Assembly: GCF_025398035.1 (NCBI RefSeq)
Contig: NZ_CP104558.1
Span: forward strand, 558,001-622,000
Direction of reading: 5' to 3'
Source of the DNA: Rossellomorea vietnamensis
GTDB taxonomy: Bacteria > Bacillota > Bacilli > Bacillales > Bacillaceae_B
Length of the DNA: 64,000 nt
This document shows, one piece after another, positions 1-64,000 of this stretch. Each line of letters begins with the position of its first letter. Positions within the stretch are counted from its first letter, which is position 1. Below the pieces are notes generated by a model that saw only the letters and a program-made list of their open reading frames with translations, was not told the origin of the DNA and searched no databases. A program made the translations under genes and the position numbers.

Positions 1-234
1 GACAATTTCATTTTGATAAACGATCGCAGTCGTTAAACTCTTATTATTGGCAAAACCTTGACGGGTCGCCTTAATGAATTCCTTCGAATCCTCCACTGTT
101 TTTGAGTAGTCCACCCAAGGGAGCCACTCGCGTAAATAGGAGCGGGAGCCATCTGTCAGTTCGAATAACCTTTCTGCGTCTTGTACATCAAGTAGTCTTA
201 ATTCCAGTTTATCGCTTAATTGATAGGTAAACAT
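1..234 (-). CDS. GNAT N-acetyltransferase, RimJ/RimL type (3' part cut by window)
   Basis: The first 78 codons of a gene that runs off the left edge. The start ATG at 232-234 has an AAGGGG ribosome-binding site just upstream. The N-terminus reads like the RimJ/RimL ribosomal-protein-serine acetyltransferase branch: an early 'LELRLLDVQDAERLFELTD' stretch followed by a 'YLREWLPWVD' motif, as found at this place in that family. Such enzymes move acetyl from acetyl-CoA to N-termini or small amines. The acetyl-CoA site lies outside the window, so substrate cannot be judged. It starts 12 bases after the stop of the upstream hydrolase gene, suggesting one transcript. Confidence 0.7.
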   Translation of the reverse strand, partial: MFTYQLSDKLELRLLDVQDAERLFELTDGSRSYLREWLPWVDYSKTVEDSKEFIKATRQGFANNKSLTTAIVYQNEIV

Positions 235-246
235 CTTTATTTCCCC

Positions 247-1167
247 TTATCTTTGTTTTATAAGATTATTAGTATTTATGAATCTCATCACCACTTCTGA
301 GAAGTGATTCGCTTCTTCGTAATGCGGTGTATGACCGCTTTGTTTAAAATGGACCCTTTCACCGTTAACGGCATCCAGTTGAAACGTTTGTATATGTTCA
401 TCACATGTGACCGGGTCATACTCCCCTGTTAGAAGGAGCATGGGAAGTTTGATGGCTTTAATCTTCTCTAATAAGTTAGAAAAGATGATTCCTTCTTCAC
501 GAAGAAGTTGGTAGTGATAATCCGAACGGTCGTAGAAGGTATCCCACTCTTCATCTGTATAGGTAGAATAGTAATCTGTTGGGTTATCAAAATTATGGGT
601 GTAGATTTCCATTCTGTGTTCTTTGAGTTCATCACTGAGACTCATATAGATTTCTGTGAATTCTTTCGGAGAAAGCTCTTTATCCACCAGACTCATCGCT
701 TTATCTTGAAGCTCAGGTTGATTGTACTTTCCGAATAAGCCCGCCGTTTTCTTGAGCAGCCCCTTGGAAGTCAAGGTAAAGTCGAAGGTCGGACATTCAA
801 AGATAAGGCTGTCGATGGAGTCTGGGTACTGTGATCCATAAGCAAGAGCAAGGAACCCGCCAAATGAATGGCCGAGTACAGACCAGCGATCTATTCCCAG
901 CTCCCTCCTCAGTGACTCACAGTCTTCAACAAGATCTTGAAAGCCAAAGGGTTCACCTTCCTCAATGGCTTCCGACCGGCAGACACCCCGCTGGTCGATT
1001 GCGACAACAAATAAATCCTTACCGAGTCTTTCACCCTGATGGAACGAGAAATCATAACAGCTCTCCCCCGGTCCACCATGTAAATACAACAAAACCGGGT
1101 TCTCAATAGATCCGTACGTTTCAACATGAAGACCCTTTCCCCGGATTGTCATGATGGTTGCTTTCAT
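247..1167 (-). CDS. alpha/beta hydrolase, prolyl aminopeptidase-like (S33)
   Basis: A 306-residue alpha/beta hydrolase. It carries the HGGPG oxyanion-loop motif at residues 30-34, DQRG at 58-61, and the nucleophile elbow GHSFGG with Ser101. The likely acid is in 'TGEYDP' near residue 255 and the His in 'SGHTPHY' near 280. HGGPG plus DQRG is typical of proline iminopeptidases and related S33 peptidases that remove N-terminal residues from small peptides. No signal peptide, so probably cytoplasmic. The ATG at 1167 has GGGAGG eight bases upstream. It sits between a repeat element and a GNAT gene. The exact substrate is not readable; a plain esterase is possible. Confidence 0.75.
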   Translation of the reverse strand: MKATIMTIRGKGLHVETYGSIENPVLLYLHGGPGESCYDFSFHQGERLGKDLFVVAIDQRGVCRSEAIEEGEPFGFQDLVEDCESLRRELGIDRWSVLGHSFGGFLALAYGSQYPDSIDSLIFECPTFDFTLTSKGLLKKTAGLFGKYNQPELQDKAMSLVDKELSPKEFTEIYMSLSDELKEHRMEIYTHNFDNPTDYYSTYTDEEWDTFYDRSDYHYQLLREEGIIFSNLLEKIKAIKLPMLLLTGEYDPVTCDEHIQTFQLDAVNGERVHFKQSGHTPHYEEANHFSEVVMRFINTNNLIKQR

Positions 1168-1188
1168 TACTTAAACCTCCCATTTTAA

Positions 1189-1253
1189 GAGGGACGGACC
1201 TTCATACATATAATTATGGTAAACTACTACTTCTTCATGAAGGTCCGTCCCTC
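1189..1253. repeat. palindromic repeat, short class, copy S1
   Basis: A 65 bp element with perfect 17 bp inverted arms GAGGGACGGACCTTCAT and its complement. It lies in the gap between two minus-strand genes, 11 bases beyond the stop of the LD-carboxypeptidase gene. Its interior contains ATTATGGTAAAC at offset 24, exactly as in copy S2, so the two copies share descent through the loop and not only the arms. It could fold into a long hairpin in RNA or single-stranded DNA. No transposase is visible. Confidence 0.9.
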
Positions 1254-1264
1254 TAATTGAATGT

Positions 1265-2278
1265 TTATCTGAAGGTTTGTGTTACCTTCCCTTTTCCATT
1301 CTGGACTTCCACTTTACCGGAAGCCCCATTGATGAATGTAATCTGTGGCGGCTGATGACCACAGTCGATATCATAGACCACCGGGATTTGTAACTCGTTG
1401 GCGATTTCATGATAAACATCTTCTGCTGTATAGCCGTCCACTGGATTATTAGCTGCACTTCTACCAAATAGCAGCCCTGAAGTATGGTCTAACCATCCTG
1501 CGAGTTTCATTTGTACGAGTGTTCGGCGTAAATCTGCCGTATTGATCTCGCAGTTTTCGAAATACCAAATAATCGGCTCATCGACTATATGTTTCTCCCT
1601 GAAAGAAGCCACATCCCCGTATGGTGTGCCGATAAGGTTTCTGATCACATCGATGCAGCCTCCGAGGACTCGGCCTTCCATCTCTACCTGCCCGCCTCCG
1701 ATGGTTTTCCAGACTGTGGGTTCCGTTAAATGAAATACTTGTGGTGAAGGCTTTTCATGATTCCATTCTTTTTGATACTTCTGGGATGAGTATTGGGTGA
1801 CCGAAGAGCCTTTTTCGGTGGTAAGGACATTTTCCCATTGCTTAGTCGTAGGATCAGTTTCCTCTCCTCTCAAGTCAATGAGGTTGGTCCCATGTGCCGT
1901 CGCCATCCCTGTCTTTAACGTTAATGCAAGTAAGAGGGCGCTGATGTCGGAATATCCAAGCACCCACTTAGGCTTGATTTGTTGATAGTCGATTAAATCG
2001 AGGACTTCTATGAGGAGCTCTCCTCCCCAAGGCGGAGTGATGAGTGAAATCGAATCATCCTGAAGCATTTTGTTTAATTCGGCTGCTCTCTCTTGAGCAG
2101 GAGCAGACTTTGCCTTGTGCTGCTTCCAAACGGTTTCACCACATTTTATGGTGTACCCCGCTTCTTCCATTTTAGCTATCGCTTTCTTCAGTAAATCGTG
2201 GAGCTCATGTGGCACGCCAGAAGAAGGTGCGGTCAAGCCCACAGTAGAATGTTTCGTAAGTAATGGATATGTAATCAA
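1265..2278 (-). CDS. LD-carboxypeptidase / MccF-like peptidase (S66)
   Basis: A 337-residue member of peptidase family S66, whose members cut the L,D bond of murein tetrapeptides or, in the MccF branch, microcin C-like peptide-nucleotides. Family marks are 'LTAPSSG' at the N-terminus, GYSD with the nucleophile Ser110, a Glu in 'WYFEN' near residue 239, and a His in 'DCGHQPP' near 305. Start is TTG at 2278 with GGGAGGGG upstream. No signal peptide, so cytoplasmic. This is a second S66 protein in the window, separate from YkfA at 41 kb. It is monocistronic in appearance and followed by repeat S1. MccF-type immunity or murein recycling cannot be told apart here. Confidence 0.82.
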   Translation of the reverse strand: MITYPLLTKHSTVGLTAPSSGVPHELHDLLKKAIAKMEEAGYTIKCGETVWKQHKAKSAPAQERAAELNKMLQDDSISLITPPWGGELLIEVLDLIDYQQIKPKWVLGYSDISALLLALTLKTGMATAHGTNLIDLRGEETDPTTKQWENVLTTEKGSSVTQYSSQKYQKEWNHEKPSPQVFHLTEPTVWKTIGGGQVEMEGRVLGGCIDVIRNLIGTPYGDVASFREKHIVDEPIIWYFENCEINTADLRRTLVQMKLAGWLDHTSGLLFGRSAANNPVDGYTAEDVYHEIANELQIPVVYDIDCGHQPPQITFINGASGKVEVQNGKGKVTQTFR

Positions 2279-2351
2279 CTCTATCCCCTCCCAGTGGTTT
2301 ACCCGATTTTACCAGATTGGTAGAGTGGGGACAAGAATTATTTTCCATTTC

Positions 2352-2416
2352 GAGGGACGGACCTTCTCCATTCATATTATGGTAAACACAGATTGATAGA
2401 CGAAGGTCCGTCCCTC
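2352..2416. repeat. palindromic repeat, short class, copy S2
   Basis: A 65 bp element with arms GAGGGACGGACCTTC and its complement. It lies between the divergent starts of the S66 peptidase gene and dacA. It has the same length as S1 and the shared interior word ATTATGGTAAAC at the same offset of 24. Confidence 0.9.
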
Positions 2417-2492
2417 AGTACAACAATTATTTACAATAATTTGAACGATTTGAAAAGGTTCGTGGGTTTTGGGGTGTTTGGGAGTTTTGTAT

Positions 2493-2533
2493 GGTAGAAT
2501 GATTTGGTTGCGTAAAATTGGTTTTATGGAGGT
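2493..2533 (+). promoter_or_regulatory. dacA promoter (extended -10) and ribosome-binding site
   Basis: TGGTAGAAT at 2492-2500 is an extended -10 (TGnTAnAAT). No good -35 is present at normal spacing, which fits extended -10 use. GGAGGT at 2528-2533 is the ribosome-binding site, seven bases before the TTG start, and decides that start. The promoter begins about 80 bases beyond repeat S2. Confidence 0.5.
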
Positions 2534-2539
2534 ACTATT

Positions 2540-3853
2540 TTGAAAAAGAAGACGGTGAAACAAAGCCTGGCGGTTTTGATGGTATCATTTATGGCCATGA
2601 CGCCTTTTCAGCAGACGGCGCATGGGAAATCAACAGTTGAGATCAATGCAGATGCTGCAATATTAGTTGAAGCAGATACAGGAAAGATTGTTTATAGTGA
2701 ACATGAAGATAAGGCACTCGGTATTGCGAGCATGACGAAAATGATGACGGAGTACCTTGTGTTAGAAGCGATTGAAAAAGGAAAAATAACATGGGATCAA
2801 ACGTATAAAGTAAGTGATAAGGTATATCAATTAGCCAATGCCCCCGGACTAAGCAATGTTCCATTGAGAGCAGATGAAGAATATACGGTAAGGGAATTGT
2901 ACGATGCCATGGTCATCAAGTCCGGTAACGGTGCCGCGATTGCGCTTTCTGAGGTGGTGGCAGGTTCTGAAGGGGAATTTGTGAAGATGATGAACGCCAA
3001 GGCGAAGGAACTTGGCTTTGAACATTATCAATTCGTCAATTCCTCCGGGCTCAGTAACTACGATATGCTGGGGATGTATCCTGAAGGAACCGATGTGAAT
3101 GATGAAAATGTGGTCTCAGCGGAAGATATGGCAACCCTTGCCTATTATCTCATTCATGATTATCCGGAAGTATTGGAAACATCAAGCCTCACTTCTAAAG
3201 TATTCCGACCTGGGACGAGTGAAGAACTGGTCATGAAAAACACAAATGGCCTATTAAAGGGTAAATCCTATCATTACAAAGGTGCAGACGGTCTGAAGAC
3301 AGGTACGACTCCATTTGCCGGTTCCACCTTTACCGGTACGGCAAAAAGAAATGGTATCCGTTACATTACTGTCATTCTTGACGCCAAGGATAAGTATGGT
3401 CAGCCTAGCAGTGCAGAACGCTTTATTCAAGCAAGAGAACTCCTCAATTACGGTTTTGATGAATTTAAGACTGTAACCTATGACCTGGACAGCATTGAAA
3501 AGAAAAAGAAGCATACCCTACCGGTTCCGAACGGGAAAGAGCAGGAAGTGACAATCAAGGTCGACAAACCCCTCTCTATCCGCTTAACGGACGAGGAGAA
3601 AGACAAGGTGAAAACCACACTGAATCTCGATGAAGAAAAAGTCAACGAGGATGGATCCCTTCAAGCTCCTATTGAAAAAGGAGAAAAAATCGGGGAATTG
3701 GTTATCGATACAAATGAAAAAGAAGAATATATCTTTGACAGGAAGTCCTCAGATTATAAAGTGGATGTATATGCTGCAGAATCCGTTAAGAAAGCGAGCT
3801 GGATTGTTCGAAGTGCACGTGGCATCCAGGATTTTTTCGTTAATCTCTTCTAA
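2540..3853 (+). CDS. dacA: D-alanyl-D-alanine carboxypeptidase (PBP5 family)
   Basis: A 437-residue low-molecular-weight penicillin-binding protein that removes the terminal D-Ala of murein pentapeptides outside the membrane. It has a signal peptide (residues 1-29), the catalytic SMTK motif (Ser64, Lys67), SGN at 128-130, and KTG near 250 in 'GLKTGTT'. The C-terminal half forms the usual beta-rich PBP5 domain, and the end 'IVRSARGIQDFFVNLF' is an amphipathic membrane anchor. Length matches DacA of Bacillus. Start is TTG at 2540. It stands alone on the plus strand. A sporulation DacF-type paralogue is possible, but the anchor and length favour DacA. Confidence 0.85.
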   Translation: MKKKTVKQSLAVLMVSFMAMTPFQQTAHGKSTVEINADAAILVEADTGKIVYSEHEDKALGIASMTKMMTEYLVLEAIEKGKITWDQTYKVSDKVYQLANAPGLSNVPLRADEEYTVRELYDAMVIKSGNGAAIALSEVVAGSEGEFVKMMNAKAKELGFEHYQFVNSSGLSNYDMLGMYPEGTDVNDENVVSAEDMATLAYYLIHDYPEVLETSSLTSKVFRPGTSEELVMKNTNGLLKGKSYHYKGADGLKTGTTPFAGSTFTGTAKRNGIRYITVILDAKDKYGQPSSAERFIQARELLNYGFDEFKTVTYDLDSIEKKKKHTLPVPNGKEQEVTIKVDKPLSIRLTDEEKDKVKTTLNLDEEKVNEDGSLQAPIEKGEKIGELVIDTNEKEEYIFDRKSSDYKVDVYAAESVKKASWIVRSARGIQDFFVNLF

Positions 3854-3955
3854 CGGATAGGTCAACCTTAATGTCCGGGTTAGATTTAGTGTTTGCTTTT
3901 CTATCCCTTTCGTGTCAAACTTATTTAGTCAAGGATTTAGAAAGCAGGTGGCATA

Positions 3956-4348
3956 ATGATCGAAGTAAAACTATCGTCTCTTAGCGACGGAGATCTTAAT
4001 CGTGGAGTTTTTGCAAAAAGAGATATAGCCAAAGGAGAACTGGTTCACGAAGCACCAGTCATCCCATACCCGAACGAGGAACATGAACATATTGAAAAGA
4101 CGTTCCTGGCGGATTATGTATTTGAATATGGAATCAACCACACAGCACTTCTACTGGGATACGGAATGTTGTTCAACCATTCATATACACCGAATACAGT
4201 TTACGAAATCAATTTTGATAATCATACTTTCGACTTTTATGCTTATAAAGATATTCAAGCCGGAGAAGAGCTGCTTATTAACTACAATGGCGAAGTGGAT
4301 AATGATGAGCCACTTTGGTTTAATAAAGATAAGAACGAAGAAGAATAA
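3956..4348 (+). CDS. small SET-domain protein
   Basis: A 130-residue protein made almost only of a SET fold. It opens with 'NRGVFAKRDIAKGE' as in many SET domains, has the FNHS motif that forms part of the S-adenosylmethionine pocket, and near the end 'AGEELLINYNGE', matching the conserved GEELTxNY block. Known SET proteins are lysine methyltransferases. The post-SET Cys cluster is absent, as usual in small bacterial versions. The start ATG at 3956 has GCAGGTGG upstream. It is a single gene closed by its own terminator at 4352. Its substrate cannot be predicted. Confidence 0.8.
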   Translation: MIEVKLSSLSDGDLNRGVFAKRDIAKGELVHEAPVIPYPNEEHEHIEKTFLADYVFEYGINHTALLLGYGMLFNHSYTPNTVYEINFDNHTFDFYAYKDIQAGEELLINYNGEVDNDEPLWFNKDKNEEE

Positions 4349-4351
4349 AAG

Positions 4352-4384
4352 AAGGGACTTCCATGTGGAGGTCCCATCTTTTAT
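4352..4384 (+). terminator. terminator of the SET gene
   Basis: Stem GGGACTTCCA / TGGAGGTCCC at 4354-4375 with a two-base loop and one mismatch, then a T-rich tail. It begins six bases after the stop codon. Its stem resembles, but is distinct from, the repeat that follows six bases after the T tail. Confidence 0.7.
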
Positions 4385-4389
4385 TTATA

Positions 4390-4488
4390 GAGGGACGGAC
4401 CTCTATAAATGCTCCTGATCTGATTAAGAAACCGCATAAAACCTTAATTCTTCATGAAAATAGTATGTTAATTAGAGGTCCGTCCCTC
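4390..4488. repeat. palindromic repeat, long class, copy L1
   Basis: A 99 bp element with GAGGGACGGACCTCTA arms. It lies between the convergent SET and EcsC-like genes. Its right arm runs 21 bases into the EcsC-like reading frame and supplies that gene's last codons and TAA stop. Confidence 0.88.
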
Positions 4489-5289
4489 TTCCAGCTTCGC
4501 GAGGATTCTTCTTTTACGATAGAGCATGCGACCGGTCTCTCCAATGTCTTTGATCATGGATTTATTGATGAAGGAGCCGAAGAGGATACCGGCGATGGGA
4601 ATCATTTGAAAAAGTTTTTTCCATCCAAAGTTGTCACGAAAGCTGATCATCACTTCCCTCCACCCCTGCAGCTGGGAAAGGGTTTGCTCTCTTTTATCCT
4701 TCTTCTCGCCATTAAAATCTTCCAGTTCTTGAAGGATGGCTTGTTTCCCTACAATGTCCGATGAAACAAATTGTAGGCATTTAATGATAAAAATGCGCTC
4801 CTCTTGATCATTGGGATCATAACCGTAGCACAGGGCTATTTCTTGAAGGGTTTTAAGTGATATGCCCAGAATGAATGGGATATCGATACTTAATGTCAGA
4901 AAACCACCGATCCCTGTCGTGGCACCTTGGGTCATCGCCACCTTTTTCCTCAGATCCACAATTCCTTCACTCACTCCATCCATGTAGTTAAGGGGAAGCG
5001 CTCCTATTTCCTTTAGGGTTAAATCAGACTCTCCCGTTTTTTTGATGAATCGATTCAGGACTTCCTTCTCACTTGTGAGATGACTCCCGCCTTTTTGTAT
5101 GTAGCTTCCTATCTCATCCAATGCCTGCCCGATTTTATTATGTACCATTTGAGGGGTGATTCTATCAAGAATCATGAATGGAATCCTTCCGAGTTTCTCC
5201 CAGAACCACAATCCTTTCTGATCATCTGCCCATTCATTGACAATCTCAAGTTCTTTTAACAAGACTTCTCTCGTTTCTTCTTGATGCAT
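4468..5289 (-). CDS. EcsC family protein
   Basis: A 273-residue protein of the EcsC type: an N-terminal helical part with 'GLWFWEKLGRIPFMILDRITP', then 'GAxTGIGGFLTLSIDIPFIL' and 'SLKTLQEIALCYGYDP', which are hallmark stretches of the family. EcsC proteins are of unknown function and are named after the third gene of the B. subtilis ecs ABC operon; no ABC genes are nearby here. The central glycine-rich part could associate with the membrane. Start ATG at 5289 has AAAGGAG upstream. Odd point: the C-terminal 'EEGRTSN' and the stop codon lie inside repeat L1, so the native C-terminus has probably been replaced. Confidence 0.75.
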   Translation of the reverse strand: MHQEETREVLLKELEIVNEWADDQKGLWFWEKLGRIPFMILDRITPQMVHNKIGQALDEIGSYIQKGGSHLTSEKEVLNRFIKKTGESDLTLKEIGALPLNYMDGVSEGIVDLRKKVAMTQGATTGIGGFLTLSIDIPFILGISLKTLQEIALCYGYDPNDQEERIFIIKCLQFVSSDIVGKQAILQELEDFNGEKKDKREQTLSQLQGWREVMISFRDNFGWKKLFQMIPIAGILFGSFINKSMIKDIGETGRMLYRKRRILAKLEEGRTSN

Positions 5290-5312
5290 GTTACAGCTCC
5301 TTTCGATTTCGT

Positions 5313-5344
5313 ATAAAAAAACAGGCAGCTAAGCCTGTTTTTTT
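5313..5344 (-). terminator. terminator of the CorC/HlyC gene
   Basis: Stem AACAGGC / GCCTGTT with a six-base loop, A-run on the left and T-run on the right, so usable both ways. On the minus strand it begins about nine bases after the CorC-like stop codon. Confidence 0.85.
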
Positions 5345-5352
5345 AACGTATT

Positions 5353-6621
5353 TTAAACGGGGTCTCCGGTTTTTTCTTCTAAGATTTCCACTTTGATTGT
5401 GCGTACCCGGCGGTTATCCACTTCTTCTACGCTCACCTTTAAGTTTTCATAATCGAAGCTGTCACCTTCTGATGGGAGATCTTCAAAGCTTTCAACGACC
5501 CATCCCCCAAGTGTATGGTAAGAGCTTTCCGGCTCTGGTACGTCGAGTAACTCTGTGAATTCATCCAATTGATATTGGGAATCGAATTGATATTCTTTAT
5601 CGCTGATTTTCCTCATGGAATGAGTTTTCTCATCCTGCTCATCCCAGATTTCCCCTACAATCTCTTCCAGGATATCTTCAAGGGTGATGATTCCGGTAGT
5701 TCCACCAAATTCATCCACTACAATGGCCATATGCACATTGTTCTTTTGAAGCTTAGTAAGAAGGGAAGAGATTTTAACCGATTCAAAAATGAACATTGGT
5801 TCCCGGATCAATTCCCGTATGTTTACTTCACCGAACTTGATCAAGTGAGTAAAGAACTCTTTTTCCGAAAGGATTCCGATAATGTTATCGATATGATCCT
5901 CATATACAGGAATCCGTGAGAAACGTTCTTCGAAGAACATTTCTTTGATTTCTTCAATCGGCTGATTCACTTCAACGGCCTTGACATCGATACGGGGAGT
6001 CAGGACCTCGGTAGCAAGGATATCATCAAAGTCCATTGAGCGATGGATCAGCTCCCTCTCTTCTTTATCGATGACTCCTTCTTCTTCACTAATATCAAGC
6101 ATTACCTTTAACTCTTCCTCTGTGACTGACGGCATCTCGTGATCTTTCGAGAAGAATTTCGATACCAACTCCTTTAATTTTATAAAAAAGAAGTTGATCG
6201 GTGTAAGGACCTTGATTAAGAAAAAAAGCACGCCGGATATGGTCAGGGAATACGTTTCTGCGTTTTCTTTCGCCAATGATTTCGGGAGGATTTCTCCGAA
6301 TATCAGAATTAACAGCGTCATGACAAACGTACTGATGACAAGTCCCGTGTTCCCTCCGAAAATATCTGTCGCAAGCTTTGCTGAAATACTTGCTGCCGCG
6401 ATGTTCACGATATTGTTCCCGACTAATATCGTAGACAGTGCTTTATCAAAATTCTCAGCAATATAATGCGCTTTGATGCTTCCTCTTCTTCCTTCACTTA
6501 CGAAATTCTTAAGTCTGATCTTATTTACGCTTGAGTAAGCCGTTTCCGCCGATGAGAAAAAGGCAGATAAAAGGATTAATGCTCCAAGTAATACTAATGA
6601 ATTCAGTGGTATATCGTCCAA
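5353..6621 (-). CDS. hemolysin C/CorC family membrane protein (CNNM-like)
   Basis: A 422-residue DUF21-CBS-CorC protein. Residues 1-150 hold the DUF21 membrane part with 'SAFFSSAETAYSSVNKIRLK' and 'LVGNNIVNIAAAS'; then come two CBS domains (about 205-325, with 'VDEFGGTTGIITLEDILEEI') and the CorC/HlyC C-terminal domain. B. subtilis relatives such as MpfA export or sense Mg2+; a divalent-cation role is the best guess. Start is TTG at 6621 with AGGAGAG eleven bases upstream, a rather long spacing. A MerR regulator gene lies just upstream in the same direction, as in the B. subtilis yhdP-yhdQ pair. Confidence 0.82.
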   Translation of the reverse strand: MDDIPLNSLVLLGALILLSAFFSSAETAYSSVNKIRLKNFVSEGRRGSIKAHYIAENFDKALSTILVGNNIVNIAAASISAKLATDIFGGNTGLVISTFVMTLLILIFGEILPKSLAKENAETYSLTISGVLFFLIKVLTPINFFFIKLKELVSKFFSKDHEMPSVTEEELKVMLDISEEEGVIDKEERELIHRSMDFDDILATEVLTPRIDVKAVEVNQPIEEIKEMFFEERFSRIPVYEDHIDNIIGILSEKEFFTHLIKFGEVNIRELIREPMFIFESVKISSLLTKLQKNNVHMAIVVDEFGGTTGIITLEDILEEIVGEIWDEQDEKTHSMRKISDKEYQFDSQYQLDEFTELLDVPEPESSYHTLGGWVVESFEDLPSEGDSFDYENLKVSVEEVDNRRVRTIKVEILEEKTGDPV

Positions 6622-6663
6622 AAAAAAGTCACTCTCCTGTAGTTGCTTATCTATTATGCTGGA

Positions 6664-7074
6664 TTAACCAGAAAAAACCATTAATGTTTGAAATAAGGCT
6701 AAAGCCTGTGGGGTAACCTGCTTCAACATGCGATTGCGGTCTTCATCCCCTAATGATTCCATCGCCTGCAGGACTTCATGTAATTCATTATGCAAATGCT
6801 TCATTTCATCTCGAATATGTGTTACCTGCTTTTCAAGCACGGATTGATCCACCTGATTGGATTTCAATAAAATCATACGATCTTTGATTTCATGTAGGCT
6901 CATTTTCATCCGCTGACATTGTTCAATCAGTTTCAAGTCAGCTAATGCCTCTTCATGATAATATCGATAATTATTACGGGACCTGCCGCATTTTAATAAA
7001 CCCATTTTCGTGTAATAATCAATCGTTCGCTTTGATACTTCACTTAACTTCGACAGCTCGCCTATTCGATACAA
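6664..7074 (-). CDS. MerR family regulator
   Basis: A 136-residue MerR-type transcription factor: winged helix 'YRIGELSKLSEVSKRTIDYYTKMGLL' at the N-terminus, 'YRYYHEEAL' wing, then a long coiled-coil dimer helix (residues 75-120). The short C-terminus has no obvious ligand domain, and no paired Cys for copper or zinc is visible. It precedes the CorC-like gene by 42 bases and probably shares its transcript, so it may control it. Start is read as TTG at 7074, but the best SD (GAGGTGATC) is about 15 bases away, so the start is uncertain. Confidence 0.78.
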   Translation of the reverse strand: MYRIGELSKLSEVSKRTIDYYTKMGLLKCGRSRNNYRYYHEEALADLKLIEQCQRMKMSLHEIKDRMILLKSNQVDQSVLEKQVTHIRDEMKHLHNELHEVLQAMESLGDEDRNRMLKQVTPQALALFQTLMVFSG

Positions 7075-7120
7075 CTTCCCAAGTGATCACCTCTAGAGTA
7101 GTATACTGCATTTTAACAAA

Positions 7121-7143
7121 ACCGTACAGTTAAACGTTACGGT
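7121..7143. promoter_or_regulatory. dyad upstream of the MerR gene
   Basis: ACCGTA and TACGGT arms separated by 11 bases, a 23 bp dyad of the size typical of MerR-family operators. It lies about 47 bases before the MerR start and ends three bases before repeat L2. TATACT at 7100-7105 (minus strand) is a possible -10. Autoregulation is an inference. Confidence 0.35.
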
Positions 7144-7145
7144 TT

Positions 7146-7243
7146 GAGGGACGGACCTCAATAATCCATCTATTTTTAGAGGTAAATGCTTTATAACAAG
7201 GGATTTCACTTGAAATAGTGAAGTATTTTGAGGTCCGTCCCTC
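7146..7243. repeat. palindromic repeat, long class, copy L2
   Basis: A 98 bp element with GAGGGACGGACCTCAA arms. Its right end overlaps by one base the TAG stop of the membrane-protein gene that follows. Its first 20 bases are identical to those of copy L3 about 600 bp away. Confidence 0.9.
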
Positions 7244-7722
7244 TATTGGTTGTAAGGCCTTCTTAATCGTAAGAATGGCACTACGTGAATGACGCATGCT
7301 GCTACTATCATCAATACTCCCACCACTTGGAACAACCGGAATAATGTGTTCCCACCCGCAGTAGGTGATGAGGAAATGACATAACATAACGTAAGATAGA
7401 TCGCACCAAGTAGAGCGAGGAAAATCCGGAAACCTGATTGTTTAAATAACTTAAATCCAATCAGTATGAAAAGATAACTGGCGCTGATTATCATCATACC
7501 CGGGTAAAGTGGCGTGAACTTCGCCGCATATACAAAGAAATCAAGGGCCACAATATCATTCTGACCCGTTACACTTTCATGAACCATCTCACTAAAAGGA
7601 GCCGAATACCTCCACTCCCAGGAATGGTCCAACAATGCACTCCCCTCATACCAACTAACCAGAGTCGAAAAACCGAGGACAAGCAATCCGATTCCTACTT
7701 GTGACCAATATTTAATAGACAT
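7243..7722 (-). CDS. four-helix membrane protein, possibly DUF4306 (YjdJ-like)
   Basis: A 159-residue integral membrane protein with four predicted hydrophobic segments (about 7-27, 78-97, 101-121, 128-150) and a short outside loop after the first. 'LVSWYEGS' in the first part recalls the DUF4306/YjdJ proteins of Bacillus, but I am not certain. No catalytic motif is visible. Start ATG at 7722 has AAAGGAG upstream. The gene is enclosed by two copies of the palindromic repeat: L2 touches its stop codon and L3 begins 18 bases before its start, which leaves almost no room for a native promoter. Confidence 0.65.
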   Translation of the reverse strand: MSIKYWSQVGIGLLVLGFSTLVSWYEGSALLDHSWEWRYSAPFSEMVHESVTGQNDIVALDFFVYAAKFTPLYPGMMIISASYLFILIGFKLFKQSGFRIFLALLGAIYLTLCYVISSSPTAGGNTLFRLFQVVGVLMIVAACVIHVVPFLRLRRPYNQ

Positions 7723-7740
7723 AATCTTCTCCTTTCCTTT

Positions 7741-7839
7741 GAGGGACGGACCTCAATAATTTCTCTTTTTATGTAAGAAAGTCCTTTCATACCAAAGGTT
7801 CACCCCCGACATAAAGTGCCAAATTGAGGTCCGTCCCTC
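7741..7839. repeat. palindromic repeat, long class, copy L3
   Basis: A 99 bp element with 17 bp arms GAGGGACGGACCTCAAT and complement. It fills the gap between two minus-strand genes, three bases after the stop of the nucleotidyltransferase gene. Confidence 0.9.
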
Positions 7840-7842
7840 AAT

Positions 7843-8409
7843 TCAGATACTATGAACTTTCACCATTGACCATTTTGTATCCCACTGTTTTTCCAGCACT
7901 CTTTTTTCATAAATGGACGACAGTGCCTCTTTTTCTTTGAAAGGTGGAGTCGGCTTTATTTGAAGAGAAAGCAAGTCTTCTATCCCCCAAGGGGCTGTCA
8001 AGATAAGCTCATTTTTCTCGTTCAGTTTCAGAGCAATAGAGGCGGCAGTCTCCGGAAAACGGGAAATGGCATCAATCGAGGAGGTATATGGCGCTTCTCC
8101 ATTTTTATTATGCATTCTTGCCTGGTTTTTCACAGACCACGGTTCGGAGGGAGCTTCCTCCTTCAATCGGGATTCTATATATTTCTCATATAGTTCATCT
8201 GTATTTGAAGCATCAAAATACACGACATCAATATCAGGCAAGTCCGTTTTGTTTGAATACCCATGCAGTGTATCCCACACTTTCGTCCTGACGAAACCTG
8301 CACAGATCCACCAGTCAGGCAGGTGCAGTTTATGTGCTGTTTTAAGAACTTCCATCATCCAGGGATCTTGTTCAACAAGCTCCAATATATCATGTTCTGA
8401 CTTGATCAC
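7843..8409 (-). CDS. nucleotidyltransferase-like protein (NTP_transf_6 / COG3575)
   Basis: A 188-residue protein of the NTP_transf_6 type. Recognised by 'WWICAGFVRTKVWDTLHGY', the metal-binding 'LPDIDVVYFD' (two Asp), 'SVKNQARMHNKNGEAPY', and the C-terminal 'PWGIEDLLSLQIKPTPPF' block. These proteins have the polymerase-beta-like fold and are presumed to transfer nucleotides to an unknown acceptor. Start is GTG at 8409 with GAGGAGAG upstream. It appears to be a single gene whose 3' end meets repeat L3. Confidence 0.8.
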   Translation of the reverse strand: MIKSEHDILELVEQDPWMMEVLKTAHKLHLPDWWICAGFVRTKVWDTLHGYSNKTDLPDIDVVYFDASNTDELYEKYIESRLKEEAPSEPWSVKNQARMHNKNGEAPYTSSIDAISRFPETAASIALKLNEKNELILTAPWGIEDLLSLQIKPTPPFKEKEALSSIYEKRVLEKQWDTKWSMVKVHSI

Positions 8410-8526
8410 GTTATTCTCTCCTCGTTCAATTTCTACATCCTTTTGAAGTCATTCGAACGACTTTGAATTTCTGATTCAGTTACCATATGTATTGTTTTTA
8501 GGTTCAGCCTTCAATGTTGTCAAAAG

Positions 8527-8558
8527 AAAATGCCAGGAAACTTTTCCTGGCATTTTTT
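8527..8558 (-). terminator. terminator of the pbp operon
   Basis: Stem AATGCCAGGAAA / TTTCCTGGCATT with a three-base loop, followed on the minus strand by a T-rich run. It lies three bases after the small membrane-protein stop. Confidence 0.88.
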
Positions 8559-8561
8559 CTA

Positions 8562-8726
8562 TCACTGCCCACCGTTAAACCAGCTGCTCGCTTTTACACG
8601 TTCTTCTTCCTGCAGTTGCCTTTCGTTTTGATTACCGGCTTCGAATGTATTCTGGGAGAACTTACGTCTAAGAAGACCACTTATTATACCGAACACAACG
8701 GCAATTCCTATAATCCACCATAGCAT
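8562..8726 (-). CDS. 54-residue single-pass membrane protein
   Basis: A small protein with one N-terminal membrane helix (MLWWIIGIAVVFGIISGLL), then a basic RRK and a charged cytoplasmic tail rich in Glu/Gln. A longer frame exists upstream, but the ATG at 8724-8726 has GGAGGTG at the right distance and is the likely start. It follows the class B PBP gene by 80 bases on the same strand and ends at the shared terminator, so it may be co-transcribed and act at the membrane with cell-wall synthesis. No family recognised. Confidence 0.6.
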   Translation of the reverse strand: MLWWIIGIAVVFGIISGLLRRKFSQNTFEAGNQNERQLQEEERVKASSWFNGGQ

Positions 8727-8806
8727 GTGCACTGCACCTCCAAAAGGAATACTTTCCTTACCTATATCTACGTTTGAAAAAGCGGCAGGTTTCATATTTG
8801 ACAGAA

Positions 8807-10975
8807 TTATTCTTCTGTTGTTCCAGGTTCTCCTGTGTTTTCCAGTTCATCGGCATTACGGACTTTCTCTTCTGTTGAAGAGTTGTAGTAGCCTTGTTTT
8901 TCATATTGCTTTTTTAACTCGAAGTATTTGTCCATAGCTCTTTTGGCGATGGTTTTGTTTACATACGGATCTTTATCCTGATGTGAATATGGGAGAACCA
9001 CTGAGAATGCTACTTCAGGATTGTCATATGGTGCATAGCCGATTAATGTAGTGTTATAGGTATCATACTGTCTTTTTTCTTCTGGACTGTAGTAAAATGC
9101 TTCGGCTGTACCGGATTTAGCTGCAGCATCATATGGAGCGTTTCTAAAATTATTCGCTGTTCCATTTGCTCCATGAGCAACTTGATAAAAGCCTCGTTGG
9201 ACTTGCTGTATTTCTCTTTCCGTGGCATCAATTCGATTTAAGACCTGAGCTTCATTTTCGTAAATCAAAGGCCCAACCTTATCCCTTTCCTGACTTGGTT
9301 CTCGAACTTCTTTCATTAAATGAGGCTCCATCCTGAAACCACCGTTGGCGATTGTGGATGCATATTGCACAAGCTGCATAGGTGTATATAAATCATATTG
9401 CCCTATGGCGAAATCCATTAATTTTCCCGGCTCTCTTTCTTTCCCTTTTAACCCTTCAACTTCACCAGGTAGATCGATGCCCGTTTTTACGCCCAGTCCA
9501 AACTGACTGTAGTAATTTCGCATGGTATCAAACGCTTTAGGATCCATATCGATGGGCTGGTTCCTGACATATACCCCGCCAGCGATTTTTATTGCAGTTT
9601 TAAACATGTAAACGTTTGAGGAAATTTCTAACGCTTGTATATCACTCAAATATCTTGTGCCACTGAACCATGATTTTTTTGTGTCAGTTCCTTTTATTTT
9701 TATCGGTTCATCATACAAAACATCCCCAACATTCAACGCCCCAGTCATATACCCCGTCAACACAGTAGCACCCTTTACAGCTGATCCTACTCCATATTCA
9801 GAAGTATATGTTCCTAAAGCATAATCCTGTAATTCCGTCTTTCCGTTTTCATCTTTACCATACTTCTTTCCTACCATGGAGAGGATCTCTCCTGTATGCG
9901 GATCCATCATGACGACGAATGCACGGTCCAGGAACGGGGATTCCCAATATTTTGAGGCTTGTTTGCTAAGCTCTTCTTCAACAATCTTTTCAATTTCTTT
10001 CTGGAGCTGTAAGTCAATTGTTAATACGACATCCTTACCACTATGTCCTTCGCTTACAAGCTGTGTATCAAGGACGCTGCCATTTTTCGTAATGTACTCG
10101 ATTTCTTCTTTTTGTCCTTTAAGTATATTTTCATACTCTGATTCAAAATAACTCTTTCCAACCCGATCATTCAAAGCATACCCCTGAGCTTTATATTCTT
10201 TTACAAGTTCGCTTGGCAGTCCTTGCTGGGAGGTGGAAACACTGCCTAAAATAGTCCTCAGCGTACTATCATTCACATACTTCCTTTCCCAGTCCGTAGT
10301 GACGTTCACACCGGGCATTTCAGATAATCGTTCACTCACCCTCGCCATCTCTTCCATCGATACATCTTTATTTTTGATGATCTGTGGACTCAGGGCATAC
10401 CCCGTATTGAATTCACGGAAAATCGCCAGTACTTCTTCTTCCTGTTTCGAAAAGGAGTTGATGTCCTTTTCAGTGATTCTCTCAAGTTGTATTTCGTAAA
10501 TCTTTTTGTTTCTCTCATCTTCTGCCAGCTCTTCATCATCTTCCAACTTCTTTATTTCTTCTTTTGAAACAAGCTTTTTCGCTTGATCAGGATGAGTGAG
10601 GAGCCAGAAATCCTGACGGTCTCGATCGGTAATTTTATTTGTATCCATTTCAATCAATTCAGCTAATTTCTCGGCAACCTTCAGCATATCTTTAGGCTTC
10701 GTCGTTTGCGTTCTCGTGTATGTAATGGCATTCAGTGGAACGTTGTCGACGATGACATTCCGATATCGGTCATAGATTTTCCCTCTCGGAGGTGTTCCAT
10801 TATGGGATTTGACATTTTCAGTTCTTGCGACTTCTGCTTCATAATGGTTTCCCTGCACGATTTGTACAATTCCAAGACGAAGAATCAGAAGTGAAAATAG
10901 AAAAAAGACCGAAATAAACAATAAATTCATTCTCAATGGGACATGAGTTTTTTTCTTTTTCTTCTTTTCCTTCAA
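8807..10975 (-). CDS. pbpA: class B penicillin-binding protein, PBP2A/PbpA type transpeptidase
   Basis: A 722-residue murein transpeptidase. It has a Lys-rich cytoplasmic start, one membrane anchor (about 14-38), the PBP dimer domain with 'TPPRGKIYDR', and the transpeptidase domain with catalytic SAVK (Ser398, Lys401), SSN at 452-454 and KSGTAE near 615. An insert at 110-190 is rich in charged residues. Length fits B. subtilis PbpA (716), which with PbpH keeps the rod shape; PbpH is the other candidate. Start is TTG at 10975 with AAAAGGGG upstream. SAVK is less common than the STFK seen in many relatives. Confidence 0.82.
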   Translation of the reverse strand: MKEKKKKKKTHVPLRMNLLFISVFFLFSLLILRLGIVQIVQGNHYEAEVARTENVKSHNGTPPRGKIYDRYRNVIVDNVPLNAITYTRTQTTKPKDMLKVAEKLAELIEMDTNKITDRDRQDFWLLTHPDQAKKLVSKEEIKKLEDDEELAEDERNKKIYEIQLERITEKDINSFSKQEEEVLAIFREFNTGYALSPQIIKNKDVSMEEMARVSERLSEMPGVNVTTDWERKYVNDSTLRTILGSVSTSQQGLPSELVKEYKAQGYALNDRVGKSYFESEYENILKGQKEEIEYITKNGSVLDTQLVSEGHSGKDVVLTIDLQLQKEIEKIVEEELSKQASKYWESPFLDRAFVVMMDPHTGEILSMVGKKYGKDENGKTELQDYALGTYTSEYGVGSAVKGATVLTGYMTGALNVGDVLYDEPIKIKGTDTKKSWFSGTRYLSDIQALEISSNVYMFKTAIKIAGGVYVRNQPIDMDPKAFDTMRNYYSQFGLGVKTGIDLPGEVEGLKGKEREPGKLMDFAIGQYDLYTPMQLVQYASTIANGGFRMEPHLMKEVREPSQERDKVGPLIYENEAQVLNRIDATEREIQQVQRGFYQVAHGANGTANNFRNAPYDAAAKSGTAEAFYYSPEEKRQYDTYNTTLIGYAPYDNPEVAFSVVLPYSHQDKDPYVNKTIAKRAMDKYFELKKQYEKQGYYNSSTEEKVRNADELENTGEPGTTEE

Positions 10976-11300
10976 TTTGTATAACCCCTTTTAAGCTCGT
11001 ATTTTACCAAAATATGATAATGTTCTAGTCCTATTTTATAGAAAATTCGACTACATTTCTACCTCTATATGGAATAAATCCCATTAAACTTACTTCATTG
11101 GGTATTGATGGTGAAATACAGGGGTGAATATGCATATGTGTGAGGTTTAAGAAACTGCGAAAAATGTCGAAGAAGGAGTGTAGACAAATCGGTTCCGTTT
11201 CTTTTAGAATATAGTCGTATTCAAAGCAATAAAAATGAAACCAAAGCTCTCCTTAATGCGTAGAATTGGTAACTAGATGATTGAGAGGTTGAAGGCTGTT
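10976..11300. other. divergent intergenic region between pbpA and a spo0M-like gene
   Basis: About 325 bases without a gene. On the minus strand TGGTAAAAT (extended -10, box at 11001-11006) precedes pbpA. On the plus strand GAAGG at 11291-11295 is the ribosome-binding site that selects the ATG at 11301 for the Spo0M-like protein. The middle shows AT-rich sequence but no hairpin or repeat that I can support. Confidence 0.4.
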
Positions 11301-11681
11301 ATGTTTAGCAAACTGATGTGCAGGTTCGGTATTGGAGCAACAAAAATTGATTTGGTATTGAATAAGAAGGAGTTTCGACCAGGAGATGTCATCAAGGGTG
11401 AATACGAACTCACCGGCGGTCGGGTAGAGCAGAAATTAAAGAGGATTGAGACCGATCTTTTACAGTACGACGATAAACGTTCTTCAGTTCTTCATCAGAA
11501 TACCATACTAAGCTCATCAACGATGAAAGCAAACGAACAACGCACCATTCACTTTTCGTGCAGACTTTCAGATGCATTTCCACCAAGCAGTGAGACGGTT
11601 TCTTATAAGTTCGTCACCCGACTTGTCTTTGATGATGGTGTCAACAGCGTCGATCACGATGAATTTCAGATTCTAGTATAA
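11301..11681 (+). CDS. half-length Spo0M-like (arrestin-fold) protein
   Basis: A 126-residue protein equal to the first half of Spo0M, the sporulation-control protein of B. subtilis (about 258 residues). It shows 'FGIGATKIDLVLNKKEFRPGDVIKGEYELTGG' type sequence, then 'VEQKLKRIETDLL' and ends at 'DGVNSVDHDEFQILV', where the N-terminal arrestin-like domain finishes. An ATG eight codons upstream lacks a ribosome-binding site, so 11301 is preferred. It is a single gene with its own terminator. A paralogue of the same length is at 15921. How a one-domain form works is unknown. Confidence 0.78.
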   Translation: MFSKLMCRFGIGATKIDLVLNKKEFRPGDVIKGEYELTGGRVEQKLKRIETDLLQYDDKRSSVLHQNTILSSSTMKANEQRTIHFSCRLSDAFPPSSETVSYKFVTRLVFDDGVNSVDHDEFQILV

Positions 11682-11693
11682 TGATATACATGT

Positions 11694-11719
11694 GAGCCCT
11701 TCTATTCGGAAGGGCTTTT
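11694..11719 (+). terminator. terminator of the first spo0M-like gene
   Basis: Stem AGCCCTT / AAGGGCT with an eight-base loop, then TTTTG. It begins 13 bases after the stop codon. Confidence 0.75.
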
Positions 11720-11724
11720 GAATG

Positions 11725-12439
11725 TTAACTAGTTTCATGATCTTTTCCTACCGAAAATCCTTCAAATAATCTTCCACCGTGTGTCTGGAGAACAGTTTCG
11801 ACCAGCCTCACAATTTCCGTTTTGTCATCTTTTCTATAGAAATGTTCGAAAGCATCTACAAATTCCTTGGCAAATTGCGGATCATACTCATGTAATGCAC
11901 GGACAATCCAAATGACGATTCGATCTGAGCACGAATTCATGAAGCAATTCACCAATTGAGTTCGCTATGAAAATACTTTCCCCTCTCTTCGTCGAACCGA
12001 TTAAATCATCAAGGGCATCCGTAAGAAAATATCTCTTCAACCGAATGGTCTCTGCTGACCATTCGGGAGGTCCGTCCCTCAACATATTATTTGCTTCCTG
12101 TTTGATTGTGTCGATGATTGTGTGGTCAATGAGTGGAATCCCTTCTGAAACCATCTTTTGTAAGGAGGGCCGGGCCCGTTGGTAGTCCAATTGGAAATAG
12201 TGACGGAGGGTTTTTAGGTTATGTACGAATAGTTCTATCGGCCATCCATGAGAAATAAGGGATTCTCGGTATTCGGATTGGAGGTGTTCATCGATGACGA
12301 CAATATCAAGATCCGATGTTAGTGTCTCTTCTCCTCTCACGACACTTCCTCCGAGAAGGGCAGCTTGACAGGCGGGAAATTGTTCATGGATGAAAAGCTT
12401 TGCGGCTTCAATTGGTGTTGGTCTTATCATATCTAACAT
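11725..12439 (-). pseudogene. broken nucleotidyltransferase gene (frameshift)
   Basis: The 5' frame (12439 to about 11935) encodes a polymerase-beta-type nucleotidyltransferase with 'ALLGGSVVRGEETLTSDLDIVV', the GS and DxD metal-binding motif, and 'RYFLTDALDDLIGS'. After 'HEFVLRSNRH' it leaves frame and stops at 11888. The rest, 'WIVRALHEYDPQFAKEFVDAF', continues in another frame to 11725. Homologues have a WIGxGKWI-type segment here, so a small deletion between similar TGGATT words is likely. The gene also carries a lone copy of the repeat arm at 12067-12080. A sequencing error is the main alternative. Confidence 0.7.
12067..12080. repeat. lone arm of the palindromic repeat inside a coding region
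   Basis: A perfect 14-base copy of the arm (GAGGTCCGTCCCTC) with no partner arm within 150 bases. It is in frame inside the broken nucleotidyltransferase gene and encodes 'RDGPP'. A perfect 14-mer is unlikely by chance in 64 kb. Confidence 0.5.
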
Positions 12440-12559
12440 CCCTTTCTCCCTGGAAGATGAGTTCTTCCAAGAAAAATAACACTAAATCATATCTTTCCAA
12501 TGATAAATGCTTCATATAAGTATAGTTTCCTGTCTTTTTTTAATAAACAGACATGCCTT

Positions 12560-12730
12560 TCAAATAGATTCTGTAAATTCTTCTTTTTCCTTTCTACGCC
12601 CTAAACTGTGTCCGATCACGATTCCTATAATCAGGATAAACAGATAATCCGTTTCAAAACCTTCCGTGAAAAAACCTGTGATTCCCCATCCCAGGATGGC
12701 ACCGAATATGACTAAGAAAATGGATTTCAT
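12560..12730 (-). CDS. 56-residue membrane protein
   Basis: A small protein with two hydrophobic segments: 'IFLVIFGAILGWGITGFF' and 'LFILIIGIVIGHSLG', ending in a charged RRKEKEE tail. The ATG at 12728-12730 has GGAAGG ten bases upstream. It lies 15 bases after the stop of another small two-helix protein on the same strand, so the two are probably one transcript. No family recognised. Confidence 0.55.
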   Translation of the reverse strand: MKSIFLVIFGAILGWGITGFFTEGFETDYLFILIIGIVIGHSLGRRKEKEEFTESI

Positions 12731-12745
12731 ATCACTTCATCCTTC

Positions 12746-12949
12746 CTAATAGAATCCCACCATCGTAAGCAGTCCGACTCCGATGATGGTGGTTAAACCG
12801 CCTGAGACAATTGCAATAAAAAGGATGCGTATTTGTCGTGTTTCAACCCATATACTGAAGGCAACCACTATGGTGAGGATGATCCCGAAAAAAACGGCCG
12901 TATATGGATTGGACGGGGCTAAAAGATCGTTCCAATTCAACCAGTTCAT
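12746..12949 (-). CDS. 67-residue two-helix membrane protein
   Basis: Two membrane helices (about 17-34 and 42-64) joined by a short basic turn 'VETRQIRI', with a Trp/Asn-rich N-terminus. The ATG at 12949 has AAAGGAG upstream. It is the first gene of a likely two-gene unit with the 56-residue membrane protein downstream. No function can be proposed. Confidence 0.55.
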   Translation of the reverse strand: MNWLNWNDLLAPSNPYTAVFFGIILTIVVAFSIWVETRQIRILFIAIVSGGLTTIIGVGLLTMVGFY

Positions 12950-13171
12950 TCGCTACACTCCTTTAGTATGTATCTCGGCTATCTAAACATCTTTATTAAT
13001 AAGTATATCAAAGGAAGACCATAATATGGGATTAAATTGTTCTGTTCTGATTAGAAAGTAACCGTCGAATGATCCTAGTAAAATTTACTATATATTGATA
13101 ACACGGTGTTCCTTCAATAGTGGTAACAACTACCTGTTTAAAAATTAACAGAATTATATTTCAATAGAACT

Positions 13172-13801
13172 ATGAAAACTTTAAAATTTTTATCTATCTT
13201 ATTGTTGTCTGTCACTTTTGTCATTGGATTTGGCCATTCTTCCAAAGTTGCCGCTGCCGGTACCTACACGGTCACTTATGGGGATACGATGTGGAAGATT
13301 GCCGTGAAACATCAGGTTGGAGTATCCGAGCTGATTTCAGCAAACCCCGGGATCAGTAACCCGAATATGATTTATCCTGGTCAAAGCATAAATATCCCAG
13401 GAGCAAATGCCACTGCTGAAAGTTATACATATGAAGTAGTGAAACTCGTAAATATGGAGCGTTCAAAAGTGGGTTTACCCCCATTGAAGGAAAATTGGGA
13501 GTTGTCCCGTGTCGCTCGCTATAAGTCGGAAGACATGATTGCGAAGAACTACTTCAGTCATACATCCCCGACATACGGATCCCCATTCCAAATGATGAAG
13601 GACTTCGGGATTTCCTACCAGGCAGCAGGAGAAAATATCGCTGCAGGTCAAAGGACTCCATCTGAAGTGGTAGAAGCGTGGATGAACAGTGAAGGTCATA
13701 GAAAAAATATCCTCTCCCCAACTTATACAGAAATTGGGGTAGGTTATGTGAAGGGTGGATCGTACGGTCATTATTGGACTCAAATGTTCATAAAAAGATA
13801 A
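13172..13801 (+). CDS. secreted LysM and CAP (SCP/YkwD-like) domain protein
   Basis: A 209-residue exported protein. Residues 1-28 are a signal peptide ending near 'SKVAAAG'. Residues 31-75 form one LysM murein-binding domain ('YTVTYGDTMWKIAVKHQV' to 'IYPGQSINIPG'). Residues 86-209 are a CAP domain with 'VNMERSKVGLPPL', 'HTSPTYGSPF', 'GENIAAGQ' and 'WMNSEGHRKNIL'. Similar Bacillus proteins (YkwD, and SafA for the LysM part) act in the wall or spore coat. Oddly, the ATG at 13172 has no visible ribosome-binding site. A terminator follows. Confidence 0.85.
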   Translation: MKTLKFLSILLLSVTFVIGFGHSSKVAAAGTYTVTYGDTMWKIAVKHQVGVSELISANPGISNPNMIYPGQSINIPGANATAESYTYEVVKLVNMERSKVGLPPLKENWELSRVARYKSEDMIAKNYFSHTSPTYGSPFQMMKDFGISYQAAGENIAAGQRTPSEVVEAWMNSEGHRKNILSPTYTEIGVGYVKGGSYGHYWTQMFIKR

Positions 13802-13815
13802 TGAATGATAATTGT

Positions 13816-13846
13816 AGACCCTGGTACTGTACCGGGGTCTCTTTTT
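13816..13846 (+). terminator. terminator of the LysM-CAP gene
   Basis: Stem AGACCCTGGTA / TACCGGGGTCT around a three-base loop, with one wobble pair, then CTTTTT. Confidence 0.85.
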
Positions 13847-13865
13847 AATGTTTTCCCTCTTTCAT

Positions 13866-14051
13866 CTAGTAAGTGCTGCGGCTGATTTCAAGAATAACCG
13901 TGAAGCCATTGCCATATGTAGAAATAACTTCTTGAACGTAAACGGCATGCGTTCCTAATTCTTCCCTCTTTTGGGTTACCAGCGTTTGCAACAAGGCTGC
14001 GAGTGATTCATCTTCCCCTAACACAATTTCAATAAATTCCTGATCCTTCAT
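13866..14051 (-). CDS. 61-residue protein of unknown function
   Basis: Acidic N-terminus ('DQEFIEIVLGEDESLAALL'), then an 'AVYVQEVISTYGNGFTVILEISRS' part that looks like beta strands. No signal peptide or membrane segment. A GTG three codons upstream is possible, but the ATG at 14049-14051 sits eight bases after GGGAG and is preferred. It stands alone between the LysM-CAP terminator and the azoreductase terminator. No family recognised. Confidence 0.55.
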   Translation of the reverse strand: MKDQEFIEIVLGEDESLAALLQTLVTQKREELGTHAVYVQEVISTYGNGFTVILEISRSTY

Positions 14052-14134
14052 TTTTCCCACTCCCTTTCCTCTCTCTATACGAATGAAATGTGGCTGGAGT
14101 TTCGTGTTTTTTAAAAATGGTTTAAATAAATGGA

Positions 14135-14166
14135 AATAAAAAAAGAGCCAACATAATGTTGACTCC
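14135..14166 (-). terminator. terminator of the azoreductase gene
   Basis: Stem GAGTCAACAT / ATGTTGGCTC on the minus strand with one mismatch and then a run of seven Ts. It begins nine bases after the stop. Confidence 0.8.
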
Positions 14167-14174
14167 CTCTATTA

Positions 14175-14810
14175 TTAAAATGTATGTGCTAAATCTTTTG
14201 CTCTTGCAATGGCATTCTCTTTGATTTCAGCGGCTTTATCAGGCATGGCTGCATGTCCTTCCACAAATAATCCTTCGAATGAAGGAACGCCATAGAATTG
14301 CATCATTACTTCCAGGTAGCGGTGTCCCATTTCCATTGCGGCTGCCGGGCCCTCTGAGTAGATTCCTCCACGTGCTTGAATGTGAAGAGCTTTTTTGTCT
14401 GTCAGAAGACCAACCGGTCCCTGCTCCGTATATTTGAAGGCTTTACCTGCCACTGATACAGAGTCAATATATGCTTTCATTACTGGAGGGAATGAGAAGT
14501 TCCAAAATGGTGTAACGAAAATATATTTATCAGCTTCGACAAACTGATCCGATAATTCACCAAGTCGGCCAACCTTTGCCTGTTCTTCTTGAGAAAGTTC
14601 TTCGAATCCTTTACCTGATTGTAGTTTGCCCCAGCCGCTGAATACGTCAGCATCGATTTGTGGGATGTTTTCCTTATATAAGTCCAAAGTAATAACTTCG
14701 TGACCAGGATTTGCTTCCTTATACGCGTCGATAAATGCCTTCCCTACAGCCATGCTGTAAGATTGTGTGTCATCGTGTGGATGTGCTGTAATATATAATA
14801 CCTTCGTCAT
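14175..14810 (-). CDS. azoR: FMN-dependent NADH-azoreductase
   Basis: A 211-residue flavodoxin-fold enzyme of the AzoR family, which reduces azo dyes and quinones with NADH using FMN, in the cytoplasm. Family stretches are '[20 protein letters not shown]' (FMN phosphate loop), '[21 protein letters not shown]' and '[17 protein letters not shown]'. Length matches B. subtilis AzoR1/AzoR2. Start ATG at 14810 has AAAGGGA upstream. It is a single gene with dyad operators in its promoter, which would fit thiol-stress or quinone-sensing control as known for azoR2. Which paralogue it is cannot be told. Confidence 0.88.
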
Positions 14811-14876
14811 GTTGAATCGTCCCTTTCTGAATGTGAAATGATCCTTATCAAGGTTTTGAAATGATTTGAAATCATG

Positions 14877-14941
14877 TATCTCGAACCGTGATAGTCTTAA
14901 TTCAAGATTAATATTATAGGATATTATCTTGAATTACAAAT
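14877..14941 (-). promoter_or_regulatory. azoR promoter with two dyads (MhqR/YodB-like control)
   Basis: TATAAT (minus strand, box at 14913-14918) is the -10 and TTTGTA (14935-14940) a weak -35. Perfect 10-base arms AATTCAAGAT (14899-14908) and ATCTTGAATT (14926-14935) flank the -10. The minus-strand dyad is therefore placed to block polymerase. Farther along, TATCTCGAACCGTGATA (14877-14893) is a second imperfect dyad. Both resemble the ATCTcGAAttCgAGAT pattern recalled for MhqR operators, which control azoreductase genes in B. subtilis. Confidence 0.5.
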
Positions 14942-14956
14942 AAAAAGCTTTCAGTC

Positions 14957-15001
14957 AAAAAAAATAAGGAATTAGTCACATGAATGAGACTGATTCCTTA
15001 T
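14957..15001 (-). terminator. terminator of the DUF1801 gene
   Basis: Stem TAAGGAATCAGTC / GACTAATTCCTTA on the minus strand with one mismatch, then eight Ts. Confidence 0.82.
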
Positions 15002-15008
15002 AAAAAAC

Positions 15009-15434
15009 TTAATCACTGTCAGGATATGTTTTTAGTAAAAAGGAGACAGACTGATGAATCAATTGCTTTAACACCGATTCATCAATGTCTGCTACTTTAT
15101 TTATGTACACACACGCCTTACCGGATGTATGCTTCCCGAATGACTCCAGGAGCTTAGCTCTTTCAGGGTCACCTGTTGCAAAATATAAGCTTATTTTGGC
15201 CTTCCTCGGTGAAAACCCCACTAATGGAGCATCTCCCTCGTGACCCGTTTTGTATTTATAATGATAAGAACCAAATCCGATGATACTTGGCCCCCACATC
15301 TTTGCTTCAAAGCCGGTTGTTTCACTGAAAATATCCAGTAGCCGATAAGCATCCTCCCTTTTTTTAGGATTTTCCACTCCCTCAATAAATTCTATGACAC
15401 TCGCATCATTTTGTTTCGTTTTCAATTCATACAT
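15009..15434 (-). CDS. DUF1801 domain protein
   Basis: A 141-residue protein of the DUF1801 (YdhG/YdeI-like) fold. Seen are 'REDAYRLLDIFSETTGFEAKMWGPSIIGFGSY' and 'YKTGHEGDAPLVGFSPRKAKISLYF', the conserved core. Proteins of this family have an iron-chaperone-like fold, but most have no known role. Start ATG at 15434 with AAAAAGGAG upstream. It appears monocistronic and lies head-to-head with the manganese riboswitch unit. Iron or metal handling would be a guess. Confidence 0.75.
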   Translation of the reverse strand: MYELKTKQNDASVIEFIEGVENPKKREDAYRLLDIFSETTGFEAKMWGPSIIGFGSYHYKYKTGHEGDAPLVGFSPRKAKISLYFATGDPERAKLLESFGKHTSGKACVYINKVADIDESVLKQLIHQSVSFLLKTYPDSD

Positions 15435-15544
15435 TTGACCAGCTCCTTTTTCCTTTTCACCCTAACCCACTACTTCTCTTATCGACCTGGAGATTCCTGC
15501 ATGGTGTCTTATTATATAGAAATTATACAAGTGTTTCTTATCCG

Positions 15545-15573
15545 TTGACATCAATCTCTGTTTCATTTATGAT
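15545..15573 (+). promoter_or_regulatory. strong sigma-A promoter of the riboswitch operon
   Basis: TTGACA at 15545-15550, a 17-base spacer, TATGAT at 15568-15573. It places the transcript start a few bases before the aptamer. Confidence 0.75.
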
Positions 15574-15596
15574 TGTGTCATAATTTAATATTCTCC

Positions 15597-15712
15597 TAAA
15601 GGGGAGTAGCTGTAACAATAAAGTCGTCATTACAGAGTTCATGCTCTCGGCTTTATTGACAACCATGTTGTTAGCGAGACCTTTACCAGTTGGTGAAGGC
15701 TTATATATGTCC
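15597..15712 (+). promoter_or_regulatory. yybP-ykoY family manganese riboswitch
   Basis: Aptamer core at about 15597-15686. The P1 strands TAAAGG (15597-15602) and CCTTTA (15680-15685) pair. The hallmark GGGGAGTAGC follows the 5' strand and GCGAGACC precedes the 3' strand. An internal stem is formed by AATAAAG / CTTTATT. This motif senses Mn2+ and usually controls MntP, TerC or P-type ATPases. The word GACCTTTACC occurs twice, once as the aptamer 3' strand (15679-15688) and once as the terminator 5' strand (15719-15728), so the two compete for the same partner. Confidence 0.8.
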
Positions 15713-15756
15713 AGAAAAGACCTTTACCTCCATTGGTAAAGGTCTTTTCTTTATTA
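15713..15756 (+). terminator. riboswitch-controlled intrinsic terminator
   Basis: A perfect 16 bp stem AGAAAAGACCTTTACC (15713-15728) / GGTAAAGGTCTTTTCT (15735-15750) with a six-base loop, followed by a T-rich stretch. It sits between the aptamer and the first coding region, as expected for transcription control. Confidence 0.8.
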
Positions 15757-15783
15757 TTTCACTTTGAAAGGAAGTAATGGACG

Positions 15784-15921
15784 ATGAAAAAATTAAAATC
15801 AAACCTCTCTCAATTAATAGAAGAAAACAAAGAAGAAATTATTAGAAATCGACGGGAAATGGACAAAATCGAAGAAAAAGTCGATATGAAATATACTACT
15901 GCCAAAAAGGAGCATGCTTAA
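15784..15921 (+). CDS. FbpB-like small basic protein
   Basis: A 45-residue helical protein rich in Lys, Glu and Asn. The pattern 'LSQLIEENKEEIIRNRREMDKIEEKV' matches the FbpB family of small basic proteins; in B. subtilis FbpB is Fur-regulated and helps the small RNA FsrA save iron. Here it follows a manganese riboswitch instead. The ATG at 15784 is 11 bases after AAAGGAAG. A 22-codon frame starting at 15777 is a less likely product. The stop TAA shares a base with the start of the next gene (TAATG), so the two are translationally coupled. Confidence 0.65.
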   Translation: MKKLKSNLSQLIEENKEEIIRNRREMDKIEEKVDMKYTTAKKEHA

Positions 15922-16307
15922 TGATACTGCGTAAATACATGTCCCTCTTCGGTGTCGGGTCAGCGAATATTGATCTTGTCCTGCCTAAAACCTCATTTAA
16001 ACAAGGAGAACTTTTACATGGTTACTTCTTTTTAGAAGGTGGCATCATCGAACAAAAGCTGAGGCGGGTTGAATGTGATTTAGTGATGATTGATAAGAAT
16101 GGAAAAGAAGAGAAACTCATTGATTCTACCACTATATTAAAATCGGATATTATCAGGGCAGATGAACGAAATAAACTGTCATTCACCTACCGGATTCCCC
16201 AAGGAGTCCATTATTCTCAAGATGGCGTCCGTTACTTGTTCAAGACGAAGCTGACGTTTGACCAGGGGGTTGAAAGCGTGGATGAAGATTATATTTCAAT
16301 TGAATAG
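15921..16307 (+). CDS. half-length Spo0M-like protein, riboswitch operon
   Basis: A 128-residue one-domain Spo0M relative, with 'FGVGSANIDLVLPKTSFKQGELLHG', 'EGGIIEQKLRRVECDLVMI' and the closing 'DQGVESVDEDYISIE'. It is a paralogue of the protein at 11301; both lack the C-terminal domain of Spo0M. The ATG at 15921 overlaps the FbpB-like stop and has AAGGAG nine bases upstream. As the second gene behind the manganese riboswitch it should respond to Mn2+. A structured terminator closes the operon. Function of the short form is not known. Confidence 0.78.
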   Translation: MILRKYMSLFGVGSANIDLVLPKTSFKQGELLHGYFFLEGGIIEQKLRRVECDLVMIDKNGKEEKLIDSTTILKSDIIRADERNKLSFTYRIPQGVHYSQDGVRYLFKTKLTFDQGVESVDEDYISIE

Positions 16308-16312
16308 AAGAA

Positions 16313-16342
16313 TGGCTCGCAAACGTCTGCGAGCCAATTTTA
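16313..16342 (+). terminator. terminator of the riboswitch operon
   Basis: Perfect 9 bp stem TGGCTCGCA / TGCGAGCCA with a six-base loop and a T-rich tail. It may also serve the convergent small gene. Confidence 0.85.
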
Positions 16343-16480
16343 TCAAGTGTTTTCTTTCTTAATGTCCTCAAGTAGTGAAATGATCCTTTCATGCTGCTCG
16401 ATCATCGTCTGATTCTGCTTCCTGAATTTTGTGAAATCAAACGAGAAAATAAGAAGAAACACAGCTAATACCATGATCAT
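16343..16480 (-). CDS. 45-residue membrane-anchored protein (DUF4083-like?)
   Basis: One N-terminal membrane helix (MIMVLAVFLLIFSF) followed by a charged tail 'KQNQTMIEQHERIISLLEDIKKEN' that looks like a short coiled coil. The ATG at 16478-16480 has GGGGG about 12 bases upstream. The layout recalls DUF4083 proteins of Bacillus, but this is a weak match by eye. It follows the GNAT gene by 19 bases on the same strand and is likely co-transcribed. Confidence 0.5.
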   Translation of the reverse strand: MIMVLAVFLLIFSFDFTKFRKQNQTMIEQHERIISLLEDIKKENT

Positions 16481-16499
16481 CAATTTTAGTCCCCCAATC

Positions 16500-16925
16500 T
16501 CATTGATTCTTTTTATATTTAAAGTAAATCAGCTCAGGATCTCCAGGGTCCAGGTTTTCTATCATTCCGCTTGGAGTGTATCCATTCTTTTGAAAAACTT
16601 TTTGCATCTCAATGTTTGACTGATTAGTAGATGAAAAGATTTTTTCCGTTGGGGAATTCTTCTCAAAATATTTCAATAAGGATGACGCATACCCTTTTCT
16701 TCTCTCCTCGGGAGCAATGATGATCAGAGAGACAAACGCGTTCTCAAAAAACTGGGTATTGAATAAGAGAAAGCCAGTAGCCTTTCCTTCTTTGATGACC
16801 AGACATGCTTGATTCCTTATCGCCTTCTCGATTTCTCCCCTCCTGTTTGCATGCCCGATGACTTGTTGATCAATCGCGACGATCGGTTCCAGATCTGATA
16901 ATTGAGCATATTTTACCTCTCTCAT
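16500..16925 (-). CDS. GNAT family N-acetyltransferase
   Basis: A 141-residue GNAT enzyme. The acetyl-CoA site is visible as 'APEERRKGYASSLLKYFE' (RRKGYA pyrophosphate loop), and 'NIEMQKVFQKNGYTPSGMIENLDPGDPELIYFK' forms the C-terminal motif. Substrate unknown; 'NLDPGDPELIYFK' is shared by many acetyltransferases acting on small amines. The ATG at 16923-16925 is preferred to a GTG three codons earlier, because GAAGG is at workable distance. Its 5' end lies directly behind the stop of a 43-residue membrane protein, so they form one operon with the small gene downstream. Confidence 0.78.
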   Translation of the reverse strand: MREVKYAQLSDLEPIVAIDQQVIGHANRRGEIEKAIRNQACLVIKEGKATGFLLFNTQFFENAFVSLIIIAPEERRKGYASSLLKYFEKNSPTEKIFSSTNQSNIEMQKVFQKNGYTPSGMIENLDPGDPELIYFKYKKNQ

Positions 16926-16930
16926 AACAG

Positions 16931-17062
16931 TCACGACCTTCTTTTCATTAATGATATGTAAATAAATACTAAGACCAAGATGAGAACTATCATAAGTATC
17001 TCTGCATCTCCAATAAAGAAATAACTGTCATCAAAACGATATATTTCTTTTACAGCCGTCAT
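16931..17062 (-). CDS. 43-residue single-pass membrane protein
   Basis: A short acidic N-terminus 'MTAVKEIYRFDDSYFFIGDAE', then one membrane helix 'ILMIVLILVLVFIYISL' and a basic 'MKRRS' end, giving an N-out, C-in layout. The ATG at 17060-17062 has GAGGGGG upstream. Its stop lies just before the GNAT start, indicating coupling. No family recognised. Confidence 0.55.
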   Translation of the reverse strand: MTAVKEIYRFDDSYFFIGDAEILMIVLILVLVFIYISLMKRRS

Positions 17063-17086
17063 GGTGAAAGATCCCCCTCTATGTAG

Positions 17087-17118
17087 AAAAGGACACCGAA
17101 TGAACAGGTGCCCTTTTG
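17087..17118 (-). terminator. terminator of the second GNAT gene
   Basis: Stem AAAAGGGCACC / GGTGTCCTTTT on the minus strand with one mismatch and T-rich tail, starting three bases after the stop. Confidence 0.75.
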
Positions 17119-17120
17119 TT

Positions 17121-17585
17121 TTAAAGTGATTTGGACATTAATACATTTGTTACTTCATAACCTGTTTTTTGATACAAGGATATAGCTGTTTTGTTATGAC
17201 CGAATACATGAAGGGATATTTTCGGGATACCTTTTTCCCTTGCAAACGAGTCCAACGACGCTAACGATTCCTTCCCATACCCTGATCCCCTTTTGCTCTC
17301 ATGGATCTTAATATCATATATAAAGATTTCCTTTGCTTCATCATTTAAATGAACCCATAAGTTACCCACCATTTCCTTGCTCTCTTCATGAAACAGGGTA
17401 AATAAATAATGATCCTTTGTTTCCCTTCCCTCAGGTAAAAGCTTATTAAATTCTTCCTCTGCCTGCTCCAGGGACGTTTCTTTCTTGAAATTGCCTGCCT
17501 TCGTTTTTTCTTCTGCATATTCCTTGATGGACTCTTTTATCCAATCGTTATATTCGTTCTCTGTCATCGTTTTTAATGTAATCAT
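17121..17585 (-). CDS. GNAT family N-acetyltransferase
   Basis: A 154-residue acetyltransferase with a clear GNAT core: 'GNLWVHLNDEAKEIFIYDIKIHE' (beta 4), the acetyl-CoA loop 'KRGSGYGKESL', and 'ISLHVFGHNKTAISLYQKTGYEVTNVLM', the typical N-x-x-A-x-x-x-Y block. The N-terminal 50 residues are a charged helical cap. Substrate cannot be named. Start ATG at 17585 with GGAGGAAT upstream. It lies 19 bases after an alpha/beta hydrolase gene and is probably in one transcript with it. Confidence 0.8.
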   Translation of the reverse strand: MITLKTMTENEYNDWIKESIKEYAEEKTKAGNFKKETSLEQAEEEFNKLLPEGRETKDHYLFTLFHEESKEMVGNLWVHLNDEAKEIFIYDIKIHESKRGSGYGKESLASLDSFAREKGIPKISLHVFGHNKTAISLYQKTGYEVTNVLMSKSL

Positions 17586-17604
17586 AGAGTGATTCCTCCT
17601 TTAG

Positions 17605-18444
17605 TTATTTCCAGCGCTGTCTTATTTCCCTCACTACCATTTCAGGACGGTCCCAATGAAGAAGGTGGGTGGTTCCCGGAATGCATTTTACTTCCCCCCT
17701 TGCCTGTACCTTAAAGGTGTCGGCTGTCTTTCTACGGGTTTCAGCAAGATTTTCAGGAAGGGAAGCTCTTAATAATAAAACCGGTTTATCAAGTTTGTGA
17801 TAAATATCCTCGGCCTCATCTTTATGCATGGCACGGATGATGTGAGCTGCTGTCTCCCCGCGGGCATGCCAATAATATTGGTGATCTTGATAAAGGGAAA
17901 GATCTTGAGCGGCCACCATCTTTAAAGAGGACCAATTTAACGTTTCACTCTTAACGAGGGTGAGGAAATCTTCCCATGTTTCCCACGTCTGTTCGAAATC
18001 TTTTTCATAATAAGCGACTTCTTCTTCTACGGTTTGTAGTGAATGCCGTTTTCCCTGATAACCTCCATCGATTAACATCAGTTCCATGATCTTTTCGGGA
18101 TAATCGGCTGCATAAAATAGGGCAACAAAGCTCCCCCATGAGTGAGACAGGAAATAGAATGAATCGATCTCAAGGAGCTCAATGACTTCATTCAGCCATT
18201 CTGCCATGTTATTCATTTCATAATTTTCCCCGCGTTCAAATGGTGCAGTCTTTCCATGACCAGGTGCATCGATGGAAATGATTCTATAGTCTTCCTTTAA
18301 ATCGTTCGCTATTTCTATAAAGCTGAGCCCTGTACTTCCCAAGCCATGAAGACAAAAAATCACTGGTTTCGCAGGGTCTCCCCATTCCGTTACGTGTATT
18401 TGCTGGAGTTGTTTTTGAATAAAATAACGTTTAATGGTGTTCAT
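17605..18444 (-). CDS. alpha/beta hydrolase
   Basis: A 279-residue alpha/beta hydrolase. Visible are 'FCLHGLGSTGLSF' (HGLG oxyanion loop), 'DAPGHGKT', the nucleophile elbow 'SHSWGS' with Ser near 106, 'KPVLLLRA' before the acid strand, and 'GTTHLLHWDRPEMV' with the catalytic His near 264. The order fits esterases and C-C hydrolases of the general family. No signal peptide. Start ATG at 18444; AGGGG is immediately before the ATG, which is closer than ideal. It heads a probable two-gene unit with the GNAT gene. Confidence 0.78.
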   Translation of the reverse strand: MNTIKRYFIQKQLQQIHVTEWGDPAKPVIFCLHGLGSTGLSFIEIANDLKEDYRIISIDAPGHGKTAPFERGENYEMNNMAEWLNEVIELLEIDSFYFLSHSWGSFVALFYAADYPEKIMELMLIDGGYQGKRHSLQTVEEEVAYYEKDFEQTWETWEDFLTLVKSETLNWSSLKMVAAQDLSLYQDHQYYWHARGETAAHIIRAMHKDEAEDIYHKLDKPVLLLRASLPENLAETRRKTADTFKVQARGEVKCIPGTTHLLHWDRPEMVVREIRQRWK

Positions 18445-18546
18445 CCCCTATGTATTTCTTTCCATCTCTTATTCTTTTATCTTACCATTATCATCCAACA
18501 TAATCATGCTAAGTTTTAAAAAAAGGGTTGAAATGGATTTGAACCT

Positions 18547-18571
18547 AAAAAAGACCCTAAGCAGGGCCTTT
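18547..18571 (-). terminator. terminator of the CDF transporter gene
   Basis: Stem GGCCCT / AGGGTC (one wobble) with a four-base loop, followed on the minus strand by six Ts. Confidence 0.72.
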
Positions 18572-18586
18572 CGAAGTGAAGCGCTT

Positions 18587-19456
18587 TTAATTCGGTTCCA
18601 CATGAACATGCACATCATACACCTCATGCTTATTCATCAATTCTTCTTCTACCTCGCTTGAAATATCATGTGCCTGTTTTATATCGAGGGTTGACCTCAC
18701 CAGAATCACTACATCCACGACAGTGTTGTTTCCATAATTTCTTGCCCGAATATCTTTTACACCTTTAACCCCAGGGAGATCGAGGACGGTCTTTTCGTAA
18801 GATTCTATAAGCTCTTCATCAAATCCGTCCGTTAAGTAATGGGAAGCTTCTATAAAAATGCCCCACGCGGTTTTACAGATGAGAAGGCCGACAATGACTG
18901 CCGTGAGGGGATCCAACCAGGGCAAATAAAATTGAGCACCAAGGATACCGATCACCGTGCCGATGCTTACCCATGCATCTGAGAGATTATCTTTTGCTGT
19001 AGCCATAAGTGATTGACTATTAATTTTCTGTGCTAATTTTTTGTTGTATCTATAGACAAGGTACATGACGATTGCAGCCCCAATACCAGTCCATGCGGAA
19101 ATGAGATCCGGTGCCTGGGTTTTTCCGTCAAATACAGATTGGATCGCATTGTATAGCACCTGTATCCCCACTACCATCATTATAAAGGATGCCAGTAAAG
19201 AGGCTACACTTTCCGCTTTCCAATGCCCATAAGGATGATCTTGATCGGCTGGCTTCCTTGAATACCTTAAGCCGATAAGTACTGCAACGGAAGCCACGAT
19301 ATCCGTGGCATTGTTCAAGCCGTCTGCACGTAATGCCTCCGATTCGGCTGTTGTTCCAATGAGGAATTTAATAATTGATAACAGTATATAGGCGATAATG
19401 CTTATCAGTGCACCACGCTCACCCAATTTTAACTGATCATATTTTTCTTGGTTCAC
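18587..19456 (-). CDS. cation diffusion facilitator, MneP/YeaB-like
   Basis: A 289-residue CDF antiporter exporting divalent cations. Six membrane helices occupy residues 15-205; the metal site is in 'ADGLNNATDIVAS' (helix 2) and 'KDNLSDAWVS' (helix 5). The second has the DxxxD spacing seen in manganese exporters, while zinc exporters have HxxxD. The C-terminal ferredoxin-like domain ends in 'VYDVHVHVEP'. Length fits B. subtilis MneP (YeaB). GTG at 19456 is preferred over an ATG six codons upstream, since GGAGG lies nine bases before the GTG. Manganese export would suit the nearby Mn riboswitch unit, but this is inference. Confidence 0.78.
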   Translation of the reverse strand: MNQEKYDQLKLGERGALISIIAYILLSIIKFLIGTTAESEALRADGLNNATDIVASVAVLIGLRYSRKPADQDHPYGHWKAESVASLLASFIMMVVGIQVLYNAIQSVFDGKTQAPDLISAWTGIGAAIVMYLVYRYNKKLAQKINSQSLMATAKDNLSDAWVSIGTVIGILGAQFYLPWLDPLTAVIVGLLICKTAWGIFIEASHYLTDGFDEELIESYEKTVLDLPGVKGVKDIRARNYGNNTVVDVVILVRSTLDIKQAHDISSEVEEELMNKHEVYDVHVHVEPN

Positions 19457-19598
19457 GATCCTATTCCTCCACATTTGATATGTACCTGAATATCATAGCA
19501 ACCCCTTCCCATGTGGGTCTATAGCAACCTTCTTTAGTGAAGCTATCTTAATATGAAGAGGTGAACAATGTTTCCGGTAGCAAACTTTTATGAAGGCA

Positions 19599-19626
19599 TA
19601 AAAAATAGGACTGTGGGTACAGTCCT
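19599..19626 (-). terminator. intrinsic terminator after the cloverleaf
   Basis: Perfect 8 bp stem AGGACTGT (19607-19614) / ACAGTCCT (19619-19626) with loop GGGT. On the minus strand it is followed by six Ts, so it ends a transcript coming from the lipoprotein gene through the cloverleaf region. Confidence 0.82.
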
Positions 19627-19635
19627 GTGTATAAT

Positions 19636-19776
19636 GATTTTTGACTCATTTAGCCCGTGTAGAAAGGCAGCCTGAATCAAATGCATTTGATTCAGGCTGC
19701 CTTTCTACACGAGCTACTTTTCAGCTTTGCTGAAAAGCGGGCGAAACTTTAGTTTCGCCCGAATGAGTCAAAAATC
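19636..19776. repeat. cloverleaf of nested inverted repeats (four-way junction)
   Basis: A 141 bp structure. Outer arms GATTTTTGACTCATT (19636-19650) and its exact complement (19762-19776) enclose three back-to-back palindromes: a perfect 56-base palindrome at 19656-19711 (28 bp arms, extending to 19651-19716 with one mismatch), CTTTTCAGC / GCTGAAAAG at 19717-19737, and GGGCGAAACT / AGTTTCGCCC at 19739-19760. Only single bases separate them. It lies 46 bases beyond the lipoprotein stop and ten before a terminator, so it would be its 3' untranslated region. Family unknown. Confidence 0.88.
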
Positions 19777-19822
19777 TGAGTCTACTCTAGTCAAAAGTCT
19801 AATCTATATTTTTTCTGTGCTA

Positions 19823-20374
19823 TTAATCTACAATATCAGCTGAAAAACTAGGCTTCGTCAATCCAGCTTCTTCATAAACAGCAGCCATTTTTTCTTCAAA
19901 TGAAGCAAATTGTTCATCAGATTCTGTGTATTCTGCGTTTGCTTCGTCTGAAAGATTTGCAGCTCTGGTTTCATATGATTTTGCAAGATCGTCCAATGCC
20001 CCTTGGATTTCCTCTTTCTTTGAATCCAGACCAGCAGGTACTTCTAGCCCCTGAACGTCTTCAGCTACGGTTTTAGCAGCTGTTTCAGCTTCGGTTTTAA
20101 GTTTGGCAATCTCTTCTGCACTTGGTTTATCCTCTTCTTTAGCTTTTGCGGATTCAAACGTGTAAATAGCTGAATCATTGGCATTCACTGTGTTGATGAC
20201 TTCTTTTTGAAAGTCTAATAGAGCGGATTTCATTTCCATCTCGTCCGATTTTGCACTTTCTTCAGTTGCTTCAGTGTTTGTCTCTTTTTCCTCTGTACTC
20301 CCCTCATCACTACTGCATGCAGCAATAAATAAACTCATAGACAGCAAGAAAAAGGGTAACATCAATTTTTTCAT
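19823..20374 (-). CDS. helical lipoprotein of unknown function
   Basis: A 183-residue secreted lipoprotein: signal peptide 'MKKLMLPFFLLSMSLFIAAC' with lipobox IAAC and Cys20 as the lipid site, a low-complexity Ser/Glu/Thr spacer (22-45), then an all-helical acidic domain with 'ALLDFQKEVINTVNANDSAIYTFE' and 'LEVPAGLDSKKEEIQGALDDLAKSYE'. The pattern resembles other helical Bacillus lipoproteins such as YkyA, but without firm identity. ATG at 20374 has GGGAGG upstream; an ATG seven codons earlier lacks one. The transcript likely runs into the cloverleaf structure and terminator at 19599. Confidence 0.75.
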   Translation of the reverse strand: MKKLMLPFFLLSMSLFIAACSSDEGSTEEKETNTEATEESAKSDEMEMKSALLDFQKEVINTVNANDSAIYTFESAKAKEEDKPSAEEIAKLKTEAETAAKTVAEDVQGLEVPAGLDSKKEEIQGALDDLAKSYETRAANLSDEANAEYTESDEQFASFEEKMAAVYEEAGLTKPSFSADIVD

Positions 20375-20611
20375 CTGTAATTCCTCCCCATTCATTCGTT
20401 CCTACAATTACATATATTACCTTATCACTTAAAATTTGTAAACAAATGGATATCATTTAGTATTATTTGTAACTTTTTAATAGGTAGACATGCTGATTTC
20501 CGTACTTTGACGTTAGCCATTAACACGTGGGGCTTCTGTTGCTTAAATGTGTATGAAATTCAGTGATTTGGAAACGATGAATAATGACTTTTGCAAAAGG
20601 AGGTGCCTTAT

Positions 20612-20695
20612 TTGGTAACGAAAGAATGTCCTTGTGACCGCTGTACGTGTAAAACGAAAAAAGAATGTGATTGTCCCTGCTGCTGTGAAAAATAA
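20612..20695 (+). CDS. 27-residue Cys-rich peptide, metallothionein-like
   Basis: A tiny gene: TTG start at 20612 seven bases after a full AAAGGAGGTG site, 27 codons, TAA, and a terminator five bases later. The product has nine Cys in 27 residues (positions 6, 8, 11, 13, 19, 21, 23, 24, 25) as CxC, CxxC and CxCCC clusters, with Lys and Asp/Glu between. The composition is that of a small metallothionein or metal-binding peptide. No signal sequence. It is isolated between two minus-strand genes. No known family recognised; a disulfide-rich peptide is less likely without export. Confidence 0.65.
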   Translation: MVTKECPCDRCTCKTKKECDCPCCCEK

Positions 20696-20699
20696 AAAG

Positions 20700-20728
20700 A
20701 AATCCCTGGACGTTGCCCGGGATTTTTT
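20700..20728 (+). terminator. terminator of the Cys-rich mini-gene (bidirectional)
   Basis: Stem AAATCCCTGG / CCCGGGATTT with one mismatch and a five- to six-base loop, then six Ts. On the minus strand it also follows the acyl-CoA dehydrogenase stop by four bases. Confidence 0.8.
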
Positions 20729-20731
20729 CAT

Positions 20732-22414
20732 TTAAACCCTTACTTTCCCCCCGACTATTTCGTCGAAGTATTGAACGGATTTCATTTCTTCATCCATCCA
20801 TTCTGTTCTTTTCCATGTTTGCTCGATAAAAACATCTGCAATCATACGTTTTCTTTTTCCGCCAAACGTATAGGCGTCTTTAAGTGCCACCACACTTTCG
20901 AAAATATGGACCATCAGTTCTGCCATCCTCTTAGCATGATAGGTCTGTGTATCATGATTAGACGTGGTTACCAGTGTCAATAGTTGTTCTAGCTTCACGA
21001 TTCCTTCCGTTACGGGGATCGTTAACAATATGAATTCTTCTGGAACAAGGGAAAGCTCATCTTTCATTCTGGTTAAAAAGTATTCATGAGCCCGGTGTTT
21101 ATTCATTAATCTCAGAACTTCGAGTCCTAGAATATTGGCTGTACCCTCCCATACCGTCAATACCTGGGCATCCCTGAGTAGGCGGGGAAGGACGAAATCT
21201 TCAATGTACCCATTTCCACCATGAAGTTCGATTGCTTCATGAGAAAAGTGAATCGCCTGCTCCGCTGATTCTTTCTTCAGTATGGCAATCAGCAAGCGAT
21301 TTAAAACAGATTCTTCCTCTGTTGTGGGAATGTCATCGCACACGACTCGATCATACAAGTGAACGAGATGGAACACGGCACTGGTTTCCACTTCCTGTTT
21401 AGAGGCAAGGCGGGTCAAGGATTCTTTTATCATCGGAAAGTGAGCCAGAGGCTGTCCGAAAGCTTCACGATGGAATGCGTAATTTCTTGCTTCAAGATAG
21501 GCTCTTCTCATAATGCCGATCGATGCAACGGCATTGCAAATCCGGGATAAATTGAGTGCTTCCATCATATAGTAGATGCCTCTATCCGGTTCTCCAACCA
21601 GATAGGCGTTTGCCCCTTTGAACTCCACCTCCGCTGAAGGCACTGCCCGGACACCCAACTTATCCTTCAGCCTTCGAATGTGGATCCCATTAAGGGAGCC
21701 ATCATCGTTTCTCCACGGGACAGCAAATAAGCTAAGTCCCTTTGTTCCTTTACCGGATCCCTCTATCCGAGCGAGCACCATAGTCACTCCGCACATCCCA
21801 GAATTGGAGGCAAAATATTTTTCTCCCCATAGCTGATAGGATTCACCATCTTGAACAGCCTTTGTATCATTTGCACCGACATCAGACCCTCCCTGTCTCT
21901 CAGTTAAAAAGGTCGCCCCCTCATATAACTCGACTTCTCCCGTTGAAAGGACGTGTGGAAGGAACCGGGCTTTCACCTCAGGAGACGCATACCTTTCAAG
22001 AAGGAGGGCCGTTGCCATGGAAAGGGTGACCGGGCAATAGAAACCGGGCTCGGTTTGGGACAAAAGGTATCCCTGGGCATAGGAATACATATAATTTCCT
22101 TTCCTCCCAAGCCCGGGTATTTCTTTATGGATATACCCGACAATTCCTTTATTGTATGTTTGTTCAACTGTTTTCTTATATCCTTCATTGACCCAGATCT
22201 CAGAAATCTCTTCTCCGAATCTGTTGTATTTAATAAGTTTAGGCTGTCCTTCACGGTCTGTATGGACGGCCCGTTCATCAATTTCCCCTGCACATAGCTC
22301 GCCGAAAGTGTTCAGCTCATGATCGGCCCACGTGAGAAAATCTTTGTCCAGATAGCTCTCGAGGATTTCTTTTAAATGAGGATCTTCATGATAAAAATTC
22401 TCCATCTTTCTCAT
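20732..22414 (-). CDS. acyl-CoA dehydrogenase family protein, AidB-like
   Basis: A 560-residue flavoprotein of the acyl-CoA dehydrogenase superfamily, longer than the usual 380 because of an extended N-terminus and C-terminal helices, as in AidB-type members. Seen are 'GATFLTERQGGSDVGANDT' (FAD contact), 'RLKDKLGVRAVPSAEVEF', 'RAYLEARNYAFHREAFGQPL' and 'LHGGNGYIEDFVLPRLLRDAQVLTVWEGTANIL', ending the FAD-binding core. It oxidises acyl-CoA or a related thioester. Its start (SD GGAGGTGAATCT) overlaps the ligase stop by four bases, so it is the last gene of the MerR-ligase-dehydrogenase operon. Confidence 0.85.
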   Translation of the reverse strand: MRKMENFYHEDPHLKEILESYLDKDFLTWADHELNTFGELCAGEIDERAVHTDREGQPKLIKYNRFGEEISEIWVNEGYKKTVEQTYNKGIVGYIHKEIPGLGRKGNYMYSYAQGYLLSQTEPGFYCPVTLSMATALLLERYASPEVKARFLPHVLSTGEVELYEGATFLTERQGGSDVGANDTKAVQDGESYQLWGEKYFASNSGMCGVTMVLARIEGSGKGTKGLSLFAVPWRNDDGSLNGIHIRRLKDKLGVRAVPSAEVEFKGANAYLVGEPDRGIYYMMEALNLSRICNAVASIGIMRRAYLEARNYAFHREAFGQPLAHFPMIKESLTRLASKQEVETSAVFHLVHLYDRVVCDDIPTTEEESVLNRLLIAILKKESAEQAIHFSHEAIELHGGNGYIEDFVLPRLLRDAQVLTVWEGTANILGLEVLRLMNKHRAHEYFLTRMKDELSLVPEEFILLTIPVTEGIVKLEQLLTLVTTSNHDTQTYHAKRMAELMVHIFESVVALKDAYTFGGKRKRMIADVFIEQTWKRTEWMDEEMKSVQYFDEIVGGKVRV

Positions 22415-23931
22415 AGATTCACCTCCTGAGTCATATCCCGTAAAGGCTGTTTCAGTATTTTGCCTGTTGCATTACGCGGGAGTGCATGCAAGGATTCATA
22501 AAGTTTTGGAGTTTTATAACTTGCCAGTTTACCCTTCAGGAATTCATTACATACTGTGGAAAGTTCATTCGACGATAGCGAACTGACGACATACGCTTTA
22601 ACAGTTTCCCCCCACACAGGATGGGGGACTCCAACGACTGCCACCTCAGAAATAGCCGGATGCTCCACAAGCAGTTCTTCAATTTCTTTAGGATAAACGT
22701 TTACGCCACCGGAAATGATCATATCCTTCTTGCGGTCCACCACCCATATATATCCTTGTTCATCCACTCTGGCAAGATCTCCGGTTTTCAACCATCCATT
22801 GATAAAGGCTTCTTCCGTCTTCTCCGGATCTTTATAGTATCCTTTCATATTACCTTCTCCATATAGGAGAATTTCTCCCACCTCATTCGTGTCCACTGGC
22901 TCTCCCTCTTCGTTAACAATCATAATTTCTGTTCCGAGGGCCCCTCTCTTCCCGATACTCCCTCCTTTTTGGTGGTGTTCATCTGCTGCTAACAGGGTTC
23001 CGCTGGGTCCAGCTTCTGTCAGACCGTAAACACAATGGAGGAGGTCCGTCCCTAACCTTTCTTTTATATATGCAATTTCTGCTGGGGAGACAGGTGCTCC
23101 GCCATAGACCCAATATTTCATTGAAGTAAGATTATACGTTTGGATGTTAGGCAGTTTGGAAGTGAATAAGTAGGCGACCGGCGCACCGAAAAAGTGTGTG
23201 ATCTGTTCTTGCTCTACCTGCTTAAGTAGATCCTCAGGAGTAAAAGTCGGTGATAATACATGGGTGGTTCCTGCATAAGTACCTGCTATCAGGAATAGAT
23301 GAAGTGGTGCAGAATGACTGAGAGGCATCATATGGAGGATCCTGCTTTCGGGTTTCATCTCAAATTCCACACACATCATGATGGAAACCGTTAGAATACT
23401 CCGGTAAGTGAAGAGGACGCCTTTTGGTTGACCTGTCGTACCGGAAGTATAAAGGATGGTAGCATCATCCTCTTCACTCATTGTGCAGGCGATTTCTTCT
23501 TTACTCCCTTCATTCAACATGTCATCAAATGACTTCCAGGATCCTCGTGTCTTCCCTGTTTTAACACATAATAGCTGACCGGGATCAATGCTTTCTACGG
23601 TTTCCCAAACCCACTCATGTGCAAGGATGGCTCGGGCATCGCTGTGATGGACTATGAATGATAATTCATCAGAAGAAAGCTTTGCATTAACGGGGACTGT
23701 GATCGCCCCCAACCGCAGGACTGCGAAGTAGCTGATGACAAATTCCGCTGTGTTCGGCATGAACAGCAACACTTTATCCCCAACATTTATCCCCCGCATT
23801 TTTAAGCTATTGGCCAATTGATTGACTTTTTCATTCAACTCCCTGTAAGTCATCTCATCGCCCTCGGTAACAACCGCCTGCCGTGTTGGATATTTCCTGG
23901 AATTACGAGATAGTAATTCTGATATATTCAT
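22411..23931 (-). CDS. AMP-forming acyl-CoA ligase
   Basis: A 506-residue adenylate-forming enzyme that activates a carboxylate with ATP and CoA. It shows the P-loop 'TILYTSGTTGQPKGV' (near 158), 'YGLTEAGPSG' (near 300), 'GWLKTGDLARVDEQGYIWVV' (adenylate site), 'DRKKDMIISGGVNVYPKEIE' hinge and 'RNATGKILKQPLR' with the catalytic Lys near 492. Domain order and length fit medium- or long-chain fatty-acyl-CoA ligases. ATG at 23931 overlaps the MerR stop by four bases. Substrate chain length is not readable. A near-copy of the repeat arm occurs in frame at 23041-23053. Confidence 0.88.
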   Translation of the reverse strand: MNISELLSRNSRKYPTRQAVVTEGDEMTYRELNEKVNQLANSLKMRGINVGDKVLLFMPNTAEFVISYFAVLRLGAITVPVNAKLSSDELSFIVHHSDARAILAHEWVWETVESIDPGQLLCVKTGKTRGSWKSFDDMLNEGSKEEIACTMSEEDDATILYTSGTTGQPKGVLFTYRSILTVSIMMCVEFEMKPESRILHMMPLSHSAPLHLFLIAGTYAGTTHVLSPTFTPEDLLKQVEQEQITHFFGAPVAYLFTSKLPNIQTYNLTSMKYWVYGGAPVSPAEIAYIKERLGTDLLHCVYGLTEAGPSGTLLAADEHHQKGGSIGKRGALGTEIMIVNEEGEPVDTNEVGEILLYGEGNMKGYYKDPEKTEEAFINGWLKTGDLARVDEQGYIWVVDRKKDMIISGGVNVYPKEIEELLVEHPAISEVAVVGVPHPVWGETVKAYVVSSLSSNELSTVCNEFLKGKLASYKTPKLYESLHALPRNATGKILKQPLRDMTQEVNL

Positions 23932-24314
23932 TCTCTGTTCTCCCCTGACTCATTTAATTTTTTAAGAAAGTCATCCCTTAATTCTTCCATTTCAGCTCTC
24001 ATCGTTTCTAGTTCTTGAATGAAAGTGGTTATCTCCTCTATTTTCATGTTCCCATATTCGACTGTGCGCTCCAATTGCTTCCTTCCGCTTCGATCTTGAT
24101 CAAACAGGTGAATCATTTCCTTGATTTGCTCTAAAGTGAAGCCGAAGCGTTTTCCACGGACTATTAATTTAAGTCTGGTTACGTCACTCTTGGAGTAAAG
24201 TCTCCTACCTGAATCACTCCTTTCAGGATTTAGTAGTCGAAGTTCTTCATAATACCGGATAGTACGTGTCGTTACGTTGAACTCCTTTGCTAATTGAGAA
24301 ATGGTATAAGGCAT
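23928..24314 (-). CDS. MerR family regulator of the acyl-CoA operon
   Basis: A 128-residue MerR protein: helix-turn-helix 'YTISQLAKEFNVTTRTIRYYEELRLLNPERS', wing 'SGRRLYSKSDVTRLKLIVRGKRFGFTLEQI', then a coiled-coil helix (70-125). It resembles LiuR-type MerR regulators, which control branched-chain and fatty acid breakdown genes. A longer frame reaching 24353 would begin inside the predicted -10, so ATG 24312-24314 is used. It is the first gene of an overlapping three-gene operon and probably acts on the promoter at 24352. The ribosome-binding site (AAAGAG) is poor. Confidence 0.8.
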   Translation of the reverse strand: MPYTISQLAKEFNVTTRTIRYYEELRLLNPERSDSGRRLYSKSDVTRLKLIVRGKRFGFTLEQIKEMIHLFDQDRSGRKQLERTVEYGNMKIEEITTFIQELETMRAEMEELRDDFLKKLNESGENRE

Positions 24315-24351
24315 AATGATCAGCTCTTTGTTGGAAAATTTCGATACTTTC

Positions 24352-24382
24352 ATTTTATCATTGACGTTAACGTAAAGTTCAA
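24352..24382 (-). promoter_or_regulatory. MerR-type promoter/operator with 19 bp spacer
   Basis: Minus strand: TTGAAC (-35, 24377-24382) and TAAAAT (-10, 24352-24357) are separated by 19 bases, the overlong spacing typical of MerR-activated promoters. The spacer holds the near-palindrome TTTACGTTAACGTCAA (24361-24376), close to the TTTACGTAAACG-type box recalled for LiuR. Confidence 0.6.
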
Positions 24383-24437
24383 CCGATTTTTCAAAAATAA
24401 CTATTTTTTGGTCTCCTAAAAAATGAATAGCTTAGGC

Positions 24438-24464
24438 GTTTATTTTCATAAGAAAAGTGGGAAA
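24438..24464 (+). promoter_or_regulatory. candidate sigma-B promoter of the P450 gene
   Basis: GTTTAT at 24438-24443, a 15-base spacer, and GGGAAA at 24459-24464. This fits the general-stress consensus GTTTAA-N12/15-GGGWAW at eleven of twelve positions. The start point would be about 30 bases before the P450 start codon. Confidence 0.45.
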
Positions 24465-24502
24465 GTACAAAATAATTAAATAGAAGGGGATGTGAATACA
24501 TA

Positions 24503-25750
24503 ATGCCGGTTCAGGTACCGAAAGATAAAGGAATTGACCGTACATTGTCGATCTTTTTGGACGGCTATGAGTTTATTCAAAAACGTACTCAGAAGCATCA
24601 TCTAGATGTGTATGAAACAAAGGTTCTTGGTAAGAAGGTCGCTCTTCTTAGCGGTGAAGCAGGTGTGAAACTGTTCTATGATAATGAAAAGATGAAAAGG
24701 AACGGAGCGATGCCCCCTCACATACTGAACACACTCTTTGGGAAAGGCGGGGTCCAAACGTTAGATGGAAAGTCACATGAACACCGTAAACGTTTGTTTA
24801 TGTCATTGATGACACCCGAAGGACTCGAGGAATTGCAAAAATTGACGACTAGACAGTGGGATGCATATACACGTAAGTGGGAGAAAAAGAATAAAGTCAA
24901 CCTTTTCGAGGAATCCCTGGAGTTACTTACAAAGGTTGGATGTGAATGGGCGGGTATACCAATCGAAGAGAAAGCAGTACCAAAACGCTCCAAAGATTTA
25001 AACAGATTAATTGAAGGAGCATCAAAAATCGGCCCCCAGTATCTCGCAAGTCTCAGGGCAAGGAATCGATTGGAAAAATGGATTGAAAGCGTCATTCATA
25101 AGGTGCGTCAAGGGCAGCATGAAACCAGGAAAGGGTCTGCCCTAAACGAAATGGCTTTCCACCAAGACCTGAACGGGGACCTTCTTGATAAACAAGTGGC
25201 TGCAGTCGAATTAATAAATGTCATTCGCCCTCTTGTAGCCATATCACGTTATCTGGTGTTTGGCGCTGTTGCATTTGAAGAAAATCCGGAGTGGAAAGAA
25301 AAGATTCATTCTAATGACGAAGACCTCAGATGTTTCATTCAGGAAGTGCGTCGCTACTATCCCTTCTTCCCTTTTCTCGCTGCCCTGACAACCAAGGATT
25401 TCGAATGGCAGCAATATCATTTTAAACAAGGTCAAATGGTGATGCTTGATTTGTATGGTACAAATCATGATCCCCGGATCTGGGAGAACCCTGATCAGTT
25501 CGAACCCGGTCGGTTCAGAGACTACAAGGGCAGTATCTTTGAACTGGTACCACAAGGGGGTGGAGATTATGATACCGGTCATCGCTGTCCAGGTGAATGG
25601 CCGACCATAGAAGTCATGAAAGCCAGCTTCTCCTTCATGAGTAAGCACCTTACCTATCAGCTGCCGAAGCAGGATATGAGCTACAGTCTCCGGGAGATCC
25701 CAACACTTCCGAAAAGTGGATTTGTGATGAAGAAGGTATGCAATAAATAA
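24503..25750 (+). CDS. cypC: fatty-acid peroxygenase, cytochrome P450 CYP152 family
   Basis: A 415-residue P450 of the CYP152 type, which uses hydrogen peroxide directly to hydroxylate or decarboxylate fatty acids. The heme-ligand loop 'PQGGGDYDTGHRCPGEW' places the Cys at 362. The carboxylate-binding Arg that replaces the usual acid-alcohol pair is Arg242 in 'NVIRPLVAISR', the same position as in B. subtilis P450-BSbeta. The ExxR motif is in 'FIQEVRRYYP'. Start ATG at 24503; AAGGGG is about 13 bases away, farther than ideal. It is divergent from the fatty-acyl-CoA ligase operon, which suits a fatty-acid role. Confidence 0.92.
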   Translation: MPVQVPKDKGIDRTLSIFLDGYEFIQKRTQKHHLDVYETKVLGKKVALLSGEAGVKLFYDNEKMKRNGAMPPHILNTLFGKGGVQTLDGKSHEHRKRLFMSLMTPEGLEELQKLTTRQWDAYTRKWEKKNKVNLFEESLELLTKVGCEWAGIPIEEKAVPKRSKDLNRLIEGASKIGPQYLASLRARNRLEKWIESVIHKVRQGQHETRKGSALNEMAFHQDLNGDLLDKQVAAVELINVIRPLVAISRYLVFGAVAFEENPEWKEKIHSNDEDLRCFIQEVRRYYPFFPFLAALTTKDFEWQQYHFKQGQMVMLDLYGTNHDPRIWENPDQFEPGRFRDYKGSIFELVPQGGGDYDTGHRCPGEWPTIEVMKASFSFMSKHLTYQLPKQDMSYSLREIPTLPKSGFVMKKVCNK

Positions 25751-25777
25751 CTTTGTTGCGTTGGCACTCTGCAATAC

Positions 25778-25820
25778 CAAACAGCGAGAGGCGGGGTATC
25801 ATCCCGCCTCTCGCTGTTTG
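25778..25820. terminator. perfect 18 bp hairpin between convergent genes
   Basis: CAAACAGCGAGAGGCGGG and its exact complement at 25803-25820 with a seven-base loop. No long T-run follows, so it may end transcription inefficiently in both directions or stabilise mRNA 3' ends. Confidence 0.7.
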
Positions 25821-25837
25821 ATACAGAATATTTCAGT

Positions 25838-26386
25838 CTACATAAATGATTTGGTATAGATGATGGGTGCATCCATACAATCCTCTGAATCATCCAACAA
25901 TTCAATAATGGCTACACCATTTATCTCCGCTTCAATCGTGTCTCCCCTTCCTAAACAGTGCTCGAATCCCTCGGCTAACTTTTCAGGGGAAAGTTTATTG
26001 GCCAATGTGCAGTGTGGAATCCAATTGCCTGGAAGATAAAGTGGATTGGCGTTTAGATTAAAAGAATGAAAATGATTGTAATGAGATGTGTGAAAGTCCA
26101 GAAGTTCCCTCGTAACGGTCGGGGAAAGAAAAAGAGTGCCGAAGTTCAAAAAAGATCCTACTGTATTGAATGTGATACGTAAGGGTGCGGTATGTTCATA
26201 AAAAGTTTCTAAAGATTCTATGTATGCCTCTTTGTCTAATTCCGTGTAACTGCCTAAAGTAATATGAGGACGGGCATCATTGATCTCTTCTTTATAATAA
26301 GAAATGTTCTTAACCGCTAGTTCTTTCCAAATCCCTTCAATCAGCTCTTCTGTTTGATCATCGAATAGAGCGATGACCCAATACAT
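25838..26386 (-). CDS. 2'-5' RNA ligase family (2H phosphoesterase)
   Basis: A 182-residue protein of the 2H phosphoesterase superfamily. Both signature motifs are seen: HxTx in 'ARPHITLGSY' (near residue 45) and HxT in 'WIPHCTLANKL' (near 130), giving the two catalytic His. Such enzymes cut cyclic phosphodiesters in RNA or nucleotides; bacterial ones are often called 2'-5' RNA ligase or YjcG-like. The ATG at 26384-26386 is seven bases after AGGTGG and is preferred to the TTG two codons earlier. It appears to be a single gene. Confidence 0.82.
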   Translation of the reverse strand: MYWVIALFDDQTEELIEGIWKELAVKNISYYKEEINDARPHITLGSYTELDKEAYIESLETFYEHTAPLRITFNTVGSFLNFGTLFLSPTVTRELLDFHTSHYNHFHSFNLNANPLYLPGNWIPHCTLANKLSPEKLAEGFEHCLGRGDTIEAEINGVAIIELLDDSEDCMDAPIIYTKSFM

Positions 26387-26535
26387 AGGCAAACCACCTT
26401 TCTTAATATACGGAATGGAAAATATCCCTTATGTTTATACTCTAACAAAGTCTCCCAAAAGATAAACCTGATGTAAACGCTTAATGACCACCCGCATGAA
26501 TAGTTTGTATATATCCTAAAATATAATAAAAATCT

Positions 26536-26610
26536 TTGACAACGGTAAGAAAATGAGGTAAATTACCTTATGGACGAACATTTATAAAATAAACAAACTT
26601 TAATATTCGT
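26536..26610 (+). promoter_or_regulatory. guaC promoter with two inverted PurR boxes
   Basis: TTGACA (26536-26541), 17-base spacer, TAAATT (26559-26564). ACGAACATT at 26574-26582 and, inverted, AATATTCGT at 26602-26610 form a pair of PurBox cores near the start point. In B. subtilis guaC (yumD) belongs to the PurR regulon. Confidence 0.65.
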
Positions 26611-26626
26611 GTTTAGGGGTGTAATG

Positions 26627-27610
26627 ATGGAAAATGTATTTGATTACGAAGATATTCAATTGATTCCTGCAAAATGTGTGGTTAACAGCCGTTCTGAATG
26701 TGATACGAGTGTAACACTGGGTGGACATACGTTTAAACTGCCAGTAGTCCCAGCCAATATGCAAACCATTATTGATGAAAAAATCGCTGTCTATTTAGCT
26801 GAAAATAATTATTTCTATATTATGCATCGTTTTAATCCTGAAGAGCGTGTGTCATTCATTAAAGATATGAAGTCACGTGGATTGATTTCTTCTATTTCAG
26901 TAGGTGTAAAGGAAGAAGAATACCTCTTTGTCGAGCAGCTTGCTGAAGAAAAGCTTGTCCCTGAATTCATTACAATCGATATTGCACACGGTCATTCCAA
27001 TGCCGTCATCAATATGATTCAACATATTAAAAAGCATGTACCTGAAAGCTTTGTGATTGCCGGGAATGTTGGTACCCCGGAGGCCGTAAGAGAATTAGAA
27101 CATGCCGGGGCCGATGCTACCAAGGTTGGAATCGGACCGGGTAAGGTTTGTATTACAAAGATCAAAACAGGCTTTGGTACAGGTGGATGGCAGCTGGCTG
27201 CACTGAGATGGTGCGCTAAAGCGGCTACTAAACCCATCATCGCTGATGGAGGCATCCGTACCCATGGTGATGTTGCAAAATCCATCCGCTTTGGTGCCAC
27301 TATGGTGATGATCGGATCCCTATTTGCCGGTCATGAAGAATCGCCTGGAGAAACGATTGAAAAAGACGGTAAACTATTCAAAGAATATTTTGGATCAGCG
27401 TCGGAATTTCAAAAGGGTGAAAAGAAAAATGTTGAAGGCAAGAAAATGTATGTTGAACATAAAGGTTCATTAGAACACACCCTGATTGAAATGGAACAAG
27501 ACCTTCAATCCTCCATCTCCTATGCAGGCGGAACAAAACTTGAATCCATCCGTACAGTAGATTACGTTGTGGTTAAAAATTCGATCTTTAATGGGGATAA
27601 AGTTTATTAA
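26627..27610 (+). CDS. guaC: GMP reductase
   Basis: A 327-residue enzyme converting GMP to IMP with NADPH, returning guanine nucleotides to the shared purine pool. It follows B. subtilis GuaC closely: '[13 protein letters not shown]', '[12 protein letters not shown]', '[22 protein letters not shown]'-type active loop with the catalytic Cys in 'GKVCITK', then '[18 protein letters not shown]' and '[17 protein letters not shown]'. Two adjacent ATGs occur; the second (26627) is five bases after AGGGGTG and matches the known N-terminus MENVFDYED. Monocistronic with its own promoter, PurR boxes and terminator. Confidence 0.95.
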
Positions 27611-27623
27611 TCTTTAAAAGATA

Positions 27624-27655
27624 AAAGGTGGGCAATGATTGCTCACCTTTTTTTG
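27624..27655 (+). terminator. guaC terminator
   Basis: Stem AAGGTGGGCAA / TTGCTCACCTT with one mismatch, then seven Ts. Confidence 0.88.
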
Positions 27656-27661
27656 GTTATA

Positions 27662-28216
27662 TTACAGTGAATTCGTAGGAGAAACAGTCTTTTCTTCCGT
27701 AACCATATTCGCATGGGGAATACGAATGGGTAACTCTTCAAGTAATTTTTGTGGCTCCTTTAAATTGCCTATTACAATATTGTATTGGGGATATCCCATT
27801 TTCACATTCATCCTGGACATACGTTTTAGCTTATCAGGCATCTTGTCGCGGTATTCCTCTTCATCGAAGAGAACGATCCCAATAAAAGAATTCCGGTAGA
27901 TTTCGTAAGGAATATAGCTTTCAATATCCTCCCAGCGAATGTGAACGGGTTCATCAGGCAACACGTATAATACCAGATACTCCTTAGTCATACTTACATG
28001 AGGTACATCAACAGAGAGCTTCTTAAAGATCTGAATCAAACAGAAAAGAAAGAACACTCCTCCCAACGCAACAATCCCCCCTATCAAATAGTTCACATCA
28101 ATAAAGAAAAACTCATACGTTAAATACAAACACAATAGCACAAACAACACACATCCAACCGCAATCAAACTCAACTTCTTCTTAGATTCATAAAAATCAA
28201 TAACCTTCTCCTCCAT
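27662..28216 (-). CDS. STM3941-like membrane protein
   Basis: A 184-residue protein with two membrane helices near the N-terminus (about 17-35 and 43-65) and a soluble C-terminal domain with 'HIRWEDIESYIPYEIYRNSFIGIVLFDEEEY'. The layout (short 'VIDFYESKKKLSL' start, two helices, then a beta-rich domain with WEDI) recalls the STM3941 family of unknown function. The open frame extends through a repeat element to 28468, but the ATG at 28214-28216 with GGAAGGGG upstream is the likely start. Confidence 0.65.
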   Translation of the reverse strand: MEEKVIDFYESKKKLSLIAVGCVLFVLLCLYLTYEFFFIDVNYLIGGIVALGGVFFLFCLIQIFKKLSVDVPHVSMTKEYLVLYVLPDEPVHIRWEDIESYIPYEIYRNSFIGIVLFDEEEYRDKMPDKLKRMSRMNVKMGYPQYNIVIGNLKEPQKLLEELPIRIPHANMVTEEKTVSPTNSL

Positions 28217-28283
28217 GACCAATCCCCTTCCATAAATATACATATCCAATCTCCTATACCCGAAAAAATAATACTTAAACCTT

Positions 28284-28346
28284 GAGGGACGGACCTCAAA
28301 GAGGATAGATGAAATCTTTCCTACTATCTTTCGAGGTCCGTCCCTC
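28284..28346. repeat. palindromic repeat, short class, copy S3
   Basis: A 63 bp element with GAGGGACGGACCTC arms; beyond the arms AAAGA and TCTTT pair in slipped register. It lies between two divergent starts, directly before a -10 box (TATAAT at 28379). Confidence 0.9.
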
Positions 28347-28418
28347 TGGATTTTTATAGACACCAAAAAAAATATGGCTATAATTAAGTGTAATATGATC
28401 TTGGGAGGTGAAGGACCA

Positions 28419-28745
28419 ATGGCGAGACTAATGTTAAAGGTGGTTTTGTGTATGGCATTTATGACCAATCCGATTCAACAACAGTCACATCAATCCATAT
28501 TATCAAGCTTTGATGATGAGCCTACCATTTCGGATCACCTGTTTCTAGCAGATGAAGCCATGATTCTCGACACGACCCCTTCTCTCGTCCATAAACAAGA
28601 TGATATTCCTCTTAATAAAATGACCATTCCCCCTGACACGGACTTCGGCATGAAGGCTTTCGAACAACGTCCATTTTGCTTTGAAGTTCTTCCCGATTCG
28701 TTGGGTTTTCTAGAAGTGGTCAGGTCCCATTCAAATTACCTCTGA
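28419..28745 (+). CDS. 108-residue protein of unknown function
   Basis: The N-terminus 'MARLMLKVVLCMAFMTNPIQQ' looks like a short signal peptide or weak anchor; the rest is acidic and Pro/Asp-rich ('IPLNKMTIPPDTDFGMKAFEQRPF') without a known domain. A longer frame starts at 28374, but GGAGGTG lies ten bases before the ATG at 28419 and selects it. A TATAAT -10 at 28379-28384 gives it its own promoter just beyond repeat S3. Not recognised; no partner nearby. Confidence 0.55.
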   Translation: MARLMLKVVLCMAFMTNPIQQQSHQSILSSFDDEPTISDHLFLADEAMILDTTPSLVHKQDDIPLNKMTIPPDTDFGMKAFEQRPFCFEVLPDSLGFLEVVRSHSNYL

Positions 28746-28898
28746 ACCTTACATTCCTTTTTCATCATTGTTAATAAGCTTGTTTCTGACAGAAAAGAGA
28801 TTATTTGTCATGCATTTTACTAATATAAATTGAAGATATTCGACTGGAGATAGATGAATGTTAAATTATACGACTTTCAATAAAGCGGGGAATATACG

Positions 28899-29099
28899 AT
28901 GAATCTGGGATTCGGTGAAATAGCGATTATACTGTTTGTTGCGCTTTTATTCTTTGGACCAAGCAAACTGCCAGAGCTGGGAAAAGCCGCCGGTGCTACC
29001 CTCAAAGAATTCAAAAAGGCTGTAAGTGGAATAATGGAAGACGAAGAACAACAAAATCAGTCGCCTTCAAATCAGGAAGACAAGAACAATAATATGTAA
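28899..29099 (+). CDS. tatA: twin-arginine translocase subunit TatA
   Basis: A 66-residue TatA-type protein: a short outside start 'MNLGFGEIAIILFVALLFF' membrane helix, the FGPSKLPELG hinge, then the amphipathic helix 'KAAGATLKEFKKAVSGI' and an acidic/polar tail. TatA oligomers form the pore of the Tat protein export system. No tatC gene is near, so it is an orphan copy that must use TatC encoded elsewhere. The ribosome-binding site (GCGGGG) is modest. It ends seven bases before repeat S4. Confidence 0.88.
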   Translation: MNLGFGEIAIILFVALLFFGPSKLPELGKAAGATLKEFKKAVSGIMEDEEQQNQSPSNQEDKNNNM

Positions 29100-29106
29100 C
29101 CATTAC

Positions 29107-29171
29107 AAGGGACGGACCTCTAGGAGTGATGATTCTTTCGTCATTATTATTCTCTAAGAGGTCCGTCCCTC
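29107..29171. repeat. palindromic repeat, short class, copy S4
   Basis: A 65 bp element; the left end has one base different (AAGGG for GAGGG). It fills the gap between the convergent tatA and methyltransferase genes, seven bases after the tatA stop and 15 from the methyltransferase stop. No other terminator is visible for either gene, so it may act as one. Confidence 0.88.
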
Positions 29172-29186
29172 TTTTATTCCATTCCG

Positions 29187-29987
29187 CTATTTTTTCTCTG
29201 CAATGATTGTGAATAAACCAGGGATGTTATCTTCAATTCCTATAGGTGCTTTGGCTGGGAACGCCCATCTTATCCCGGCTTCCTCTTCTAATTGAGTAAT
29301 GGTTAAGCCGGTAGTGCCGACTGCTGTGATGATATCACCAAGTGTCCACCTGCGAATTCTATTCTTGGCTGATTGGTGCAGGGAATCGGTCTTCAATAGT
29401 TTCCGGAAAGCTACATCCACTTCCTTTTCACCACTTTCAAAATAATCGCCTGCTGCCACCATTTTCGTCCCCTCAAGCGTCAATAGCTTGGTAAGCATCG
29501 GATGGAAATCCCTTAAGATGAGAGTTCCGCCTTTCTTAAGCATGTTAATGACGATCGTAAAAACAGGCACTAAATCCACAAAGTAGTGTAGAACGCCAAC
29601 TTCCAAAATGACAAAATCATAATCTGCTTCTTTCTCTTCAGAGGGGATTTCTAATAAATCAGAAACGATATAACGAATATCGACACCAGCGGCTTCTGCC
29701 AATTCCATGGCGTACTTGCTATTTTCCTTCGAAATATCCACCACAGTAACCTCTGCGCCCAATAAAGCAAAGGACACTGCTTTATTACCCTTTGATCCTA
29801 GTAGATTGGCAATTCTTTTTCCTCTGATATCTCCCATATGGTTTAGATATTTCATTACTTTCTGTTGTGGATTTTTCATAAGTGTAAGAGCATAATCCTT
29901 TGGCGATCCATGACGATTCACCCACGCCTGATAAGCACCATCATTCCATCCTGTCCTATTAATCCTGCTAAGCTCACTTTGTCTCAA
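29187..29987 (-). CDS. class I SAM-dependent methyltransferase
   Basis: A 266-residue methyltransferase. The Rossmann motifs are visible: motif I 'RIANLLGSKGNKAVSFALLGAEVTVVDIS' with the acidic Asp ending strand 2, 'DIRYIVSDLLEI' (motif III region), 'YDFVILEVGVLHYF' (motif IV) and 'LKKGGTLILRDFHPML'. The first 45 residues, with 'NRTGWNDGAYQAWVNRHG', form a cap seen in a Bacillus family of small-molecule methyltransferases. Start is TTG at 29987 after GGAGGTGACGG. Substrate unknown. It lies between repeats S4 and L4. Confidence 0.8.
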   Translation of the reverse strand: MRQSELSRINRTGWNDGAYQAWVNRHGSPKDYALTLMKNPQQKVMKYLNHMGDIRGKRIANLLGSKGNKAVSFALLGAEVTVVDISKENSKYAMELAEAAGVDIRYIVSDLLEIPSEEKEADYDFVILEVGVLHYFVDLVPVFTIVINMLKKGGTLILRDFHPMLTKLLTLEGTKMVAAGDYFESGEKEVDVAFRKLLKTDSLHQSAKNRIRRWTLGDIITAVGTTGLTITQLEEEAGIRWAFPAKAPIGIEDNIPGLFTIIAEKK

Positions 29988-30014
29988 TATGCCGTCACCT
30001 CCAGAAAAACTTTA

Positions 30015-30113
30015 GAGGGCCGGACCTCCAATAACTCTCCACTTTACCTCCCCGATCCCTTTGTAATCAGGGGCTCCGCAGGAAAAGAAACACATTTTGG
30101 AGGTCCGTCCCTC
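30015..30113. repeat. palindromic repeat, long class, copy L4
   Basis: A 99 bp element with GAGGGCCGGACCTCCAA arms, one base off the consensus in the left arm. It lies 28 bases before the methyltransferase start and 13 beyond the terminator of the GNAT fusion gene. Confidence 0.87.
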
Positions 30114-30125
30114 CCCTCTAAAAAA

Positions 30126-30158
30126 CACGAACCTGCCTGCACTGCAGGCAAGTTCGTG
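30126..30158 (-). terminator. terminator of the GNAT fusion gene
   Basis: Stem CACGAACTTGCCTGC / GCAGGCAGGTTCGTG on the minus strand with one mismatch and a three-base loop, followed by six Ts. Confidence 0.88.
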
Positions 30159-30163
30159 CTGAA

Positions 30164-33100
30164 TTAACTGAATTTGATCTTGTGTAATGCTTTAATGCTT
30201 TGGGGATCCTTCAGTTCACCGTAGAAGAGAATACTTGGATCTACCTTTATGATTTCCCCTGTGGGAGCAGACCACTCTTTAGTGGATGCTACTAAAAGCG
30301 CGTCTTGGTTAATATACGCTTCTGACATCTTTCTATTAGCAGGATGAACAAACGTTATCATCTCTTCCCGTTCGTCAGACCCCAACACGACAAACGGTGT
30401 ATCCCTTAAGACGAATTCTTCCGCTCCCCCATAGTATTTATGAAAGATTCCTTCCGTAGGAAGTGTAATGTAACTGGTTTGTAACGTTTCTCCCAGCTTG
30501 AAGAAAGCATCCAGATCGAGTAATTCTTTCTCAATCGTTTGCCCTGAATGTTGATGAATTTCTGCATAAACGGTAAGCACCGGTACTTCCGGCAGGGTCA
30601 AGGCGTATTGCCGAAGAATGACGCCTTTCATTTTCTCATGCTGCTTAAACTCTGTTGTTAAACAGAGGCCTGACCAACGCTGACCGTTATGGTCCACCTT
30701 CGTCACTGAATCAATCGTTGTCTTCTCTTTCAGCATGGAATACGCACTGATATTTCGGAAGGAGTATGCAATCCCACCGCCCCAAGGGTTCCACCAGGCA
30801 CGGGGTCCCGGGGTCGGGTATTGATGATGGAGTGCTTCCCTTCCATTTAAACTTAATGAATAAATGCCCGGATAATAATCAGAAGAGGCCTTAAACGACA
30901 CAACCCCATTATCAACAGACCAAATACCATCATGTTGTCCGATCTTCACATCGTTTTTTCCTTTAACAAATTGCAAGGAATCCACCCTCGCCGTTTGACT
31001 CTTAGATGAAAAATCTCCGGAGATCCATTTTACTCCAGGGGAATTATGTTCAAGTTCCACAGTCACTTGAGTGAGAGCATCATCTTTTAATACTTCTTTC
31101 ACAAGCGTACCACCCTCGTGCCCAACAGTTAAAGTTCCCTGAATATAAGGCGTCATCATGGAATTGAATGAATATTCCTCTAGGGCACCGATAGTAGAAA
31201 CAACATCTCCATTTGCTTTTCCAAAAGTATAAAGAGGGAGTTCCTTCCGCTCGGTTTCATCCCCTACAATGAATTCACGCCACTTCGACCAGTGTTTTGA
31301 AGTGTTGATCCCAACCTGGATCGGACCTAAACATAGCTCCTCATGTGCAGGAATCAAATCAATATCATATTCCAAACCCATTCGCCAATCATCTTTTCTG
31401 GCAATGGCATTCTCAGGCCAGGATAAACCGATTGTATCCCCTATTGATGCTTCGAGAAACAACCATCGCTCTGAAATAGCTTTATCATCAATATACTCGA
31501 CGAATGGAACCAGGGACTCATTACACTTCAAGACCCCTTCATTCTGAGGTACTGACAACCCTTCCAGACTAGTGAACACCGGCTGAAGCAAAGAAAGCTT
31601 CTTCTTTTCCTGATCTCCTGTATTGACAACCTCGTGCTTGACTTCCACTAATCCCTCTCCATATATCTTGAAATATGAATTGAGTAGTATGGAAGGAAAG
31701 GCTGCTGATATGAGTGATGTTTTCACAACCAATGCCTCAGGTAACTCGATGAATTCAATGGATGAGGCTTCTTTTTTTGAAAACTCTTCGCTATATGGTT
31801 TTCCCAATTTGGGAGTGAAAAAGGAAATGGGATCCCTGGTGAAAGCAGTGGAGCCGATTTTCACCATATGATTTCTTTTTTCGATCTCTACATAGTGCGG
31901 TCCATTATATCCAAACCAGTGCTCGTCTGTTTCTCCGCCGAATTTTGCCCCGAACCCGGGAAATGCAAATTTCAATGTAGTCGTAAAGGGAGAGATGTGT
32001 CCGTCTTCCCAGTTGACCTCTACAATAATTTCTTCGGATAAAAACCCATTTTTTAACAGTTGCACAGGGATCGGGATGGAAACTCTCCCATTTGCGCCTA
32101 TTCTCTCGTTCACCTCAGATTCTTCCCAGGAAATCACTTTATTCTCAGGCAATTTGACTGTCCAAGTGGTATCTTCGCCCACCTGACTTTCGAGGTCGAG
32201 ATAAACGATTCCCTTACTGTGAGGTCTCCAATTCTTTTTAACAGATCTTACGTTCACTTTGCCTGCCTGCTTAGGGTATACCCCCATTTCCAGCTGAAGG
32301 GCTTGATTATTTATGTTGATTTCAGCCCCTATCGTGGGGTGGGTTTTCCATGGACCTGGGTCACTTTGAGGCATAGAAACCTTGGCAGTATAATCCCTGA
32401 TCCATTTGTTTTCGACCTGAAAGGTATCTTCGAAATCATGTTCAGCTATCGATGAGGAAACACCTTTTATTGAAACTTCAATCGGTTCTTTGCTGCGATT
32501 TTCAACATGATAGCTTACATAATGGTCTTCATTTTCCAGAAGTTTGAATTCCGGTACGTTCATTTGAACTAAATAATCCTGTGTTTCAATTAAACGAATG
32601 CCTCGTCCTGTTCGTTCAAATTGAATGCGGACAAACTCTTCATCTGCTTCCCACTTGTATTCATAATACGTGTGTTCATTAACCTTTAGAGCATCCGGTT
32701 TGACTTCAATTAAACGCTGACTCGTCTGATACCAATCATGTTTCTCAAAAAAAGGCTTCAACAGATCGAGTTGAAGCACCATTGGGATGAAATTCATTAA
32801 ATGAACGGTATCATCACGGTCTTCCCAGAAAAATCCACATTTTTTATAAAGTGGCACAGCTTTTGTATTTCCAGGCCAGGTAAACAAGTCTAGTCGTGGC
32901 CATTGTAATTCCACCGTTTTCTCAATCGCTTTTAAGACAAGCTGTTTGCCTATCTTCAACCCTTGATACTTAGGGTGGACATTCAGTAACGGAATGTATA
33001 ATGCACCGACATCCTCACGATATTCGGAAAGTCCGCAGTATCCTGCAACCTCGTCCCCTACCATGGCTAAAAATAAATGAAGATTGGTGGAACTCTCTTC

Positions 33101-33241
33101 CTTGTCCTTAACATCCTGTTCTGTTGTAACGGTGGAATCCCCGCCCCAGTTTTCCCGGCTTTCATTCCACATTTTGGCGATTCCTTTTGCTAATCCTTCA
33201 TGATATTCTACGATTTTCACTTGCTGAAGCGTTGTCTTCAT
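30164..33241 (-). CDS. GNAT acetyltransferase fused to a large beta-rich region
   Basis: A 1025-residue protein. Residues 1-155 are a GNAT domain: 'LYIPLLNVHPKYQGLKIGKQLVLKAIE' (acetyl-CoA loop) and 'WPGNTKAVPLYKKCGFFWED'. Residues about 160-480 look like beta-sandwich domains ('LQLEMGVYPKQAGKVNVRS', 'VSIPIPVQLLKNG'). Residues 780-1000, with 'YYPGIYSLSLNGREALHHQYPTPGPRAWWNPWGGG', resemble carbohydrate-binding or mutarotase-like beta supersandwich folds. No signal peptide, so the sugar-like part would be cytoplasmic. ATG at 33241 with GGGAGG. A 23-codon leader precedes it by 14 bases. Function unknown. Confidence 0.7.
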   Translation of the reverse strand: MKTTLQQVKIVEYHEGLAKGIAKMWNESRENWGGDSTVTTEQDVKDKEESSTNLHLFLAMVGDEVAGYCGLSEYREDVGALYIPLLNVHPKYQGLKIGKQLVLKAIEKTVELQWPRLDLFTWPGNTKAVPLYKKCGFFWEDRDDTVHLMNFIPMVLQLDLLKPFFEKHDWYQTSQRLIEVKPDALKVNEHTYYEYKWEADEEFVRIQFERTGRGIRLIETQDYLVQMNVPEFKLLENEDHYVSYHVENRSKEPIEVSIKGVSSSIAEHDFEDTFQVENKWIRDYTAKVSMPQSDPGPWKTHPTIGAEININNQALQLEMGVYPKQAGKVNVRSVKKNWRPHSKGIVYLDLESQVGEDTTWTVKLPENKVISWEESEVNERIGANGRVSIPIPVQLLKNGFLSEEIIVEVNWEDGHISPFTTTLKFAFPGFGAKFGGETDEHWFGYNGPHYVEIEKRNHMVKIGSTAFTRDPISFFTPKLGKPYSEEFSKKEASSIEFIELPEALVVKTSLISAAFPSILLNSYFKIYGEGLVEVKHEVVNTGDQEKKKLSLLQPVFTSLEGLSVPQNEGVLKCNESLVPFVEYIDDKAISERWLFLEASIGDTIGLSWPENAIARKDDWRMGLEYDIDLIPAHEELCLGPIQVGINTSKHWSKWREFIVGDETERKELPLYTFGKANGDVVSTIGALEEYSFNSMMTPYIQGTLTVGHEGGTLVKEVLKDDALTQVTVELEHNSPGVKWISGDFSSKSQTARVDSLQFVKGKNDVKIGQHDGIWSVDNGVVSFKASSDYYPGIYSLSLNGREALHHQYPTPGPRAWWNPWGGGIAYSFRNISAYSMLKEKTTIDSVTKVDHNGQRWSGLCLTTEFKQHEKMKGVILRQYALTLPEVPVLTVYAEIHQHSGQTIEKELLDLDAFFKLGETLQTSYITLPTEGIFHKYYGGAEEFVLRDTPFVVLGSDEREEMITFVHPANRKMSEAYINQDALLVASTKEWSAPTGEIIKVDPSILFYGELKDPQSIKALHKIKFS

Positions 33242-33255
33242 AATATCCTCCCAAG

Positions 33256-33327
33256 CTATGTTTTAATTGAAAGAACCTCATAATCATTGATATTTTGACT
33301 TGCATCGACGATTGAAATCATCGTCAT
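33256..33327 (-). CDS. 23-residue leader peptide upstream of the GNAT fusion
   Basis: A short frame with AAAGGAGGCG just before its ATG (33325-33327), encoding 'MTMISIVDASQNINDYEVLS' plus three residues, stop at 33256. The next gene starts 14 bases later with its own SD. The strong ribosome-binding site suggests translation. It could be a small protein or an upstream frame affecting the long gene. No known family. Confidence 0.45.
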   Translation of the reverse strand: MTMISIVDASQNINDYEVLSIKT

Positions 33328-33508
33328 CGCCTCCTTTCAGTATGTTGGAAAGATTTTCTTCCCACATCCACAGTGTAAGATTTTATGCGGATTAAGTAAA
33401 GAATATTCTAACTAAAAAAATAATTCATTTGTCTTCATATGATCTTGATATCAGAAAAAGGGAATAATTTCAGACAGACAAGACAACCTACAAGATAAAA
33501 AGAGGGTA

Positions 33509-33853
33509 ATGCTTTTGAAATTGATCCGGGTAGTTTCAATTGTTCTTTGTTTGATGGTCATACCGAATTTGTCAAGCGGAGACGGTACTCATATTCTTCA
33601 TGCCCAGCAGGAAATTCCGTCCTATGCCAAATGGGGAAGTCTGGCTGTGAGAAAAACGAAAGAAAGGTATCCGAATGCTGAGATCGTGGATTACCTTCAC
33701 ATTGGAAAAGAGTATGGAACGAAGATTTCAACCGAAAAGTTCAAGTTATGGTTAAGGCAGAATGGTAAAGAATTCGGAGTGTTTATTGATATTCAGTTTG
33801 AAACGGAAAGCGAAAAACTCCTTGATATTAAGTTTAGGGAAACGGATCGATAG
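33509..33853 (+). CDS. YqzG-like DUF3889 protein, secreted
   Basis: A 114-residue exported protein. Signal peptide at 1-32 ('LIRVVSIVLCLMVIPNLSSG'), then a small domain with 'PSYAKWGSLAVRKTKERYPNAEIVDYLHIGKE', the core of the DUF3889 family that includes B. subtilis YqzG. Its role is unknown; it is presumably extracytoplasmic. The start could be ATG 33509 or the in-frame TTG at 33515, which has better spacing to GAGGG. Single gene with its own terminator. Confidence 0.72.
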   Translation: MLLKLIRVVSIVLCLMVIPNLSSGDGTHILHAQQEIPSYAKWGSLAVRKTKERYPNAEIVDYLHIGKEYGTKISTEKFKLWLRQNGKEFGVFIDIQFETESEKLLDIKFRETDR

Positions 33854-33855
33854 TT

Positions 33856-33899
33856 TAAAAAAGAGATCGAAGGATTCTTCATCCTTCGATCTCTTTTTG
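33856..33899. terminator. bidirectional terminator
   Basis: Stem AAAAAGAGATCGAAGGAT and its exact complement with a five-base loop, flanked by A- and T-runs. It serves the YqzG-like gene and the convergent Xre-PAS gene. Confidence 0.9.
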
Positions 33900-33920
33900 C
33901 TACTTTCACACTCATATAAC

Positions 33921-34466
33921 TTAGATCTCTTCATTAGGTTTGTCCTTATGTATTTCGGTTGAAGCAGTGGCAACTCCAATAATGGCACCATCCTCGTTTA
34001 GAAGGGGGTGAGCGTAAACATTGTATGAGATCTCACCAGATGGCAACGGAAGGGTAATGACTCGACTGATGGGCATTTTTTCAATCAATACTTCTTCTTT
34101 CAGTTTCATCAGGGCACGATTCCCTTCATTATCATCCAGCTCCACATCTGTTTTTCCGATATGTTCTTCGGGAATGAGGTCAGGAGTATTAAAAATCCAT
34201 GTATACCGTAATTGTGTATCACAGTGAGCCAGTATGACAGGGGCATTTTGTAAGGCGATGGAAAATGGATTCTCCTCCAGGTTAAAACTTGAAGCATGAA
34301 AATCCAGCACTTGACCTAACTTGATTGTTACTTCAGCACTGGGTTTCCGGATTCCATTTTCAATTTGGGCATAATAGGATCTTTCAATAAAGGCTTTTGC
34401 AGCTACTTCCTGCTGGGTCATCTTTTTCCTTTTTCTCAACTTAGTAAGCCAAGTTCTTTTATTCAA
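33921..34466 (-). CDS. Xre-type regulator with PAS-like sensor domain
   Basis: A 181-residue regulator. Residues 5-62 are a helix-turn-helix of the Xre type ('LRKRKKMTQQEVAAKAFIERSYYAQIENGIRKPS'). Residues 68-170 have PAS features: 'PFSIALQNAPVILAHCDTQLRYTWIFN', 'HIGKTDVEL' and 'YAHPLLNEDGAIIGVATASTEI', a layout like PAS_4 domains. A DNA-binding plus PAS design suggests direct control by a small ligand or redox signal. Start TTG at 34466 after AAGGGGG. A perfect dyad 60-80 bases upstream may be its operator. Confidence 0.78.
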   Translation of the reverse strand: MNKRTWLTKLRKRKKMTQQEVAAKAFIERSYYAQIENGIRKPSAEVTIKLGQVLDFHASSFNLEENPFSIALQNAPVILAHCDTQLRYTWIFNTPDLIPEEHIGKTDVELDDNEGNRALMKLKEEVLIEKMPISRVITLPLPSGEISYNVYAHPLLNEDGAIIGVATASTEIHKDKPNEEI

Positions 34467-34524
34467 CCCTCAATCCCCCTTCTGAACCATAATGACAGAA
34501 TAACTAATCAATACTGTATGTTAG

Positions 34525-34549
34525 AAAGTGTCTAAACAGACACTTTTTT
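34525..34549. promoter_or_regulatory. dyad between Xre-PAS and RsbR-like genes
   Basis: AAAGTGTCT and AGACACTTT arms with a four-base spacer, then TTT. It looks like a plus-strand terminator, but no plus-strand gene precedes it closely, so an operator for the Xre-PAS protein is an alternative. The rest of this 300-base gap (34467-34768) shows no gene; a TATAAT at 34572 may be a -10. Confidence 0.4.
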
Positions 34550-34768
34550 GCGTTCGAATCTTCTGTATAATAAATAGGTAGGAATATATCAAGCATCATT
34601 CCTTCACCTCTTCAATGAAACACCTTACTTCCTCAAATAGTAACATTGCTTTTGTACTCTTTACTGAAAATCATAACATAAAATCCAACGTTACCTCTAT
34701 TCTTTTTTCCAAATATATTTACATAATTAGACAACCCTCAAAGTTGATTAATAGTAGGAGGTTATCAT

Positions 34769-35593
34769 ATGCCGATGAAGGCCGTTCAGGACGAAGATAA
34801 ATATCTAGATTTCATTAATCGTATCGTCGAGTCAAAATCAGGGCTGATACAGGAAAGAGAGAATATAGACACTTCCTATTCAAATATTGTCGAAGTATCC
34901 CTTAGAAAGTGGAGAGGCGATTCCATCGAGGTACTGGCTGATGCATTGCGAATGGCTAAGCATCTGGGAAACATCGAAAAGTGGGCTTGTTCTTCTGTTA
35001 CGCTATTCAAGCAGCTGGACGTTTCTCTTGAAGTCGCGATAAACGATCTGCATTACTTTCGCAAAATGATCGGAGAAGTGATTAAAGCAGAGGCGATCGA
35101 TCAAGAGCTGTCGATTGAAACGTTCTACGATTTACTTTCTCACTTTCATTCAGGGGTGGACCGGGCCATTTTTCGAATCACGATCGCTTATTCTCACCCC
35201 CTTTCGGATTCGATCAGTGCTGAACTGTCCATCCCCATCGTAAAGGTGACCAATTCGATTGCCATTCTTCCACTCATTGGAGACATTGATGCCTCACGAT
35301 CGAAAGATTTAATGGAAAGGGCCCTCACAAAAGGGTCAGCAATGGGTTTACACTATCTGATCATTGATCTATCGGGTGTTACGGTTGTTGACACGATGGT
35401 TGCAGACCAATTATTTAAAGTGGTGGCCGCCCTTAAACTAGCCGGAATTCAGGCAGTTTTGACAGGGATCCGACCAGAAATTGCCCAAACCATGGTTAAT
35501 CTGGGAATTGTTATCACGCATATCCCAACATTCGCCAGTCTCCATACAGCCCTCATACATTTACAAAAGAGCAAGAGCATCCATATGGGTTAG
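34769..35593 (+). CDS. RsbR-like stressosome protein (STAS domain)
   Basis: A 274-residue RsbR-type co-antagonist. The N-terminal half (1-145) is a helical, globin-like sensor domain; the C-terminal half (150-268) is a STAS domain with 'IAILPLIGDIDASRSKDLMERAL' and 'LIIDLSGVTVVDTMVADQLFKVVAALKLAG'. In stressosomes Thr residues in these places are phosphorylated by RsbT: here Thr in 'GVTVVDT' is kept, while the first region has Ser/Ala. Such complexes activate sigma-B in stress. Start ATG at 34769 with GGAGGTT. No rsbS or rsbT is nearby, so it is a free-standing paralogue. Confidence 0.82.
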   Translation: MPMKAVQDEDKYLDFINRIVESKSGLIQERENIDTSYSNIVEVSLRKWRGDSIEVLADALRMAKHLGNIEKWACSSVTLFKQLDVSLEVAINDLHYFRKMIGEVIKAEAIDQELSIETFYDLLSHFHSGVDRAIFRITIAYSHPLSDSISAELSIPIVKVTNSIAILPLIGDIDASRSKDLMERALTKGSAMGLHYLIIDLSGVTVVDTMVADQLFKVVAALKLAGIQAVLTGIRPEIAQTMVNLGIVITHIPTFASLHTALIHLQKSKSIHMG

Positions 35594-35684
35594 GGTGCTT
35601 TTGCTTTTTCATACTCCATCACAACTCAACTATGACTTCGCTATCTTATTCATGAGAGAATAATTTTCTAGTTCAGGAGGGAAA

Positions 35685-35714
35685 ATGAGGGTAAGAAATT
35701 TCCGGGCACTTTAA
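35685..35714 (+). CDS. possible 9-codon leader peptide
   Basis: ATG with an ideal AGGAGGGAAA site, encoding MRVRNFRAL and then TAA, 40 bases before the DUF3231 start. It could be an upstream frame. An alternative reading of the same stretch is a sigma-B-like promoter (GTTCAG, 12 bases, GGGTAA). Weak on both counts. Confidence 0.25.
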   Translation: MRVRNFRAL

Positions 35715-35753
35715 TGAACTCGGAATGAAATGATTGAAAAAAGGATGGTGTGC

Positions 35754-36755
35754 ATGACTGTTAAGAAAGCGTTATGTTCAAGTGAGCTTGCTACTTTATG
35801 GATGACATATCAACAAAAGACAATGACTCAGCGCATACTGGAGTATTTCATAGAGAAGGCGGACGATGAGGAAGCAAAACATATCCTGGTTGATACACAT
35901 ACAAATGTGAAAGAATACGTCGGAAGGCTCACCTCTTTATTCGAAGAGGAGGGATGTGTGATTCCAGCCGGGTTTAACGAAGAGGATGTCAATCCCGGAG
36001 TTCCTAAACTATTTGATCACCACTTCGATATCGTGTTTCTTAGGCAGCTTAAAGCCATCAGTATGGGTTTACATACGTTACACCTCAATATGTCATACCG
36101 GAAAAATCTCATCATCTTATACAAAGGGTTGACAGGCTTCACTCAATCTGTTTACGAAAAGTGCATGGACTACTTGCGGGAAAAGGATGTTTTACCCGGG
36201 CCTCCTGCTGTGACACTCCCAAAATCCATCGAATTTGCTCAAAGTCCTAATTATATGGATGGTTTCAATATCTTTTCGGATAAAAGGGCGTTGAATACGG
36301 TTGAAGTTGCCTACCTTTATTTTGGGATTGAATCAAATACGTTAGGAATGCAGATGATGACGGGCTTTGCCCAGGTGGCAAATGAATCGGAAGTGAAGAA
36401 ATACTTCATTAAAGGAAAAGAATTATCAAAGAAAATCGTAAGCGACTATTCTAAAGTGCTGCTGGAAAGTGATGTCCAAGCCCCTTCTACATCCGGAGCG
36501 AGAGCAACCGATTCAACGGTTGCGCCTTTTTCAGATAAGCTCATGATGTATTGCACCTCCCTTTTCACTAATTTCGGTTTGGGGAGCAATGCCCTGGGAA
36601 CTGCTTTCAGCTTACGCAGCGATCTTCCAGTCAAGCTGGCTTCGACTGCAAAGGACATCTTAGCTTATGGACATGACGGAGGTAAAATAATGGCAAAGAA
36701 CGGTTGGATGGAACAGCCTCCAAGTATGGAGGATCGAAATAAGCTATTTAAATAG
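35754..36755 (+). CDS. DUF3231 protein, two ferritin-like repeats
   Basis: A 333-residue all-helical protein of the DUF3231 family, common in spore formers. It is an internal duplication: the first half ('LCSSELATLWMTYQQKTMTQRILEYFIEKADDEEAK') and the second half ('LNTVEVAYLYFGIESNTLGMQMMTGFAQVANESEVK') align, each about 165 residues and ferritin-like in helix pattern. Both halves end in a Gly/Ala-rich stretch ('LGSNALGTAF'). The ATG at 35754 has AAAGGATG six bases upstream and is preferred to earlier starts. Function unknown; possibly structural or metal related. Confidence 0.8.
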   Translation: MTVKKALCSSELATLWMTYQQKTMTQRILEYFIEKADDEEAKHILVDTHTNVKEYVGRLTSLFEEEGCVIPAGFNEEDVNPGVPKLFDHHFDIVFLRQLKAISMGLHTLHLNMSYRKNLIILYKGLTGFTQSVYEKCMDYLREKDVLPGPPAVTLPKSIEFAQSPNYMDGFNIFSDKRALNTVEVAYLYFGIESNTLGMQMMTGFAQVANESEVKKYFIKGKELSKKIVSDYSKVLLESDVQAPSTSGARATDSTVAPFSDKLMMYCTSLFTNFGLGSNALGTAFSLRSDLPVKLASTAKDILAYGHDGGKIMAKNGWMEQPPSMEDRNKLFK

Positions 36756-36788
36756 TTTGTATTGTTTTTATTTTTTTCCATAAAACAG

Positions 36789-36832
36789 AAAAAGCAGATG
36801 TGCCATCATTCATATGGCTTACCTGCTTTTTT
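36789..36832. terminator. terminator between DUF3231 and the dpp-ykf unit
   Basis: Imperfect stem AAAAAGCAG...GCCAT / ATGGC...CTGCTTTTTT with A- and T-runs on both sides, usable for both convergent transcripts. Its right end touches the beta-lactamase-like stop codon. Confidence 0.75.
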
Positions 36833-37619
36833 AGCTGTTATCTTTGATTAAAAAATCGTAAATCAATTCCCCGATCTGAGCGATCGTGTCTTTCCCTGAT
36901 TCGGTTTCACCTAGCCCATCGATAAGTACCGCTATATAAGCCGTTTTCTCCCGGAACTTGATAATGGCGCAATCATGTTCAATCCCGGGCAATTCTCCTG
37001 TCTTATTTCCGATATATACCTTTTCCTGGTCCATCCTCGATGGGAGTTTGGTATCAAATTGTTGCTGCCCTAAAATATAAAGCATTTTCCCCCTGCTCGT
37101 CTGACTGTATTCCTTACCAATGTCCAATACCTTCAAACAGGTAATGATATCGAGTGCCGAGGTATAGTTATTCACCCCATGCTCCATTGCTTCGAAATCC
37201 ATCATTTTCCTAAGAAGCCTGGTATGCTTTAATTTAAATGTATGGCAAAGCTCTTGTATGGCAATCGAACCAAGCCGATCGATAAGGAGATTTGTGGCTG
37301 TATTATCGGAAACGATGATCATAAGAGTAACAAGGTCCTCTATAGTAAGGGTAAGTTGATCTGAAAGTGATACAAGAACTCCAGCCCCGCCAACTCTCCC
37401 CTCTTTAGGAATCGTAACTTTATCACTAAGGGAAATGTCCCCTTCCTGTGCTTGACGGAAAACTTCGAGTAAAATGGGGATCTTAATTAAGCTGGCAGCA
37501 GAATAAGAGCGGTCCCCATCGATGTGGAAGGAGTGAGTTGGAAGCTCAACGGCCACACTCACCCTCCCGTTACTACGTGCCATTATCTCCCTGATTTTAT
37601 ATTCTAGAACATTCTTCAT
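36831..37619 (-). CDS. class A beta-lactamase-fold serine hydrolase without signal peptide
   Basis: A 262-residue protein with the class A beta-lactamase fold. It has the catalytic SLIK motif (Ser43, Lys46), SDN at 105-107, 'MEHGVNNYTSALD' in the omega-loop region, and KTG near 212. There is no signal peptide, unlike secreted lactamases, so it should act in the cytoplasm. It starts five bases after the ykfD stop, making it the tenth gene of the dpp-ykf operon. A D-Ala or murein-peptide amidase role in recycling is a reasonable inference from position. Not present in the B. subtilis operon as I know it. Confidence 0.78.
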   Translation of the reverse strand: MKNVLEYKIREIMARSNGRVSVAVELPTHSFHIDGDRSYSAASLIKIPILLEVFRQAQEGDISLSDKVTIPKEGRVGGAGVLVSLSDQLTLTIEDLVTLMIIVSDNTATNLLIDRLGSIAIQELCHTFKLKHTRLLRKMMDFEAMEHGVNNYTSALDIITCLKVLDIGKEYSQTSRGKMLYILGQQQFDTKLPSRMDQEKVYIGNKTGELPGIEHDCAIIKFREKTAYIAVLIDGLGETESGKDTIAQIGELIYDFLIKDNS

Positions 37620-37624
37620 TCCCT

Positions 37625-38629
37625 TTACTTAGTGACTGCCACTTCGTCATGTTCTTTAGTGATTTCCTTGTCGTAAAGGTGACAAGCTACAAAATGCTTT
37701 TCCTCTACTTCCTGCCATTTAGGTTTATGGGTGGCACACGCTTCCATCGCTGCCGGACAGCGGGTTCTGAACACACAGCCAGTCGGGGGATTGATCGGAC
37801 TTGGAATTTCCCCCTGTATGATCATCCTTTCACGTGAATCCTCCACATCCGGATCGGGAATCGGGATCGCGGAAAGCAATGCCTGAGTATAGGGGTGAAG
37901 AGGTTTCTTATATAACTCTTTACTCTCGGTAAGTTCAACGATATGACCTAGATACATCACACCTATACGGTTACTGATATGTTTGACCATCGAAAGGTCA
38001 TGTGCAATAAATAGAAAGGTCAAGCCCTTTTCTTTTTGCAGTTTCGTTAATAAGTTTACAATTTGTGCCTGTACAGAAACATCAAGTGCAGAAATTGGCT
38101 CGTCTGCAATAATGAAATCCGGATCAAGTGCAAGTGCCCTTGCGATGCCAATACGTTGACGCTGCCCCCCACTGAATTCGTGGGGATAACGATTGGCATG
38201 ATCACGATTAAGCCCTACGTCCTCCAGAAGTTGATAGATGCGTTCCATCTGCTTTCTTTTATCCTTGAATAAGTTGTTTGCCTCCATAGGTTCAGCTATG
38301 ATTTCCCTTACGGTAGAGCGGGGGTTCAGAGAAGCATATGGGTCTTGGAAGATCATCTGCATATTCCGATAAAATGATTGTTTTTCCTTTTCGGAAAACC
38401 TGTGCACGTTTTTACCATCATATAAGACCTCACCTTCAGTCCGGTCGTACAATCCGATAATGGTGCGACCGGTCGTGGACTTTCCACAACCGGATTCCCC
38501 CACTAATCCGAAGGTCTCTCCCTTGTAAATATCAAATGAAATACCGTCCACAGCTTTCAATGTCTTTCCTTTTTCCAGGTGGAAGTACTTTTTCAATTCT
38601 TTCACTTCAAGCAACGTATGATTTGTCAT
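37625..38629 (-). CDS. ykfD: oligopeptide/dipeptide ABC transporter ATPase YkfD
   Basis: A 334-residue ABC ATPase of the DppF/OppF type: Walker A 'GLVGESGCGKST' (near 46), Q-loop 'IFQDPYASLNP', signature 'SGGQRQR', Walker B 'FIIADEPISALDVS', and the C-terminal oligopeptide-transporter tail with 'PTGCVFRTRCPAAMEAC', a Cys cluster. It pairs with DppD to drive DppBC. ATG at 38629 overlaps the ykfC stop (ATGA) and has GGAGGG. The longer upstream frame is not used. Gene order matches B. subtilis exactly. Confidence 0.9.
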   Translation of the reverse strand: MTNHTLLEVKELKKYFHLEKGKTLKAVDGISFDIYKGETFGLVGESGCGKSTTGRTIIGLYDRTEGEVLYDGKNVHRFSEKEKQSFYRNMQMIFQDPYASLNPRSTVREIIAEPMEANNLFKDKRKQMERIYQLLEDVGLNRDHANRYPHEFSGGQRQRIGIARALALDPDFIIADEPISALDVSVQAQIVNLLTKLQKEKGLTFLFIAHDLSMVKHISNRIGVMYLGHIVELTESKELYKKPLHPYTQALLSAIPIPDPDVEDSRERMIIQGEIPSPINPPTGCVFRTRCPAAMEACATHKPKWQEVEEKHFVACHLYDKEITKEHDEVAVTK

Positions 38630-39549
38630 CGGGGTCCCTCCGTTTCTTCCCAGTAGCGTCTGGCTGCGCACAACTCTTTTTCATAATACGTTCCATTCAA
38701 TGATAGAATCTCTATTGTTTTACCGGTGTTGGGGGAGTGTATCATCTTACCTTCACCATAATAGATGGCAACGTGATGAATGCTGCCTTTTCCTTCCTCG
38801 TATGCGAAGAACAGGAGATCACCAGGCAATAAGCGATCCAACGGTACCTCTTTCCCTTCCTTCGCCTGGTCATTTGCATCCCGTGGAATCAAGTACCCCT
38901 GGGTTTTGCACATCGTGTAGCTGAACCCAGAGCAATCAAACCCGTAGCTTGACATCCCGCCCCATAAATAAGGAAGATCAAGGAATAATTCTCCGGATGA
39001 GACAATGTCCTGGCCGCTTCCCCTTCGATCATTCACTCTCGATGTAGATACCATAATATCTGTCTGCCTTAAGAACCTTGTGCCCAAAGGAGTCTCCACT
39101 TGTATCAAATCATCATGCTCTTTCACAATCGGCAAAATGGTTTGAAAGCTGAGTTCTAATTCAGCTTCATTCTCCTTATTGAGTAAGTCTGTGAATTTAC
39201 TTATTACAATGGCATATGTGTCCGCTTGGGATGACTCTCCGGGTAATAGCTGAACACTCGGAATCCAGCCAGGATATCCGCGATCGTCCTTTGAAGATGA
39301 TTGATCAGGTATGAGGACATGGGACCAACCGTTACTCTCTTCCAACACGTATACCTCCTCACCGAATAAGGCTTGAGATTGTATACGGTTCTCATCACAA
39401 AGTGCTAAGCGCGTATCATAAGTTAAGGAGTCCAACCAATCTGTAATGTGAGCAGGATTGGTTATTGCGGGTGTATCCAAGTCACGTGCGGAATCCCGAG
39501 TTGTCCATAGAGTTGCTACAGGTACTGCTATTTGCGCCTTTGTTGTCAT
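38626..39549 (-). CDS. ykfC: gamma-D-glutamyl-L-diamino acid endopeptidase (NlpC/P60)
   Basis: A 307-residue murein-peptide hydrolase. The N-terminal two thirds are SH3b-like ('SQALFGEEVYVLEESNGWSHVLI', 'LGTRFLRQTDI'). The C-terminal NlpC/P60 domain has the catalytic Cys in 'GFDCSGFSYT', His in 'HHVAIYYG' and a polar 'IHSP' site. It cuts L-Ala-gamma-D-Glu-diamino acid peptides to release L-Ala-D-Glu for YkfB. No signal peptide is visible, so it may act inside on imported peptides. ATG at 39549 has GAGGGGG; it is 17 bases after ykfB. Confidence 0.88.
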   Translation of the reverse strand: MTTKAQIAVPVATLWTTRDSARDLDTPAITNPAHITDWLDSLTYDTRLALCDENRIQSQALFGEEVYVLEESNGWSHVLIPDQSSSKDDRGYPGWIPSVQLLPGESSQADTYAIVISKFTDLLNKENEAELELSFQTILPIVKEHDDLIQVETPLGTRFLRQTDIMVSTSRVNDRRGSGQDIVSSGELFLDLPYLWGGMSSYGFDCSGFSYTMCKTQGYLIPRDANDQAKEGKEVPLDRLLPGDLLFFAYEEGKGSIHHVAIYYGEGKMIHSPNTGKTIEILSLNGTYYEKELCAARRYWEETEGPR

Positions 39550-39566
39550 TTGATTTCCCCCTCTAT

Positions 39567-40646
39567 TCATACTTTTACTCTCTCTATGCCGAGACCGGCT
39601 TTTGTCGGCATAGTAATCCTACGACCGTTATAACGGATCCCACCCACTACAATATCGTCAGCCAACATAAGTGGTGCATCGAAATCAAATCGAGTGACGT
39701 TTTTCCTGCTTGCCGCAAAGTGAGCCGCAGCCGTTATTCCCAGTCTGGTTTCGATCATGCTGCCGACCATACATTCGACCCCGCAAACTTCTGCTAGATC
39801 GTTTATTTTCTGAGCCTGGTAGATTCCACCCGCTTTCATGAGTTTAATATTGATCAGATCTGCACTTCGGGACTTTAATACTTCAAAGGCTTGATATGGA
39901 GTGAACACACTTTCATCAGCCATGATCAGGGTTTCAACCTCATCCGTGACCCTCTTCAAGCCTTCAATGTCATGTGCAGGCACTGGCTGCTCAACTAATT
40001 CAATATTCAGGTCAAGATCCTCCATCTTGCGAATCGCTCTGACTGCCGCTTTTGATTCCCATCCCTGATTGGCATCCAGGCGAATTTTGACATCGTATCC
40101 GATCCGTTGGCGGATTTCGTGAATTCTTTTTATATCTGTTTCGATTTCATCTTTGCCTACTTTCACTTTCAGTACATCAAAGCCTTTATTAACATAATCC
40201 GCTGCATCATTACCCATTTCCTTCGGGCTGTTCACACTCACCGTGTAATCTGTCTCAAGCTCATGCCTGTACCCTCCCAAAAATTGATAGAGTGGCAATT
40301 GACAATGTTGAGCCAGGCAATCATAAATGGCCATATCCACTGCAGCCTTCGCACTAGTATTCATGATGAGTAACGAATGCAGATGTTGAAAAAGATTCTC
40401 ATGGTTTAATAGGTTTTTGCCTATTATCGCGGGTTTGATTACTTGTTGTATACTGTGTTCGATGCTGGATAAACTTTCTCCCGTGATCACCACGGTCGGA
40501 GGTGCCTCTCCCCAGCCGATAATCCCGTTGTCGCAAGTCAGTTTAACAACGATGGCTTCCGCCACTGTCACCGTACGTAAAGCGGTCTTAAAAGGGGTAT
40601 GTAAAGGCACGGCTGTCCTGAACGTTTCAAGTTGATGGATCTTCAC
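39567..40646 (-). CDS. ykfB: L-Ala-D/L-Glu epimerase
   Basis: A 359-residue enolase-superfamily enzyme that converts L-Ala-D-Glu to L-Ala-L-Glu so that murein dipeptides can be used as food. It shows the catalytic KxK pair in 'VLKVKVG' (about 162-164), metal ligands in 'RLDANQGW', 'ELVEQPV' and 'IMADESVF', the second Lys in 'INIKLMKAGG', and the specificity DxD in 'FDFDAPLML' near 322. Start is GTG at 40646, overlapping the ykfA stop (GTGA). Fits AEE of B. subtilis in length and motifs. Confidence 0.92.
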   Translation of the reverse strand: MKIHQLETFRTAVPLHTPFKTALRTVTVAEAIVVKLTCDNGIIGWGEAPPTVVITGESLSSIEHSIQQVIKPAIIGKNLLNHENLFQHLHSLLIMNTSAKAAVDMAIYDCLAQHCQLPLYQFLGGYRHELETDYTVSVNSPKEMGNDAADYVNKGFDVLKVKVGKDEIETDIKRIHEIRQRIGYDVKIRLDANQGWESKAAVRAIRKMEDLDLNIELVEQPVPAHDIEGLKRVTDEVETLIMADESVFTPYQAFEVLKSRSADLINIKLMKAGGIYQAQKINDLAEVCGVECMVGSMIETRLGITAAAHFAASRKNVTRFDFDAPLMLADDIVVGGIRYNGRRITMPTKAGLGIERVKV

Positions 40647-41581
40647 TCGTTCTCACCCTCGCTTATGCCTGATTCGATTATAAATGAATGTTCAAATGTA
40701 TTCATTGTTCCAATGCTGCCCACCGGGATGGCAATATTAGGTGATGAATGTCCGATATTAAAACCTTTTAGTGCAGGTTTTCCTGTACTTGCGATATGTT
40801 CTGTCAGAACCTCATCAAGAGTCAGGGAACGTTCGCGTTTCTTAGGCTCACAGTTCTTAAAGTCACCAATGATGATTCCGGAAGCATCTTTGAATTTGTG
40901 GGCCATTTTCAACTGATTCAGCATTCGGTCGACTTGATAGGGTTCCTCGTCGATATCTTCAATAAAAAAGATCTTTCCCTTGGTATTCACTTCGAAGGGT
41001 GTCCCCAATGTGCTCACAAGCAGGGTGAGGTTCCCGCCGATCACGTGGCCGGTCGCTACGCCTTCTGAGACCGTCTCAAGTTTGGTTTTGTCATACGTAT
41101 AGTCAAAATTTTCCGTATGAAACAACTGTTGGAAGGATTCCTTTGAGGCTTCATGGACGTCCTCGAGTCCGATATCGGAACTTAGCATCGGTCCATGGAA
41201 GGTCACGAGACCTGTTTGTTGATGAATGGCCGTATGTAAAAAAGTAATATCACTATATCCCCAAAAAATTTTTGGGTTTTGGCGGATCAGTTCGAAATCC
41301 AATCTTGAAACAATACGTCCCGTTCCAAAACCTCCACATGCACAGAAAATGGCTTTTACATCCGAATCTGAAAACATCTTATGGATATCTTCGATCCTCT
41401 CTGTGTCGTTACCTGCTAAGTACCCATATTTCTTATGTACCGAGTTCCCAACCTTTACTTTCAATCCTAAATCTTCAAGGAACCGGATTCCTTTTTTCAA
41501 TGGTTCTGATTTTGGCGGGCTGGCAGGAGCTATGACCCCTACCTTATCCCCTATTTTCAGTTTAGAAGGTTTCATCAACAT
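40643..41581 (-). CDS. ykfA: LD-carboxypeptidase YkfA (S66)
   Basis: A 312-residue S66 peptidase that trims murein tetrapeptides. Marks: 'VGVIAPASPPKSEPLKKG', 'ACGGFGTGRIVSRLDFELI', GYSD with nucleophile Ser110, a Glu in 'FIEDIDEEPYQVDRML', and the final His in 'FNIGHSSPNIAIPVG'. It lies after dppE beyond a leaky terminator hairpin. A long upstream extension passes through that hairpin; the ATG at 41581 with AAAGGGG ten bases upstream is chosen. No signal peptide. Confidence 0.88.
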   Translation of the reverse strand: MLMKPSKLKIGDKVGVIAPASPPKSEPLKKGIRFLEDLGLKVKVGNSVHKKYGYLAGNDTERIEDIHKMFSDSDVKAIFCACGGFGTGRIVSRLDFELIRQNPKIFWGYSDITFLHTAIHQQTGLVTFHGPMLSSDIGLEDVHEASKESFQQLFHTENFDYTYDKTKLETVSEGVATGHVIGGNLTLLVSTLGTPFEVNTKGKIFFIEDIDEEPYQVDRMLNQLKMAHKFKDASGIIIGDFKNCEPKKRERSLTLDEVLTEHIASTGKPALKGFNIGHSSPNIAIPVGSIGTMNTFEHSFIIESGISEGENE

Positions 41582-41608
41582 CCGTTTTGGACCCCTTTCG
41601 TAGAAAAA

Positions 41609-41657
41609 GAGGGAGTGGGCGCATGGCCTTAAAGTGTGCCGACGCGCCCCTCCACTC
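41609..41657 (-). terminator. attenuating terminator between dppE and ykfA
   Basis: On the minus strand GAGTG-GGCGC pairs with GCGCC-CACTC around a 21-base loop, with a four-base bulge, followed by CCTCTTTTTC. It starts 18 bases after the dppE stop. Because ykfA has no promoter of its own that I can see, partial read-through is expected, leaving more dppE mRNA than ykf mRNA. Confidence 0.62.
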
Positions 41658-41674
41658 ATCCAGTTTTACTATCC

Positions 41675-43300
41675 TTATTTTTTATCAGCCCATTTTAATT
41701 CCATGTAGCCGACCGGGTGACGGACGATGCCTGTCACATCTTCATTTTGTAGATACACATGATTGTAGAAGTGAATCGGGATGATCGGCATTTCATCCAT
41801 TAGAATTTTTTCTGCTTCATACATCATGTCGAATCGTTTTGCTTCATCCGCTTCATTCTTGGCTTGCTGGATTAGCTTGTCATAATTCTCATTACTCCAT
41901 CCTGTGCGGTTCATGGAATGTCCTGTCTGGAAGTTTTCCAGGAAGTTGATCGGATCAGCATAGTCTGCTAAGAAAGAACTACGAGATAACTGGAACTTCA
42001 AAGCCTTTTGTTCATCCTGGAATACGTTCCACTCCATATTGGCTAACTTCACATCAACATCTAAGTTCTCCTTGAACATTTGTTGAAGAGCTTCAGCAAT
42101 TTTTTGATGAGTATCACTTGTGCTGTATGTTAAAGTGACTTCCGGTAGTTTGTCGTATCCCTCTTCTTCCATACCCTTCTTTAAGAGGGCTTTTGCTTCT
42201 TCCACATCCGTTTTCACCAAGTCTCCGTTTGCTTCACGGAAGTCCTTACCTGATGGATCTTTAAATCCTTTTGAAACGAATCCGTAAGCTGGTTTTTCTT
42301 TATTTTTTGTTACAAAGTCAACCATTTGCTGTTGGTCGACAGCCATGGCGAATGCTTTTCGGATATTTTGATTTTGAAAAGGCTCTTTTTCTAAATTGAA
42401 ACGATAGAAATACGTTCCTGCCTGGTCTTCCACATTCACTTTCCCTTCTTCAAATAACTGTTTACTTAAATCCGCCGGTACGTCAGCTGTATCCAGTTCA
42501 CCAGTTTTGTATAATTGATAATCCGTATTGGTATCGTTTACCATGGCCCAGTGAACTTTATCCAATTTCACTGAGTCTTTATCCCAATATTGATCATTCT
42601 TTTCCATGACGAAATGGCTGTCATGCTCCCATTCCGTCAGTTTGAACGGCCCGTTGGCAACGAACGTATCCGCTTCTGCAAACCATTCCGGATTCTCAGT
42701 AGCTACCTTTTCATTGATCGGGAAGAATGCAGGATTTGCAATGACGCTCAAGAAATAGGCTTGTGGACTTGTCAGTGTGACCTCGAATGTTTTATCATCT
42801 TTCGCCGCAACTTTCACATCGTCAGCTGAACCCTTTCCGGTGTTGAATGCCTCTCCACCTTCAATGAAATATCCGAGGAAAGCAGCCGGTGAACCTGTGT
42901 CTGGATTTAATAGGCGTTTCCACGCGAATACAAAATCTCCGGCAGTGACATCATCACCGTTTGACCATTTTGCATTGTCCCTGATGTGGAAGGTATATAC
43001 TTTCCCATCTTCTGAAACATCCCATTTTTCAGCCATGGCAGCTTCAGGTTCATGATTGGCATTTAGACGGGTCATCCCTTCCATTAGATTGTTCAATGCT
43101 GTCCAGGAATAGGAATCAAAACCGATTGGTGGATCGAACGACGTTGGTTCTGCTCCATTATTCAGGTGAAGGACCTTTCCTGTGTCTTCTTTCTTACTGT
43201 CCCCACTGCTTGACTCACTGCCTGCGTCCTTCGTGGCCGTACAAGCTGCCAACATGAACAGGAGCATCCCTACTAGAAAGACCGATAATAGCTTTTTCAT
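41675..43300 (-). CDS. dppE: dipeptide-binding lipoprotein DppE
   Basis: A 541-residue extracellular substrate-binding protein (SBP family 5). Lipoprotein signal 'MKKLLSVFLVGMLLFMLAAC' with Cys20; family stretches 'LHLNNGAEPTSFDPPIGFDSY', 'MAEKWDVSEDGKVYTFHIRDNAKWSNGDDVTAGDFVFAWKRLL' in part, 'FRFNLEKEPFQNQNIRKAFAMAVDQ'-type and 'NRTGWSNENYDKLI'. It presents di- and murein peptides to DppBC. ATG with GAGGGGG upstream. In the operon it follows dppD, as in B. subtilis. Confidence 0.92.
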   Translation of the reverse strand: MKKLLSVFLVGMLLFMLAACTATKDAGSESSSGDSKKEDTGKVLHLNNGAEPTSFDPPIGFDSYSWTALNNLMEGMTRLNANHEPEAAMAEKWDVSEDGKVYTFHIRDNAKWSNGDDVTAGDFVFAWKRLLNPDTGSPAAFLGYFIEGGEAFNTGKGSADDVKVAAKDDKTFEVTLTSPQAYFLSVIANPAFFPINEKVATENPEWFAEADTFVANGPFKLTEWEHDSHFVMEKNDQYWDKDSVKLDKVHWAMVNDTNTDYQLYKTGELDTADVPADLSKQLFEEGKVNVEDQAGTYFYRFNLEKEPFQNQNIRKAFAMAVDQQQMVDFVTKNKEKPAYGFVSKGFKDPSGKDFREANGDLVKTDVEEAKALLKKGMEEEGYDKLPEVTLTYSTSDTHQKIAEALQQMFKENLDVDVKLANMEWNVFQDEQKALKFQLSRSSFLADYADPINFLENFQTGHSMNRTGWSNENYDKLIQQAKNEADEAKRFDMMYEAEKILMDEMPIIPIHFYNHVYLQNEDVTGIVRHPVGYMELKWADKK

Positions 43301-43341
43301 AATTTCCCCCTCTTATTCTATTTTTCTATCAAACGATCAAT

Positions 43342-44355
43342 TTAACGAATGGTTAAGCTGACCGATGAAAGCTTCACTTGGTTGGCTCGTTTATCCTGGA
43401 GCCAGCAGTCGACATGGTGTTCGTCCGTTAATTGTGTCTTTACGGGATACACACGGTCGCATACTTCCATGGCTTTTTCACAACGTGGGACAAATGGGCA
43501 CCCGACAGGCGGAGAAAAGAGATCTGGCGGAGAACCGGGAATCGGTATCAGGTCTTCCCCATCAAGATCCAGCCTTGGGACGGATCCCAGCAGCCCTTGA
43601 GTATATGGATGTTGAGAGTGATAAAAAATTTCTCTCCTGTTTCCTTCTTCTACTATTTTCCCTGCATACATGACGGCAATCCGGTCAGCCACTTGAGCCA
43701 CGACTCCCAAATCATGCGTGATTAAAATAATCGATACACCCGTCTTCTTCTGGATCTCTTTAAACAATTCAAGTATTTGGGCTTGTATAGTAACATCAAG
43801 GGCCGTTGTCGGCTCATCCGCAATTAAGACATCGGGTTCACATACTAGGGACATGGCAATCACAATACGCTGCCGCATCCCCCCGCTGAATTGATGAGGA
43901 TACTGCTTCAATCTCTCCTCCGGATTTGGAATGCTTACAAGCTTAAGCATGTCGATCGCTTTTTGTTTCGCTTCTTTCTTGGATACATCGTTGTGCTGTA
44001 AAATCCCTTCCATGATTTGTTCACCAATGGTCAGCGTGGGATTAAGAGCCGTCATCGGATCCTGAAAAATCATGGAAATATCGGCTCCACGCACTTTCCT
44101 CATTTGGGGTTCGGTTATCTTTAAAAGGTCCCTTCCCTTAAAGAGGATTCTGCCGCCAGTCACTTTCCCGGGTGGATTCGGGATCAGTCTCATAATGCTT
44201 TGTGATGTCACACTCTTCCCGCATCCGGATTCGCCTACAATCGCCAGCGTCTCCCCCTTATGTAAATCAAAGCTTACTCCCCTGACCGCCTTGACTTCTC
44301 CACCATAGGTTGTAAAGGAGACATGGAGATCTTGTACTGATAAAACTTTACTCAT
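43342..44355 (-). CDS. dppD: dipeptide ABC transporter ATPase DppD
   Basis: A 337-residue ABC ATPase: Walker A 'AIVGESGCGKSVTSQS', Q-loop 'IFQDPMTALNPTLTIG', signature 'FSGGMRQRIVIAMSL', Walker B 'DVLIADEPTTALDVT', His switch 'LITHDLGVVAQ', and C-terminal 'PPVGCPFVPRCEKAMEVC'. Nearly every block matches B. subtilis DppD. ATG at 44355 after AAGGAGGTAATCACC, five bases beyond the dppC stop; the longer upstream frame is a shadow inside dppC. Confidence 0.93.
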   Translation of the reverse strand: MSKVLSVQDLHVSFTTYGGEVKAVRGVSFDLHKGETLAIVGESGCGKSVTSQSIMRLIPNPPGKVTGGRILFKGRDLLKITEPQMRKVRGADISMIFQDPMTALNPTLTIGEQIMEGILQHNDVSKKEAKQKAIDMLKLVSIPNPEERLKQYPHQFSGGMRQRIVIAMSLVCEPDVLIADEPTTALDVTIQAQILELFKEIQKKTGVSIILITHDLGVVAQVADRIAVMYAGKIVEEGNRREIFYHSQHPYTQGLLGSVPRLDLDGEDLIPIPGSPPDLFSPPVGCPFVPRCEKAMEVCDRVYPVKTQLTDEHHVDCWLQDKRANQVKLSSVSLTIR

Positions 44356-44360
44356 GGTGA

Positions 44361-45317
44361 TTACCTCCTTAATTTCGGATCCAGTGCATCCTGTAATCCG
44401 TCTCCCAACACATTGAATGAAAACATAGTCAATGATATGAATAATGCAGGAAAGAATAAACGCCACCAGTATCCGGATAGGATCGTAGATAAGCCGTCAT
44501 TGGCCATCACTCCCCAGCTTGCATAGGGTGCTTGAATGCCGAGTCCAAGGAAGCTTAAGAAAGCTTCAGCAAAGATCGCGCTGGGTATCGTCAAGGTCAT
44601 TTGTACGATAATCGGGCCCATTGTATTAGGAAGCAGATTCTTTCTGATGATTCGTGCAGTTTTCGTCCCGAATGTTTTTGAAGCCAAAATAAATTCATAG
44701 TTTTTAATCTGAAGCACCTGTCCCCTAACGATCCTGGCCATTCCGATCCACCCGGTCACCGTTAAGGCTACAATGATCGTCAAGAGACCAGGCCCCATAA
44801 CTACCATCAATAGAATGACGACAAGCAGATATGGTAACCCGTATAATATTTCAACGATACGCATCATGACATTATCCGTTTTTCCGCCTTTATAACCTGC
44901 AATGCCACCGTATACAATCCCAATCACAAAGTCGATAAGCGCTGCCATGAACCCTACGAACAACGAAATCCGTGCTCCATACCATGTACGGGTAAATACA
45001 TCTCTTCCCATATCGTCCGTACCAAACCAGTGTTGACCAGAAGGCGGCAGATTTTGATTGGACAGTGTTTGCTTAGTGACATCGTGTGGAGAAATAATCG
45101 GGCCGACGACTGCCATAATGATTAGTGCAGTTAAGAATACTAATCCAAGCATAGCCAGTTTATTTTTCATGAGGCGCTTCCAGGCATCCTGCCAATAGGA
45201 AAGACTCGGTCTAACCACTGCTTCAGCATCCTCTTTATTCCTCTTCTTGGGTGTGAACCATTCATCCCTCACGTCTGGAGTCACGAGTGGCTCTTGTTGA
45301 TTTGGAACCCCCATCAT
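44361..45317 (-). CDS. dppC: dipeptide ABC transporter permease DppC
   Basis: A 318-residue inner-membrane permease of the OppC/DppC type. A polar N-terminus (1-50) precedes a first helix 'LAMLGLVFLTALIIMAVVGPI', then 'HWFGTDDMGRDVFTRTWYGARISL' (conserved periplasmic block) and five more helices with the EAA loop in 'FAEAFLSFLGLGIQAP'. Two ATGs are adjacent at the start after AAGGAGG; the gene overlaps dppB by four bases, so translation is coupled. Confidence 0.92.
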   Translation of the reverse strand: MMGVPNQQEPLVTPDVRDEWFTPKKRNKEDAEAVVRPSLSYWQDAWKRLMKNKLAMLGLVFLTALIIMAVVGPIISPHDVTKQTLSNQNLPPSGQHWFGTDDMGRDVFTRTWYGARISLFVGFMAALIDFVIGIVYGGIAGYKGGKTDNVMMRIVEILYGLPYLLVVILLMVVMGPGLLTIIVALTVTGWIGMARIVRGQVLQIKNYEFILASKTFGTKTARIIRKNLLPNTMGPIIVQMTLTIPSAIFAEAFLSFLGLGIQAPYASWGVMANDGLSTILSGYWWRLFFPALFISLTMFSFNVLGDGLQDALDPKLRR

Positions 45318-46246
45318 TTTGCCTCCTTCTTGTGTAACTTTATCCGTGGATCAAGGAAACCATATGCCAGGTCGACTAAAAATAACATGACGATAAGAAA
45401 GGCACTGTAAAATACCGTTGTTCCCATAATCACGGGATAATCGCGTTGATTAATGCTTTCGACAAAGTATTTTCCCATACCCGGAATGGCAAAGATCTGT
45501 TCAATGACGAAGGTTCCTGTCAAGATCCCAGCAGCAAGTGTACCCAGGACAGTGACCACCGGCAGCAATGCATTTCGCAACGCATGCTTAACGACAATCT
45601 TGACTGGTGACAATCCCTTAGCGCGTGCTGTACGTATATAATCCTGAGTCAACACTTCCAGCATACTGGAGCGGGTAAGACGGGCAATGATGGCCATGGG
45701 CCCAGTGGCTAATGCAAGAGTCGGTAGAATCATGTGTCGCCAGCTTGTCCATGTCGCAACCGGGAGGATTCCCCACGTTACAGCCACTTGTTGAATCAAT
45801 AATGTGGCCATGACGAAATTAGGAATTGAAATGCCAAGTACGGCAAATGTCATTGCCATATAGTCAATGATTCCATTATGCCTAAGGGCTGCCAAAACCC
45901 CCAGTATAATTCCTGAAAGCACTGCGATGATTAGTGTTGTCATACCAAGTTCAAATGAAATTGGAAATCCTCTCCCCAGCAAATCGTTCACTGTTTGGGA
46001 TGGCTGCGTAATAGAAGGACCAAAGTCCAATGAAATAAGCGATTTTAAATAAAGTAAATACTGTACCATCAGGGGCTCGTTCAAATGATAATGGGCTTCT
46101 AAATTTTGTTGTACCATTTCACTTGTATTCCGTTCCTCATTGAAGGGGGATCCGGGTATGGTATGCATCAGGAAAAACGTTAATGTCACAATCAGCCAGA
46201 GGGTTATGACCATGGCCAGTAATCGTTTCAATAAATATGTACTCAT
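45314..46246 (-). CDS. dppB: dipeptide ABC transporter permease DppB
   Basis: A 310-residue permease with six membrane helices. The N-terminal 'YLLKRLLAMVITLWLIVTLTFFLM' helix, 'HTIPGSPF', and the EAA-type loop 'ARAKGLSPVKIVVKHALRNALLPVVT' are typical of DppB/OppB. 'FVIEQIFAIPGMGKYFVESI' closes the core. It forms the channel with DppC. ATG at 46246 with AGGAAG; 14 bases after the dppA stop. Confidence 0.93.
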   Translation of the reverse strand: MSTYLLKRLLAMVITLWLIVTLTFFLMHTIPGSPFNEERNTSEMVQQNLEAHYHLNEPLMVQYLLYLKSLISLDFGPSITQPSQTVNDLLGRGFPISFELGMTTLIIAVLSGIILGVLAALRHNGIIDYMAMTFAVLGISIPNFVMATLLIQQVAVTWGILPVATWTSWRHMILPTLALATGPMAIIARLTRSSMLEVLTQDYIRTARAKGLSPVKIVVKHALRNALLPVVTVLGTLAAGILTGTFVIEQIFAIPGMGKYFVESINQRDYPVIMGTTVFYSAFLIVMLFLVDLAYGFLDPRIKLHKKEAK

Positions 46247-46260
46247 TGCTCTAACACTTC

Positions 46261-47085
46261 CTAACAGAATGTTGTTCTCATCGCGAGTTCAGTCATGACA
46301 AGCATGGCTCTGTAGGCTTCAAGGATATCCCCGGCCTCAAATCTCACAATCGTTGTATCTTCTTCATGAACGGTACCCGGCATGAGACTTGCCCACTCCG
46401 CCTGTCCGTAATTTGCAAACTCGATACGTAAAGTAGGATGTTCAGGAGGAGTAAGTGGTTGTACATTTTTCTTATTATGTATCGCTTCTTCTGTTTTCTT
46501 TTTTAATAATTGTTTTGATTTCTCAGGGGTAAGGCTCTTGGCAACAGAACGGGAAATCGTTTCCTTCACCACGGCAGTTGTCACATTTGGAATTAATGCT
46601 TCTGCCTCCAGTGCAGCCTGATCATCCCCGGCAACCATTAAGACGGGAACCCCGTAGTATCCTGCAACGTATGCATTGAATCCCAATTCACCGACGGCCG
46701 CATCATTGATGTACATGTTTCTCACCCCAAAGATCATGGAATGGGACATCACCCCTTTCATGGAAGCCCGGGCATGATAACCAACAAAAAAAGCCCCATC
46801 AAACGTCTCATCCAGTCCTTGAACCATGGAATATGGTTTTACTCCACCGGATATCAGTTTCGTTTCAGGGTGTAGTTTTTCTATTAACAAATTGTTCATT
46901 TGAGAATGACTGTCATTTACCAATACCTCTTTACAGCCCGAATCAAATGCAGCAGTCACAACGGCATTGGCCTCTTCTGTCATAATGATTCTTCCGCGTT
47001 CATAATTATGCTTATCTGATGAGACATGAGTATGATCAACCAGTCCTGTTACACCCTCCATATCAACTGACATATATACGTTCAT
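46261..47085 (-). CDS. dppA: D-aminopeptidase DppA
   Basis: A 274-residue zinc D-aminopeptidase that releases D-Ala from peptides; it forms a ring-shaped decamer in B. subtilis. Zinc ligands sit in 'SVDMEGVTG' near the start, His in 'VNDSHSQMNN' and 'GYHARASMKGVMSHSM'. The end 'AMRTTFC' matches B. subtilis DppA ('AMRTSFC'). The ATG at 47083-47085 is chosen; a TTG one codon before is closer to AAAGGAGG and cannot be excluded. First gene of the dpp-ykf operon, which feeds on D-amino-acid and murein peptides. Confidence 0.94.
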   Translation of the reverse strand: MNVYMSVDMEGVTGLVDHTHVSSDKHNYERGRIIMTEEANAVVTAAFDSGCKEVLVNDSHSQMNNLLIEKLHPETKLISGGVKPYSMVQGLDETFDGAFFVGYHARASMKGVMSHSMIFGVRNMYINDAAVGELGFNAYVAGYYGVPVLMVAGDDQAALEAEALIPNVTTAVVKETISRSVAKSLTPEKSKQLLKKKTEEAIHNKKNVQPLTPPEHPTLRIEFANYGQAEWASLMPGTVHEEDTTIVRFEAGDILEAYRAMLVMTELAMRTTFC

Positions 47086-47120
47086 CAAGTGTTCCCTCCT
47101 TTCTTAGGAAATATTTATTA

Positions 47121-47150
47121 AATTTTCTTAATATTATAATTATTATAGCA
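47121..47150 (-). promoter_or_regulatory. dpp operon promoter with CodY-like box
   Basis: Minus strand: extended -10 TGCTATAAT (47142-47150), then AATATTAAGAAAATT (47121-47135), 13 of 15 matches to the CodY motif AATTTTCWGAAAATT, right at the expected start point. CodY represses dpp in B. subtilis when branched-chain amino acids and GTP are plentiful. Confidence 0.7.
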
Positions 47151-47301
47151 TTTAATTACAATCATTTTTTGAATAAAAAGGAATATATTCCTGTTTTCAT
47201 AAAAAAAGGAAGTATGGACTATAAAAGGTTATTTCTGACTGTATCTTTCTCCTTATGACAAGATGAAGTAGTTCAATGGAATGATAAAATCAGATAGAAA
47301 T

Positions 47302-47349
47302 AAAAAAAAAGCGATGGATTTCCTAATCGAAATCACACCGCAGTTTTTT
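47302..47349. terminator. bidirectional terminator-like hairpin upstream of dppA
   Basis: A bulged stem built on GATTTC / GAAATC and GCG / CGC at 47311-47341, with nine As before and six Ts after. No annotated gene ends here on either strand; it lies about 220 bases upstream of dppA. The rest of the 440-base gap 47086-47524 shows only the dpp promoter and AT-rich sequence. Confidence 0.5.
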
Positions 47350-47470
47350 CTGTGTATATGTCAAATATCATCGAAGTGAAGTATTCAATGGGGGACATAA
47401 GACTTAGCTTTATTTTATTAATATATTATTTATTTCTCTAATAAACGTCGATCACATTAAGACTTTCATA

Positions 47471-47506
47471 AGAAAAAGACCTGAGGTACTCATCTCTCCA
47501 GGTCTT
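47471..47506 (-). terminator. terminator of the 59-residue protein gene
   Basis: Stem AAGACCTG (47476-47483) / CAGGTCTT (47499-47506) with a 15-base loop, followed on the minus strand by five Ts. Confidence 0.72.
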
Positions 47507-47524
47507 ATACTCTGTACATGTATG

Positions 47525-47704
47525 TTAGCTTATTTTATTCATCAATTTTTCTGAGTGCTGAGAGCCCATCTCTGCCACTAAATCAAGTAATTCTGCTTTC
47601 GTTGTCTCATCTAGGCCTTTATAAATAAGGAAAGCTTGCGTTGCATCAGAAGTAATTAACTTTCTGTATAACTTTGAGATTCTTTTACTCCTGTGGGTGT
47701 CCAT
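47525..47704 (-). CDS. 59-residue helical protein of unknown function
   Basis: A small basic, all-helical protein: 'MDTHRSKRISKLYRKLITSD' then 'FLIYKGLDETTKAELLDLVAEMG' and 'SEKLMNKIS'. The ATG at 47702-47704 follows a strong GAGGAGG six bases upstream, and a terminator closes the gene, so it is likely real. No membrane segment. The pattern could be a small DNA-, protein- or checkpoint-binding peptide, but no family is recognised. Confidence 0.6.
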   Translation of the reverse strand: MDTHRSKRISKLYRKLITSDATQAFLIYKGLDETTKAELLDLVAEMGSQHSEKLMNKIS

Positions 47705-47864
47705 TAGATCCTCCTCTATAAATCCTTTCTGTTATTATAATAAATATAAGCTTGTTTTTTCAATATATTCTTCAAAAATTAATTATGTAACAAAAATGAA
47801 TAAATCAAAGTTAAGTCAACCTTGGAGGAGAAAATAATTTTCTTAGACCTTTAACCCTAGGTGA

Positions 47865-48050
47865 TTATCTTAAAGATAAATCAGGTGATAACTTTCCGAA
47901 TTCTAATGCTTCGAGGATGATTTCCTCAGAGAATCCTGTGTACTGAGAGAGCATTTGAATGGTAATCTTCTGAGAAGTACGGGAAGCCTGGTTTCTTGCC
48001 ATATAGGTTTGATACAAAACAATGGAGTATCTGTCATGTATATTGAGCAA
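47865..48050 (-). CDS. 61-residue protein, possible small regulator
   Basis: Reads 'DRYSIVLYQTYMARNQASRTS' and 'KITIQMLSQYTGFSEEIILEALEFG', where the second part looks like a helix-turn-helix. Start would be TTG at 48050 with AGGAG 12 bases upstream, which is wide. The amino-acid pattern looks coding, but the weak start and isolated position leave doubt. No family recognised. Confidence 0.42.
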   Translation of the reverse strand: MLNIHDRYSIVLYQTYMARNQASRTSQKITIQMLSQYTGFSEEIILEALEFGKLSPDLSLR

Positions 48051-48165
48051 CGATCGTCACAGCTCCTATTATTCTCTCCTCACAAGGTCGCGGGTAAAGG
48101 TTAACTACTATTTACCCAAAGATCCATTTTGAAAACGTGGCTGTGCAGTTACATTTTAGGCATGA

Positions 48166-48702
48166 TCATTTTCTAAACATGAATCCATACTGCTTATATT
48201 CGCCATTATCGGAAGAGAGCTTTAATATATTCCGGTCATCTGGTATTCCCTTAAAAAAAGCACCGATTGCCCCTGTTGTACATCTGTGTCCGGAGATCAG
48301 GATGTTTTTATCTTCCTTGGCATATAATGTTTCTAATTCCGCCATAAAGTGTTTTATCCTTTTCATGAACTCCAAAGGATCCTCCACCCCGCTATAGGAA
48401 GCTGAATCAGGCAATGGTCCATCCATCTTCACTTCCCTTTTTAAAAGTCCATCTGCTTCACCTAAATCATAAACATCCAGCCTGGAGTCTGTGATGCATG
48501 ACATCCCACTAGCAATTTCAGCCGTTTCCTGTGCTCTTTTCTGTGGAGATGAAAAGACGTAATTGAAGCTGATATGACTCAGTTGTTGTTTTACATTTTC
48601 GGCTTGTCTGACACCTTCTTCATTTAAAGGAAGTCCTCTTCTCCCTTGCAGTCTCCCTTCTTTATTCCAGTCCGTTTGACCGTGTCTTATTACGTAGATC
48701 AT
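48166..48702 (-). CDS. histidine phosphatase family protein
   Basis: A 178-residue phosphoglycerate-mutase-like phosphatase. It starts with 'MIYVIRHGQTDWNKEGRLQG', the RHG motif holding the phosphorylated His8, followed by 'LPLNEEGVRQAENV', 'VFSSPQKRAQETAEI' and the second His in 'ILISGHRCTTGAIGAFF'. Small-molecule phosphate esters are the usual substrates. The ATG at 48702 after GGAGGAGCCGC is the start; the longer frame upstream overlaps a small membrane gene. It follows that gene by 20 bases and is likely co-transcribed. Confidence 0.85.
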   Translation of the reverse strand: MIYVIRHGQTDWNKEGRLQGRRGLPLNEEGVRQAENVKQQLSHISFNYVFSSPQKRAQETAEIASGMSCITDSRLDVYDLGEADGLLKREVKMDGPLPDSASYSGVEDPLEFMKRIKHFMAELETLYAKEDKNILISGHRCTTGAIGAFFKGIPDDRNILKLSSDNGEYKQYGFMFRK

Positions 48703-48722
48703 GCGGCTCCTCCTTCCTTTTT

Positions 48723-48920
48723 TTATTTTCCATTCCTCCTCTTCTGAACTTCCATATGGATGACCAGATAGGTAATGCCCAAGAATCCTACTATGCCAAA
48801 TATGCCTGCGATGATTCCTTGAACCGAAGACGTGAGGATTGTAAATCCCATCCCGATACTCAATCCAGTAATAAGAAGAAGGAGCCAATGGGCATATCGA
48901 TTGATGAATTCAGTTATCAT
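48723..48920 (-). CDS. 65-residue two-helix membrane protein
   Basis: Two membrane helices (about 11-31 and 36-56) and a basic end 'VQKRRNGK'. ATG at 48920 has GGAGGGG upstream; an ATG four codons earlier lacks one. First gene of a two-gene unit with the histidine phosphatase. No family recognised. Confidence 0.58.
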   Translation of the reverse strand: MITEFINRYAHWLLLLITGLSIGMGFTILTSSVQGIIAGIFGIVGFLGITYLVIHMEVQKRRNGK

Positions 48921-49016
48921 GATCCCCTCCACAGCCTTTGTATACTCATTTTAGCATAATATTCCAAAAATTACCCATATAAAATAAGCCATCCTGGAGG
49001 ATGACTCATTTGGTTT

Positions 49017-50192
49017 CTATATATTTTCCAGAAATAATCTTACAACGTCTGCTCCACCAATGACCGTCCCCAGTGTGCTTCCTAAGTTGGCAAGTACGAC
49101 AATGAGCAGGACGCGGGTTACTTTATTTCTCCAGAATCCTTTTATGCTCAGGACATCTTCAGGGAGAGAGTCAAAGTCACCGACATTAGGTCTGCGGAAA
49201 TACGCTTGAACGAATCCTGCAAACCAACCCGCTGCAAGAAGCGGGTTCAAGGATGTGATAGGTGCTGCGACGAAGGCTGTCAATACGGCTAATGGATGAC
49301 CCATGCCGATGGCTACCCCCAAGGCAGAGAATCCCCCATTCCATAATATCCAACTGATCCCCTGCTGTATGCCTGCATCGGGGTTTGATATGAATGTGTA
49401 GGCAATGACGGCCAGAATCATGATAGGAATGGTCCACCCGATGATTTTAGGCCATTTTGATTTAGCAGGTCGTTCATTAAGTTTGTCAAGGTTATGCTCA
49501 TTATAAATTTCTTTCGTGATACCCGGGACATGTGCGGCACCAAGGACGGCTACGATTTTATCGCCAGGTGCTTCCTTGATTTTTTGGGCCAGATATTGAT
49601 CACGTTCATCAATCAAGGGTGTTTTCAGTTTGGGAAACACTTGGGTGAATTCATTCAACATCGAATCAAGCATATCCTGTGATTTAATTTTCTCGAGTTC
49701 TTCCTCCGTAATCGTATCAGTGCTGAAAATACTGTAGATGATTTGGGTCAATAGCTTGGCTTTCCCACTGAAACCCACGCTGTTCCATATCCGGGAAAAT
49801 GTCACCTGGATGTTGCGGTCAGCAAGGACAAGTTCTGCGTTAAGTTCTTTCGCGGATTCAATCCCCTGAATCATTTCCTGTCCCGGTTTGATGCCGAACT
49901 GTTTGGCCATTCTTCGCTGGAAGGATCCAATGGCAAGGTTCATAAGCAGTAAGGTGGCTTTCTTATCCTTGATTACTTGAAAGATGTCTGTGTCCCTCCA
50001 CTTATCTCCTTCGACGATGGATTGATACCTCGGTTCGTCCAGCTCAACACACACAGTATCCGGGCGTTCAGCTTCTATCACTTCTTTCACCTGCTCAGCA
50101 CTCTGACGTGACACATGAGCGGTTCCGATGAGAATAAATTCCTTCCCATCCATATGTATTCTCGTAATATTCTTTTCGTTTTCTGTCATCAT
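49017..50192 (-). CDS. TraB family protein (pheromone shutdown-like)
   Basis: A 391-residue TraB-type protein. The soluble N-terminal part has 'FILIGTAHVSRQSAEQV' with the GTAH motif, 'RPDTVCVELDEPRYQS' and 'KIVAVLGAAHVPGI', the family's three conserved blocks, probably a metal-dependent hydrolase site. The C-terminal 150 residues have three or four membrane helices. TraB of Enterococcus shuts down peptide pheromone; in other Bacillaceae the role is unknown. Two ATGs follow AAAGGAAGG; the first (50192) is used. Single gene. Confidence 0.82.
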   Translation of the reverse strand: MMTENEKNITRIHMDGKEFILIGTAHVSRQSAEQVKEVIEAERPDTVCVELDEPRYQSIVEGDKWRDTDIFQVIKDKKATLLLMNLAIGSFQRRMAKQFGIKPGQEMIQGIESAKELNAELVLADRNIQVTFSRIWNSVGFSGKAKLLTQIIYSIFSTDTITEEELEKIKSQDMLDSMLNEFTQVFPKLKTPLIDERDQYLAQKIKEAPGDKIVAVLGAAHVPGITKEIYNEHNLDKLNERPAKSKWPKIIGWTIPIMILAVIAYTFISNPDAGIQQGISWILWNGGFSALGVAIGMGHPLAVLTAFVAAPITSLNPLLAAGWFAGFVQAYFRRPNVGDFDSLPEDVLSIKGFWRNKVTRVLLIVVLANLGSTLGTVIGGADVVRLFLENI

Positions 50193-50339
50193 CGTGTACC
50201 TTCCTTTAATTCCGTTGACTTCCGAATAAATTGAATCTACCTCACTATGATAAACTAGTTTTGGCAAAATTTAAATAAATTCTGATCAGAATCGTGAAAG
50301 ATCTTGATTCTGATATAAGGCTAATATGTATTGGCAACG

Positions 50340-50366
50340 AAAAAAATCCCATCAAATAGATGGGAC
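50340..50366 (-). terminator. terminator of the vWA gene
   Basis: Perfect 7 bp stem TCCCATC / GATGGGA with a five-base loop; on the minus strand followed by seven Ts. Confidence 0.85.
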
Positions 50367-50379
50367 CCCAACATCATGA

Positions 50380-50967
50380 TTACCATTTATGTCTCTTTTC
50401 AAACACAGCTTCACTCACCACGTCGTACATCTCTTCAACCCCTTTAGAAGAAGCTTCAAATTGATACGCATTTCCGATATCGATGCCGATGTTCAATGCT
50501 TCTTGAGAAGCATTGATATTCGCTCCCAGAAAGATGAACTCCCAATTGTACCGCTTCTGCTGCTGGTTGATAAGTTCCTTCACCTGACTAGCAGAGAACT
50601 CCACGCTGGCGTTTTCCATACCATCGGTTGTGATGACAAAGATGACTTTCCCCGGTCTTTCCACTTCATCCATATGAGACAGGCGATGACCCGCTTGGAT
50701 GATCGTTTTACCTATAGCATCCAATAAAGCCGTGCATCCCCTTACGAAATACTCTTCCCCTGTAAGCCGTACCTTACAAGCGTCCATTCCACTCCATAAC
50801 TGCTCGACCTTATCATCAAAGAGAACGGTCGTGACAAGTGTTTTCCCTGTTAACTGACGTTGCTTCTCGATAAAAGAGTTGTAACCTCCAATCGTCTCTT
50901 GTTCAAGTCCCCTCATCGATCCGCTTCTATCCAATAAAAAAATGATTTCAGTGTATTCCCGATTCAT
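50380..50967 (-). CDS. von Willebrand factor A domain protein (TerY-like)
   Basis: A 195-residue single vWA domain. It begins with 'EIIFLLDRSGSMRGLEQETIGGYN', a full MIDAS DxSGS metal site, has the Thr in 'VRGCTALLDAIG' and the Asp in 'VIFVITTDGMENAS'. The same layout is found in TerY-type proteins of tellurium-resistance and stress clusters. No ter genes are near. It likely binds a partner through a metal-dependent contact. Start ATG at 50967. Its divergent neighbour at 51061 is separated by only 93 bases. Confidence 0.85.
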   Translation of the reverse strand: MNREYTEIIFLLDRSGSMRGLEQETIGGYNSFIEKQRQLTGKTLVTTVLFDDKVEQLWSGMDACKVRLTGEEYFVRGCTALLDAIGKTIIQAGHRLSHMDEVERPGKVIFVITTDGMENASVEFSASQVKELINQQQKRYNWEFIFLGANINASQEALNIGIDIGNAYQFEASSKGVEEMYDVVSEAVFEKRHKW

Positions 50968-51060
50968 TTTTTCTCATCCTCTCCATATTGTTCTGATATA
51001 ATCATAACCACATAGAGTAAGAGACGGGTCGCTTTGAAAGCGACATATGGAGGCGATGGT

Positions 51061-51540
51061 ATGCTTAGCGAACAGATTCTGAAGGAGCTTCTTGATTTTG
51101 TGGACTCAGGGAGAGACCTCAGGATATATGATATACATAAAGAAGAGTTCATTTTAAGTGATGCGGTGTACGCCAGTGAGCTGGAAGAGTTTATTGAGAT
51201 GAATCATTCAGCGTCTTTTTCAGAAAGGCTATTTCAGCATATCGATGAACGGGGTGTAACAGATGCTTCCGTTTACAAAAAAGCCGGAGTAGACCGGAAG
51301 CTTTTTTCCAAAATAAGATCGATTCCTGATTATAAGCCCAGTAAGCGGACAGTCGTAGCCTTGTGTCTTTCTATGAAATTGTCTGAGAAAGATACCGTAG
51401 AGATGTTGAATGCCGCCGGTTTCTCCCTGTCCAACAATGACCGATTCGATCTCGTCATTCAGTTTTGTTTAGAGAAGGAAATTCACGACGTGGATGAAGT
51501 CAACCAGGCACTGTATTCCCTCGGGTTAAAACCATTATGA
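51061..51540 (+). CDS. helical protein with C-terminal HTH-like domain, partner of vWA gene
   Basis: A 159-residue acidic helical protein. The C-terminal part, 'LFSKIRSIPDYKPSKRTVVALCLSMKLSEKDTVEMLNAAGFSLS' in pieces and 'EIHDVDEVNQALYSLGLKPL', is a module I recall at the ends of other Firmicute proteins, and it has helix-turn-helix character. The ATG at 51061 has GGAGGCGATGGT; the frame starting at 51034 lacks a site. Divergent from the vWA gene, suggesting a functional pair. Function unknown. Confidence 0.65.
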   Translation: MLSEQILKELLDFVDSGRDLRIYDIHKEEFILSDAVYASELEEFIEMNHSASFSERLFQHIDERGVTDASVYKKAGVDRKLFSKIRSIPDYKPSKRTVVALCLSMKLSEKDTVEMLNAAGFSLSNNDRFDLVIQFCLEKEIHDVDEVNQALYSLGLKPL

Positions 51541-51544
51541 AAAA

Positions 51545-51575
51545 AGGTAGAGTGCCAGTTTCAGCACTCTACTCC
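51545..51575 (-). terminator. terminator of the DUF4145 gene
   Basis: Stem AGTAGAGTGC / GCACTCTACC region with an eight-base loop (51547-51573), followed on the minus strand by six Ts. It may also end the convergent HTH-like gene. Confidence 0.8.
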
Positions 51576-51577
51576 CC

Positions 51578-52267
51578 CTAATACTTCTTTTCAATTCTCT
51601 CCTGTAAAGATTCAATTTTCTCCGGAAGCACATAAAGGTATTCTATCAAACCTTCCAATAACTCTATGAGCAGGCCGGCAGTTTCATCGTCTATTTCACG
51701 TTCCAATTCCAACATTTCATAAAATGCTGATTTGGGATGAACAAGATGGCTGAGGGCCTGGATCGGTTTTGACAGATCTACATTCTTCGGCAGTTGATCG
51801 AATTGTTCCGACAGTGATTGACCTGATGATTGATCACCATTGAAATTCTTCAGGACACTCTCTAACACGCGCTTTGACATTACGGCCGTAGCGGAGTTAT
51901 CTTTGGACTGGCTGACATTCAATGCAGAACGGAACGAACGGACAAGGTCCTGGGGGATCCGTTTATTCCCCTGGATCTGATCCAAAGGGCCGTTTGTAGC
52001 CAGGGGATCATAAATATAAAGGCCCGCTTCCTCCTTTTGATGAATCGAATCATCATTCAACATGATAACGAAAACAGCCGGTTTCTTACACTCCGAACAA
52101 TTTGCCTCTGCGAACAACCCCGTTTTATTTACTTGATAGAAGTTGGCTTTCAGCACAAATTCACTGGTCTTAGAGCAACTTGGACATTGACTTTTGACTT
52201 TCTTAGGAACTTTTTGATACCCGTATTGAATGTGAGACAATATAGATCCCGGTAAAATTTCTCTCAT
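51578..52267 (-). CDS. DUF4145 protein with zinc-ribbon start
   Basis: A 229-residue protein. Residues 25-70 carry two Cys pairs ('SQCPSCSKTSEF' and 'ANCSECKKPAVF') that form a zinc ribbon. The rest is helical with 'NNSATAVMSKRVLESVLKNF'-like and 'LSHLVHPKSAFYEML', matching DUF4145, a helical domain often found beside restriction or defence proteins. No defence genes are seen around it here. ATG at 52267 with GGAGGTTCAC. Confidence 0.7.
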   Translation of the reverse strand: MREILPGSILSHIQYGYQKVPKKVKSQCPSCSKTSEFVLKANFYQVNKTGLFAEANCSECKKPAVFVIMLNDDSIHQKEEAGLYIYDPLATNGPLDQIQGNKRIPQDLVRSFRSALNVSQSKDNSATAVMSKRVLESVLKNFNGDQSSGQSLSEQFDQLPKNVDLSKPIQALSHLVHPKSAFYEMLELEREIDDETAGLLIELLEGLIEYLYVLPEKIESLQERIEKKY

Positions 52268-52463
52268 GTGAACCTCCTAGAAAATGCACCTCGAAAAATG
52301 AATTTTAATTATTATGAAAATTTATGTTAAATAAAAAAAGCGCTTTCCTTATATCAAAATTATACCTTTGCTAGAAAGTATTACAAGGTTAAATAATGGG
52401 AAAACAAGATTTGTGATAATGGGACTAAAGATAAATAAATGGTATTGAGATCTTCTATAACCG

Positions 52464-53540
52464 TCACTGTCCGGTCAAATTGTGTATACCTTTTTCCACT
52501 TCCATTACCAGGGAATCCATCAATTCATGTACATTAACGTCCTTACTTAGCCGCGGACTTTGGCCAGACCATAATGACATAAATTCAGGGTTACGTTGAT
52601 TGCCGGCTTCCCTTCTCAATTCTTTCGTCAAGGCGTTTTGCACAGGGTAAGGAAGGATTTGATTCTCATACTCTTTCATCATGTGTATGAATGAGTTTGT
52701 TATGCCCCTTGCCGGTTTACCGCTGAATGCAGATGTGAGGGTTGTACTTGTTTCTTCAGCTTGTAAAATAGCTTTTTTGTGTATCTCTTTTGCCCCGCTT
52801 TCTTTATTGGTAAGAAAAGCCGTACCCATCTGAACTCCTTTTGCACCCAAAGCCAGTGCAGCTACCACGCCTCTTCCATCCATTACTCCCCCTGCAGCTA
52901 TGACCGGTACTTCCACAGCATCCACTACTTGTGGAAGTAGAGAGAACGTCCCAATCATCGATTCATCATATGTACCAAGAAATGTACCTCTGTGACCACC
53001 CGCCTCACTTCCCTGCGCGACAATCAAATCCACTCCACATTCTTGATTGATCAACGCTTCTTCCACCGTCGTTGCAGTTCCAATCACTTGAATACCTTCC
53101 TTTTTCAATTCTTTCATTATTTCCTTTGGGGGAATTCCAAATGTAAAGCTGCAGACAGGAACCTTTTCCTTTAAGACTGTTTCCATCTGTCTTTCAATAT
53201 CAATTTGTTTTAAAATGAATGGACCATCATTGAATAGATTCAACTCTTTCTTAAATGGTTTCAGTAATTTTTGCATTTGGTTTAACTGTTCTTCACTATA
53301 TTCCGGTTCCTCGGGTATGAAAAAATTCACACCAAACGGAAGATTCGTTTGTTTTTTTACGTGTTTGATACATTCATTGAGGTCCGTGACAGACATATAC
53401 CCAGCTCCAATTGTCCCCAGTCCCCCGGAATTTGATACAGAAGCAACCAGTTCAGGGGTAGTGATCCCTCCGGCCATCCCTGCTTGGATGATAGGATATT
53501 TTGTACCCAGATTCTTCGTTACATCGTTTTGATACCACAT
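52464..53540 (-). CDS. nitronate monooxygenase (NMO / 2-nitropropane dioxygenase family)
   Basis: A 358-residue FMN-dependent TIM-barrel enzyme that detoxifies alkyl nitronates such as propionate-3-nitronate. Typical stretches: 'YPIIQAGMAGGITTPELVASVSNSGGLGTIGAGYM', 'PFGVNFFIP', 'VQGSEAGGHRG'-type 'IVAQGSEAGGHRGTFL' with the catalytic-region His, 'VPVIAAGGVMDGRGVVAALALGAKGVQMGTAFL'. Some members are FabK-like enoyl reductases; the AGGH motif favours NMO. ATG at 53540 with AGGAGGG. Single gene. Confidence 0.85.
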   Translation of the reverse strand: MWYQNDVTKNLGTKYPIIQAGMAGGITTPELVASVSNSGGLGTIGAGYMSVTDLNECIKHVKKQTNLPFGVNFFIPEEPEYSEEQLNQMQKLLKPFKKELNLFNDGPFILKQIDIERQMETVLKEKVPVCSFTFGIPPKEIMKELKKEGIQVIGTATTVEEALINQECGVDLIVAQGSEAGGHRGTFLGTYDESMIGTFSLLPQVVDAVEVPVIAAGGVMDGRGVVAALALGAKGVQMGTAFLTNKESGAKEIHKKAILQAEETSTTLTSAFSGKPARGITNSFIHMMKEYENQILPYPVQNALTKELRREAGNQRNPEFMSLWSGQSPRLSKDVNVHELMDSLVMEVEKGIHNLTGQ

Positions 53541-53616
53541 ATTCTCCCTCCTGCTTCTATGATATTCTATATTGAATTATGTCAAAGTAAAGCATGTTGT
53601 ACAACTCATTCAAGTC

Positions 53617-53657
53617 AAAAAAGAGTTCAAAGCAGCAAATGCCTTGAACGCTTTTTT
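53617..53657 (-). terminator. terminator of the kinase-like gene
   Basis: Stem AAAAAAG-GTTCAA-GCA / TGC-TTGAAC-CTTTTTT with small mismatches; T-run on both strands. Confidence 0.8.
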
Positions 53658-53662
53658 GGGGC

Positions 53663-54337
53663 TTATTTAAAGGAAGTGAAATTTGATACTCTCTTCATGA
53701 ACTCCTCATATGAACTAAAATGCTTATTCCATGAGTTATACCATTTTCTAATGGTCTCCAACAGCCAAAATGGCAAGGCCCGACCTTCTATAAGATGGTA
53801 ATGATCGTCGTATGCTTTCTTTAGATGCTCCCACCTGAAATCATTTCCAGGTTGGATATATTCCGATACATCAATGATTTTCGCTCTGCCATTTTGCAAT
53901 AAAATGTTTTTCAGGTGAATATCACGCGGATTCATTCCTTGATCTCGAACATATTGTCTTGCATGTTCAACGTCTTCAACCACTTGTTCAGGAATGTTGA
54001 TCCCCTGTAGCAAACAATCGAAAAGAGTTGGTCCCTCTTCAAAACTTAACACCAGTAAAGTATCATAAGCCGCGTAGCAGGTGGAGAAATAAGGGGAGTC
54101 TCCGATGGTGTGATAGACTTTTTCTTCACTTTTTATTTTAGATCTTTTATCTTCAGCATACAATTTGAAAGCAAAGTCGGGTGCATAAATGGATTGAAAG
54201 ACTGCCGCGTCTGTTCCGACGCCAATGCAACGTAATGTTTCATCACCACCATGGATGGTGACAGGTTCGTTATTAGCATTTGATGACACGGACATCTGAG
54301 ATAAAGAAGGTAGTGCGACTTCCCATTTCTTCTCCAT
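53663..54337 (-). CDS. protein kinase-like protein (YrzF-like)
   Basis: A 224-residue kinase-fold protein. 'IGVGTDAAVFQ' stands for the glycine-rich loop, 'FAFKLYAED' holds the ATP-binding Lys, 'MNPRDIHLKNILL' is the catalytic loop in HRD-like form (RDIHxxN), and 'KIIDVSEY' takes the place of the DFG motif with Asp kept. The C-lobe is short. B. subtilis YrzF and related small Ser/Thr kinases look similar. ATG at 54337 with AGGGAG; the longer upstream frame has no site. Active kinase or small-molecule kinase are both possible. Confidence 0.72.
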   Translation of the reverse strand: MEKKWEVALPSLSQMSVSSNANNEPVTIHGGDETLRCIGVGTDAAVFQSIYAPDFAFKLYAEDKRSKIKSEEKVYHTIGDSPYFSTCYAAYDTLLVLSFEEGPTLFDCLLQGINIPEQVVEDVEHARQYVRDQGMNPRDIHLKNILLQNGRAKIIDVSEYIQPGNDFRWEHLKKAYDDHYHLIEGRALPFWLLETIRKWYNSWNKHFSSYEEFMKRVSNFTSFK

Positions 54338-54513
54338 AGGCTCTCCCTTCGTACGATTTAATTCTTCTAAAGATATGAACGGAATTCGTACCTTATTCAG
54401 GATAATATAGCATCTGCCCATTTCTATTATCAACTCTAAGCCTTCTCATCTTTCTAGTAATTTTATACAATCCCTGAATGAACCCTTCCATAGTCTATTT
54501 TACTTTGTATATC

Positions 54514-55785
54514 CTAACCTGCTTTAACAGCTTCATGGTTCTGCTTCAGATCAGCGACTTCTTTTCGCCTATCCAACTCTGGAGAAATGATTTTTAATAG
54601 TACCGTACCAGTAAGTCCAATGGTGAGAATAATCCCGGCCATGATGATCGATGGAAGAATCGCTCCGAGTGTTACGGTGATGGATGCAATCAACATGGAC
54701 AGGTTAAATTTCAACCCACTAAATGCCATATAGGAGCTTCGGGCATCGTCAGGGGGAATGGATGCCATGTACGATTGCTCTACCGGCACGCGGAAGACTT
54801 CTCCGATAGTGAGTACCCCCATCATCAAAAATAAAATGAATACGTTATTTGAATAAGCAAGTGCCGCATACCCTATTGAAAAGAAGAAACAACTCCATAC
54901 TAAAACGGTCTTGTCTTTTAATGAATGCGGAGTCCTTGTGACAAAAAGCATGAGGAGGACGACCAGAATCGTATTTTCACTTCGTAAGATCCCCATGGTT
55001 TGTACGCCGTCTATGTCCCAGAATAGGAAGGGTTGCGAGGGCATTTCTTCACTTAGTCGAATGCCGATGTAATTCGTAAGCTGGAACTCCATGGACAGAA
55101 TAAGCACACCTGCAATGGTAAACAGAACAAACAGCTTGTCATGCATGACTTTTCCGTAGTTTGAAATAAGTTGTTTAACATGCTGAGAGGGTGTCATCTT
55201 GGATTCAGATACCGTATAGCTCTCATCAATGAAGAATGCCACCAAGGTTGCGGTAATGGCGGATGCAACACTTAATGCAAGAAAGAGCTCGAAAAGGTAA
55301 TCCTTGAATAAGAAAGCCCCTATGATTCCTCCGATCGCGATGGAGAGATTGTTCGCCCAGTAGGTGATCGAATACATGAGCTTCCGTTGTGATGGTGTGC
55401 TGACGTCGATCATCATAGCCTGATTGGCAGGTCCTGCAAGGCCCCAGCATATGCTGTTGACCGTCATCATGGCAAAGGTGACAGCGGCTGATTCAAACCA
55501 GGGCGAGTTACAAACCATCATGGTGAGAAAAGCCAGAAACCTGAGCGATTCAGCGAATAACATTATTTTTTTGCGGCCAAATTGATCGGCGAAATATCCT
55601 CCAAGAAAATTGATTCCTATTCCTACAAACACATTGATCAAAAGTAATAATCCTGCTACCTTTGTTCCAAAATGAACGGCCAGGTAAATCGACATAAACG
55701 GAAAGATCATGCTCCCAATAAAGCGGCTCATAAATGTTTCAATGATGCGTATTTTAATATTTTTATGAAAATCTCTAAATCTCAT
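54514..55785 (-). CDS. MFS transporter
   Basis: A 423-residue membrane transporter with about 12 helices. The family motif A is in 'GGYFADQFGRKKIMLFAESL' between helices 2 and 3, and a long cytoplasmic loop (about 190-215) divides the halves. The start 'FHKNIKIRIIETFMSRFIGSMIFPFMSIYLAVHFG' is common in Bacillus drug-efflux MFS proteins such as the YttB/YfmO group. Substrate unknown. ATG at 55785 with GAAGGAA. A small Xre regulator lies 37 bases upstream in the same direction and may control it. Confidence 0.82.
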   Translation of the reverse strand: MRFRDFHKNIKIRIIETFMSRFIGSMIFPFMSIYLAVHFGTKVAGLLLLINVFVGIGINFLGGYFADQFGRKKIMLFAESLRFLAFLTMMVCNSPWFESAAVTFAMMTVNSICWGLAGPANQAMMIDVSTPSQRKLMYSITYWANNLSIAIGGIIGAFLFKDYLFELFLALSVASAITATLVAFFIDESYTVSESKMTPSQHVKQLISNYGKVMHDKLFVLFTIAGVLILSMEFQLTNYIGIRLSEEMPSQPFLFWDIDGVQTMGILRSENTILVVLLMLFVTRTPHSLKDKTVLVWSCFFFSIGYAALAYSNNVFILFLMMGVLTIGEVFRVPVEQSYMASIPPDDARSSYMAFSGLKFNLSMLIASITVTLGAILPSIIMAGIILTIGLTGTVLLKIISPELDRRKEVADLKQNHEAVKAG

Positions 55786-55822
55786 ATTTATTCCTTCTCT
55801 CTATAATTGGACAGTCGTTCTT

Positions 55823-56098
55823 TCATTCGTCTAGAAGCTTTGTCAGTTGGGAAATATTAACTCCCAATGCTTCTACTATTTCTCGACAAGTAACATCACT
55901 TACCTTTTCCTTGCCTCCTTCAAGTCTTTTAATGGTTTGTGTAGATACATTTGCTTTTTGAGCCAGCTCTTCTTGAGTCAGTTGAGATTTCACACGAAGT
56001 AAGGATACAATCTCACCCATATTTCGTTCGTCAAAAGGCGAATTCTCTTTGGAGAAACAGGAGTTAATGGAGTTACAAAATTTCTTCATGTCATTCAT
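55823..56098 (-). CDS. Xre family HTH regulator
   Basis: A 91-residue protein with an N-terminal extension of 26 residues and an Xre-type HTH: 'IVSLLRVKSQLTQEELAQKANVSTQTIKRLEGGKEKVSDVT'. No sensor domain. ATG at 56098 with GGAGGTAGC. It precedes the MFS gene on the same strand, and the two probably form one unit. Confidence 0.78.
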   Translation of the reverse strand: MNDMKKFCNSINSCFSKENSPFDERNMGEIVSLLRVKSQLTQEELAQKANVSTQTIKRLEGGKEKVSDVTCREIVEALGVNISQLTKLLDE

Positions 56099-56297
56099 AG
56101 GTAGCTACCTCCAACATTTGGTAAAATCGCATTTACTAAATATAAAGAAATTTCTACATATTATCAAGGGGATTATTTCATTTCTATTTATACTATATTG
56201 ATATGGCATGGTCATATCATGGTCATTTTAGATGAAAGGATATAAGACTTTAGGATGAAGTTCATGATGGACACATGCTTTATTAAAAAATGCACAT

Positions 56298-56330
56298 AAA
56301 AAAAAAGCACCATGTAGATGCTTTTTACTG
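56298..56330. terminator. bidirectional terminator of the two-helix protein gene
   Basis: Stem AAAAAGCA / TGCTTTTT with a nine-base loop and A/T runs on both sides, at 56304-56329. Confidence 0.75.
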
Positions 56331-56343
56331 ATAGTATAGATCG

Positions 56344-56571
56344 TTATAATGCGAGGAATAAATCCCATCTAAGTGAATAATAAACGGTGCCGATGCCTAC
56401 GAACACGACGATCAGGCCTATGATATTTTCTATGAACTTTTCTGGTAACTTAATGAATTTAAGTACCGTATATATAAGTGTGGTAAGCGATATGGTTACT
56501 AATGAAACAATTGCTATATTAATGGCAACTGTTTTTACTGGTTCTGTAAATAATTTACTGAATTCTAACAA
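56344..56571 (-). CDS. 75-residue two-helix membrane protein
   Basis: Two hydrophobic helices ('INIAIVSLVTISLTTLIYTVL' region in part and 'IIGLIVVFVGIGTVYYSL'), with a short amphipathic start. TTG start at 56571 after AGGAGGG, six bases apart. Own terminator. No family recognised. Confidence 0.55.
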   Translation of the reverse strand: MLEFSKLFTEPVKTVAINIAIVSLVTISLTTLIYTVLKFIKLPEKFIENIIGLIVVFVGIGTVYYSLRWDLFLAL

Positions 56572-56733
56572 TTTAGACCCTCCTGATTTGATTCAATTCC
56601 AGTGCGCTACTCTGAATATGTAGTATCAAGAAGACTATTATACTAGAAATTTCATGAATTTAATAGTGGTAGCTTTGCCTAAAAAAGTATGTTAGATGGT
56701 GGATCCCCCCCTCAAAATTGCCTAATAAGAAAA

Positions 56734-57396
56734 TTAAAAGCTCCTTAAGCAGCGTGGTAAATCAGACAAGTTATCAATCACAGCATCTGCATGCTTTACA
56801 CCGGTCCTATGGGGATCTTTTTTCCAAATACCCTTCATCCCTATTTTTTGGGCACTGTATACATCATACTCAGGGTGGTCCCCTACAAAAATACATTCTT
56901 CAGGTTTTACATTTAATCTTTTTATCGCCCTCTTAAAAATCTCAGGGTCGGGCTTTTTCAATCCTTCCCATTCAGAGATAAGGATTTCTTGAAAGTAAGG
57001 TTCGATTTTAAGGGCCAGTATGTTGTCCATTTGAAATTTGCCGAAGCCGTTTGTGATCATCCCCAATTGTATGCCACAAGCCTGTAATTCATCCAGCATA
57101 TGATGTAAATGAGGAAACGGTACACAGCTGTGTTTAAATTGACTGATATAATCGTTGAGCAGTTCTTCCCAAGTTAGATCCCGTATTGAAAATTCTTCGA
57201 TCAGCTGCTTATAGACACTGTCTTTCCACACATACCCCCTCTGATCCAATTCAATGAATCTGGATGTATATAAATCCGCCGGGATATGGTGGAGCCATTG
57301 GTAAAATCGTACATATTGATCTTTGATGAATACTTGGACAGATGCATCCCTGTTTAAAAGCGTCCCATCAAGGTCGAATAGTGCAGCTTTAATCAT
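56734..57396 (-). CDS. HAD-superfamily hydrolase (subfamily IA)
   Basis: A 220-residue phosphatase of the HAD type. Motif I 'ALFDLDGTLLN' (nucleophile Asp8), motif II 'LGMITNGFGKFQ', Lys in 'GLKKPDPEIF', and motif III/IV 'CIFVGDHPEYDVYSAQKIGM'. The four-helix cap lies at about 20-85. Typical substrates are sugar or nucleotide phosphates. The ATG at 57396 follows AAAGG; an upstream extension of 51 codons has no support. Confidence 0.85.
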   Translation of the reverse strand: MIKAALFDLDGTLLNRDASVQVFIKDQYVRFYQWLHHIPADLYTSRFIELDQRGYVWKDSVYKQLIEEFSIRDLTWEELLNDYISQFKHSCVPFPHLHHMLDELQACGIQLGMITNGFGKFQMDNILALKIEPYFQEILISEWEGLKKPDPEIFKRAIKRLNVKPEECIFVGDHPEYDVYSAQKIGMKGIWKKDPHRTGVKHADAVIDNLSDLPRCLRSF

Positions 57397-57563
57397 CAGA
57401 TAACCTTTCCCTTCCGAGCTTTCAAATTCAATCTCCAAGGGAAATAATTGTATGAAGGTATAGAAATGGCTTTTATTTTCATATGGGATTCCTCCTTCTC
57501 TTTTACTTTTATAAAAATGAACAATCATTTTAGGTGGGGGTACAAGCACACTACAAAATTTTT

Positions 57564-57572
57564 CATATTTTA
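57564..57572 (+). promoter_or_regulatory. candidate sporulation (sigma-K/E) -10 box
   Basis: CATATTTTA fits the sigma-K -10 CATANNNTA exactly. A -35 AC is present nearby but not at the ideal 17-base spacing (57548-57549 gives 14). It lies 28-36 bases before the start codon of the appendage-like gene. Confidence 0.4.
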
Positions 57573-57599
57573 ATATAGACTGGAGGTGAATGTGAAATT

Positions 57600-57995
57600 A
57601 TGAATTGTTATAACAAACCATTAGGATGGAAGGAAGACAAGTGTCCCCCTAGACCTAAAGTAGAATGCAAAACTGTACAATTCGAAAATTGTGCTCCTTT
57701 TTCAGGGACTGGAAATCAGTCGGTAAATACCATTTTTGATGTAGAGTCCAATAATATTCCAGTAATTGCTGCTGGCACAGTGGAAAACTTTAGTTCTCAA
57801 GCAATAAATGTTCGATTTGAAAGAAGTGTAAGCAACCAGCCAATTGTCCTTTTAGTACAACCTCAAAGTTCTTTAACTTTTGTATATGATCATTTAACTA
57901 GAATTGCCACTACTGGAACTGCACCTGAAAAAACATATCATGGATCACTAAAGATTCAGGTGAATTATTCATTTGAAACAAAGTGTGAGAGATAA
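57600..57995 (+). CDS. DUF3992-like protein, possibly an endospore appendage subunit
   Basis: A 131-residue beta-rich protein. A Cys/Pro-rich start ('NCYNKPLGWKEDKCPPRPKVECKTVQFENC', Cys at 3, 15, 23 and 31) precedes a jelly-roll-like part ('VFDVES', 'AAGTVENFSSQAINVRFERS') and the end 'GSLKIQVNYSFETKCER'. A Cys-bearing N-terminal arm, a small jelly roll and a terminal Cys are features of Ena spore-appendage subunits (DUF3992), which cross-link into fibres. The match is by pattern only. GGAGGTG lies 11 bases before the ATG; a sporulation-type -10 is upstream. Confidence 0.45.
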   Translation: MNCYNKPLGWKEDKCPPRPKVECKTVQFENCAPFSGTGNQSVNTIFDVESNNIPVIAAGTVENFSSQAINVRFERSVSNQPIVLLVQPQSSLTFVYDHLTRIATTGTAPEKTYHGSLKIQVNYSFETKCER

Positions 57996-57997
57996 TA

Positions 57998-58026
57998 AAA
58001 GCGGGTTTTCCCCGCTTTTTCTTTTT
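57998..58026 (+). terminator. terminator of the appendage-like gene
   Basis: Stem AAAGCGGG / CCCGCTTT with a short T/C loop and a T-rich tail. Confidence 0.85.
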
Positions 58027-58047
58027 TTCCTCTAATTCCCTCTAGCT

Positions 58048-58557
58048 CTACACTTTCTTTATGGTAGCTATATTTTGTGCAAGGGAAAGAATCTCCCCAT
58101 ACACTCCGTTCCATCCAGAATAATAATCAGCTACTTGATCTGGATGGATCCAACATCGTTCTGCTGATTCATATTCTGCTTCGAATGTATATATTTCTTC
58201 AACGTCCACTCTATAAAAAAGTTGAAAGCCTACTTTGGGATAAGGGCTTTGTGCATTCCAGTGTGGATTATCATGATGATCCACGATCAGGTAACCCAAA
58301 AAGTGAGAAGAGCCGGATACATATGCTTCCTCCATCACTTCCCTCTTCAAGCAATCTTCAGGGGACTCCCCCTTTTCCAGATGCCCACCTGGAAAATCCC
58401 ACCCTCTCTTATGAAGATTCACCAAGAGAAGCTTTCCATCTTTAAAGCAGAATCCATGCACACTGGTGACTCGCGATGTGTCAGGAATGATTGAATCTCG
58501 CCTCCATGTCAACTTCACTTCGGATTCCCCCCACCATACATATGTAGAATTCATCAT
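58048..58557 (-). CDS. Nudix hydrolase
   Basis: A 169-residue Nudix enzyme, which cleaves nucleoside diphosphates linked to another moiety. The Nudix box runs 'GGHLEKGESPEDCLKREVME' and then EAYV, with the REVMEE metal ligands intact but Tyr where the motif has Gly. 'WDFPGGHLEKGE' and 'HGFCFKDGKLLLVNLHKRG' are as usual. The start is taken at the ATG 58557 after GGAGTGATC; a second ATG follows. Substrate unknown. Confidence 0.82.
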   Translation of the reverse strand: MMNSTYVWWGESEVKLTWRRDSIIPDTSRVTSVHGFCFKDGKLLLVNLHKRGWDFPGGHLEKGESPEDCLKREVMEEAYVSGSSHFLGYLIVDHHDNPHWNAQSPYPKVGFQLFYRVDVEEIYTFEAEYESAERCWIHPDQVADYYSGWNGVYGEILSLAQNIATIKKV

Positions 58558-58603
58558 GATCACTCCGTTTACTATTGACTTTTCGTATTTTCACTGAGTC
58601 TAG

Positions 58604-58789
58604 TCAGGATTCCCTCGATTTTTCTCTGAAAGGGAGCCGGTGTAATAAAAGCCCGGTCCCAATCGTTAACAGCGCTAAGATGAAGGCACTGAAGTAAGAA
58701 TTCAAGCTGTAGTCCTGTTCAATTCCATCCAACACACTTGAATAAATGCCTGCCAATAGACCTGTCAATATAAAAGTACTTATTCTCAT
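58604..58789 (-). CDS. 61-residue two-helix membrane protein
   Basis: Two hydrophobic helices ('FILTGLLAGIYSSVL' and 'AFILALLTIGTGLLL') joined by a polar loop 'DGIEQDYSLNSYF', ending in basic residues. AAGGAGG lies upstream; start may be ATG 58789 or the TTG one codon before. It lies between two Nudix genes on the same strand. No family recognised. Confidence 0.52.
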   Translation of the reverse strand: MRISTFILTGLLAGIYSSVLDGIEQDYSLNSYFSAFILALLTIGTGLLLHRLPFREKSRES

Positions 58790-58818
58790 CAACCATTTCC
58801 TCCTTGAATGGAATAGAA

Positions 58819-59271
58819 CTAATTTATGTCTCCCAGATAAACCTTGGACGATCTATTAACTAAGTATGATTCTATTTCTTTAGGGTAGAGTCTATATTCT
58901 TTTAGATTACTCAAGTCAATCCACTCCACGCCTACTTGATGACTATCGGGGTTTGATGGGGTTTGATCATTGTTCCATTCGTGGATGAGCGTACAGGTAA
59001 AATAAAATTCCATTTGATGCAAGTCGGAATCAAATGCTGCATGTTCATGGTTCTTACCGATATACTCCCTGACATGGATTAATTCTCCTACTGACACTTC
59101 GCATCCGATTTCCTCAAGGCATTCCCTTTTTAAAGCCTCATGGAGTGTTTCTCCAGGTTCCTGTCCACCCCCGGGGAAAAGGTAAAAAATACTGTCTTCG
59201 TCTTTGTTTTTAGTCAATAGTATCTTGTTATCTTTGATAATGATGGCTTTTGCTGAGTTACGAATCGGCAT
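58819..59271 (-). CDS. Nudix hydrolase
   Basis: A 150-residue Nudix enzyme. The box begins at 'GGGQEPGETLHEALKRECLE' and continues EIGCEV, a full match to GX5EX7REUXEEXGU. N-terminal 'AKAIIIKDNKILLTKNKD' is the standard first strand. Start ATG at 59271 with GAAGGAG. It is a second, unrelated-looking Nudix protein within 1 kb and probably heads a transcript with the two-helix protein. Confidence 0.84.
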   Translation of the reverse strand: MPIRNSAKAIIIKDNKILLTKNKDEDSIFYLFPGGGQEPGETLHEALKRECLEEIGCEVSVGELIHVREYIGKNHEHAAFDSDLHQMEFYFTCTLIHEWNNDQTPSNPDSHQVGVEWIDLSNLKEYRLYPKEIESYLVNRSSKVYLGDIN

Positions 59272-59484
59272 CGGTTCATTCTCCTTCTATTTCTCTTGAT
59301 TTCACATATGTATAAAACATACTATATGATACTTCCTGTCTATTTAGTGGATCTATAGCATTAAAAAAATACTAAATATATACATTTCAACTTAAAACCT
59401 CTCAAATCCTGCTTTATGCTTAAAAGGAATTGCATATAGCACGGTGTTTTCTTTATTAAACCTAGACTTGAAAGGATGATTTCT

Positions 59485-60525
59485 TTGAAGGATCCTGCTT
59501 TACTGAAAAAAACAGTCCAATACTTTCGTGATAGATACAGGATTCCAGGTATATCGTTGTGTCTGACTGATTCTTACGGAGAAGACTATATAATGGCAGC
59601 AGGCGTTCGAAACCTTCTTCAAGATACATTATTAGATCCTTATGATCATCAACGGGTTGGAAGCTTATTAAACATTGTAACAAGTGTGGTGATCTTAAAA
59701 CTGCAGGAAGAAGGCATTCTTTCACTGGAGCAAACGGTAGAATCCATCTTACCTGGTATCCTGAAAGAAGGCAGTCGTATATCCGTAAGACAACTGCTCC
59801 AGCATAGAAGCGGTCTTAAGGATTATTTATGGATGGACGTTGCAGGAACAAAGTGTATCGAGCACGCTGTTTCAAGTCCCCGGGATTTCTTTTCGTCACG
59901 AAGTCTTGTCAGACTTGTTGCCAACCATAATCTTGAATTTCAACCTGGTACTCTGTTCAAGTACTCTAATACGAATTTTCTATTACTAGGCCTAATCGTA
60001 GAAGAAAGTTCAGGGAAAAAGTTTAAAGATGCAGTCTATCAATGGATCACCCAACCGCTTCAACTGGATAGAACATACTTCCCTAGTACCAATGATCTCA
60101 GGCTCCCCTTTGCCACCGGGCATTCGAAAGCGACGCCTGACTTGACTGACCTATCAGATGATATAACATATATTACTGATCTCAATGTTTCTATCATGGG
60201 GACTTCAGGGGCACTTGTTTCCAACCCCGCAGAAATCCAAACATTCATGAAGGCACTTTTTGGCGGCTCCCTCCTATCTCAGGAGTCGATGAAACAAATG
60301 CTTATATTTCATGAAACGGATGATTCAGAGCGATTTTACGGTTTGGGTTTATACAAGTATACGTTTGAAAATGAAATAGCGGCGTATGGTCATCATAGTG
60401 GCATCCATGGGTATGAATCCGTGACGCTTTATTATCCCGATGATGAAATTTTTGCGACGGTCATCGTGAATCAGACGCCTGTAGGAGTTGTGTCACTTGC
60501 TCATCAGCTTTTTGTAAATAGATAA
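59485..60525 (+). CDS. beta-lactamase-related serine hydrolase lacking the catalytic Lys
   Basis: A 346-residue class C/esterase-type serine hydrolase without signal peptide. The fold marks are kept: 'LLQHRSGLKDYLWMD', the YSN motif in 'FKYSNTNFLLLGLIVEE', and HSG in 'YGHHSGIHGYES'. But the SxxK motif, expected in 'RVGSLLNIVTS', reads SLLN: the general-base Lys is Asn. The Ser is present. It may be inactive or act as a binding protein. TTG at 59485 follows AAAGGATGA at good spacing; an ATG three codons earlier overlaps that site. Confidence 0.75.
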   Translation: MKDPALLKKTVQYFRDRYRIPGISLCLTDSYGEDYIMAAGVRNLLQDTLLDPYDHQRVGSLLNIVTSVVILKLQEEGILSLEQTVESILPGILKEGSRISVRQLLQHRSGLKDYLWMDVAGTKCIEHAVSSPRDFFSSRSLVRLVANHNLEFQPGTLFKYSNTNFLLLGLIVEESSGKKFKDAVYQWITQPLQLDRTYFPSTNDLRLPFATGHSKATPDLTDLSDDITYITDLNVSIMGTSGALVSNPAEIQTFMKALFGGSLLSQESMKQMLIFHETDDSERFYGLGLYKYTFENEIAAYGHHSGIHGYESVTLYYPDDEIFATVIVNQTPVGVVSLAHQLFVNR

Positions 60526-60531
60526 ACGTCG

Positions 60532-60578
60532 AGGAAGAGAAGCCTTCTCCCTAAGGGTTCTCTTCCTGAGCTTTTTTA
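60532..60578 (+). terminator. terminator of the serine hydrolase gene
   Basis: Stem GGAAGAGAA / TTCTCTTCC with an inner CTT/AAG pairing, then a T-run (CTTTTTT). Confidence 0.78.
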
Positions 60579-60652
60579 AGGTAGATCGTCATCCGCCTTT
60601 TTCTATGTTGCATTTAATTTACATAATATTATTATGGATTCCATATTGTCAT

Positions 60653-60943
60653 TTAGCTATTTTTATTCTTTATTTGTTCCCGGATGTTTTCTAATTCCTC
60701 CAGAGATAACCTGTTCAAAGACTTTTTAATCTCATCTTCCAGCTTCTTTTTGTTTTTCTCCCGGTAGCTACCCCACCATTCCCGGAGGTTATCTGTATTC
60801 GTAAGAAGATATTCGATATCGATTTCTTCGATTTCATCATCTGATAAGTAGTGAAGAACGGCAGATAACATCTCTTCAAGCTTTTCAATCTCTTCATTTT
60901 TCTGGACGAGGACATCGTTGTTTTCATCCTTTTTCTTTGGCAT
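60653..60943 (-). CDS. 96-residue charged helical protein
   Basis: A very charged, coiled-coil-like protein: 'KNEEIEKLEEMLSAVLHYLSDDEIEEIDIEYLL', 'NLREWWGSYREKNKKKLEDEIKKSLNRL' and 'EELENIREQIKNK' in pieces. No membrane segment. The ATG at 60943 has AAGGAGG eight bases upstream; the longer frame to 61018 has no site. It is divergent from the sigma-factor gene and could be its regulator, but only position suggests that. Confidence 0.6.
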   Translation of the reverse strand: MPKKKDENNDVLVQKNEEIEKLEEMLSAVLHYLSDDEIEEIDIEYLLTNTDNLREWWGSYREKNKKKLEDEIKKSLNRLSLEELENIREQIKNKNS

Positions 60944-61136
60944 ATCAGGACCTCCTTGTAAGTGGATGGTCCTTTTAGTATTGCTATTGGTGGGTGAAGT
61001 TAAACTCAGGTAATTCACAACATTAAAAATTTCGGCATAACTGTCAGTTCCCTACTGATAAATAATGATGACTACCCTTGGCAATGCTTGGTTTCTCCCG
61101 TGAAAACGAGGATTACCCCCTTTTGTCTCAAGCCCT

Positions 61137-61176
61137 GTTCCTTTGTAAGGTTAAGCTACCTGGGAATACAAAGAAC
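61137..61176 (+). other. hairpin in the leader of the sigma-factor gene
   Basis: GTTCCTTTGTA / TACAAAGAAC, a 10 bp stem with one bulge and a 19-base loop, 27 bases before the start codon region. The 180-base leader 61019-61202 also contains runs of C and G not typical of this AT-rich genome. No known RNA family recognised. Confidence 0.4.
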
Positions 61177-61202
61177 GGCGCGCCGGTCAAAAGGATACTG
61201 AC

Positions 61203-61691
61203 TTGGAGAAATTTGAAGAGCTTCATATGCAATATGACAGGATGATTCACAAGATCATTCATTCTCTGCACATTTATAAAAACAAACCTGAATACTATCA
61301 AACCGGTCTCATCGCACTTTGGGAGGCACATCAAAAATTCGATCCGGAAAAAGGAGCATTTCCTGCTTATGCTTACTCATATGTTCGTGGCAGAATCCTT
61401 TCTCAATTGACAAGTGAAAGTCGAAATGAAGAGAAAAGTATTTTCAAAGAGACGGAGTTTTTTGACATGATCGAGGATGAACATATCAACGAAGGACTGG
61501 CGGAAGAATTACTGTTCAGTTATTGTGGGGACTTAACTTCGAATCAGAGAAAATGGGTCATGTATACTTGCCTGCATATGCTGACAGTCAGTGAAATTGC
61601 AGAGGTAGAGAATGTGTCCATATCCGCTGTGAAAAAGTGGAGGAAGGGAGCAAAGGAAAAGGTTCGAGGGATATTGGACATTAACGGGTGA
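61203..61691 (+). CDS. small sigma-70 family RNA polymerase sigma factor
   Basis: A 162-residue sigma factor with regions 2 and 4 only. Region 2: 'DRMIHKIIHSLHIYKNKPEYYQTGLIALWEAHQKFDPEKGAFPAYAYSYVRGRIL' (in parts); region 4: 'LTSNQRKWVMYTCLHMLTVSEIAEVENVSISAVKKWRKGAKEKVRGIL'-type HTH. Size and FDPEKGxFxxYAY resemble SigO/ComX-like and other orphan Bacillus sigma factors rather than ECF factors. TTG at 61203 after AAAAGGATAC. No anti-sigma gene with membrane helix is adjacent; the charged protein at 60653 is divergent. Confidence 0.78.
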   Translation: MEKFEELHMQYDRMIHKIIHSLHIYKNKPEYYQTGLIALWEAHQKFDPEKGAFPAYAYSYVRGRILSQLTSESRNEEKSIFKETEFFDMIEDEHINEGLAEELLFSYCGDLTSNQRKWVMYTCLHMLTVSEIAEVENVSISAVKKWRKGAKEKVRGILDING

Positions 61692-61741
61692 ATAATATGT
61701 TTGCTCAAGGGTTATAAGAAAATGGAGATTTAATGCAACCT

Positions 61742-61771
61742 AAAAAAGGGCCAGCGTTTTTGGCCCATTTG
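61742..61771 (-). terminator. terminator of the BltD-like gene
   Basis: Stem ATGGGCCA / TGGCCCTT region on the minus strand with a short loop, then six Ts. Confidence 0.78.
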
Positions 61772-61778
61772 AAATATC

Positions 61779-62237
61779 TTAGTTAATCGTTACTTCTTTC
61801 ACAACCGCCATTTCCCTGCCAAATCGGTCACCGTGATCGACGAACCCCAGACTCGCGTATAAGCGGTGAGCACCATGGTTTTCAGGATGATATCCTACTA
61901 TGATTTTATTTATACCATAGGTTTCTACCATTTCATTCATCATCAGATCTGTTGCGGCTTTTCCGATCCCTTTGCCTTGATAATTTTTATCCACCATGAT
62001 TCTGTAAACCCAATAAGCATCCAGTTCTTCAGGTACAGAGTTGAACATTAAAAACCCGACGATTTTATCTTCAAAATAAATGGCGAATGGTTTTAAGGTA
62101 GTTTCGAATTTCGATTGAGCAATCGAAATGGCATTAGACTCAATAAATTCCTGTTGCTCCAGGGAAAGTTCCAGTTGACAACATTCGTACCAATTTTCTG
62201 CGTTTAATTCTGCGATTTTCACTTGATTCTTCTTCAA
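61779..62237 (-). CDS. spermine/spermidine N-acetyltransferase-like (BltD type)
   Basis: A 152-residue GNAT enzyme close in pattern to BltD: 'IAELNAENWYECCQLELSLEQ', 'SNAISIAQSKFE', 'KIVGFLMFNSVPEELDAYWVYRIMVDKNYQGKGIGKAA' in parts, with the QGKGIGK acetyl-CoA loop, and 'GYHPENHGAHRLYASLGF'. BltD acetylates spermidine and is next to the Blt efflux pump in B. subtilis; no such pump is here. TTG start at 62237 after AAAGGGG. Monocistronic. Confidence 0.8.
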   Translation of the reverse strand: MKKNQVKIAELNAENWYECCQLELSLEQQEFIESNAISIAQSKFETTLKPFAIYFEDKIVGFLMFNSVPEELDAYWVYRIMVDKNYQGKGIGKAATDLMMNEMVETYGINKIIVGYHPENHGAHRLYASLGFVDHGDRFGREMAVVKEVTIN

Positions 62238-62360
62238 GTATGTTCCCCTTTCAATCTATGAAGATCATGTATTTCAGACCCTAGAATCATACCATAAATT
62301 CCAAGAAATAAGGAGTGTATTTTCATTTTTAAAAATAAACAGAAAATTCTCCACCTGACA

Positions 62361-63104
62361 TTAACTCTTGGATAAACGAAGAAACCGCGGATACGCAGCA
62401 ATGGCAATCAAGCCACCAGCTACTCCGGCCAAGACCATAATCAAAATATTGAATAAAACATCTAAAGTATCTCCACCCTCTAGAATAATCTCCTTATATC
62501 CTTCAATTGCCCAGTATTGAGGCAGTACCTTACTGATTGTTTGCATGAACTCCGGCATCAATTCGACGGGTAACCACAATCCCCCAAGCATTGCGCCACC
62601 AAGAGCTATGATCTGGGTAAGGGCAATACCCATATTTTCCGTTTTCACGAGTACGGCGAGTGCCATGCCCCAACCGGTTACGATAAACGCCAAAGAAAGT
62701 GATAAAATAATCAGTCCAAGGGGATCCCCTAAAGGAAGGTCATACACAACGACGCCAAATCCAAATAATACAGCAATCTGAATCAACACGATCACCATGA
62801 AAGGAATCCATTTCCCGATAAAATAGCTCATGATTGGAAGTGGTGTACTGGCAATCCTCGCAACCATCCCTTTGTCCCGATCCTTCACTAGTCCGATGAC
62901 CATTGAAATCATAATATAAAAAGCGAACATGATGGTATAGCCTGGAATGATCTGAGTAACGACTTCTTTGTAACTTGTATTTTCATCACCTGAAAAAATG
63001 GAAACAAAGGCAATGATAAAGACGATCGGTAAGATAAACGTCCAAAACCACAAGCCTTTATCCTGTATATTTTTCTTTAATTCCATTTTGGCAATCGCCC
63101 ACAT
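62361..63104 (-). CDS. ABC-2 type transporter permease
   Basis: A 247-residue permease with six membrane helices: one near 20-38, then five between 55 and 240. 'MELKKNIQDKGLWFWTFILPIVFIIAF' and 'LGGAMLGGLWLPVELMPEFMQ' are typical of ABC-2 exporters for drugs or small peptides. It starts 15 bases after the ATPase gene stop (AAAGGGGAAG site), forming a two-gene exporter. Substrate unknown. Confidence 0.85.
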   Translation of the reverse strand: MWAIAKMELKKNIQDKGLWFWTFILPIVFIIAFVSIFSGDENTSYKEVVTQIIPGYTIMFAFYIMISMVIGLVKDRDKGMVARIASTPLPIMSYFIGKWIPFMVIVLIQIAVLFGFGVVVYDLPLGDPLGLIILSLSLAFIVTGWGMALAVLVKTENMGIALTQIIALGGAMLGGLWLPVELMPEFMQTISKVLPQYWAIEGYKEIILEGGDTLDVLFNILIMVLAGVAGGLIAIAAYPRFLRLSKS

Positions 63105-63119
63105 ATCATCTTCCCCTTT

Positions 63120-64000
63120 CTAAGAATCCCGAAGTTGCGTCCCTGTTAATGTGAAAAAGATATCCTCCAGTTTCGGTTGATATAACTCTAGCCTTCTTGG
63201 CAAAATGTTATGGGCGCGGAACTCGGCAATCAATTTTTCCAGCGTCATCAAAGGATCATCACTTTGCAGAATATATCCATTCCCTTTTGATTCGACATCT
63301 CCATGTTTGGATAAACCAACATCATCTAAACCTTCTCCGGAAACAAATAATGACGGTTTATTATATTTTTGTTGCAGCTCATCCATAGTTCCACATTCGA
63401 CTAATGCACCCTTGTCAATCAGTCCGATGCTGTCGCAAAGCTGCTCTACTTCCTCCATATAATGACTCGAATAAATGATTGTACTTCCCTTTTCCTTTAG
63501 CTCATGTATGATGGAAAAAATTGAGTTTCTTGATTGTGGGTCAATTCCCACTGTCGGTTCATCCATGATGATAATGGAAGGATCATGGAGAATGGCACAG
63601 CCAATATTCAACCGGCGCTTCATACCTCCTGAAAAGGTGCTGACTTTGTCTTTCCCTCGTTCTTCTAAACCGATTTGCTGTAACACTTTCCTGGTTCGAT
63701 CTTGAAGGTCTTTTCCTTTCAGTCCATAAAAGCTACCAAAATACAATAAATTATCCTTGGCAGTAAGGGTTTCTTCTAAACAGATTTCTTGAGGTATGTA
63801 ACCGATAAGCTTTTTTACTTTTATTCTTTCTTTCTTGACGGATAGCCCCTGGACATGGATGTCCCCATCAAAGTCGTGCAATACACCGGAAAAGATCTTC
63901 ATCAAGGTGGATTTTCCCGCACCATTAGGTCCTACAAGGCCGAAACAAGACCCTTCTTGAATCGTTAAATGAATGTCGTTAAGAGCTAGAAGTGAATCAT
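63120..64000 (-). CDS. ABC transporter ATPase (5' end outside window)
   Basis: At least 293 codons, open to the right edge: Walker A 'GLVGPNGAGKSTLMKIFSG' (63880-63940), Q-loop 'YIPQEICLEETLTAKDNL', signature 'FSGGMKRRLN', Walker B 'IIIMDEPTVGIDP', H-loop 'IYSSHYMEEVEQLCD'. It pairs with the ABC-2 permease. The frame continues past an internal TTG/ATG at 63905, which is not the start because the Walker A lies before it. The C-terminal part follows the usual exporter layout. Confidence 0.88.
   Translation of the reverse strand, partial: DSLLALNDIHLTIQEGSCFGLVGPNGAGKSTLMKIFSGVLHDFDGDIHVQGLSVKKERIKVKKLIGYIPQEICLEETLTAKDNLLYFGSFYGLKGKDLQDRTRKVLQQIGLEERGKDKVSTFSGGMKRRLNIGCAILHDPSIIIMDEPTVGIDPQSRNSIFSIIHELKEKGSTIIYSSHYMEEVEQLCDSIGLIDKGALVECGTMDELQQKYNKPSLFVSGEGLDDVGLSKHGDVESKGNGYILQSDDPLMTLEKLIAEFRAHNILPRRLELYQPKLEDIFFTLTGTQLRDS

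What the first reader, a model, noticed from the sequence alone, without database searches (positions are those of the whole stretch)
19636..19776. Cloverleaf-like four-way junction made only of inverted repeats
A 15 bp perfect outer stem encloses three palindromes placed back-to-back, the first being a perfect 56-base palindrome. Only single unpaired bases separate the stems, so RNA or single-stranded DNA could fold into a four-way junction, like an oversized tRNA. It lies in the presumed 3' UTR of a lipoprotein gene, ten bases before its terminator. Long perfect palindromes tend to be lost in bacteria, so its presence suggests recent arrival or selection. I know of no named family with this shape.
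Basis: partly seen in the sequence, partly recalled or inferred. Interest (0 to 1): 0.75.

Follow-up and report, generated by a model that had tools for sequence, protein, structure and literature searches.

The report
Flipping DNA cloverleaf repeats in Bacillales
A 141-base stretch that can fold into a cloverleaf is one copy of a dispersed repeat in Bacillus relatives whose letters change in matched pairs and which sometimes flips end-to-end in place, which points to a mobile DNA structure and not to an isolated oddity or an ordinary RNA.

Summary
Window 19636-19776 is a 15-bp outer stem around three palindromes (66, 21, 24 nt). It is not isolated: a covariance model finds it in 30 of 36 genomes of the genus (Rossellomorea; five copies here) and in 69 of 397 sampled genomes of the order, 19 of 135 genera. 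Size and pairing are held while sequence drifts.

The evidence favours DNA over RNA. G-U pairs are 1.1% of predicted pairs (shuffles 11.9%). Paired changes are mostly transversions (47 of 78). There is no strand bias towards genes. At 3 of 11 shared sites the whole cassette lies inverted between collinear flanks. Arm homogenisation plus spacer inversion is the published signature of template switching.

In Alkalihalobacillus macyae and some other species the cloverleaf is the interior of a MITE with 8-bp target duplications (perfect in 13 of 19). Rossellomorea copies are vertically inherited, without convincing outer repeats. Outer stem, arms B and C evolve at 0.3-0.4 of the flank rate, so something may read them. 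No Rfam family, no paper found. A new variant of the dispersed palindromic-repeat kind; cellular role open.

The parts
19636..19650 (+). outer stem, left arm GATTTTTGACTCATT
   Evidence: conserved in the genus as GATTTTTGRCTCATT and variants
19651..19716 (+). arm A, long palindrome; sequence free, pairing and length held (27-31 bp in 85 of 98 copies with a three-arm fold)
19717..19737 (+). arm B, CTTTTCAGC-TTT-GCTGAAAAG, 9-bp hairpin with 3-nt loop, sequence conserved
19738..19761 (+). arm C, CGGGCGAAAC-TTTA-GTTTCGCCCG, 10-bp hairpin
19762..19776 (+). outer stem, right arm AATGAGTCAAAAATC
19607..19626 (-). intrinsic terminator hairpin of the lipoprotein gene, beyond the element; also present at the six empty sites aligned
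19823..20395 (-). flanking gene, lipoprotein-like 190 aa (signal and cysteine box read by eye; no Pfam match)
18587..19474 (-). flanking gene, cation efflux protein (PF01545)

Best explanation
The stretch is one copy of a non-autonomous, dispersed DNA repeat of Bacillales that folds, as single-stranded or extruded DNA, into a cloverleaf with a four-way junction. SHOWN: it is a family with fixed size and architecture and free arm-A sequence; arms change in matched pairs; the whole cassette lies inverted in place at three sites; in some lineages it is the interior of a MITE with terminal inverted repeats and 8-bp target duplications. INFERRED: the palindromes fold in vivo at the replication fork; polymerase switches template between the arms, copying a mutation in one arm into the other and at times inverting the segment between the outer stems; a transposase acting in trans on the outer repeats spread it in lineages such as Alkalihalobacillus macyae. 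In Rossellomorea the copies seem sessile and vertically inherited. The slower change of outer stem, arm B and arm C suggests that some protein (a transposition or junction-binding factor) recognises them; that step is the weakest.
For: Family. Structure: 95.1% of 1499 cells paired (shuffles 77.0%), 260 cells with both-sided change (shuffles 74.8), covariation 0.467 against at most 0.095 when slid. Not RNA-like: G-U 1.1% of predicted pairs in 90 distinct copies on the A-B-C strand, 11.9% in their shuffles, 2.0% on the other strand; in 25 disjoint closest ortholog pairs 78 both-sided Watson-Crick changes, 47 transversion-type and 31 transition-type, against 46 one-sided; window copy against its nearest relative: two base differences that together swap one pair. 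In-place inversion at 3 of 11 multi-locus site groups, flanks collinear up to the stem, no abutting direct duplication in eight copies checked. No strand bias: 29 with, 33 against, 31 divergent, 7 convergent, 3 undetermined of 103. MITE vehicle: of 19 distinct elements with both ends, 13 have perfect 8-bp duplications and 17 at most one mismatch; one of the 19 carries other cargo. Mechanism precedent: abstract of PMC8604942.
Against: No transposase was matched to the TIR: IS1182 transposase gave no match in A. macyae, and the IS1182 copies of this genome that were read have other ends; other families were not searched. No convincing outer TIR at the Rossellomorea copies (L007 and L113 gave only A/T-rich matches, z 4-5, not shared at that strength by their sister copies) and no clean target duplication at the window site. 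One-sided changes exist (46), and in the nine closest pairs they equal the both-sided ones (8 and 8), so double changes are not strictly simultaneous. Loop flips in arms B and C, expected from template switching, are not in clear excess: 5 of 72 differing comparisons for B (8.6% expected from the pool), 3 of 80 for C (1.8% expected). Two A. macyae MITEs keep only stem and arm C and are still bounded by duplications (one perfect, one with a mismatch), so arms A and B seem unnecessary for that transposition.
Confidence: 0.6

Rival explanations
1. Host-beneficial DNA structure: the cloverleaf is kept because a cellular factor (a junction- or hairpin-binding protein, or supercoiling near promoters) uses it; selection, not template switching, keeps the arms paired.
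For: Outer stem, B and C evolve at 0.29, 0.36 and 0.43 of the rate of the adjoining 60 bp; arm sizes are held across the genera sampled; one site group, with tig and clpX beside it where annotated, holds the element in 12 loci.
Against: The genes flanking the five copies of this genome share no evident theme; 6 of 36 genomes of the genus gave no match; decayed and deleted copies exist; rates are biased low because detection requires similarity to the model.
Confidence: 0.25
2. Structured RNA: a 3'-UTR stabiliser, processing site or small RNA.
For: Very stable RNA fold; the window copy lies upstream of the lipoprotein terminator; both strands fold alike, so orientation freedom does not fully exclude it, and an RNA needed from both strands would also avoid G-U.
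Against: G-U pairs nearly absent; transversion-type compensation dominates; of 36 site groups with an inward gene end, 11 have the terminator before the element, 6 after it, 19 none detected; 31 of 103 copies lie between divergent ORFs; the cassette inverts; no Rfam family at gathering score.
Confidence: 0.1
3. Mere relics: dead MITE copies, paired only because template switching is frequent; no recognition of any arm.
For: MITE form in A. macyae and relatives; deletion forms and decay.
Against: Recognisable stem, B and C sequence in several genera and slower change than flanks, though ascertainment may contribute.
Confidence: 0.05

Closest known systems
MITEs of bacteria, including bcr repeats of the Bacillus cereus group (bcr1)
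   Same: short, non-coding, dispersed, mostly intergenic, foldable; in A. macyae and relatives TIR and 8-bp duplications
   Different: three palindromic arms on a stem, covarying arm A, in-place inversion; found in 19 sampled genera, whereas the first bcr element is described as restricted to the B. cereus group (passages of PMC6542083). bcr sequences were not compared here.
REP/REPIN elements
   Same: dispersed extragenic palindromes thought to move with a trans-acting enzyme (search listings only)
   Different: REPs are described as 20-40 bp palindromes (abstract start of PMC3733652); this is a 141-bp four-way form. RAYT genes were not searched.
ERIC
   Same: about 127-bp intergenic mobile repeat (abstract start of PMC2759123)
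   Different: one imperfect hairpin (recalled); the function reported for ERIC acts through RNA and depends on orientation (passage of PMC2229807)
Double-hairpin elements of fungal mitochondrial DNA (recalled; one search of the library, did not bring them up)
   Same: mobile hairpin DNA with free sequence and kept pairing (recalled)
   Different: two hairpins, organelle, no outer stem (recalled)
Inverted-repeat template switching (PMC8604942, abstract)
   Same: arm homogenisation and spacer inversion, the two marks seen here
   Different: described there in yeast genes, not in a repeat family

Membership tests
MITE (family as a whole) | short, no coding capacity | tested here: met
   141-bp core, about 195-bp MITE; 80 of 103 copies overlap no ORF kept by the script, 23 do, 20 of these with ORFs of at most 103 aa
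MITE (family as a whole) | terminal inverted repeats and target duplication | tested here: met
   A. macyae and other species: TIR GGCTATGTTA or close variants, 8-bp duplication perfect in 13 of 19
MITE (window copy) | TIR and target duplication at this copy | tested here: inconclusive
   no convincing outer TIR, no clean duplication against empty relatives; the 15-bp outer stem could itself be a TIR
MITE | ends shared with an autonomous element | tested here: inconclusive
   only IS1182 was tested: no match in G131, other ends in G000; other transposase families not searched
Structured non-coding RNA | covariation with G-U intermediates on one strand | tested here: not met
Structured non-coding RNA | match to a described RNA family | tested here: not met
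   0 of 4227 families at gathering score; matches all lie below the families' cut-offs
Structured non-coding RNA | consistent strand and transcription | tested here: not met
   strand and terminator position vary; expression itself not testable here
REP/REPIN | associated RAYT transposase | not tested
   no search made
Integron attC-like folded site | array of cassettes with an integrase | not tested
   copies are scattered; integrase not searched

The most novel reading that the evidence does not exclude
A DNA element selected as folded DNA: a built-in four-way junction, a mimic of a Holliday junction, whose stem and two short arms are read by a cellular or transposition protein while the long arm needs only pairing and length, and which flips orientation in place through its own stem.
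Probability: 0.2. Interest if true: 0.85.

Novelty: new variant of a known kind. Interest (0 to 1): 0.62.

Why it matters
The family gives a natural record of hairpin folding of chromosomal DNA: arms corrected to match and cassettes inverted, in about a hundred copies read here at traceable sites. It makes the question of how often long palindromes fold and are repaired at bacterial replication forks testable in ordinary laboratory bacilli, and it warns that strong covariation alone does not prove an RNA: by covariation alone this would pass as a new RNA family.

Tried and rejected
IS1182 as mobiliser: a weak plasmid match of the TIR (E = 2) beside a broken IS1182-like transposase led to a search of six genomes: no match in G131, G079 or G159; the five copies of G000 whose ends were read have different ends. 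Rejected; other transposase families were not tried.

Carriage on phages, plasmids or viral contigs: no match with the window element, with an A. macyae MITE, or with a B-C arm pattern in viral contigs.

Loop flipping of arms B and C as proof of template switching: not enriched; one pair (L041/L047) has both flipped.

Rfam matches at a lax threshold lie below the cut-offs.

Site groups: one search also labels L082, L086, L122 and L103 'inverted', but with scores of 73-90 of 1600, that is, flanks that do not align; I do not count them. Two members that joined a group through a similar gene only (L064, L103) were dropped; they are still. At the window site 30 loci were examined and 15 aligned; the other 15 lacked a match to one or both flanking pieces.

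Literature: no paper found with cloverleaf + miniature inverted-repeat + Bacillus, Rossellomorea + repeat + MITE or Alkalihalobacillus + miniature inverted-repeat; in the listings of the broader searches I saw no description of this element. Subscription papers are mostly absent from that library. Families Bhal-1 and Bant-1 of PMC2267715 (passages) were not compared.

Full report
WHAT IS THERE. Bases 19636-19776 form a 15-bp outer stem that encloses arm A (66 nt), arm B (21 nt) and arm C (24 nt) with no unpaired base at the junction in the predicted fold. Both strands fold alike as DNA.

IT IS A FAMILY. BLAST with the 141 bases found relatives in 25 of 36 genomes of the genus, own genome included. 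Twenty-four copies were aligned and a covariance model was built. The model finds 30 of 36 genomes (27 of 32 of good quality) at E 0.01, with 5 copies in this genome at C1 389754, 577636, 1107217, 2458564 and 4223765 (each copy is matched on both strands). In the order, 69 of 397 sampled genomes and 19 of 135 genera have it at E 1e-5. A class-wide draw gave 6 of 398, all six in the same order; how many of those 398 lay outside the order is not shown. Titles from an exact-pattern scan with 49 stretches name Rossellomorea, Alkalihalobacillus macyae, Pseudalkalibacillus hwajinpoensis, Bacillus species and one unnamed MAG. G131 has 88 + 82 near-matches to the outer-stem arm against 10 + 12 for the control pattern, so tens of copies (inference). 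No match was found in phage or plasmid records, nor of a B-C arm pattern in viral contigs.

HOW IT EVOLVES. I extracted 103 copies: 100 from the matches (195 matches, most of the remainder being the opposite strand of the same copies; that call was given 100 of the 181 loci then held), plus L007-L009. 101 are distinct (three of G136 are identical) and 92 are 138-144 nt long. 39 of 63 pairs have both-sided changes; on all five measures no shuffle of 500 reaches the observed value, and every slid control is lower (the structure was derived from the same alignment, and related sequences inflate such counts). Two marks do not fit an RNA. G-U pairs make up 63 of 5555 predicted pairs (1.1%) on the A-B-C strand and 2.0% on the other, against 11.9% in dinucleotide shuffles. 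In 25 disjoint closest ortholog pairs, 78 pairs swapped one Watson-Crick pair for another, 47 by transversion and 31 by transition, against 28 broken and 18 G-U one-sided changes and 6 other double changes. In the nine closest pairs both-sided and one-sided changes are equal (8 and 8), so the swaps are fast but not strictly simultaneous.

IT FLIPS IN PLACE. At 3 of 11 site groups with two or more loci, members carry the cassette in opposite order (A-B-C or C'-B'-A') between flanks that stay collinear up to the outer stem: the ABC-F/DUF1232 site (L033, L089, L120 against L015, L036, L071, L080, L112, L119), L066 against L125, and L012 against L023. No direct duplication abuts the eight copies checked, so inversion fits better than independent insertion. 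Four further 'inverted' labels rest on flanks that do not align and are not counted. Arm homogenisation with spacer inversion is described for template switching between inverted repeats (abstract of PMC8604942). The expected flips of the small loops are not in excess.

HOW IT MOVES. In A. macyae and other species the cloverleaf sits inside a MITE of about 195 bp with ends GGCTATGTTA / TAACATAGCC or close variants; G131 has 57 end matches, a few overlapping, against 0 for the reversed control pattern. Of 19 distinct elements with both ends, 13 have perfect 8-bp duplications and 17 have at most one mismatch. One of the 19 (L153, 235 bp) has other cargo; L216 and L235 keep only stem and arm C, L239 has lost arms too, and three others are 142-157 bp. 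In Bacillus sp. CECT 9360 three identical cores lie between a different repeat, CTATATAAGTTGAA. In Rossellomorea no convincing outer repeat was found. At the window site, of 15 loci that could be aligned, the element is present in 7 (own genome included, one with an N gap in arm A), decayed in G008, a remnant in G005 and absent in 6. The vehicle therefore varies and the core persists.

WHERE IT SITS. By simple ORF calls, 29 copies are tandem with the A-B-C strand, 33 tandem against it, 31 divergent, 7 convergent, 3 undetermined; 23 of 103 overlap some ORF, 20 of them ORFs of at most 103 aa, L092 one of 148 aa, and L074 and L079 the first bases of a 317-aa ORF. Among 36 site groups with an inward gene end, a terminator was found before the element in 11, after it in 6 (the window site among them) and in neither place in 19. 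The five sites of this genome are ABC-F|DUF1232, cation efflux|lipoprotein, nitronate monooxygenase|Orn/Lys/Arg decarboxylase, MFS|carboxyltransferase, tig|clpX; no common theme.

CONSTRAINT. Per base, against the adjoining 60 bp: outer stem 0.29 (0.16-0.46), B 0.36 (0.24-0.50), C 0.43 (0.28-0.61), A 0.70 (0.55-0.88) (25 pairs). Part of this may be ascertainment, because decayed copies score poorly with the model. Taken at face value, stem, B and C are read by something and A needs mainly to pair.

VERDICT. A widespread, DNA-level, flip-capable cloverleaf repeat, mobile as a MITE interior in some lineages. Shown: family, pairing, inversion, MITE carriage. Inferred: in vivo folding, template switching, recognition of stem, B and C. 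Unknown: the transposase and any benefit to the host.

Noticed in passing
window 20612-20695 (+): A 27-residue ORF from TTG with nine cysteines (LVTKECPCDRCTCKTKKECDCPCCCEK), preceded by aaaggaggtg; metallothionein-like by eye, next to the lipoprotein gene.
   Followed up: no
window 4389-4489, 28277-28353 and other places: AGGGACGGACCT occurs 7 times on + and 10 times on - in the window, several as facing pairs: another dispersed inverted repeat.
   Followed up: partly
G000 (L247, L249, L252, L254, L256 and others): An IS1182-family element: 11 matches in this genome, ten of nearly equal score and one divergent; in the five copies read, the nearest 6-10 bases on the left mirror those on the right, as if it inserts into hairpin centres.
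   Followed up: partly
L153:2461-2695: A 235-bp MITE with the same kind of ends (GGCTCTGTTAAA) and a perfect 8-bp duplication, but a different inverted-repeat-rich interior.
   Followed up: no
L013, L119, L133: N runs in or beside arm A of draft assemblies: long palindromes break short-read assembly, so some short forms may be artefacts.
   Followed up: no
L099, beside the copy at 2501-2641: The flank contains what looks like the end of a second, partial cloverleaf (CACACGAATGAGTCAAAAATC).
   Followed up: no
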